A stretch of 36,461 nucleotides of DNA from Spirochaetia bacterium (lineage in GTDB: Bacteria; Spirochaetota; Spirochaetia; B11-G9). The DNA lies in NCBI GenBank assembly GCA_029932585.1, contig JAOZPU010000006.1, positions 1 to 36,461 of the forward strand, given 5' to 3'. Below are positions 1 to 36,461 of this stretch, one piece after another (position 1 is the first letter of the stretch; every line of letters begins with the position of its first letter). The position numbers were made by a program, and so were the translations under genes. A model generated the notes under the pieces. The model was given only the letters and a program-made list of their open reading frames with translations. It had not been told where the DNA came from and searched no databases.

Positions 1-174
1 AGCACTATAAGCGCCAATATAGGAGATCTTATTGAATCTGCTATCAAACGGTCTGCAGATGTTAAGGATGCTGGTAAATTGATGCCTGGTAGAGGTGGTA
101 TTCTGGATTCAATAGATTCAATTCTTTTCAGTGCTCCTATTTATTATTATATTCTATTAATAATACTCACTTAG
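1..174 (+). CDS. cdsA: Phosphatidate cytidylyltransferase, C-terminal fragment (5' end outside window)
   Basis: Frame 1 reads STISANIGDLIESAIKRSADVKDAGKLMPGRGGILDSIDSILFSAPIYYYILLIILT*. KR..VKD.G.L.PG.GGILD.IDS is the CdsA C-terminal signature; it lies directly upstream of dxr. Confidence 0.9.
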   Translation, partial: STISANIGDLIESAIKRSADVKDAGKLMPGRGGILDSIDSILFSAPIYYYILLIILT

Positions 175-182
175 GAAAAACA

Positions 183-1319
183 ATGATCAAAAAAATAATA
201 ATTCTTGGTGCTACAGGTTCTATTGGAAAGGAAACTCTTGATGTAGTAAGACAATACAAAGATAAATTTGAAATTGCTGCTATTTCTGCACATACAAATC
301 AAGACAAATTACTTAGAATTTCCAATGAATTTAATATTAAGATACTTGGATTAAGTGGAATGAACTCTGATAATCCTCGTATTAGATATTCAGGTAATAA
401 CAGTATTCGTAATTTAATTGAAAATACTAATGCTGATATTGTAGTTAACGGAATAGCTGGATCAGAGGGTCTTATGCCTTCTGTAATTTCATTAAAAAGT
501 GGAAAAGATCTTGCCCTGGCAAATAAAGAAACTATTGTAATGGCTGGAAAGCTTATTATGGAACTTGCGAAGAGCCTTCAAAAGAAAATTATTCCTGTAG
601 ATTCAGAACATTCAGCTATCTTTCATCTACTTGAAAATAGAAATTTGAATACCCTTAAAGAAATTATAATAACAGCTTCTGGTGGACCTTTTCGACAAAC
701 ACCTCTAAAAGATTTCTCTAACATAAAACTTAAGGATGCTCTCAAACACCCTACATGGGAAATGGGGAAAAAAATTACTATTGATTCTGCTACAATGGCA
801 AACAAAGGACTGGAAGTAATAGAAGCCCATGGTTTATTTTCACTTTCTGAAGACAAAATAAAAGTTCTTATACACCCCGAAAGTAGAGTTCACTCACTTA
901 TTAGAACAATAGACAATTCCATGTTTGCTCAGATTAGTAATCCTGATATGAGAGTTCCTATTGGTAATGCACTTTTTTATCCAAATTTAATGGAGTCCTC
1001 CTTTGGAGAACTTAATTTGGCAGAAAAAACATTGACTTTTTTTGAAGCTGATTATGAACGATATCCACTTCTTAAATATGCTTACGACACTATTAAACAT
1101 GGAAAAGCATATCCAATTGCATACAATGCTTCAAATGAAATATCTGTAGACTATTTCCTAAATAATCGAATTAAATTTACTGACATTTCAGAAATAGTAT
1201 CTAATATTTTAGATAAAGACTGGTCTATGGAACCTGGATCAATTGAAGATATTATAGAAACAGATCAAAAAGTAAGAAAATTAACCAAATCTTTCATAGA
1301 TAAGACTATCAGGAAATAA
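183..1319 (+). CDS. dxr: 1-deoxy-D-xylulose 5-phosphate reductoisomerase
   Basis: N-terminal ILGATGSIGKETLDVV; ALANKETIVMAG; PVDSEHSAIF; HPTWEMGKKITIDSATMANKGLEVIEAHGLF. Confidence 0.98.
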   Translation: MIKKIIILGATGSIGKETLDVVRQYKDKFEIAAISAHTNQDKLLRISNEFNIKILGLSGMNSDNPRIRYSGNNSIRNLIENTNADIVVNGIAGSEGLMPSVISLKSGKDLALANKETIVMAGKLIMELAKSLQKKIIPVDSEHSAIFHLLENRNLNTLKEIIITASGGPFRQTPLKDFSNIKLKDALKHPTWEMGKKITIDSATMANKGLEVIEAHGLFSLSEDKIKVLIHPESRVHSLIRTIDNSMFAQISNPDMRVPIGNALFYPNLMESSFGELNLAEKTLTFFEADYERYPLLKYAYDTIKHGKAYPIAYNASNEISVDYFLNNRIKFTDISEIVSNILDKDWSMEPGSIEDIIETDQKVRKLTKSFIDKTIRK

Positions 1320-1321
1320 GA

Positions 1322-2686
1322 ATGTTATTAACAATACTAATTGGAATTCTTGGACTGGATATTGTAGTTCTGGTACATGAACTGGGCCATCTTTTTGCAG
1401 CTAAACTAATGGGCATAAGTGTAGAAATATTTTCAATCGGAATGGGCAAAAAAATATACTCCACTCATTGGGGGGAAACTGAATACTGTATAAGTATTTT
1501 CCCAATTGGTGGTTACTGCAAAATGAAAGGTGAAAAACAATTTAATAAAGCCATTAGAGAAAAAGCCAGCTCTATTAGTTATGAAAAAGGTTCAATTTTT
1601 TCTGCTTCACCCATTAAAAGAATTGTCACTTATTTGGCAGGTCCTCTTTTCAATATATTCTTTTCAGTTATTGTACTTTCTATCATTTGGACAGTTGGTT
1701 TTACAATTAATACATATAGTAATAAAATAATTCTTTTATCAGATTATCCGGGAATTTTTGAATCAAATAACAATCCTGCAGATAAATCAGGTTTAATGAC
1801 AGGAGATAAAATAATTAGTATAGATAATAAAACTGTCAAAAATTATTCAGACCTTCAGGAAATTATTTATAGTTCTGCAGGAAAGCAATTATCATTTATT
1901 ATAAACCGCAATACAAATGAAAAGACTCTTTTAATTACTCCTACTCTTAACAAAGAGACCGGAGCTGGACGAATAGGTGTCTCTCCATGGGTTGATGCTG
2001 TAGTAGAAAATATTGTTCCAGGGTCATCAGCTGATATTGCAGGATTAGAAAAGGGCGATATAATAAAAACAGCAAATAATATTAAAGTTTTCAACTATCT
2101 TGATATTTATAAAGCTCTTTTGCTAAAACCCGAGTATATAAAACTTAAGGTTCAATCTGAATCAGGAAACAGAGAAGTGTCTCTTGTCCCAATATATATG
2201 GATGAAGGTAAAACCGATCTTGGTATTATTTTTAAATCACTCAACATAGAACAAGATAAATTGAATCTTTTGTCTGGAATTAAGAAAGGTAGTGTAGAAA
2301 CATTTAATACTTTTGTAATGACCGCAAGAAGTATCTATTTACTATTCACCGGAATTGATGTAAAGAAAGCTGTTTCAGGTCCAATACGTATTAGTTATTA
2401 TGTAGGAGAAGTTGCATCTAATAGTTTTAAAGAAGGAATAAAAACAGGATTCACTACAATATTTAGATTCCTTAGTATGATAAGTGTAGCTCTTGGATTT
2501 GCTAATTTGCTTCCAATACCAATATTTGATGGAGGATTAATCTTATTTACGAGCATTGAACTTGTAAAAGGAAAACCCTTAAAACCGAGTGTTTTCTACA
2601 AATACCAGAGCTTTGGATTTTTCTTAATACTTATTATATTTTTCCTGACCACTTATAGTGATATTTCATATTTATTTTCAAAATAG
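1322..2686 (+). CDS. rseP: RIP (site-2) zinc metalloprotease RseP with PDZ domains
   Basis: VLVHELGHLFAAKLMG (HExxH), PDZ-like segments, LLPIPIFDGG near the C-terminus; follows dxr. Confidence 0.95.
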   Translation: MLLTILIGILGLDIVVLVHELGHLFAAKLMGISVEIFSIGMGKKIYSTHWGETEYCISIFPIGGYCKMKGEKQFNKAIREKASSISYEKGSIFSASPIKRIVTYLAGPLFNIFFSVIVLSIIWTVGFTINTYSNKIILLSDYPGIFESNNNPADKSGLMTGDKIISIDNKTVKNYSDLQEIIYSSAGKQLSFIINRNTNEKTLLITPTLNKETGAGRIGVSPWVDAVVENIVPGSSADIAGLEKGDIIKTANNIKVFNYLDIYKALLLKPEYIKLKVQSESGNREVSLVPIYMDEGKTDLGIIFKSLNIEQDKLNLLSGIKKGSVETFNTFVMTARSIYLLFTGIDVKKAVSGPIRISYYVGEVASNSFKEGIKTGFTTIFRFLSMISVALGFANLLPIPIFDGGLILFTSIELVKGKPLKPSVFYKYQSFGFFLILIIFFLTTYSDISYLFSK

Positions 2687-2704
2687 AGGGCAAAAGGGGA
2701 AATT

Positions 2705-3295
2705 ATGGAAAAATTAAACTGTTACTGTGGAAAAAGTTTTGAAATAGAAATAAAAGAAACAATTGATCTGGAAAAAGATTCTATAATTACAGATCAAATA
2801 TTAAATAATAAATTTATGGAATATAATTGCCCCTCATGTAATAAAATATTAAGGCCGGAATTTAGAATTAATTTTATTGGAAATGGGATTGATTTAACTA
2901 TGATTCCTGAAATAGAAAGAGATAGCTATCTGGCAGGAACAAATAAGCAAAAAGCTAAGCAAATCGTAATAGGATTTCAGGAATTACGAGAAAAAATAAT
3001 AATTCATAATTTGAATTTTAATGAAAGAACAATTGAACTTATTAAATTATATCTATTAAAAAAAACCAACTCAAAACCTGATATTAAAATATTTTTTGAA
3101 AATTTAAAAAATGATTATTTAATTTTTTATATATATGGTTTAAAAGAAAATGAAACAGGTATTTCAAAGTTACCAAAACATATATATACTACAATTGATG
3201 AAAATTTGGAAGAAAGACTAAAAGATAGAGAAATAAAAGAACTTTTAGATCTTCCTTACATATCTATAAACAAAATAATACCAGAGGTACAGTGA
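2705..3295 (+). CDS. CpXC domain protein
   Basis: N-terminal CYCGKSFEIEI...YNCPSCNK zinc-ribbon-like CpXC pattern. Confidence 0.65.
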   Translation: MEKLNCYCGKSFEIEIKETIDLEKDSIITDQILNNKFMEYNCPSCNKILRPEFRINFIGNGIDLTMIPEIERDSYLAGTNKQKAKQIVIGFQELREKIIIHNLNFNERTIELIKLYLLKKTNSKPDIKIFFENLKNDYLIFYIYGLKENETGISKLPKHIYTTIDENLEERLKDREIKELLDLPYISINKIIPEVQ

Positions 3296-3296
3296 A

Positions 3297-5282
3297 TTGC
3301 ACAAATTCAAAATACTAGTTCTAATATTTTTTACAATAACAATTTTTACTTTTAGCGATAATATAACCATCAATAGTGGTCATAGCCATCCAATACAGAG
3401 TATTACAAGCAATGATAAGCAACTTTTCTCTTGTGATACGAGTGGAACCCTTTTGGTATGGGATATTGGTAAAAAAGAACTCATAAAAAAACTTCAAATT
3501 TCCTATCTTCAGGTAAAAAATATTACTGTTAACTCTAATGGCACAAAAGTTGCTATTGTCGAAACTGATACAATTTCTTCTTTTAAATTAAGTGTTTGGG
3601 ATATAGAAAAAGAGGAAAAACTATTTTCTCATAAAATGACAGGATTACCTTTATTTATCAAATTCAGCCCAAAAGACAGTTTTATAATTTATAGCAAAAC
3701 CGATAGAAATAGTCTGGTATTTCTGGATGCTGAACAAGGTTATGAAGTCCCTGTTATGTTTGAAGATTATGGTTTAGTTTCATCAATTTATATTACCGGT
3801 TCAGAGAAAACATTGATGTTTTACAGCCCATCTGGCACCATTCAATACTGGAACCTATTAAATGGTAAAATTAAAACTTCGCCTATTAGAACACGCAAGG
3901 ATTTATCATTTATTAACATAACAGCAGATGGTGCCTATATGACAGCTTCTGATAGTAATAATCTTTATTTAATAAATATGCAAAGTGGAAAAACATTTTC
4001 AAGTACAAAAATATCAGGTATTATTTCTTCATCATCAATTGATGCTAAAAAAGAGTTAGCAGTTCTACAGAAAATAAGTAATAAATTTATATTAAGTATA
4101 TGGAAAATAAATACAATTCAGGGAAGAGAAAGTCTAAACAAAATAAAAACTATTGAATTAAGTTCTAATATTTTACCAGTTGAAGAATTAACACTTATAG
4201 ATAATATTGTATATTTGGCCGGTTCTAATGGTGAAATCATTTCAACAAATATTATAACAGATAAATCTAATATTTTTTCTAAAAATATTATGGCTAATAT
4301 AACAGATATAAGTATATTAGATGGTGAAATACTTATTGCAACCACAAAAAATATCATCAATATGAAGGCAAATTTTCTTAATAATTCATCAAAATCAATT
4401 AACAATATTAATTTTTCATTAAATATCACTACGAACCCATTCAAAGAAGAAACAGGTATTGTTAACGATAAATTTAATTTTTACATATACCCTAAAGTTA
4501 ACAGAAAGGGAGAACTTTTAAAATTTTCTAATGGGGATTTTGTTACTCTTAGTACAAATTTTTCTTCACCAATTATTTCTGCAAAATATATAGATGAGTA
4601 TTTTTTAACATTGGAAAAAGATGGTAGTTGCCAAAATATTAATTCTATTACTGGTAATACTTTTTTTGAATATACATCATTTGGTATAAATTCATTAGAA
4701 TCAGTATTTGGTGGAAATCTTATAGCAGGAAGAAATAGAACTGCATTTCTTAAATCACCATTACTTCATATTAATACTGCTACTGAAGAAGTTGTACCTA
4801 TAAAAGAGAGTAATATAATTATATTTAAAATGGATTATGATAGCATTACCAGAACCCTGTATACACTTGGGTTTGAAGAACGTAATTCAGGACTCATAAC
4901 AGTATTAAAAGCTCACACAGGAAGAGCATGGGAACTTACTGACACAATAATGACATACCCTGGCGAAGATCAGGCAGGAAGCTTTGTAGTAGATGAATCT
5001 AAATCGAGAATATATCTCTCAATTGGGAATAGTGGTCTTATAATGTATGGCTGGAATGGCTTTACTGATATGGAACAAACAAATCATATACCAAAAAACT
5101 TATATGTTAGTGAAAATTTATTAGTTTCTCTAAATACAGACTCTTCTCTATCTTTTTGGGATACAACTAATGGGGAACTAATTGTTAATTTTTTCTTATT
5201 AAAATCTGGAGAATGGATAGCTGTAACTCGAGATAAACAAACTATACTGTCAAACAGTAGTCTAAAAAACCTAATAAATTAA
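3297..5282 (+). CDS. Secreted/periplasmic WD40-like beta-propeller protein (TTG start)
   Basis: Hydrophobic signal peptide (FKILVLIFFTITIFTFS) and repeated blade-like motifs such as LFSCDTSGTLLVWDIGKKELIKKL and LSFWDTTNGELI. Confidence 0.6.
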   Translation: MHKFKILVLIFFTITIFTFSDNITINSGHSHPIQSITSNDKQLFSCDTSGTLLVWDIGKKELIKKLQISYLQVKNITVNSNGTKVAIVETDTISSFKLSVWDIEKEEKLFSHKMTGLPLFIKFSPKDSFIIYSKTDRNSLVFLDAEQGYEVPVMFEDYGLVSSIYITGSEKTLMFYSPSGTIQYWNLLNGKIKTSPIRTRKDLSFINITADGAYMTASDSNNLYLINMQSGKTFSSTKISGIISSSSIDAKKELAVLQKISNKFILSIWKINTIQGRESLNKIKTIELSSNILPVEELTLIDNIVYLAGSNGEIISTNIITDKSNIFSKNIMANITDISILDGEILIATTKNIINMKANFLNNSSKSINNINFSLNITTNPFKEETGIVNDKFNFYIYPKVNRKGELLKFSNGDFVTLSTNFSSPIISAKYIDEYFLTLEKDGSCQNINSITGNTFFEYTSFGINSLESVFGGNLIAGRNRTAFLKSPLLHINTATEEVVPIKESNIIIFKMDYDSITRTLYTLGFEERNSGLITVLKAHTGRAWELTDTIMTYPGEDQAGSFVVDESKSRIYLSIGNSGLIMYGWNGFTDMEQTNHIPKNLYVSENLLVSLNTDSSLSFWDTTNGELIVNFFLLKSGEWIAVTRDKQTILSNSSLKNLIN

Positions 5283-5284
5283 AT

Positions 5285-5581
5285 TTAATCATGTGAAGGA
5301 TTTGAAGCTATTCTTTTTATGGCATCAGAAACTGCAGATTTTACTTCAATTGCATACTTTTCGTCTAAAGCAACATGAGCATAAACCGTTCCAATAAGAG
5401 AAACCCTGTAATGGGGCTTAAGAGAATTAAGAGCCAGTGCAGTCATATCAAGAACACAATCCTGACACTTACAAATATCCCTGGAGGCATCCAGTTCAAG
5501 CTGAATCTCCATTTGCTCCAAAACTAAACGTTCTGTTTCATTAACAAGGTTTTCAAAATTATAACTATCTCTTATTGCCAT
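5285..5581 (-). CDS. ComFB family protein (late competence development)
   Basis: CKCQDCVLDMTALALNSLKPHYRVSLIGTVYA matches the ComFB pattern (C..C..D..ALALN.L.P.Y). Confidence 0.8.
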   Translation of the reverse strand: MAIRDSYNFENLVNETERLVLEQMEIQLELDASRDICKCQDCVLDMTALALNSLKPHYRVSLIGTVYAHVALDEKYAIEVKSAVSDAIKRIASNPSHD

Positions 5582-5693
5582 CTTATTACTCCTGTATGAA
5601 GATACAAAATATTAACTAAATCATATCATAATATCGCATATAATTTCTAATGCATTTATTAACCGGCCGAATTTTTAATTACCGCAAAAGCCG

Positions 5694-7043
5694 CTAACCG
5701 GAATCTCTACTTAAATTCTCAAATCTTGTATATTTTGGAATAAATACTATAGGAACTGTTCCAATGGGTCCATTCCTCTGTTTTGCAATTATTAGATCTG
5801 TAGGAATATTAACAGGACCACTTGATTGTCCATCAGACTGACCAGGATCCTTCTCTCTATGTAAAAACATAACAACATCAGCATCCTGCTCAATAGAACC
5901 GGATTCACGTAGATCTGCAAGCGAAGGAGGCTTTCCCTCTGACTGGCGTCCTACCTGAGAAAGACAAATAACAGGGACTTCCATTTCCCTTGCTAAAGAT
6001 TTTAGTGATCTTGAAATTTCTGCAACCTGTTCATGTCTGGGTACATTGTTTTTACTCTCTGGTTCAATTAGTCCAATATAGTCAATAAAAATTATTTTAA
6101 CACCCTCTTTAGTCAACATTCTTCTTGCCTGTGCACGTAAATCAAGTAATTTCATGTTGGGCGTATCGTCTATATAAAGAGGTGCTTCATAAATTCTTCC
6201 GGCAGCTTCAGTTAAGTTATGAAAATCGTTAGGTTTTAGCATACCGGATCTTAAATTTGTTGAACTAATTCGGGATTCACTTGCAATTAATCTATTCATA
6301 AGTGCCATCTCAGACATTTCAAGAGTAAAAAAACCCACAGGTATTTTATTTTTAATAGCCATATTGGCAGCCATAGTAAGGGCAAGGGCAGTTTTACCTA
6401 TAGAAGGTCTGGCCCCAATAATAATAAATTCTGAATTTTGGAAACCACTTGTCATATTGTCAAGTTCAGAAAATCCTGTAGGAACGCCTGTGTAACTCTC
6501 TTTTCTATGATACAACTGTTCAATAGCAGATATTGCATCAGGTACTATGTCCCTGGCAACACGGTATTGACCTTTTTGCTGACTATCTGTTACAGCAAAT
6601 ATTTTCTTTTCCGCTTCTTCAATTACAGCCCTGCCATCCAAAGAATCATCATGGGCACTGGATACCATTTCCCCTGCAATTTTAAGGAGAAGCCTTCTAA
6701 TACTGTTTTCCTGAACTATTTTAGCATAATATTCAACATTGGCACTGGTGGGCACAACAGATGTAAGAGAGGAAACATATGCTATGCCACCAGCATTTTC
6801 CAAAGCTCCTTCAGAACGAAGTTCATCTGTTAAAGTAAGAAGATCAACACCCCTTGCATCATTAAAAAGACCAACAATTGCAGTAAATATTTTTTGATGA
6901 GCAAGTTTATAAAAATCATCGGCTCTTAGATAGCGAAGAACAACAGAAAGTGCCTCAGAATCAAGTAAGAGCGCCCCTAATGTAGCCATCTCAGCATCAT
7001 TATTATGGGGCGGTATTTTATCCTTTAACTCCAGAGGAATCAT
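5694..7043 (-). CDS. dnaB: Replicative DNA helicase DnaB
   Basis: PPHNNDAEMATLGALLLD; GARPSIGKTALALTMAANMA Walker A; FIDYIGLIEP; RESGSIEQDADVVMFLHRE. Confidence 0.98.
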   Translation of the reverse strand: MIPLELKDKIPPHNNDAEMATLGALLLDSEALSVVLRYLRADDFYKLAHQKIFTAIVGLFNDARGVDLLTLTDELRSEGALENAGGIAYVSSLTSVVPTSANVEYYAKIVQENSIRRLLLKIAGEMVSSAHDDSLDGRAVIEEAEKKIFAVTDSQQKGQYRVARDIVPDAISAIEQLYHRKESYTGVPTGFSELDNMTSGFQNSEFIIIGARPSIGKTALALTMAANMAIKNKIPVGFFTLEMSEMALMNRLIASESRISSTNLRSGMLKPNDFHNLTEAAGRIYEAPLYIDDTPNMKLLDLRAQARRMLTKEGVKIIFIDYIGLIEPESKNNVPRHEQVAEISRSLKSLAREMEVPVICLSQVGRQSEGKPPSLADLRESGSIEQDADVVMFLHREKDPGQSDGQSSGPVNIPTDLIIAKQRNGPIGTVPIVFIPKYTRFENLSRDSG

Positions 7044-7061
7044 TTTGATAGAAAATCCTTA

Positions 7062-7643
7062 CTAAGCTTCTTCTGTTGATTCAGCTTCTTCTGTTGATTC
7101 AGCTTCTTCTGTTGATTCGACTTCTTCAGTTTCAACATTTTCCTCAACCTTTTCTGATTTTACAGACTTGGGAGGTTCAACAGGCTCTTCAGCTTTTTTA
7201 TCACTTTTGACAATAATTTTAAGATCTGCTAATTCGTTACCATAAAGTTTAATTTTTGCAACAAATTCTCCAACCGTTTTGATTGTATGTCCGGAAATAT
7301 CTATTTTCTTTCGTTCAATAACAACACCTGCTTTTTTAAGTTCTTCTGCAATATTTGCATTACTTACTGAACCAAAAAGTTTTCCTGTATCACCGGCAGA
7401 TACCTTTAATTCTAATGTAATAGCTTCTATTTTTTCTTTTAAACTTGCAGAATCTGCACGTTTTTCTTCTTTTCGTTTTGCGATAGCAGCTTTTCTACTT
7501 TCAAAAACAGCAAGACTCTGTTTATCAAAAATAACTGCCATCTTTTGAGGTACAAGAAAGTTTCTGGCATAGCCATTTGCTACAACACAAACATCTCCCT
7601 CTTCCCCAAGATTATACACATCCTGATTAAGAATAATTTTCAT
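7062..7643 (-). CDS. rplI: 50S ribosomal protein L9 with acidic repetitive C-terminal tail
   Basis: MKIILNQDVYNLGEEGDVCVVANGYARNFLVPQKMA; C-terminal TEEVESTEEAESTEEAESTEEA. Confidence 0.97.
   Translation of the reverse strand: MKIILNQDVYNLGEEGDVCVVANGYARNFLVPQKMAVIFDKQSLAVFESRKAAIAKRKEEKRADSASLKEKIEAITLELKVSAGDTGKLFGSVSNANIAEELKKAGVVIERKKIDISGHTIKTVGEFVAKIKLYGNELADLKIIVKSDKKAEEPVEPPKSVKSEKVEENVETEEVESTEEAESTEEAESTEEA
7065..7118. repeat. Three perfect copies of an 18-bp tandem repeat in the 3' end of rplI
   Basis: agcttcttctgttgattc at 7065-7082, 7083-7100 and 7101-7118, with a degenerate copy at 7119-7136. Confidence 0.95.
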
Positions 7644-7655
7644 AATTTTCTCCTT

Positions 7656-8618
7656 CTAGGTTCTATACCTTATCCATAACTCTGAGACTCCCAGTACAGG
7701 AACCCCAATCAATAAAATTAAATTAATTCCCGGCAATAATAAAACGACAAATATAGATATTGCAATAAGTCGCCTACCACTTCCAGGTACTTCATATCTA
7801 TTTAATAGATATTTTATCAACCCAATACCATGTAATCCATATAAAAATACCATGACAAAGGCACTGTTCCACATTATATAACCAAACCATGACATTCCTA
7901 TAAAAACATCAAGGAACACAATGGCAAGAGTAATAATTAAAGGCCAGATCATAATCTCCGGAACTTTAAAATTAGCCAGTTTAAATTGGTCTCTTCTATT
8001 CCTGCGTCGTTGAATTGCATCTGCAATAAACCAGGAACAAGAAATCATAATAAAATATGCAAATATATAATTCCTGAAAACAAGCTTCATAGTCGACTCT
8101 ATAATAACACCTGGTTGTAATTCTTTTACAAGCACAGAACTCTCAAAAGAATCAGATGCAGTAACAGAATCTCTAAACATGTCAGAAACATAAATAATCT
8201 GATTTTTTAAAAGATTAACAATTTCCTCATTTCCTGAATAATAAAATATTAAAGGAACACTTATTACTGCAAATCCAATAGTAACTACCACCAGAGAATA
8301 GAGGGTTCTATACCTAAGCCAGGCTATACCAAGTACACCAGCAATAATTGAAAGAGGATAGACAAGTTCTGCAACAATTAAAAAATGTCTTAAATTACTT
8401 CCTTCAATTCCAGATCCACGAATAAACGTTTCAATAACAATAGCAAGTGATACAAATAAAACAGCCAACGACAGATATGAAAATCCATATCTCTGCATAA
8501 TTATAAAAAGTGGTATCGATAATAAAAAAAACACCACACTAATTTGAAAGATCAAAATAGAAGCTGCCGTTAATACTGCAAAAATCAGTAAATGACGCTT
8601 CTGCAAGGAGATCTCCAT
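7656..8618 (-). CDS. Polytopic membrane protein, DUF2232/YybS-like
   Basis: Multiple hydrophobic segments; located between rpsR and rplI, where DUF2232 proteins often occur. Confidence 0.6.
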   Translation of the reverse strand: MEISLQKRHLLIFAVLTAASILIFQISVVFFLLSIPLFIIMQRYGFSYLSLAVLFVSLAIVIETFIRGSGIEGSNLRHFLIVAELVYPLSIIAGVLGIAWLRYRTLYSLVVVTIGFAVISVPLIFYYSGNEEIVNLLKNQIIYVSDMFRDSVTASDSFESSVLVKELQPGVIIESTMKLVFRNYIFAYFIMISCSWFIADAIQRRRNRRDQFKLANFKVPEIMIWPLIITLAIVFLDVFIGMSWFGYIMWNSAFVMVFLYGLHGIGLIKYLLNRYEVPGSGRRLIAISIFVVLLLPGINLILLIGVPVLGVSELWIRYRT

Positions 8619-8626
8619 ATTTCAGC

Positions 8627-9025
8627 CTATTGCTTTACATATGGAAGATATGCCAATACTCTGGCTCTTTTTATTTCTCTTGATAATGATCTCTGATGCT
8701 TAGCACAAGTTCCGGTAATTCTTCTTGGAAGAATTTTACCCCTTTCTGTGATAAATCGTCTCAATGTATCAGCATCCTTATAATTAGCAACTACTTTTTG
8801 TGTACAAAATCTACATACTTTTTTTCGAAAGTAGGATTTTCGACCACCCCTCATAGGAGGACGACCACCAGAAGGTCTTCTATAATTACCACCTTCTCTG
8901 GGTTCTCTGGTATGTTCTCTGGGTCTACTTGTTTCTGCCTGTGCAGGCTCTTTTTTTTCAACTACAGGTGCTGCCACTGTTTTAGCAACTTCCTTAACTT
9001 CTTCTTTATTATCTATATCAGACAT
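8627..9025 (-). CDS. rpsR: 30S ribosomal protein S18 with long low-complexity N-terminal extension
   Basis: Core [64 protein letters not shown]. Confidence 0.97.
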
Positions 9026-9047
9026 AAAATTATCTCCTTTTCAATCT

Positions 9048-9515
9048 TTAGAAGGGAATATCGTCTTCAAAATTTTCAGGTCCATTGTTATTGGAAGGCT
9101 GAAAATTGCCAAAAGACTGATTATTTGAAGGTTTCGCGGCCGGAGCTTCACTACGCCCACCACCATAATTACTGTTTCCACCTCCAGTATTACCACCAAG
9201 TAGTTGTATGTTATTAGCAATAACTTCAACTTTACTTCGGTTCTGGCCATCCTGTTCCCATCTATTCTGCCTTAGTTCACCACTAACAGCTATCTGTTTA
9301 CCTTTTGCAAGGTACTGCTGAAGAGCTTCTCCCTGTTTACCCCAAAGTACTACATCAAAATAGCTCACCTCATCAGTCCACTGATCACCCGACCTCTTCT
9401 TCCGGTTTACAGCAAGACTGAATTTACATACAGCTGTACCACTGTTTGTATATTTCAGCTCTGAATCCCTGGTAAGTCTACCTACCAAAGTAACTACATT
9501 AATATCGTTGGCCAT
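9048..9515 (-). CDS. ssb: Single-stranded DNA-binding protein
   Basis: VTLVGRLTRDSELKYTNSGTAVCKFSLAVNRK; acidic tip EDDIPF. Confidence 0.97.
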   Translation of the reverse strand: MANDINVVTLVGRLTRDSELKYTNSGTAVCKFSLAVNRKKRSGDQWTDEVSYFDVVLWGKQGEALQQYLAKGKQIAVSGELRQNRWEQDGQNRSKVEVIANNIQLLGGNTGGGNSNYGGGRSEAPAAKPSNNQSFGNFQPSNNNGPENFEDDIPF

Positions 9516-9531
9516 AGGAATAACCCCTCCT

Positions 9532-9813
9532 TTAGTCTTCTTTCTTTACAAAAAGGTACTTAAGAAAAGTTGTCTCTAGTTGAAAATGCTTATCCATTTT
9601 GGAAATTTTATCCGAAATAGCTTCAATTTCATAGAAATAGTAATGACCTTTTGTTTCTTTTTTTATTTCGTAGGCAAGTTCTTTTGTTCCCATGTCTGTT
9701 TCTTTTAAAACTTTAACAGCATGTTTTTCAAATTCAGCTTTTACAAGCTCTTTGCCTTTTGTAAAGTTATCTTCATCTGTACGGAAGATACATGTAAGTT
9801 CGTAGGTTCTCAT
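9532..9813 (-). CDS. rpsF: 30S ribosomal protein S6
   Basis: MRTYELTCIFRTDED; ELAYEIKKETKGHYYFYEIEA; first gene of the rpsF-ssb-rpsR set. Confidence 0.95.
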   Translation of the reverse strand: MRTYELTCIFRTDEDNFTKGKELVKAEFEKHAVKVLKETDMGTKELAYEIKKETKGHYYFYEIEAISDKISKMDKHFQLETTFLKYLFVKKED

Positions 9814-9829
9814 AAACCCTCCTTTTGGA

Positions 9830-9858
9830 CTTTATGATCCGCCTTAGGACGGATAAAG
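9830..9858 (-). promoter_or_regulatory. Structured rpsF 5' leader, candidate S6:S18-type autoregulatory motif
   Basis: RNA-sense CTTTAT-CCG-T-CC-TAA-GG-CGG-ATC-ATAAAG: outer 6-bp stem, inner CCG/CGG stem, asymmetric 3' bulge, just upstream of the rpsF SD. Confidence 0.45.
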
Positions 9859-9868
9859 AGGTCGGGAT

Positions 9869-9898
9869 AAATTAGCATGTAAAAAGATGTAATGTCAA
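9869..9898 (-). promoter_or_regulatory. Sigma70-like promoter of the rpsF operon
   Basis: Minus strand TTGACA (9898-9893), 18-nt spacer, TAATTT (9874-9869). Confidence 0.65.
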
Positions 9899-9966
9899 GG
9901 GAGACTGATACTCGAAAGTGAAACATATCCCTGTTAACTGTATTAAGTTTCTACTTACTTTTTTTG

Positions 9967-10006
9967 AAAAAAAAGGACTGTTCCATTGAGGACAGTCCAT
10001 TTTTTA
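9967..10006 (-). terminator. Rho-independent, potentially bidirectional terminator
   Basis: Perfect 7-bp stem GGACTGT/ACAGTCC (9975-9981 / 9992-9998) flanked by an A-run on one side and a T-run on the other; lies just downstream of the 56-aa ORF. Confidence 0.8.
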
Positions 10007-10024
10007 TTCCTGTAAATATATTAT

Positions 10025-10195
10025 TTACATAAGATCTTTAGGTTTTCGGGCAGTGTTACCGCTTTTTTCACAAACAGCTACATGCTTCAACTTTCCATCT
10101 TTAAAAACAGTCTTCATCTTTATATTACCACCCCATTTGCTTATAAGGGTATGAGCACCTTCACGACGGGCATTTTTTGATACTGGTCCAGCCAT
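10025..10195 (-). CDS. Small highly basic protein (56 aa), unassigned; ribosomal-protein-like composition
   Basis: Not in the supplied ORF track. MAGPVSKNARREGAHTLISKWGGNIKMKTVFKDGKLKHVAVCEKSGNTARKPKDLM*; preceded by a strong SD (CAGGAGGAAGTTATG). Confidence 0.8.
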   Translation of the reverse strand: MAGPVSKNARREGAHTLISKWGGNIKMKTVFKDGKLKHVAVCEKSGNTARKPKDLM

Positions 10196-10279
10196 AACTT
10201 CCTCCTGATTATGAGTTTTTTGTAATGAATTAAATAGAAATGAACATCACAAAAAAACCCGATATCTATAACAGAGGCT

Positions 10280-10308
10280 ATACTAGTGAAATTTACAGAT
10301 TTTATCAA
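10280..10308 (-). promoter_or_regulatory. Candidate sigma70 promoter for the 56-aa protein gene
   Basis: Minus strand TTGATA (10308-10303), 17-nt spacer, TAGTAT (10285-10280). Confidence 0.45.
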
Positions 10309-10359
10309 GTACTATACATATTCACTTGAACTTATTTCCACAATTATTTAATCTGAACT

Positions 10360-10662
10360 ATGAATTTTTCTAAAAATATACTTAATATTATACGATTTAT
10401 TTTTATTTTACCTATAATTGTATATCAAAAACTTATATCGCCATTATTGCCAGGATCATGTATTTACTATCCAACATGTTCTCATTATTCAAAAAGCTCA
10501 ATTATGGATCATGGCATATTAAAAGGTCTGCTACTTTCAATTTCAAGAATACTACGCTGTACTGGAAGTTTATTTACAGGGGGAGAAGATCCGGTTCCAA
10601 AAGATTTTTCTTTCAAATATATCTCCAGAAGTTACAAAAACTTCTGGAAATATAAAAAATAG
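10360..10662 (+). CDS. yidD: Membrane protein insertion efficiency factor YidD
   Basis: LISPLLPGSCIYYPTCSHYSKSSIMDHGILKGLLLSISRILRC...GGEDPVP. Confidence 0.93.
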   Translation: MNFSKNILNIIRFIFILPIIVYQKLISPLLPGSCIYYPTCSHYSKSSIMDHGILKGLLLSISRILRCTGSLFTGGEDPVPKDFSFKYISRSYKNFWKYKK

Positions 10663-11151
10663 TTACTGATTCATTTCACGAGCTGCATCAAAGCCAGCCT
10701 TATAACCTTCTTTAAAGGCTTCACTAAATGCTTCTCTGTATCCTTCGCTATAACCATCATTGTATCCGGTATCATAATCACCATCAGAATATTCATCATC
10801 ACCATATTCGTCATCATAATCATCAAAAGTAAACTCAATAGATCTGCTGTTTGGATCTGAAAGATCAATTTCGAACCTGGAGTATTCATCACCATCTGAA
10901 TCTACAGCCATGGCATCAAAAATCAGATCCGCATCTTCATAATCCGGTATAGAAATAGTAACAGTATCACCATCACCTACAGTCTGACCATTTAGAAGAT
11001 CATCGTACCAGTCATCATGACTGGTTGGCGAAACATACAACTCAGAAATCTCATAACCGGTACTATTAATAAAAAGAACGCCATTAAGAGCCTGCCCAAA
11101 AATTACAACACTTAACAATAAAAATAATAAAACAAATAATCTCCCTTTCAC
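10663..11151 (-). CDS. Secreted acidic protein with C-terminal (G/A)(Y/F)xx tetrapeptide repeat
   Basis: Signal peptide MKGRLFVLLFLLLSVVIFGQA; Asp-rich linker; GYNDGYSEGYREAFSEAFKEGYKAGFDAA. Confidence 0.6.
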   Translation of the reverse strand: MKGRLFVLLFLLLSVVIFGQALNGVLFINSTGYEISELYVSPTSHDDWYDDLLNGQTVGDGDTVTISIPDYEDADLIFDAMAVDSDGDEYSRFEIDLSDPNSRSIEFTFDDYDDEYGDDEYSDGDYDTGYNDGYSEGYREAFSEAFKEGYKAGFDAAREMNQ

Positions 11152-11171
11152 AATATTACTCCCTTATATAT

Positions 11172-11789
11172 TTAATTCTGATCACTTATGTTCTGTAAAA
11201 ATGGTATTAATACCTTCAAAGCATTTTGATTAAATCCACCTTCAGGGATTATTAAATCAGCATATCTTTTAGTGGGTTCAATAAATTCGTAATGTCCCGG
11301 CCTAACTACTTCAATATACTGCCTGATTACAGACTCAACGGTTCGCCCTCTTTCTGTAGTATCCCTTTCCAATCTTCGTATAAACCGTATATCATCAGGG
11401 GTATCAACAAATAGTTTCAGATCAATAAGGTCTCTTATTCTTTTGTCAAAGAAAATCATAATACCTTCAAAAATAATTAGTTTCTTTGGTTTAAGTCTAA
11501 TACTTTTATCCATTCTTCGATGATGAACAAAGTCATATTGAGGCATATCCACTTCCTGGAAATTCTTTAGAGCTTCTAATTGTTTAATTAAATAATCATT
11601 ATCAAAGGCATCAGGATGGTCAAAATTGAATGCAGTAATATTTTTATTATTCATATATTCTGCAGATTTATAATAGTTATCCTGGGGAATAAATAAAAAA
11701 TCTGGAATTATCTCTGAAATTTTTCTAACAATTGTTGTTTTACCTGATCCGGAACCACCAGTTATGCCTATTATTTTAACTCCGTGCAA
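11172..11789 (-). CDS. udk: Uridine kinase
   Basis: [52 protein letters not shown]. Confidence 0.95.
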
Positions 11790-11820
11790 ACTAAACTCCT
11801 AATAATAAGTAGGCTCCCTT

Positions 11821-12591
11821 TTAACCCCGGGGAGCTTTATTGATATCAACAGGTTTACCATCTTTGTATACAAAAAAGAAGGCCTTTGCGTTCCTTTCTA
11901 TAGAATTAACTCCCATCAATCCAAGAGCTGTCCCTGGATAGACATGATCACCTACTTTTACCAAAGTTTCTTCATTGCCTCCATAGGCGAATATATGATT
12001 ATCAGGAGATTCTACCATTATCAAGCGACCATACCCTCTATAAGGAGCAACCCAAACAACTTTACCTGTAGAAACTGATACTATCTCATCACCTTTTTTC
12101 CCAAGAATCTCTTCACCCTTAAGTTTCCCAATCATGGAAACTCTTTCTCCGGAATGAGGCCAGAAAAATTCTGTATTTTGCTTATCAGAATCAGTATCAG
12201 ATATGGCATCTGGTTCAGTCTTTTCTGTAATCAAAGACTTTCCCACTGGTAAAAGTAATATTTCGCCAGGTTTTAAAATATGATTTTTATCAATTCCATT
12301 TATTTTACAAAGTTCATTAAAACCTATTCCTGCATTTCTTGATATTCCATAAAGCGTATCACCCTTAACTACAGAATAAGAGGAGGGTATGCGTATTTCC
12401 TGTCCAATTTTCAGACTATTAGCATTGTCTATACTATTATAACCCAACAACAAACTAAGAGAAATATTATATTCTCTTGATATTTTATAAAGGGTATCAC
12501 CTCGCTGAATCTTTACAACGGTCTCACGGCCAAAAAGTATTGAGGTTAACCCTATTAAAAGTATTATAATAATTTTTCTTTTTATTTCCAT
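11821..12591 (-). CDS. Double-LysM protein with degenerate M23/LytM-like domain
   Basis: Two LysM motifs (VKIQRGDTLYKISREYNISLSLLLGYN; SVVKGDTLYGISRNAGIGFNELCKIN) and a C-terminal M23-fold-like region lacking recognisable Zn ligands. Confidence 0.8.
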   Translation of the reverse strand: MEIKRKIIIILLIGLTSILFGRETVVKIQRGDTLYKISREYNISLSLLLGYNSIDNANSLKIGQEIRIPSSYSVVKGDTLYGISRNAGIGFNELCKINGIDKNHILKPGEILLLPVGKSLITEKTEPDAISDTDSDKQNTEFFWPHSGERVSMIGKLKGEEILGKKGDEIVSVSTGKVVWVAPYRGYGRLIMVESPDNHIFAYGGNEETLVKVGDHVYPGTALGLMGVNSIERNAKAFFFVYKDGKPVDINKAPRG

Positions 12592-12781
12592 AATATTGCC
12601 TTTATAATCGGGTGGTGAGTCTATAAACTAAATAGACTAATTTCATGAGAAACAATAATATACAGATCCCTGCCAATATACAATTCCTATAGAACTGATA
12701 ATTCAGTCATATTTTATCATAAGGCCTTGTCATACAACATCTTTGACAGTTTTTTTGATGGCTTTTTGATTCAGTCTTCAA

Positions 12782-12810
12782 TTGACACTTCCATATTCAA
12801 ATGGTATGTT
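12782..12810 (+). promoter_or_regulatory. Sigma70-like promoter of the SurA-like gene
   Basis: TTGACA (12782-12787), 17-nt spacer, TATGTT (12805-12810), upstream of the SD aaggga and the ATG at 12848. Confidence 0.65.
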
Positions 12811-12847
12811 TTCACACAGAATTAAACTGAAATTATAAGGGAACATC

Positions 12848-14380
12848 ATGCTGATAAAAGACAAAAATAAGCAAAAAAAAGATAAAAATATACATCTGAA
12901 AGAACTTAACTCTGTAGATCGAAAAAAAAGAATGCACCCTTTTCTATGGGTCTTTAGTATTACTATTCTTGTTATTATTGTTGTAAGTTTTATAGGAGCT
13001 CCGTTGATACGTGGTCTTGGAGGATCAAGTAATGAATTGATTTTTGGTAAATATGGGAATACAGAAATAACTTATGCTTATGGTACTTATTTTTCCAGAC
13101 AACTGGATATAATGCAAAATCAATATAAGTCAACAGGTTCAGATAACTATGAGTATGAAACGTATCAAATTTGGAAAGGGGCTTTTGACAGAACGGTATT
13201 TCACACTGCTATTCTTCACGATGCAAAAATAAGTGGTTTGAATATATCAGACAGGAGAATTGATAAAGCTTTAACCCAGTATGGACCATATATGGACAAC
13301 GGAAAATTTAGTGCCGCTCTTTATAATGCAACATCAAATGCAGATAAATATGCTAATAGAACAATTTATGATGAGGAACTTATACAGCAGCAATATCTTC
13401 AGGATATAGGCGATCGACTTATACCAGATGCTGAATTAAAGTTTATTAAAGACATGGCAGCAACAGAGCGTAATTTCCGTTACATAGCATTTCCTATTAC
13501 CGAATATCCAATGAATGAAGTTATCACTTATGGAAAAGCCAATAAATCGCTATTTAGAAAAATAGATTTAAGTAGAATATCGTTAAAAGATAATGAGAAA
13601 GAAGCTACTGCAATATTAAATCAAATAATTGAAAATCCTGCAATTTTTGAAGAACTGGCACAAAACTACTCTACCGATTTTTATGCAGACAAAGGTGGGG
13701 ATATGGGTCAGGTTAGTTATTATTCTCTGAGCAGCGATATATCAGATTCAGAAGATATTGATGCTGTTTTTTCCCTCGATAAAGGTAATATCAGCAAACT
13801 TATAAAAACACCTTATGGTTATAGTATCTATAGATCAAACAGTAGCAGTCAAAACTCTGATATGACCAATAAAACAGAACAGGGCATTGTTCTGGATTAT
13901 ATGCTTATAAATGAAAAAGGTATGATAGAAGATTACTTTATTGCACTTGCTGAAGTATTTAGAACTGCAGCAAAGGAAAACGGATTTGCTGAAGCAACTG
14001 CAAGTATGAATATGAACTTCTACCTTACAGATTTTTTCCCCATTAACTATGGAAACAGTTATTTTTTAAAACAAGTGAAAACAGTTGATGAAAGCAAATA
14101 CTTTGATACAGTGGCTACAGACGAAAGGTTTTTAACATCACTATTTTCTATTAATGGCAATGAATTAACTAAACCTGCAATAGTTGGAAATGCAATTCTG
14201 GTTGCACAGATGATAAGTGAAAAAAAGAATACTCAGGAAGATCTGGCATATCTTGATTCATTTTATCCATACCTTCTAAAGCAAATTCAACAGATTGAAC
14301 TTAGTTCAACTTTTACCAAATCTGATCTTTTTGTAAATAATTTCATAAGTGTTTTTAGTACTAAAATACTAAAGAACTAA
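12848..14380 (+). CDS. Membrane-anchored SurA/PpiD-like peptidyl-prolyl isomerase (PpiC-type)
   Basis: Single N-terminal TM segment; SurA_N-like FGKYGNTEITYAYGTYFSRQL and MDNGKFSAALY; parvulin-like ELAQNYSTDFYADKGGDMGQVSYYSL. Confidence 0.8.
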   Translation: MLIKDKNKQKKDKNIHLKELNSVDRKKRMHPFLWVFSITILVIIVVSFIGAPLIRGLGGSSNELIFGKYGNTEITYAYGTYFSRQLDIMQNQYKSTGSDNYEYETYQIWKGAFDRTVFHTAILHDAKISGLNISDRRIDKALTQYGPYMDNGKFSAALYNATSNADKYANRTIYDEELIQQQYLQDIGDRLIPDAELKFIKDMAATERNFRYIAFPITEYPMNEVITYGKANKSLFRKIDLSRISLKDNEKEATAILNQIIENPAIFEELAQNYSTDFYADKGGDMGQVSYYSLSSDISDSEDIDAVFSLDKGNISKLIKTPYGYSIYRSNSSSQNSDMTNKTEQGIVLDYMLINEKGMIEDYFIALAEVFRTAAKENGFAEATASMNMNFYLTDFFPINYGNSYFLKQVKTVDESKYFDTVATDERFLTSLFSINGNELTKPAIVGNAILVAQMISEKKNTQEDLAYLDSFYPYLLKQIQQIELSSTFTKSDLFVNNFISVFSTKILKN

Positions 14381-14388
14381 TTTTAAAA

Positions 14389-15990
14389 ATGAAAGATTCT
14401 GACCCTCTACTAACTGATACTGGTAGAGGGTTTTCTATTTTATATAAGGGCAGACATCTTTACAGTAATACAGATCCAAAAAAAAATGCAGTAATAAAGG
14501 CTGAACGAGCTATATTACAGGGAGATACTCTATATTTTCTTAGTTCCCCTTTACTTTTCTATGGTATAAAAGAGCTTATTTCTAAATTACCACCAAGTTC
14601 ACATATAATATGTTTTGAACTATCAGAATCATTGCATTCACTCTCAAAAAAATACTTTCAAGATCTCACATTTAACTCACAACTGATCAGCTTCATTGAT
14701 AGTACAGATCCTGCATCTATATTTAATAAAATTAATGATCTAGGTATCTGGAATTTTCGTAGAGTGAAAGCTTTGAATATAACTGGTGGATACTCACTTC
14801 ATTCTTTAGAATATAAAAGTATTTTAATGTCCCTTGATAATAGAATCCAGGAATATTGGAAAAATAGAATTACTCTAATACACATGGGCCCCTTGTGGAT
14901 AAAAAATATATTTATTAATTTATCAAAAAAAAATTATAGTTCTAAATTTTCTCAGTTTCCGGAAATAGAATGCCCTATTCTTGTAACAGGCGCAGGAGAA
15001 TCACTTGAAAACTCGATAGAATTTATAAAAAAACAAAGACATTTCTTTAAAATTTTAGCAGTAGATACCTCTATTTCAGTTCTTCTTGAAAATGGAATAG
15101 AACCTGATTATGTTATAGCCGTAGACGCCCAAATATATAATTTTTTTGATTTTTTAAAAGTTAAAAATAAAAAAATCCCCCTTTTTTTTGATATTACAGG
15201 ATACCCTGGTATTCCTAATATTATGAATGGAAATATTTATCCATTTATTTCAGATTTTACAGATACAAAACTATTCGAGAGATTGGAATCTTACAAACTC
15301 CTACCAACTATATTGCCTGCATTGGGTTCAGTAGGAGTAAGTGCTGTTCACCTTGCACTAAAATTAACAGGAGGAAATGTTTATTATACGGGTCTTGATT
15401 TTTCTTATAAAATTGGCAAATCCCATGCAAATGGCTCACCCAGGAATCTTTCAGAACTGACAATTTCCAATCGCTTAAACCCAATGGAGCAGCCTGATAT
15501 ATATTATGCACGACCATTGATTTATAACAAAGACAAAACAGGATTAAATTGTATTTCAGATCTTGTTCTTAACTCATATGCAGAACTTATGAATACAAGC
15601 TTTCAAAAAAATGAAAGACTGGTTGATATAGGAATATCCGGATTAAATAGTGGCGGTCAATTAATAAATACAAAGGATATTTCTTTTGTAAATAAATGCA
15701 ATAAGGGAAAAAATATAGAGAATACTATAGATACTAATCATAAAACAAATTTTTTTAAATTTTGTAATAATGAAATAACACTCCTAAACAAGCTGTATGA
15801 CACTATTTTTTCATATTTAAGTGGAGATTCAACGAAATCTGACCTTGTCATAAAACTTCTTAAAGAAACAGATTACATCTATATACATTTTCCAGACAAA
15901 TCACCTGAACCAACTCTTGATTCAGGATTTCTTAAACGTATACTTATTTCATGCGGATACTATATAAATATTCTAAAAAAACACACTTAA
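14389..15990 (+). CDS. Motility-associated factor (Maf)/DUF115, 6-hydroxymethylpterin pyrophosphokinase MptE-like protein
   Basis: PILVTGAGESLENSIEFIKKQRHFFKILAVDTSISVLLENGIEPDYVIAVDAQ; PALGSVGVSAVHLALKLTGGNVYYTGLDFSY. Confidence 0.85.
   Translation: MKDSDPLLTDTGRGFSILYKGRHLYSNTDPKKNAVIKAERAILQGDTLYFLSSPLLFYGIKELISKLPPSSHIICFELSESLHSLSKKYFQDLTFNSQLISFIDSTDPASIFNKINDLGIWNFRRVKALNITGGYSLHSLEYKSILMSLDNRIQEYWKNRITLIHMGPLWIKNIFINLSKKNYSSKFSQFPEIECPILVTGAGESLENSIEFIKKQRHFFKILAVDTSISVLLENGIEPDYVIAVDAQIYNFFDFLKVKNKKIPLFFDITGYPGIPNIMNGNIYPFISDFTDTKLFERLESYKLLPTILPALGSVGVSAVHLALKLTGGNVYYTGLDFSYKIGKSHANGSPRNLSELTISNRLNPMEQPDIYYARPLIYNKDKTGLNCISDLVLNSYAELMNTSFQKNERLVDIGISGLNSGGQLINTKDISFVNKCNKGKNIENTIDTNHKTNFFKFCNNEITLLNKLYDTIFSYLSGDSTKSDLVIKLLKETDYIYIHFPDKSPEPTLDSGFLKRILISCGYYINILKKHT
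14402..14440 (+). terminator. Terminator-like hairpin overlapping the first codons of the Maf gene
   Basis: Perfect 9-bp stem ACCCTCTAC/GTAGAGGGT (14402-14410 / 14423-14431), 12-nt loop, followed by TTTCTATTTT. Confidence 0.55.
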
Positions 15991-17789
15991 TCACTCTTTA
16001 AAATTGACAGAAAAGCAGACTGGGGAACCTCTACATTTCCAACCATTTTCATCCTTTTCTTACCAGCTTTCTGCTTTTCAAGGAGTTTTCTTTTTCGTGA
16101 TATATCTCCTCCATAACATTTTGCTGTAACATCTTTTCTCAATGCTGAAATAGTTTCTCTGGAAATAATGGTACTTCCTATTGAACCCTGAATAGGTATT
16201 TTAAACTGCTGTTTTGGTATTTCCTCTCTTAACTTTTTACAGGCATTTCTAGCTCGGTCTACAGCAGAACCTCTAAAAACAAGTTGCGAGAGAGCATCAA
16301 CAATTTGACTATTCACAAGAATATCAAGACGTACCAGATCTGTTTGCTTAAACCCCTGCAGTTCATAATCAAATGAGGCATATCCCCTGCTGATTGATTT
16401 TAATTTATCGTAGAAATCAAATAATACTTCTGCCAGGGGCATTTCATAAATAAGTTCAACTCTTTTTTCATCAAGATATTCCATATGTTGCTGAACTCCC
16501 CTTTTCTGAAGGCAAAGATTAATTATATTGCCAACAAATTCTGCAGGAGTAATGAGTGAAGCCCTAATATAAGGCTCTTCTACAAAATCAATTTTCATAG
16601 GATCAGGATATTCAAGTGGATTATCTATTTTTAACTCTTCACCGTTGTTCAAAGTAATATTATAACGAACTGAAGGAGAAGTAAAAATAATAGAAAGATT
16701 AAATTCCCTTTCCAATCTTTCCTGTACAACTTCAAGATGTAAAAGACCAAGAAAACCACAACGGAAACCAAAACCAAGGGCAACTGAAGAATCTTTCTCA
16801 TAGACCAAAGAAGCATCATTCAATTTAAGTTTTTCTATCCCTGAAAGGAGTTCTGAATAGTCATCTGCATCTATAGGATAAATAGAGGAAAATACTACAG
16901 GTTTTACATCTTTAAAACCTGTAAGAGCAGTGTCACATGGGTTATTATCCTGAGTTACAGTATCGCCAACACGAATATCTGAAATTGTCTTAATTCCGGC
17001 GATAATGTAACCCACTTCGCCAGCTGATAACCCATTATTCTTATTTAAATTAATTTCGAAAATACCAGTTTCTTCTACTTTATATGCTGAATTATTAGAA
17101 AAAAACCTAATTGTATCACCTGCTTTAACGCTGCCGTCAAAGACCCTAATATGGATAATAACGCCCCTGTATGGATCGTAGTGAGAGTCAAATATTAAAG
17201 CTTTAAGAGATTTAGATCGATCCCCTTTAGGAGGTGGTATGTACTCTACAAGAGTTTCAAGAAGATTTTCCACCCCGAGGCCCGTCTTTGCAGAAACGGG
17301 AACAGCAATATCAATATCAAGTCCCAGTTCATGATCAATCTGATGTTTTACAAAATCAATATCTGCACTTGGCAGGTCTATTTTATTTATAACCGGAATT
17401 ATCTCAAGATCATGTTCAATAGCCATATACATGTTGGCAAGAGTTTGAGCTTCTACCCCCTGACTTGCATCAATAAGCAGCAATGCACCCTCACAGGAAG
17501 AAATAGCCCTGGAAACTTCATATGAAAAATCAACATGTCCAGGTGTATCAACAAGATTTAATATAAATTCTTCACCTGCTCTATTTTTATATGGTATGGT
17601 AACAGCCTGGGATTTAATGGTAATACCCCTCTCCTGTTCAATATCCATACTATCAAGAAGTTGATTCTTAAAATTTCTATTATCAATAATCCCAGCCAAC
17701 TCAATGAATCTATCTGCAAGAGTTGACTTCCCATGATCGATATGTGCAATTATACAGAAATTTCTTATTCTGCTCTTATCTATTATCAT
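15987..17789 (-). CDS. lepA: Elongation factor 4 (LepA)
   Basis: RNFCIIAHIDHGKSTLADRFIE; DSMDIEQERGITIKSQAV; LVDTPGHVDFSYEVSR; GFRCGFLGLLHLEV; GGDISRKRKLLEKQKAGKKRMK. Confidence 0.99.
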   Translation of the reverse strand: MIIDKSRIRNFCIIAHIDHGKSTLADRFIELAGIIDNRNFKNQLLDSMDIEQERGITIKSQAVTIPYKNRAGEEFILNLVDTPGHVDFSYEVSRAISSCEGALLLIDASQGVEAQTLANMYMAIEHDLEIIPVINKIDLPSADIDFVKHQIDHELGLDIDIAVPVSAKTGLGVENLLETLVEYIPPPKGDRSKSLKALIFDSHYDPYRGVIIHIRVFDGSVKAGDTIRFFSNNSAYKVEETGIFEINLNKNNGLSAGEVGYIIAGIKTISDIRVGDTVTQDNNPCDTALTGFKDVKPVVFSSIYPIDADDYSELLSGIEKLKLNDASLVYEKDSSVALGFGFRCGFLGLLHLEVVQERLEREFNLSIIFTSPSVRYNITLNNGEELKIDNPLEYPDPMKIDFVEEPYIRASLITPAEFVGNIINLCLQKRGVQQHMEYLDEKRVELIYEMPLAEVLFDFYDKLKSISRGYASFDYELQGFKQTDLVRLDILVNSQIVDALSQLVFRGSAVDRARNACKKLREEIPKQQFKIPIQGSIGSTIISRETISALRKDVTAKCYGGDISRKRKLLEKQKAGKKRMKMVGNVEVPQSAFLSILKSD

Positions 17790-17828
17790 TATTCATTCCT
17801 GCTCTTATTATAAAAGTTGAAGATATTA

Positions 17829-19376
17829 CTAATCTATCTTACCGTCAAGGGTTAGCCTTACAATTGACAAAAGTTCCATCCATTGAAAAGGTTTGGATAA
17901 ATATTTTTTACTATTTGTATTAATACCTAATTTTATTACTTTTTTATCCTCATATCCAGAAATAAAAACTGTTAAAAAATGCTTTCCCATTTCTTTAAGA
18001 CGATCAGAAAGTCTTTTACCATTCATTAAAGGCATAAAAACATCAGTAATAAGTAGATCAAAGCTTATTTCCTTATTTTCAGAAAGTAGTATTGCTTCTC
18101 CGGGATTAGAAGATTCGATAACTTCATAACCATTTACATTAAGCAATTTTACAATCAGCTTTCTTATTTCTTCATCATCTTCTACAACTAAAACAGTTTC
18201 AGTTCCTCTCAAACCTGCTTTTTCCTCTTTAGTTATAATATCTGATATTGGAGCTGATTTGTTACTTATTTCTAAATATACAATAAATTCTGAACCTTTA
18301 CCTGACTCTGAAATAACATCTATATATCCACCACTTTGTTTAATTATACCATAAACAGAGGCAAGCCCTAAACCAGTTCCTTTATGAAGAGATTTTGTGG
18401 TGAAAAATGGATCAAAAATATGATTATAATCTTCTGCAGATATTCCTGTACCATTATCTTTTACAGAAATACAAATATAACTTCCCGCAGGAACTGTACC
18501 TGTTGTTACCAGTAATTTTTCAGTAAGATGACAAATTTCGGACTTAAGAACAAGGGAACCTCCATTAGGCATTGCATCTTTTGCATTAATTACCAAATTC
18601 AGCAAAACCTGTTCAATCTGAGACTGATCAATGAAAACACCCTGAGACTCAGAATTATTTATTACAGTTAAAATTATATTCTCAGGAATAAGACGTGCAA
18701 CCATTTTGGAGATATTTTCCACAATAAAATTACTTGTTACAAAATCAGGGTTTAATACTTGCTTCCTACTAAAAGCAAGTAGATGCTTAGTCAAAGAATT
18801 GGCTCTTAAAGCAGCTGTTCTTATACCTTCTATATCAGAATTAATATTTTCATTGAGTAATAATTTTTCATTAATTAAAGTAGTATATCCAAGAATTACA
18901 GTAAGAATATTATTAAAATCATGAGCTATCCCACCAGCTAAAGTTCCAACAGCCTTCATTTTTTCTGATTGTCTTAACTGTAATTCAAGTTTATTTACTT
19001 CTATCTTCATCTTAGCTCTATACATAGCCATCTCAATAGAAGCACGAAGATTATTGGGTCCGAAAGGTTTTATTATATAACCATAAGGCTCTACATGTTT
19101 TGCACGTTCAATTATTCCTTCATCAGAGTATGCTGAAAGAATAATAAACGGTATGCCATATTTTTTATTGAGTATTTCAGCAACATCAATTCCATCCAGA
19201 TCACCCTGCAGTTTTATATCCGTAATAATAAGATCAGGCTTTAGTTTATCCAATAAATTAAGAGCCTCTTCTCCGGAAGGAACACTTCCAATAACAGAAT
19301 ACCCAATCCTCTCAAGATTAGTCTTCAAATCAAGGGCTACAATGGCTTCATCCTCTATTAGGAATATATTTATCAT
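17829..19376 (-). CDS. Hybrid sensor kinase with N-terminal REC, HisKA-HATPase core and C-terminal REC
   Basis: REC1 FLIEDEAIVALDL...DLIITDIKLQGDLDG; AVGTLAGGIAHDFNNILTVILG; GTGLGLASVYGIIKQSGG; REC2 VLVVEDDEEIRKL...LLITDVFMPLMNG. Confidence 0.93.
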   Translation of the reverse strand: MINIFLIEDEAIVALDLKTNLERIGYSVIGSVPSGEEALNLLDKLKPDLIITDIKLQGDLDGIDVAEILNKKYGIPFIILSAYSDEGIIERAKHVEPYGYIIKPFGPNNLRASIEMAMYRAKMKIEVNKLELQLRQSEKMKAVGTLAGGIAHDFNNILTVILGYTTLINEKLLLNENINSDIEGIRTAALRANSLTKHLLAFSRKQVLNPDFVTSNFIVENISKMVARLIPENIILTVINNSESQGVFIDQSQIEQVLLNLVINAKDAMPNGGSLVLKSEICHLTEKLLVTTGTVPAGSYICISVKDNGTGISAEDYNHIFDPFFTTKSLHKGTGLGLASVYGIIKQSGGYIDVISESGKGSEFIVYLEISNKSAPISDIITKEEKAGLRGTETVLVVEDDEEIRKLIVKLLNVNGYEVIESSNPGEAILLSENKEISFDLLITDVFMPLMNGKRLSDRLKEMGKHFLTVFISGYEDKKVIKLGINTNSKKYLSKPFQWMELLSIVRLTLDGKID

Positions 19377-19394
19377 AAATGCTCCTTAACTGAT

Positions 19395-20039
19395 CTATAG
19401 TTCACGGATACTCCATTCTATGGCAAATTGAATGAGTTCTGTAGAATCTTTAATATTTAATTTTGTTTTAATATGTGATTTATATGTATCAATTGTTTTT
19501 ATACTTAAATTGAGTTCACTGGCAATTTTTCTTGTACTTAACCCTTTTCCAATAAACTCAAAAACTTCAAATTCTCTATCACTCAAAATATCAATTGCCG
19601 GAACAAGAGAATCAACCCCACTAATCATTTTATTCAATATTTTAGTATGCATATTGGAACTTAAATAGACACCACCATCTAACACCTGCCTGATAGCAGT
19701 CAGAATAGATTCGGTTGCTTCACTCTTCATAATATAGCCCTTGGCTCCTGCGCGCATTACTCTTTCAGCGTAAACATTCTCATCATGCAGTGAAATTACA
19801 ATTATTAATATTTCAGGATAAATATTTATTAAATCTTTAATAAGTTCCAGTCCGCTTCCGCCTTTTAGAGTTAAATCGATTAGAACAAGATCCGGGTTTC
19901 CTTTTTTAATAACTTCTAATGCTTCACCGGGAGTTTCTGCTTCACCGATACTGCAAATATCCTCTTCATAATTAATAAGCTGAACCATTCCTTTTCTTAC
20001 TATAGGATGATCTTCAACTACAACTATTCTTTTCTTCAT
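19395..20039 (-). CDS. NarL/FixJ-family response regulator (REC-LuxR HTH)
   Basis: KRIVVVEDHPIVRKGMVQLI; DLVLIDLTLKGGSG; LSDREFEVFEFIGKGLSTRKIASELNLSIKTIDTYKSHIKTKL. Confidence 0.96.
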   Translation of the reverse strand: MKKRIVVVEDHPIVRKGMVQLINYEEDICSIGEAETPGEALEVIKKGNPDLVLIDLTLKGGSGLELIKDLINIYPEILIIVISLHDENVYAERVMRAGAKGYIMKSEATESILTAIRQVLDGGVYLSSNMHTKILNKMISGVDSLVPAIDILSDREFEVFEFIGKGLSTRKIASELNLSIKTIDTYKSHIKTKLNIKDSTELIQFAIEWSIREL

Positions 20040-20049
20040 TAAAACCCCG

Positions 20050-21456
20050 TCATTGAATAATGGGAACCCGGCATATAACTGCCGTACCTTTATTATTATT
20101 ACTTATGATAGAAATATTTCCATTTATTACATTAGTTCTATATTTTAGTATATCAAGACCTAAACCTTTGTTAGAAGCTTCTTTTTTACTACAAACACCA
20201 CTTCCATTATCAGAAATTTTCAAATATATTTCTAAATCATCTGCATTTAAATCAACCTCTATTATTGTTGCATTGGAATGTTTTATCGCATTAGTTAAAG
20301 CTTCCTGGGTAATATGATAAAGCTGATTTATAATAATAGCATCTTTAATTGCCGTATCTAATTCTTCATTTACTTCATAGTCAAATTTCACATTGTATAT
20401 CTCAGAATAAAAAGAGATCAATTCAGCAATAGCTGTAGAAAGACCTTGACCACTAATATTTACTTTTATAAGATTCTTAGCTAAGTTTCTTGTTAAATTT
20501 ACTGCATTTTTGGTTTCCATAGCAATATCATGGGCTGTTTGTGCCTCTGATATCAGATTTTTTTTACGTAGACTATTTTCCAGAACTTTTAATTGAAACA
20601 TTAAACCAGTTAAATGCTGACCTAGATTGTCGTGGAGGTCCTGGCCAATTCTACGACTCTCTTTTTCTGAAATCTCAAGAATTTCTTTTTCCAGTTTTTT
20701 CTTTTCGCTAATATCATTTGCAATAATAGAAACACCTTTAATTTTACCTGCAATATTTTTTATAGGCGATATTTTGATAGAAATATTAAGCAATTCACCA
20801 CTTTTATTTATACGTACTGTATCATAATGATCAAGAACCATCCCTTGTACAATTTTGTCCAGATTTTCAGGCATTTCATAAGGAAAAGAAGAAGGTGTTA
20901 ATATTGATAAATTTTTTCCAATAACCTCGTAAAGTTCATACCCAAAAATATCAGAAGCTCCTCTATTCCAGCTTATTATAGTACCATCAAGTTCTGCACC
21001 TATTACAGCATCACAAATACTTTTTAATGTAACAGAAAGTAATTCTTCTTTCTCTTTTACCTCAATTTCCATCCGGTTTCGATGTATTGCCATTTCAATA
21101 GTTGTATATAGATTATTCAAATTGGTTGTTTTTGATATAAATCCATAAGCTCCTGTTTTTTTTGCTCTGGATATTGTTAATTCATCAGAAAGAGAGGTTA
21201 AGTAAACAACAGGAATTGAATAGTTGCCGGTTATTTCTTTTGTTAATTCAATTCCATCTATATCCCCTTTTATATTAATATCCATTAATATTAAATCAGG
21301 AGTGGTATTTTTAAGAAGTTCTAAAGTTTTTGCACCAGTACCAACATAAGGAAGAGTTTCATAACCAAGGCTATTTAATCTCAAAACAAGATTTTCAGCA
21401 ATAATTACTTCATCTTCAACAATTAAAATAGATTTTTCTTTGAAATCATCTTCCAA
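20050..21456 (-). CDS. REC-PAS-HisKA_3-HATPase histidine kinase
   Basis: ILIVEDEVIIAENL...LILMDINIKGDIDG; PAS core VIGAELDGTIISWNRGASDIFGYELYEVIGKN; HisKA_3 ESRRIGQDLHDNLGQHLTGL; SDNGSGV. Confidence 0.94.
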   Translation of the reverse strand: MEDDFKEKSILIVEDEVIIAENLVLRLNSLGYETLPYVGTGAKTLELLKNTTPDLILMDINIKGDIDGIELTKEITGNYSIPVVYLTSLSDELTISRAKKTGAYGFISKTTNLNNLYTTIEMAIHRNRMEIEVKEKEELLSVTLKSICDAVIGAELDGTIISWNRGASDIFGYELYEVIGKNLSILTPSSFPYEMPENLDKIVQGMVLDHYDTVRINKSGELLNISIKISPIKNIAGKIKGVSIIANDISEKKKLEKEILEISEKESRRIGQDLHDNLGQHLTGLMFQLKVLENSLRKKNLISEAQTAHDIAMETKNAVNLTRNLAKNLIKVNISGQGLSTAIAELISFYSEIYNVKFDYEVNEELDTAIKDAIIINQLYHITQEALTNAIKHSNATIIEVDLNADDLEIYLKISDNGSGVCSKKEASNKGLGLDILKYRTNVINGNISIISNNNKGTAVICRVPIIQ

Positions 21457-21486
21457 ATTGTTACCACCTGTAAATATTTAATGATT

Positions 21487-23259
21487 TTAAATAAAATTTG
21501 GGATCCCCATATATGCACCTAACTGGACACCACTCTCAAGAAAACCAGCTTTTCTCTTCTTAATTTTTATTTGCATTAATATTAATTTCTGATCATCTAT
21601 AATTTCCAGTTTTTTAATAGTAAAAGGATCATTTACTGAAAGACCTGTTGTGTCAGCAATAGAACCAGGAAAAACTTCTGTTATCATATATTCTGATCCA
21701 AAAATTGTTTCCGAAATACTATTAATGTTCATTCCAAATACTGGTGGAATTAAATTATTTTTGTAGTCAATTTGAGAGGCTTCAATAAGAGGGAAATCAG
21801 GTCTACTTTCAAGAGCAATAAAACCATCCATTTCAATACCCTCACGGAGCCAGGAAATTTTTACACCCATTCCCGGTTCCAGTTTTAGAAACAACTTATT
21901 AACATCATCAATACTCTTAATTTCAATATCATGTACTCTTGTAATAACATCTCCATTTTCAAGACCTGCTCTGGAACCACCTCCTCCGGGAGTTGTATAT
22001 ATTATTCGAAGACCAGCTGGATCTTCAAAAACAGCTAAACCTAAATAAGGGTGATCCATTCGTCCCCCCTTATATAATGAAGGAATAAGTTTTGCCAGAT
22101 ATTCACCCGGAATTGCAAAATTTATACCTTCAAACTGTTCTATACCTGCAAAAACTACTCCGACTAACTCTCCATCACTGTCTATTAAAGGTCCACCACT
22201 ATTACCATGATTAATTGGGACATCTACCTGTATAACACTACCCATTTGAAGGAACTTTCTTCCATTAGCACTGATAATTCCTGAAGTTATTGTATTTTCA
22301 AGTCCTCCAGGTGATCCTATAGCAATAATAGAGGTTCCTGGTGAATATTCCTTACCTTGAGAAAATGAAAAAATAATTTCTGGTTCAATTTCTACTTTCA
22401 ATAATGCGATATCATATGCCTGATCCCAACCAATAACCTTTGCCGGAATTTTTGTATTTTGATTATCCCATAATCGTACATACAATCTGGAAAACCCCTC
22501 AAATTCAGGATCAACTTCACTTTCAATAACATGATAATTAGTTAAGAGATAACCTGATTTATCAATAAAAAACCCGCTACCAATAACACCATCAGGAACA
22601 CCAATTCCACCTTCAATTTTCATACCTTTGTTAACCCAAATTGTAACAGTACCTTTTAATAAATCAGTTTTTTTAATTTTTTCAGTATTACGCATACCTT
22701 TAGTTTCTAAATTTAAAGAACGTGAATCCACTTCCAATAGAATTTTACTTATTAAACTTCGATCGCCACCATCAGTAATAATTTCCAGCAAATCAGAAAT
22801 ATTAGAATCTTCAACCAAAGTAAGATCAAGATAATTCCTGATAATATATGATTTTCTGGTGGAACTTATGGTACTGTCCTTTTTAAATACTGAAGATAAT
22901 ATAAGTTTGTTATAAGTCCAGTCTCCGGCTAATTTCAAACCAGAATCTTCAGCTGTAACAAAAAGACTGGAAGCCTTTAAAAATTGCTTATTCCTCAGAG
23001 CTCTTTCAAACAACTTATTCAGCAGTAAAGATGCATTATCTGTTAATTTATTAAGTTGTTCTTTTTCTTTATCGCTGCCAATTCGTTTTAAAGTTGAAAT
23101 ATATTCAAGACTTAAAGCAATCTTTTCATCAATCAAAAGAGTCCCAATTTGAGCAATTGTCAGAGCCTCATGAGTTTGGATATGAATCTTTGGAGGCGTA
23201 CTGGTACAACTCAACAATAAAATAAAAATTAAAAAATAAATTAAATTTTTATTGATCAT
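21487..23259 (-). CDS. Lipoprotein HtrA/DegP-like trypsin-family protease with PDZ domain(s) and helical N-terminal domain
   Basis: Lipobox LLSC; triad contexts LTNYHVIES, AYDIALLKVE, NHGNSGGPL; PDZ SRAGLENGDVITRVHDIEI; second PDZ-like C-terminal segment. Confidence 0.9.
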   Translation of the reverse strand: MINKNLIYFLIFILLLSCTSTPPKIHIQTHEALTIAQIGTLLIDEKIALSLEYISTLKRIGSDKEKEQLNKLTDNASLLLNKLFERALRNKQFLKASSLFVTAEDSGLKLAGDWTYNKLILSSVFKKDSTISSTRKSYIIRNYLDLTLVEDSNISDLLEIITDGGDRSLISKILLEVDSRSLNLETKGMRNTEKIKKTDLLKGTVTIWVNKGMKIEGGIGVPDGVIGSGFFIDKSGYLLTNYHVIESEVDPEFEGFSRLYVRLWDNQNTKIPAKVIGWDQAYDIALLKVEIEPEIIFSFSQGKEYSPGTSIIAIGSPGGLENTITSGIISANGRKFLQMGSVIQVDVPINHGNSGGPLIDSDGELVGVVFAGIEQFEGINFAIPGEYLAKLIPSLYKGGRMDHPYLGLAVFEDPAGLRIIYTTPGGGGSRAGLENGDVITRVHDIEIKSIDDVNKLFLKLEPGMGVKISWLREGIEMDGFIALESRPDFPLIEASQIDYKNNLIPPVFGMNINSISETIFGSEYMITEVFPGSIADTTGLSVNDPFTIKKLEIIDDQKLILMQIKIKKRKAGFLESGVQLGAYMGIPNFI

Positions 23260-24923
23260 TGATCATCACTTAATACTTCAACAGAAGAATCAAAAACACC
23301 ATCCATTCCTGAAGACATTTCATGATATATAATACCATTTCTAATTATTTCTCTGGAATCTATCAGACCATCTTCATTAAAATCCCAACTGCTCAATATA
23401 CCATTTTCATAATTTTCTAAATATTCAAATACTCCATTATTGTTTTCATCAAATGAAACAGTTTTGAGTATACCATTGATATACTCATATACTGTATCAA
23501 AAACACCATCATTGTCAAAATCTTTAAATACAGTAATTAATACAGAATTCTCATAATGTCGTTCTAATATTTTCACACCATTTGTATTAAAAATTTTCTC
23601 GATACTCTCATCAGAAGCTGATTTAAAATAATTTGTAATTAAATTATTTTCATTATTAGTACTTACTTTAAGTGAAGAAAAAGCGGTGAGGGTATCATTA
23701 TCAGGTATGTCATAATTAGTACTAATTTTTGGTATTCCTAAAAACACATCTTTAGGAATATTGATACAATCTAAAGAAAGTTTATAGGGTATAAGTTGAT
23801 ATTCAATATTTCTTTCGTTGTTAGATACACTTACTTTACTAAGATTTGGATAATTTTTGTAATAAAACAAGGAAATCTCATCCGGATGAACAATCTTCAA
23901 ACTGACAGGAATTCCAGATAGCTTAACTAAATAATTATATTGTCCATCATTATTGCTATCGTAATCAAAAGATAATAATTTACCTTGTGAAAAAACTGCA
24001 CTGGTATCATTATATCCATCGTTATCACTATCATATACAATTGTAAAATTAAGGGAATTTAGTTTAACGGATAAGGCCTGAATACTTTCAGCATCATTTT
24101 CTATTATTTTATATATCCATAATAATTCTTTATAATCCAAAATAATGTCATCAACGTATAACTCTTTCAAAAACCCAGAGGCTTTATCAATACTATCACA
24201 AATAGAACTAATTTTATAAAAACGATCACTACCCCATCGTTTAAGATAAAACTCCCTTAATAAGATACAATTGTCACCTCCAATCCTAATAAGGGTCTGA
24301 ACGACATTTTTAGAAAAATAGTTTAAAGGATCACCATCCTGTAATATAGCATTGGCTTTTTCAACCCATTCCTTTTCATATAAAACTAAAATTTGTTGTG
24401 AATAGTTATCATATGGATCGACAACAATGCGATTAGCTGCACTTAATTTAGCCTGTTCAACCTTACCCAAACTTAATGCTATTCGAATAAATAATTCTGT
24501 GAAATAAGAATTGTCGGATAATTCTTTTACAAAAGGTATTAAATTCAAATATGCTTCTTCTGTGTTACCATTAAAAAACAAAAATTTAGATAAATAGACT
24601 CTTGCTGTTAATTCATTAAAGTAATGCCAATTATCAATAATTATTGCATCTTGCAGGCCTGAAATAGAGATATTAGATATTTCCAACATTCGCTCTGCAA
24701 CAGTTCTAATAAATATTGCATCTGAACTTTCATTTGAAAAACTAAGAGCAATATTTATGAGAGACAAAGCCTCTTTATAATTATCAGCTTTATATTGCTC
24801 ATAGCTATTCTTCAGATATATTTCAGAAATGGGTACATCCGGAGAGTTCAGTTTATTAACTGAATAAACTGAATTACCAAGTAAACAGATAATAATCGCA
24901 ATGAAAAAAAATCTTTTATTCAT
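23256..24923 (-). CDS. Secreted TPR-like protein with EF-hand-like DxDxDG loops
   Basis: Signal peptide; N-terminal TPR-like helices; DSDNDGYND, DFDNDGVFD, DENNNGVFE, DFNEDGLIDSRE. Overlaps the HtrA start by 4 bp (ATGA). Confidence 0.7.
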   Translation of the reverse strand: MNKRFFFIAIIICLLGNSVYSVNKLNSPDVPISEIYLKNSYEQYKADNYKEALSLINIALSFSNESSDAIFIRTVAERMLEISNISISGLQDAIIIDNWHYFNELTARVYLSKFLFFNGNTEEAYLNLIPFVKELSDNSYFTELFIRIALSLGKVEQAKLSAANRIVVDPYDNYSQQILVLYEKEWVEKANAILQDGDPLNYFSKNVVQTLIRIGGDNCILLREFYLKRWGSDRFYKISSICDSIDKASGFLKELYVDDIILDYKELLWIYKIIENDAESIQALSVKLNSLNFTIVYDSDNDGYNDTSAVFSQGKLLSFDYDSNNDGQYNYLVKLSGIPVSLKIVHPDEISLFYYKNYPNLSKVSVSNNERNIEYQLIPYKLSLDCINIPKDVFLGIPKISTNYDIPDNDTLTAFSSLKVSTNNENNLITNYFKSASDESIEKIFNTNGVKILERHYENSVLITVFKDFDNDGVFDTVYEYINGILKTVSFDENNNGVFEYLENYENGILSSWDFNEDGLIDSREIIRNGIIYHEMSSGMDGVFDSSVEVLSDDQ

Positions 24924-24967
24924 ACTATTACTCTATCACAATTACTAAACAAAATAAAACAGGAATT

Positions 24968-26851
24968 TTATTCTGTCTTATCACCTACAGAAGGCTCATG
25001 CTCCATCCCAATAAGAATCTTAATATCATGATCATCCAGAGTTTCTTTATCAACCAGTTCCAGAGCGATCAACTTAAGTTGATCCAAATTCGTAGTTAAT
25101 ATTTTACGGGTCTCTTCTAAAGAACTGTCCAGTATTTTTGATATTTCTTCATCAATTCTCATTGCAGTTTCTTCAGAATAATCTTTGTGACGTGCAATCT
25201 CTTTACCTATAAAAATGGGTTCCTCTTCCTGCCCAAAGGATATAAAATTCAACGAATCAGACATACCCCATTCAGTAACCATACGTCTGGCTATATTGGT
25301 TGCCTGCTGGATATCATTTTGAGTCCCGGTAGTTGTCTCTCCATAAATAATCTCTTCAGCAACATATCCACCCATGGTTATTTTTATTCGATCTAAAAGC
25401 CAACTTTTATTTTTCGAATATGATTCCTTGTCCGGTAAAGATATAGCCATGCCAAGAGCTCTTCCTCTTGGTATAATTGTTACTTTGTGTAGGGGATCAG
25501 TATTTTTAACATGATAATGAAGTAAAGCGTGCCCTGCCTCATGATATGCTGTTGCAGTCTTATCTTCCAAAGAGATAATTTTAGACTTACGGGCTATACC
25601 CATAAGTAATTTATCTCTGGCTTCCTCAAGATGTTCAATACCTACTGTTTTTGAATCTGCCCTGGCTGCAAATAGTGCAGCCTCATTTATTAAATTTGCA
25701 AGATCAGCACCGGACATCCCTGGAGTAGCTTTTGCAATTCTATTTATATTAGTATTTTTATCAAGGGGTATTTTTTTAGCATGTATATTTAATATGGCCT
25801 CACGTTCCCTAACATCCGGTAAATCAACAACAACCTGCCTGTCAAATCTACCAGGTCTTAGTAAAGCGGGATCAAGAACATCCGGCCTGTTTGTAGCGGC
25901 TATAATAATTACGCCAGTTTTAGTATCAAAACCATCCATTTCTACAAGCATCTGGTTTAAAGTCTGCTCCCTTTCATCATTACCACCACCATAACCAGCA
26001 CCTCGGGTTCTCCCTACAGCATCAAGTTCATCAATAAAAAGAATACAAGGAGCATTTTTACGCCCCTGATCAAAAAGATCACGTACTCTGCTGGCACCAA
26101 CACCCACAAACATCTCAACAAAATCTGAACCCGACATATGGAAAAAAGGAACACCGGCTTCACCGGCTACAGCTTTTGCCATTAATGTTTTACCTGTACC
26201 GGGCATACCCACCAAAAGAACCCCTTTGGGAATTTTAGCACCAATATTTGTAAATTTAGTAGGTGTTTTAAGGAATTCAACAACTTCCGTTAATTCATAT
26301 TTTGCTTCATCCTGCCCTGCAACATCAGCAAATGTAATACTTTCCTGCTCCGGGTGATACTTTTTAGCCCGACTTTTTCCAAATGAAAAAGCTTTATTAC
26401 CACCACCCTGAAACTGTCTTAGCATAAACCAGAAAAATCCAACAAACAGAAGCCATGGTAAAAGCTCCAGGACTATCTGTCCAACAGACAGAGCCTTTGC
26501 CCCCCCTGTAATTTTTACACCCTTCTCTCTAAGCTGAATCATTAAGTTGTCATCATAATAGGGTATAATTGTTTTAAAGACTGTGTACTCGCTACTGGTA
26601 GAACCTGATAAGGTCCCCCTTATCTCATTGTTATCAAGAATTTTTACTGCATCTATCTCACCCTGCTCAAGATAAGATAAAAAAACTGAATATGGAATTT
26701 CAACTTCCGATCCATTTTCACTTACCATAAAAAGAAGTACAAACATTACAATTAGAGATAATAAAAAGAAAAGAGCAAATTTATTCTTATTAAAATCAAA
26801 CTTCATATTATCAGGATCTTTATTTTCAGGCGGTTTATTCTGATTACTCAC
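24968..26851 (-). CDS. ftsH: ATP-dependent zinc metalloprotease FtsH
   Basis: [38 protein letters not shown]-like region [27 protein letters not shown]. Confidence 0.99.
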
Positions 26852-28250
26852 TTATGTTCTCCATATAATTAGCACTTATTACAAGATTTACTGTATTTTC
26901 CCTGCAATTTTTATAATTAAAAGCTATCCTGTTACTATAACCAAAGGGCTTGCCAATTACAGCTAAGATTCCCTTTCTATCCTCAATAACAGGTATTTTC
27001 CATCTTTCATCAGGCATTACACCCCAGTCATTAAATAATTTCTTAATGGGTTTAATTCCTTCAGCAAGATTAATACGATCACCGGATATTCTTGATCGCA
27101 CAAGTAACGGAGAAGATAGCTTTTCTCTATTGAACCAGATAACATCTTTTTCAAATTCAGATTTTTCTTCTATTTTAAGATAGAACCCGGGAAAGAGCTC
27201 ATATTCTCCAACAGTTATCACCCTAAGATAACTTTTTTTATCAGAAACGACAACAACTCTTTTCCAAATTAACCGTTCTTTATCTCTTATTAATCTACAG
27301 TTATACCCATCCAGAATAATATTTGATGCTTTTCCAGAGGTATATCCAATAGCATTACTTAAAAATTTATATGGAAGGCGATTAAATGGTTTATTTTCCC
27401 ATATATCCCAGCTTTTGTATATTATTTCAACCTGCAAATATTCAGGTAAATTAATATAATCTGACTTAAAAAACCAGGAATCGCCATTCTCTGTTACATA
27501 AATATCTGGAATTTTATCATTCTCACTTAAAGCAGACCTTATCATATCCATTTTTTCAGAAAATATACCAATAGATTTTTTATATCCAGGGAAAATATCT
27601 TCTATTACAGGAATCAACTTTAATCGTATTTTATTTCTTAAATAGACTGTATCTAAATTTGTTTTATCAATTACGTATGGGATACTATTCAATTTCAAAT
27701 AATCTTTAAGTTCGTTTTTATCTACTTTTAATAATGGACGGATAATAATATCCCGCTTTTCAGGAATGCCTGCTAAACCATAAATGCCTGATCCCTGAAA
27801 AAAACGCATAATAAGGGTTTCTCTCTGATCATCAAGAGTATGCCCCATGGCAATATGAGTGGCATTACTATTTTTTTTAAATTTATCAAGAAAAGAGTAT
27901 CTATATTTTCTTGCAAGATCTTCTATACTTCTCCCAGTTCGAATAGATTCAGATTTAATAAATCCATGCTCAATATTTTCAAATTCAATTTTTATGTTAA
28001 GTGAATTGGTTATACTTTTAACTTGTTGAATCTCATTTGACATCTCTAATTCAGATCTAATACCATGATTAACATACAATGCACTAATAGCAAAGCCTAT
28101 ATCATCTTTTATATCATTAAGAAGCCATAGTAGAGCACTTGAATCCGGACCACCGGAATAAGCAACAAGAATTTTACTTTTATTAGAAATATTATTTTTA
28201 TTTAAGAAAATAATTACTTTTGATTTAAGCGTTTCTACGGTTATACTCAT
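26844..28250 (-). CDS. tilS: tRNA(Ile)-lysidine synthase TilS
   Basis: ILVAYSGGPDSSALLWLL; ALYVNHGIR; GHTLDDQRETLIMRFFQGSG. Confidence 0.95.
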   Translation of the reverse strand: MSITVETLKSKVIIFLNKNNISNKSKILVAYSGGPDSSALLWLLNDIKDDIGFAISALYVNHGIRSELEMSNEIQQVKSITNSLNIKIEFENIEHGFIKSESIRTGRSIEDLARKYRYSFLDKFKKNSNATHIAMGHTLDDQRETLIMRFFQGSGIYGLAGIPEKRDIIIRPLLKVDKNELKDYLKLNSIPYVIDKTNLDTVYLRNKIRLKLIPVIEDIFPGYKKSIGIFSEKMDMIRSALSENDKIPDIYVTENGDSWFFKSDYINLPEYLQVEIIYKSWDIWENKPFNRLPYKFLSNAIGYTSGKASNIILDGYNCRLIRDKERLIWKRVVVVSDKKSYLRVITVGEYELFPGFYLKIEEKSEFEKDVIWFNREKLSSPLLVRSRISGDRINLAEGIKPIKKLFNDWGVMPDERWKIPVIEDRKGILAVIGKPFGYSNRIAFNYKNCRENTVNLVISANYMENISE

Positions 28251-28794
28251 TCATAACTCTCGCAACATTGATAGTAAGTAAGGAAACAGCAGCATTGGAA
28301 GCTCTTTCTATACCTTTTTTAAAATTAGCTAACTCAAAATCTTCAGGCTTTCCCAGAACATGGGATATTACTGCTTCTCCGGAAAGAGGCCTTGCTATAC
28401 CAACATATACCCGTACAAACTCTTTGGAACCAAAACCTTCAATTATTGATTTAATACCATTATGACCAGAATTTGAACCTTTGTTTTTAATTCTGCATTC
28501 ACCAGCAGCTAAATCCATATTATCACAAATAACCACTAAGGAATTATCCAAACTAAAATATTTATTTGGAATATGATTAAAAACAAAACCTGATCTGTTC
28601 ATGAAAGTCATAGGTTTTATCAGAACAATCTCTTTATCCTGATAGTATCCCCTGGCAATTAGGTAATTTTTAAAAAAAGGTTTCTTAAATTTCAATGACA
28701 GTTTATTGGCCATTGTATCAATAACCATGAAACCAGCATTATGTCTGGTTTCATGATATTCTGCTCCTGGATTGCCTAAACCAATAAATAACAA
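28225..28794 (-). CDS. pth: Peptidyl-tRNA hydrolase
   Basis: LFIGLGNPGAEYHETRHNAGFMVID; KPMTFMNRSG; GSNSGHNGIKSI. Confidence 0.98.
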   Translation of the reverse strand: MLFIGLGNPGAEYHETRHNAGFMVIDTMANKLSLKFKKPFFKNYLIARGYYQDKEIVLIKPMTFMNRSGFVFNHIPNKYFSLDNSLVVICDNMDLAAGECRIKNKGSNSGHNGIKSIIEGFGSKEFVRVYVGIARPLSGEAVISHVLGKPEDFELANFKKGIERASNAAVSLLTINVARVMNEYNRRNA

Positions 28795-28801
28795 TTATTT
28801 G

Positions 28802-29461
28802 CTATTCTTCAGTCTCTTCATCAGTTTCAGCTTCTGCTTCTTCACCTTCTTCTAACTCTTCGTCAACCTCAGGTTCTTCTTCAGCCTTAACAGTAGTAAC
28901 ACTAACAACAGATTGTTCCATAAAATTAAGTATTTTCACAGCATCAGAAACTTCCAAATCACTTACATGTATAGATGCCCCAAGCTGCAGCTCAGTAATA
29001 TCTATAGTAATATTTAACGGAATATCTTTTGGAAAACATTCAATATCAATTTCATGTAAACGCTGTTCCAGAAGTCCACCTTCCTTAACACCCACAGAAG
29101 TACCGGTTAAAATGACAGGTATTCTGGTTTTAAGAACTTTACCACGTTCAACTTCAAAAAAATCAAGATGTGTTATCTGACCCTTCATCATATTTTCCTG
29201 TGAGTCTTTTACAAGAACCTCATATTCCTTACTATCAACATTAATAGTAATTAGAGTATTTTCAGAAACAACATGAAATTTCGAATCAAATTCAGTTGCG
29301 CTAACTGATATATGAACAGGCTTATTATGCCCATAAATTACAGCTGGTATTTTACCTTCTTTTCTTAAACGACCCGTAGGACCTTTTTTAAACGAATTAC
29401 GTTCATACCCTACAAGAGTATTCTGCTCCATAGAAATGCTCCTTAAATTAACAAAAATCAA
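28802..29461 (-). CDS. rplY: 50S ribosomal protein L25/CTC family with acidic C-terminal tail
   Basis: RLRKEGKIPAVIYGHNKPVHISV; C-terminal EEEPEVDEELEEGEEAEAETDEETEE. True start is probably the internal Met in MEQNTLVGYERN. Confidence 0.92.
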   Translation of the reverse strand: MIFVNLRSISMEQNTLVGYERNSFKKGPTGRLRKEGKIPAVIYGHNKPVHISVSATEFDSKFHVVSENTLITINVDSKEYEVLVKDSQENMMKGQITHLDFFEVERGKVLKTRIPVILTGTSVGVKEGGLLEQRLHEIDIECFPKDIPLNITIDITELQLGASIHVSDLEVSDAVKILNFMEQSVVSVTTVKAEEEPEVDEELEEGEEAEAETDEETEE

Positions 29462-29464
29462 ATA

Positions 29465-29536
29465 CTGGGGCGGTAGGATTCGAACCTACGATACCGGCAC
29501 CAAAAACCGGTGGCTTAACCACTTGCCGACGCCCCA
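29465..29536 (-). tRNA. tRNA-Gln (anticodon UUG), CCA not encoded
   Basis: Minus strand TGGGGCG...CGCCCCA acceptor stem, anticodon arm CCGGT-TTTTGGT-GCCGG, T arm GTAGGTTCGAATCCTAC. Confidence 0.92.
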
Positions 29537-29585
29537 AAGCATACAAATTTATAACTCCCCTCTGTAAAGGGATGCTAGTCTGAGT

Positions 29586-29613
29586 ATTATACTTTTTTTT
29601 AAATTAAAGTCTA
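29586..29613 (-). promoter_or_regulatory. Promoter of the tRNA-Gln transcription unit
   Basis: Minus strand TAGACT (29613-29608), 16-nt spacer, perfect TATAAT (29591-29586). Confidence 0.6.
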
Positions 29614-29707
29614 TAGGTTAACAGTAAATCCCATACATGAAATTCTTATTCATTCCATATGAAAATTTGCTCAAACTAACAGCTATAATAAAAATATATT
29701 ATATTGT

Positions 29708-29998
29708 TCAGCTTATATCTTTTTTATGCAGATTATCACTATCTACGGGTTCTTTTTCATATGCACTTAATATATCACTTTGAAGTTTGGATCTAAAGTC
29801 AGAATTAATGGGATGAGCAACATCTTTATATTCACCAGTTTTAGTTTTACGACTTGGCATTGCGATAAAAGCACCATTTTTCCCCTCGATTACCTTAATG
29901 TTATGGACAACAAAACAATCATCGAAGGTAACAGTCACATAAGCCTTCAGTTTTCCATCTGCCCCTACCTGCCTAATTCTAATGTCAGTAATCTTCAT
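29708..29998 (-). CDS. spoVG: SpoVG family septation/RNA-binding regulator
   Basis: [64 protein letters not shown]. Confidence 0.98.
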
Positions 29999-30022
29999 AT
30001 TCCCTCCAGGATGTATTAGCTT

Positions 30023-30916
30023 TTAAGCTGTCGGGTAATTGTAAACCGGCTCTGGTCTGTTCGCAAGCATTTTTACTTTATGTGTTATTATATTACTATT
30101 TTTTAATACTTTTTGAGCTCCATCAGCCCTGGAGACATCCCTAAAAACTCCAAAAACTGAAGAACCTGTACCAGTAATGGATGAATAGACAGATCCATTT
30201 TTATTAAATAAATTTATAATTTCTTCATAGATTGGGTACTTCTTATATAAATAAGGCGTAAATGAATTAAAAAACGGCCATAATGAAGGATCTGATTTTA
30301 AATAACTATCTGTTATGTCTCCTAATGATAATGACTTATTATTGTTTTCTTCAATATTTAGCAAATTAAATATTTCTCTGGTACTACTATGAAAACCTGT
30401 ATCACTTATAAGCAGATAAAGATCCTCCCGGGTTGGTAGGTTTGTTAATATTTCTCCTCGTCCTTCAGCAATAGAAGTTGGTCCTTCTAAAAAAAAAGGT
30501 ATATCACTACCCAGTTCCAGGGCACCTACTTTTAAATCTTCTTTACTATTACCCAGGTTTAATAAAGAATTAACCCCTATAAGTGTGGCCGCAGCATTAC
30601 TGGAGCCTCCTCCAAGACCTGCCCCCTGGGGTATATTCTTAATGCAATTTATTCTAAAACCACTTTTAATATTATGTCTTTTCCTTAACCAGACAATTGC
30701 TTTATATATTAAATTATCTTCCATTGGACAGTCAAAATTACCATTGAGTAAAATTTCATCATTTTTAATAATTTTTATACTTATTTCATCATATAACGAA
30801 ACCATTTGGAATAGAGATATAAGATTGTGGTATCCATCTTTTCGTTTTGAAGTAATTTGTAAATGTAGATTAATTTTAGCCGGGGAAAGTATTTTAAGCT
30901 GTTCCATAAAAACCAC
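30023..30916 (-). CDS. ispE: 4-diphosphocytidyl-2-C-methyl-D-erythritol kinase
   Basis: SPAKINLHLQITSKRKDGYHNLISLFQMV; KNIPQGAGLGGGSSNAAATL; SITGTGSSVFGVF. Confidence 0.96.
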   Translation of the reverse strand: MVFMEQLKILSPAKINLHLQITSKRKDGYHNLISLFQMVSLYDEISIKIIKNDEILLNGNFDCPMEDNLIYKAIVWLRKRHNIKSGFRINCIKNIPQGAGLGGGSSNAAATLIGVNSLLNLGNSKEDLKVGALELGSDIPFFLEGPTSIAEGRGEILTNLPTREDLYLLISDTGFHSSTREIFNLLNIEENNNKSLSLGDITDSYLKSDPSLWPFFNSFTPYLYKKYPIYEEIINLFNKNGSVYSSITGTGSSVFGVFRDVSRADGAQKVLKNSNIITHKVKMLANRPEPVYNYPTA

Positions 30917-30962
30917 TCCTTAGGATTCATTAGGATTTTTTTATTTTTTTGCTTGCTATCAT

Positions 30963-30991
30963 TTGACAGCATGAAATTACTTTTCTATAAT
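30963..30991 (+). promoter_or_regulatory. Perfect-consensus sigma70 promoter of the CheX-like gene
   Basis: TTGACA (30963-30968), 17-nt spacer, TATAAT (30986-30991). Confidence 0.85.
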
Positions 30992-30998
30992 AATTCTT

Positions 30999-31466
30999 AT
31001 GAACCTCAATAATCTAGATCTATTTATCAAAGCAGCCGAAGAAATTTTTATTGAAATTGGCTTTTCAAATCTTAAAATTGAAGATTGTACAGATAAAAAT
31101 AAAAAATATGATATTATTGCAAATATTGGAATTACAGGGGAAATATCAGGTTTTCTCCTTATTCAATCTGACATTAATAGCAGCATGATGTTTATTAATA
31201 AAATGCTTTCAAACATGGGTATGGAAGCAGAAGAATCTGACTTTGGACAATTTCATAAAGAAGCTTTCGGAGAAATTCTGAATCAAATATCAGGTAGAGC
31301 TGTAATGCTGTTGGAAACACAAGGAATTAATAGTGATATCACTCCTCCTACCATTTTAAGAGGTTCCAATATATCTCTGGGAACTTATGATGCTGCACAA
31401 ATACTTCACAAAACAATAAAAGGAAGTTTTGGGTACTTTAATCTTTTAGTAGGAGCAAAAGAATAA
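30999..31466 (+). CDS. CheX-like chemotaxis phosphatase family protein
   Basis: GEISGFLLIQSDINSSMMFINKML and EAFGEILNQISGRAVMLLE (ExxN-type helix). Confidence 0.75.
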   Translation: MNLNNLDLFIKAAEEIFIEIGFSNLKIEDCTDKNKKYDIIANIGITGEISGFLLIQSDINSSMMFINKMLSNMGMEAEESDFGQFHKEAFGEILNQISGRAVMLLETQGINSDITPPTILRGSNISLGTYDAAQILHKTIKGSFGYFNLLVGAKE

Positions 31467-31477
31467 TTCAAATTTGT

Positions 31478-31506
31478 TTGACAATTAAAATAAGTGTTAA
31501 TATTAT
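31478..31506 (+). promoter_or_regulatory. Near-consensus sigma70 promoter of the Asp-rich ORF
   Basis: TTGACA (31478-31483), 17-nt spacer, TATTAT (31501-31506). Confidence 0.8.
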
Positions 31507-31519
31507 AGAATGAAATTGT

Positions 31520-31795
31520 ATGGCGACTTTTGTAAGAGGTGTACAAAGAATGGATGAAGAAGATTTTTATGATGATAATTTTGATGACTATGAAAGTGAA
31601 TTTGAGGATAAATACTCCGAAGTAGAAGATGACCTCCTTGATGATGAATATGATGATAGTAATGAAGATGATGATGATGATGATGACGACGACGATGACT
31701 ATGACGAAAACTTTGATCCTGAAGAGGAAGATTTAATGGATGAGGATGATCTGGATTATGATGATGGCCTTGATTATGATGACTTTGACGATTGA
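31520..31795 (+). CDS. Ultra-acidic Asp-rich small protein; likely start is the internal ATG at 31550
   Basis: MDEEDFYDDNFDDYESEFEDKYSEVEDDLL...DDDDDDDDDDDYDENFD...; AAGAGG precedes the 31550 ATG; strong upstream promoter. Confidence 0.65.
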   Translation: MATFVRGVQRMDEEDFYDDNFDDYESEFEDKYSEVEDDLLDDEYDDSNEDDDDDDDDDDDYDENFDPEEEDLMDEDDLDYDDGLDYDDFDD

Positions 31796-32160
31796 AAAAC
31801 TATATTACCAGAAAACCACAATTTTTCAAGATTATAAAAATCACGCATTTCTGAATTCATCAAATGAATAACATATGAACCACAATCAATAAGCTCCCAA
31901 CCATCATCTGCTATTTGCTTATGACGCATTAAAATATCAATAGAGTTATCACTAAGCATCTCTTTTAATTGTTTTACAAGCCCTTTAAGATGCCCCATAC
32001 TGCTTATTGTTGCAATTATCATATAATCAGTCCAGCTGCTCTGATCTTTTATGTCAATAACCAGAACATCGCCACCATTATGCTCATCTATAAAATTCCC
32101 AATCGAAACTGCAACATTATCACTACTCTTTACAATATCTACCATCAAAATCCTTCCCAA
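31774..32160 (-). CDS. rsfS: Ribosomal silencing factor RsfS; probable start at the internal Met (about 32145)
   Basis: VLVIDIKDQSSWTDYMIIATISSMGHLKGLVKQL; GWELIDCGSYVIHLMNSEMRDFYNLEKLW. Confidence 0.95.
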   Translation of the reverse strand: MGRILMVDIVKSSDNVAVSIGNFIDEHNGGDVLVIDIKDQSSWTDYMIIATISSMGHLKGLVKQLKEMLSDNSIDILMRHKQIADDGWELIDCGSYVIHLMNSEMRDFYNLEKLWFSGNIVFQSSKSS

Positions 32161-33313
32161 GTATAATTATTATCTCTGAATTGTTTGTATTTAAATTATT
32201 TTCAAAATATATGTCCGGTTCATACGAAATATCTTTACATAGAATTATATCAGATACCTTTTCGGCAATAGTACGATCACCATTCCAACTAATTACTACA
32301 GTAGTATCTCTTACCTCTTTCTCATAGTTGGCAACTCTTGCTACATCATAACCAAAACTTTTATAAACCTGTGCAGTACGACTGGCTAGTCCTGATTGAT
32401 CTGTAGCATTAAGTATTTCAATAGTGACATTCAATTCGTCAGCACTAATTACTTCTGTATTAGCCAAAGAAGTAATTGTCTGCTGTACAGTTTCCCTAAG
32501 TAGTTTCCCTTCATAATGGGGAAACAACAGGTTTTTCTCTCCAACTAAACGAGTGTTTCCCAATACTCGTTGAAATACTAATCTCTCTATATCCAGATTG
32601 GTAAAAAGATTAAAAAATGAAATAAAAGCATCTTTTTTTAGGTTTGTATTTATATAGGAATTTAAATAAGTTAAAAATTCCTTTGATTTTAAAAATTCTA
32701 TGTGAGCGCTAAACTGATGAAACAAAGATTGAAGAACTTTTTGTCTTCTACTTATATGCTCTATTACTGATAATGAATCATCCTGATATTGCAAATAAGA
32801 AACAGTCTTAGAACCATCTACAACAAGATTTCCTGATGGTAGTAGAACAAGATTATCTTTATCTAATAATTCAACTGGATTAGCAATAAAAAGATCAACT
32901 CCTTCATATAAATCAACAATTTTTGAAAAATTATCTAAATTTATTGATAGGTAATAAGGAATATCAGTATTTAAAATTTTTGAAACTTTTTCTGTATAAA
33001 TGGTAGGATTTTCTTCTTCAAAAAGGACATCTATTCTATCCATTTTTTTTAGTTTATTTATAATTGAACCCATATTACCTGGGATATCAAACAGGGATCC
33101 CTTTCCTGTATTACTGTTATACATAAATAATTCTGAGAATATTAATTCACCTTTATTATGAACTAAAATAAGTGTATTAATGTCTTTCCCCACCTCAATA
33201 TCACTTGTAATTCGATCTGTTTTTAATTTTGTATATAACAACCCTGTACTTGCAGAAATTATTATGACTATTAGCGAAATGATCAATATATCTACAGTTT
33301 TTTTTCTTCTCAA
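32123..33313 (-). CDS. LCP (LytR-CpsA-Psr)-like protein with LytR_C domain; LCP domain divergent
   Basis: N-terminal TM; FSKIVDLYEGVDLFIANPV and SRRQKVLQSLF resemble LCP; C-terminal VTIEILNATDQSGLASRTAQVYKSFGYDVARVANY is LytR_C-like. Confidence 0.75.
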   Translation of the reverse strand: MRRKKTVDILIISLIVIIISASTGLLYTKLKTDRITSDIEVGKDINTLILVHNKGELIFSELFMYNSNTGKGSLFDIPGNMGSIINKLKKMDRIDVLFEEENPTIYTEKVSKILNTDIPYYLSINLDNFSKIVDLYEGVDLFIANPVELLDKDNLVLLPSGNLVVDGSKTVSYLQYQDDSLSVIEHISRRQKVLQSLFHQFSAHIEFLKSKEFLTYLNSYINTNLKKDAFISFFNLFTNLDIERLVFQRVLGNTRLVGEKNLLFPHYEGKLLRETVQQTITSLANTEVISADELNVTIEILNATDQSGLASRTAQVYKSFGYDVARVANYEKEVRDTTVVISWNGDRTIAEKVSDIILCKDISYEPDIYFENNLNTNNSEIIIILGKDFDGRYCKE

Positions 33314-33322
33314 AATATATCC

Positions 33323-33898
33323 TTAAATATTTTTTATTCGACCAGAATTTACAAGCTTATCAAAAAGCTGCATAGAAAATTCAGCAACCCTATATCCATT
33401 ATCCCGAAGATAAGCAGTTCTATCATTTAACACTTTTATTGTCATTTCATTCAAATCCATTTGCATAATTTCTGCTCTTAGAGTGTTTGTAATATGTTTT
33501 CTACCTGGCTCAATATAATCTGCAATATAAAGGATCTGTCCTAATTTACCCATGTCCGGGTGTCCTGTGGTATGCCACCGGATAGCTTGCAATATATCAT
33601 TATCTTTAAGATTAAACTTTTCACCTAATAATGCAGCTCCAATCCTTCCATGAAGAAGCACAGGACTTAGTTTTTCTTCGGAACTAATTAGATAATTGTC
33701 ATTGAGTAAATTAATCATTTTATCGTCTAATTTCGTTTCTCTGGAAATATCATGAGCTATCCCTGCTATCCTTCCTTTTTTTTCATCTACACCAAACCTA
33801 CTACAAAGATCAACACAAATCAAAGCTGTTGATAAAGAATGTTCAAGTCTTGATCTACTTAGATTCGTCTCTATATATTTTCTAATTTCATGAAACAT
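33323..33898 (-). CDS. yqeK: YqeK-type HD-domain hydrolase
   Basis: RLEHSLSTALICVDLCSRFGVDEKKGRIAGIAHDISRE; HGRIGAALL; RWHTTGHPDMGKLGQILYIADYIEPGR; next to nadD. Confidence 0.9.
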   Translation of the reverse strand: MFHEIRKYIETNLSRSRLEHSLSTALICVDLCSRFGVDEKKGRIAGIAHDISRETKLDDKMINLLNDNYLISSEEKLSPVLLHGRIGAALLGEKFNLKDNDILQAIRWHTTGHPDMGKLGQILYIADYIEPGRKHITNTLRAEIMQMDLNEMTIKVLNDRTAYLRDNGYRVAEFSMQLFDKLVNSGRIKNI

Positions 33899-33899
33899 C

Positions 33900-34466
33900 T
33901 TATCTGTATAAATCCTTCTCTATTATATACGCATATACATTTTCTGGAACCAAATACCTAAATGCTTTACCTGTTTTTATTCTATTTCTAATATCTGTTG
34001 AAGAAATATTAATAGACTTATTATTTAAATAACTATGAACAATATTCGTAGTTAATTGGAACTTTGACTCTCTATGTGCAACAACTATATCAACTACTTC
34101 AAGAAGCTTGTCCACATTATGCCATTTGCTCAAACCCTCTATTAGATCATCTCCTATAAAAAGCCCTACCCTACCTGAAATACTATATTTCGCCTTTATA
34201 GAGTTTACAGTATCTATCATATAAGAAATACCACCACGCTCAATCTCACACAAATCTACTAATGAACTATTTTTTTCAAGTGACAGTTCAAGCATTTTAA
34301 TTCTATCATTTACAGGTACTAATTCGGAATTAGGTTTATGTGCCTGAGAATTTGAAGGAATAAAAAGAATCCTCTTATAACCAAATTGGATCTTTAATTC
34401 TTCACTCATATAAAGATGTCCATTATGTATCGGATTAAATGTACCCCCGATAATAATTGTCTTCAA
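33900..34466 (-). CDS. nadD: Nicotinate-nucleotide adenylyltransferase
   Basis: IIIGGTFNPIHNGHLYMSEEL; FIPSNSQAHKP; NISSTDIRNRIKTG. Confidence 0.95.
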   Translation of the reverse strand: MKTIIIGGTFNPIHNGHLYMSEELKIQFGYKRILFIPSNSQAHKPNSELVPVNDRIKMLELSLEKNSSLVDLCEIERGGISYMIDTVNSIKAKYSISGRVGLFIGDDLIEGLSKWHNVDKLLEVVDIVVAHRESKFQLTTNIVHSYLNNKSINISSTDIRNRIKTGKAFRYLVPENVYAYIIEKDLYR

Positions 34467-34468
34467 TT

Positions 34469-35449
34469 TTAGTCTCCAATTATCCCGGCAAAGATATTCT
34501 CAAGCTCTTTTAAACCTTCTCTTGTATATACAGATATTCCAAGTACCTTTTCATGGGGCAATGATTTTTTAAGTTCAGTTAATTTAATATCTTCAAAATC
34601 AAGATCAGTTTTTGTTCCAAGAATTATACGTTTTCTTTTAATAAGATCCGGAGCATATGCTTCAAGTTCCCTGTAAAGAATCTTAAATACATCATTACTA
34701 TCGGGAGAATCCAAATCTATAAGAAATATCAGAGCCTTGGTTCTCGAAATATGTTTTAAAAATTTAAATCCCATTCCAGCTCCGGAAGAAGCACCTTCTA
34801 TAATACCAGGTATATCTGCAATTACAAAATCACCATTAGGAGTATTCAGAACACCCAAATTTGGTATTTTTGTTGTAAATGGATAGGAACCAATTTTAGG
34901 ATTTGCATTTGTCAGTGCATTTAAAAGGGATGATTTTCCTGCATTAGGTAAACCGACAAGACCAATATCTGCGATTATAGCAAGTTCAATATGGAGTCGT
35001 TTTTCTTCCTTGCTTTTCCCTTTTTGTGCATATCTGGGGGTTTGTTTTTTAGCAGTTGAAAAATGATAATTTCCAAGGCCACCTTTTCCACCTTTAGCAT
35101 AAACAAACCTTTCAAAACCTGTAAGATCCTTAATAATCTCACCTGTATCCGGGTCTTTTATAAGAGTACCAGGAGGCACAGGTATCTCTGCATCCTTTCC
35201 ATCCTTTCCATGTCGACGGCGACCTTCACCCTGATGACCTTTTTCAGCTTTGTAAACTCTTTTTCTTTTAAGATGGGATAATGTTTTTAAATTATTTTTT
35301 ACAACAAAGACAACACTGCCACCTGTTCCTCCATCACCCCCGTCAGGACCTCCGAAAGGAACATACTTTTCTCTACGAAAAGAAACAGCACCATTACCGC
35401 CGCTTCCGGCGGAAACATCGATAAAGGTTTCATCTGCAAAACCTATCAT
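34469..35449 (-). CDS. obgE: GTPase Obg/CgtA
   Basis: FIDVSAGSGGNGAVSFRREKYVPFGGPDGGDGG; VGLPNAGKSSLLNALTNANPKIGSYPFTT; IADIPGIIEGASSGAGMG. Confidence 0.99.
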   Translation of the reverse strand: MIGFADETFIDVSAGSGGNGAVSFRREKYVPFGGPDGGDGGTGGSVVFVVKNNLKTLSHLKRKRVYKAEKGHQGEGRRRHGKDGKDAEIPVPPGTLIKDPDTGEIIKDLTGFERFVYAKGGKGGLGNYHFSTAKKQTPRYAQKGKSKEEKRLHIELAIIADIGLVGLPNAGKSSLLNALTNANPKIGSYPFTTKIPNLGVLNTPNGDFVIADIPGIIEGASSGAGMGFKFLKHISRTKALIFLIDLDSPDSNDVFKILYRELEAYAPDLIKRKRIILGTKTDLDFEDIKLTELKKSLPHEKVLGISVYTREGLKELENIFAGIIGD

Positions 35450-35471
35450 ATTAAACTCTTAATATCTTAAT

Positions 35472-35726
35472 CTAAGCGCCAGTAACAATATTTACGTACT
35501 TACGATTAGCTCTTTGCTTAAACTCAACAGCACCAGCTGCTTTTGCAAAAAGGGTAAAATCCTTGCCACAACCTACATTAATTCCAGGATGAAATTTTGT
35601 ACCTTTTTGTCTTACAATAATTTCACCGGCTTTAACAACCTGGCCACCGGATCGCTTAACACCAAGACGTTTTGATTCAGAATCTCTTCCATTTTTGGTA
35701 GAACCACCACCTTTTTTATGTGCCAT
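35472..35726 (-). CDS. rpmA: 50S ribosomal protein L27
   Basis: [48 protein letters not shown]. Confidence 0.99.
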
Positions 35727-35729
35727 ATC

Positions 35730-36089
35730 TTACTCCTTATTATCCATAATACCAGGATTCTTATTAACAAGTTGAATCCTGCAGAAAGAGGGATATTCAG
35801 CTTCTAAATCTTTAAGACCAAGTAAAGCAAAAGAACTAACGCCCCCAAGCCACTCTCGTTTAGATTCCTCTAAAAGTTTCAATCTTAAATGAAGCTCTCC
35901 CTGCTCCTCTGTACTGCCGACAAGCTCGACAGAAGGCTCAATTTCCAATATTCTGGAAACCGTTCTTAATAATACAGATGCTGCACTGCAGATAATATCT
36001 GCACCTCTAGCAGCAGAACCTGAATGACCAGAAGCATCTATCCCATAGAGACAGCCGCTATTATCCAGCCATAAAGTTACATTTATCAA
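35730..36089 (-). CDS. prp: Ribosomal-processing cysteine protease Prp
   Basis: GHSGSAARGADIICSAASVLLRTVSRIL retains the His and Cys motif positions; located between rplU and rpmA. Confidence 0.9.
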   Translation of the reverse strand: MINVTLWLDNSGCLYGIDASGHSGSAARGADIICSAASVLLRTVSRILEIEPSVELVGSTEEQGELHLRLKLLEESKREWLGGVSSFALLGLKDLEAEYPSFCRIQLVNKNPGIMDNKE

Positions 36090-36096
36090 GAAATAA

Positions 36097-36411
36097 CTAA
36101 ACTCCTGCTATTTCATTTACCTTAACATAGGTAAAATTCTGTCTGTGCCCTTGCTTTCTTCTATAACCTTTTCTTCTTTTGAACTTAATAATAGTTACTT
36201 TCTTATCTTTTTTATGGTCTTCAACAGTCGTAGTTATCTTAACACCCTTTACATAGGGAGTACCAACCTTAACCTTTCCATCATTATTAAGAAGAAGAAC
36301 AGAATCAAATTCCAATACTGAACCTGTTTCAGCATCAACATTGTCAATTTTCAAGACAGAATCTTTCTCTGCTTTGTATTGTTTTCCTAAAATTTCTACT
36401 AATGCGTACAT
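36097..36411 (-). CDS. rplU: 50S ribosomal protein L21
   Basis: MYALVEILGKQYKAEKDSVLKID; KKVTIIKFKRRKGYRRKQGHRQNFTYVKV. Confidence 0.98.
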   Translation of the reverse strand: MYALVEILGKQYKAEKDSVLKIDNVDAETGSVLEFDSVLLLNNDGKVKVGTPYVKGVKITTTVEDHKKDKKVTIIKFKRRKGYRRKQGHRQNFTYVKVNEIAGV

Positions 36412-36461
36412 CTACTAAACCTCAATTATTTCAAAATCAACGTAGGCTACTATATAGCACA

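Follow-up and report, generated by a model that had tools for sequence, protein, structure and literature searches.

The window analysed here, a contig stretch of 36,461 nucleotides from a member of the Spirochaetia, carries on its minus strand an open reading frame that begins with ATG and encodes 56 amino acids before a stop codon. By direct count the product holds 13 lysines and arginines against 4 aspartates and glutamates. The sequence-only reading of the same DNA had pointed out this unlisted frame and its basic composition, and both are confirmed, with the letters as it gave them. The frame is a real, conserved gene. It stands beyond chance because its protein is matched in 38 of 40 relatives and because pairwise pN/pS within the genus, from Nei-Gojobori counts, amounts to 0.06-0.14; a search for homologues in relatives and a ratio of the dN/dS type were both tests that the earlier reading had named. 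The features of the locus are collected in Table 1.

Table 1. Features of the bL38 locus, with the evidence for each
Feature	Position	Strand	Evidence
bL38 gene by sequence and predicted fold, one-cysteine form, homologue of Borrelia BB0162	10025..10195	-	ORF, PDB match, profiles, fold, conservation, pN/pS
Shine-Dalgarno sequence AGGAGG	10201..10206	-	5 bases ahead of the ATG; kept in all 5 genus members compared
Promoter TTGATA-N17-TAGTAT	10280..10308	-	not above chance alone; conserved in sisters
Intrinsic terminator	9967..9998	-	9-pair stem at 9975-9998, then T run; z -5.5
Inverted repeat in 5' leader	10213..10260	-	part of the genus only; single copy in the genome
Conserved, divergently oriented neighbour yidD; context, outside the bL38 unit	10360..10662	+	PF01809 1.3e-22; synteny

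The expression signals proposed for the gene from its letters are largely borne out. The textbook Shine-Dalgarno sequence is in place, and so is the strong terminator hairpin with the T run after it. The hairpin folds far better than shuffled sequences; comparable hairpins lie 3' of the gene in L002 and L003. The promoter is present with both hexamers and spacer as described, but the match alone is at chance level, since the region holds 6 promoter-like matches against 5.1 in shuffles, which is no excess. Support for the promoter comes instead from four sister genomes (L003, L004, L005 and L019), which keep TTGATA-N17-TATTAT, the second hexamer being TATTAT and not TAGTAT. Between promoter and Shine-Dalgarno sequence, the window genome and the sisters L003 and L019 have an inverted repeat of 15-17 bp. 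The repeat is absent from three other sister genomes, in which promoter and Shine-Dalgarno sequence follow each other more directly. It occurs once in the genome and may therefore be a regulatory structure of the leader. A search of Rfam returned sub-threshold matches only, and a search of plasmid sequences gave no match.

The conserved context of the gene consists of the divergent yidD followed by udk, an arrangement seen in the window's family and in Sphaerochaeta-type genomes. The rpsF-ssb-rpsR-rplI operon, whose proximity had been offered as support for a ribosomal role, adjoins the gene only in the window genome and one sister (G001) among the loci read. This adjacency is local and not conserved, and we discard it as functional evidence. 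The interval 10663-11151 on the minus strand encodes a protein of 162 residues whose start resembles a signal sequence and whose acidic tail is rich in Asp and Tyr; it has no Pfam match, and across the window's family its gene retains a place between yidD and udk.

Sequence, profile and model comparisons agree in identifying the product as the spirochaetal ribosomal protein bL38 of the BB0162 type. A phmmer search of the PDB gave a single significant match, at E 1.2e-13, to the 50S protein bL38 of Borrelia burgdorferi (8fmw/8fn2), with residues 11-55 of the window protein aligned to residues 1-45 of the 46 resolved in the chain. Family profiles built from 20 and from 33 relatives match the same protein at 3.2e-23 and 5.9e-21. 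The AlphaFold model of the window protein is of moderate confidence (mean pLDDT 74), and a fold search with it found only one PDB match below E 0.001, the bL38 chain Ai of 8fmw (E 4e-5, TM 0.68/0.81, 59% identity); the predicted fold is that of the solved chain, in which a short helix comes after a beta hairpin. In Borrelia the rRNA-contacting basic spine of bL38 is described, in the accessible text of PMC10618245, as K34, K36, R49, K50 and R52. These residues align with K35, K37, R50, K51 and K53 of the window protein, lysine or arginine throughout. Across the 72 tabulated sequences, R50 never varies and position 35 holds either lysine or arginine. The suggestion of a small ribosome- or RNA-binding protein is thus supported, and the Borrelia bL38 that the sequence-only reading named for comparison without claiming it turns out to be the match. 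No model in Pfam or NCBIfam covers the window protein. Weak matches to zinc-ribbon proteins and to bL31 (best values 4e-4 and 0.003) came from four-cysteine relatives only and are expected from the CxCG motif, and kinship with either was rejected. A weak match to bL28 (E 0.85) is at chance level.

Borrelia bL38 is BB0162, a protein previously without annotation as ribosomal, which was identified from its cryo-EM density and by mass spectrometry (accessible text of PMC10618245). It binds helices H95 and H97 of 23S rRNA together with uL6 and uL14, the reported uL6 contacts being T111 and E114, and an influence on GTPases is suggested by its discoverers (same source, PMC10618245, as far as accessible). 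By homology, the gene in the window almost certainly encodes bL38 as a small structural component of the large subunit, placed and bound to rRNA as in Borrelia. The protein would lie next to H97 and to the helix of the sarcin-ricin loop, H95, in contact with both uL6 and uL14. Its basic row of K35, K37, R50, K51 and K53 would hold rRNA from the beta hairpin and then the short C-terminal helix, so as to clamp the region of the sarcin-ricin helix to the two proteins. It likely stabilises the factor-binding site at its base, and may also modulate the encounter of translational GTPases with the sarcin-ricin loop. We infer from the Borrelia case that the protein is made and bound to ribosomes in the window organism.

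The uL6 sequences are in keeping with such a contact. The uL6 of the window genome has T and E at positions 111 and 114. Among 59 class genomes that bear bL38, 49 have T or N at position 111, and 7 of 8 genomes of other classes without detected bL38 have H there; the pattern fits a bL38 contact, with the reservation that the genomes are related and the comparison is not independent evidence. In bL38 itself, none of the 72 tabulated sequences departs from S-K-N at residues 6-8, and the nine N-terminal residues that include this motif are unresolved in the hibernating-ribosome structure of Borrelia.

The gene has its own transcription unit, apart from the large ribosomal protein operons, which would suit a descendant of bL38 that has left the ribosome and now acts, for instance, as a small regulator binding RNA or other nucleic acid. 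Scattered single ribosomal protein genes are common anyway, however, and the gene is the only bL38 copy in its genome, retains the residues that contact rRNA and evolves under strong purifying selection; we consider a departure from the ribosome highly improbable. Small size and basic charge would equally befit an unrelated protein or bS22, but sequence and fold both match bL38, and at the E-values obtained we regard such an origin as refuted. A bS22 protein is very short and binds 16S rRNA. Borrelia bS22 consists of lysine and arginine to 61% (PMC10618245, accessible text), against 13 such residues among the 56 of the window protein, and no bS22 chain was matched in the PDB searches; bS22 was rejected on these grounds.

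As judged from sequence matches, bL38 is near-universal in the class. A profile of 33 family sequences, run against a genome sample of the phylum, matched 215 class members, and one listed class member (G173) gave no convincing match. A further 159 genomes of the sample were unmatched and appear, by kinship ordering, to lie outside the class. In this sample the profile detected no bL38 in other classes of the phylum apart from one marginal match (G131, E 0.008). In a scan of genome contigs, the best 80 of 239 relatives are all spirochaetes by title. Five class genomes (G016, G023, G418, G422 and G425) have uL6 without a bL38 match. Some of these absences are probably assembly gaps, since the ribosomal operon of G425 is nearly identical to that of G035, which has the gene; given the class genomes without a match, bL38 may also be dispensable. 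In G001 the gene lies in two pieces on two contigs. Two diverged four-cysteine paralogues occur in G239 (L055, L056), and G377 has two bL38 matches of equal score.

The tabulated sequences fall into two cysteine forms. Forty-three carry four cysteines (CxCGG...CxxC), among them those of G031 and G012, and 29, including the window protein and the Borrelia-type members, carry one in an R/K-WGG...C context. The window protein has a single cysteine, C42, and lacks three of the four at zinc-ribbon positions. Intermediates have three (G028) or two (G032), and the protein of G361 has one cysteine and is otherwise of the four-cysteine type. From its motif, the four-cysteine form is zinc-ribbon-like and a putative zinc binder. 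In a tree of bL38 the one-cysteine sequences group together with support of 0.996, a value to be read with caution for so short a protein. In a FastTree species tree of five proteins, the window's one-cysteine clade lies inside a mostly four-cysteine clade (supports 0.94-0.98), and the remaining one-cysteine lineages arise in other parts of the tree, whose basal nodes are weakly supported. Gene transfer and differential loss could each account for the form in the window's clade. A fuller scheme would have bL38 present class-wide in zinc-ribbon and zinc-free forms, the one-cysteine clade of the window arising within the four-cysteine region by transfer or differential loss, and the S-K-N tail active near the factor-binding site; taken as a whole we regard it as tentative and rather doubtful.

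bL38 is already known from the Borrelia ribosome, and the window gene is a further member of its family. The literature searched, mostly non-subscription papers, contained neither the class-wide spread nor the division into two cysteine forms. A ribosomal protein identified among spirochaetes only in Borrelia, by cryo-EM and mass spectrometry, is thus a near-universal gene of its class that has no Pfam or NCBIfam model. The predicted zinc-ribbon form is directly checkable, and the results could aid annotation and work on ribosome structure in a phylum with several pathogens.

The closest known counterpart is bL38 of Borrelia burgdorferi (BB0162, O51184; 8fmw, 8fn2), which is of the same length class and predicted fold as the window protein. 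The two have in common a W-G-G turn, a single cysteine, the basic spine and a C-terminal R-K-P-K/R-D-L, and an S-K-N-A start in members of the Borrelia family adds to the likeness. Identity between the window protein and bL38 of the Borrelia family is about 54-63%. They differ in the last residue, M in the window protein and F in Borrelia, and in the neighbouring genes. The bL38 of Flavobacterium johnsoniae sits at a comparable site of the 50S subunit but is displaced by 14 A and internally different from that of Borrelia, according to the accessible text of PMC10618245. Compared through our searches only, the Flavobacterium protein was not among the PDB profile matches or the top 50 fold matches, so that common descent of the two is conjectural. 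Several ribosomal proteins, such as uS14, bL31, bL33 and bL36, exist in C+ and C- forms. Such a pattern is not reported for bL38 in accessible text. Like these proteins, bL38 is a small ribosomal protein with four cysteines in some lineages and fewer in others.
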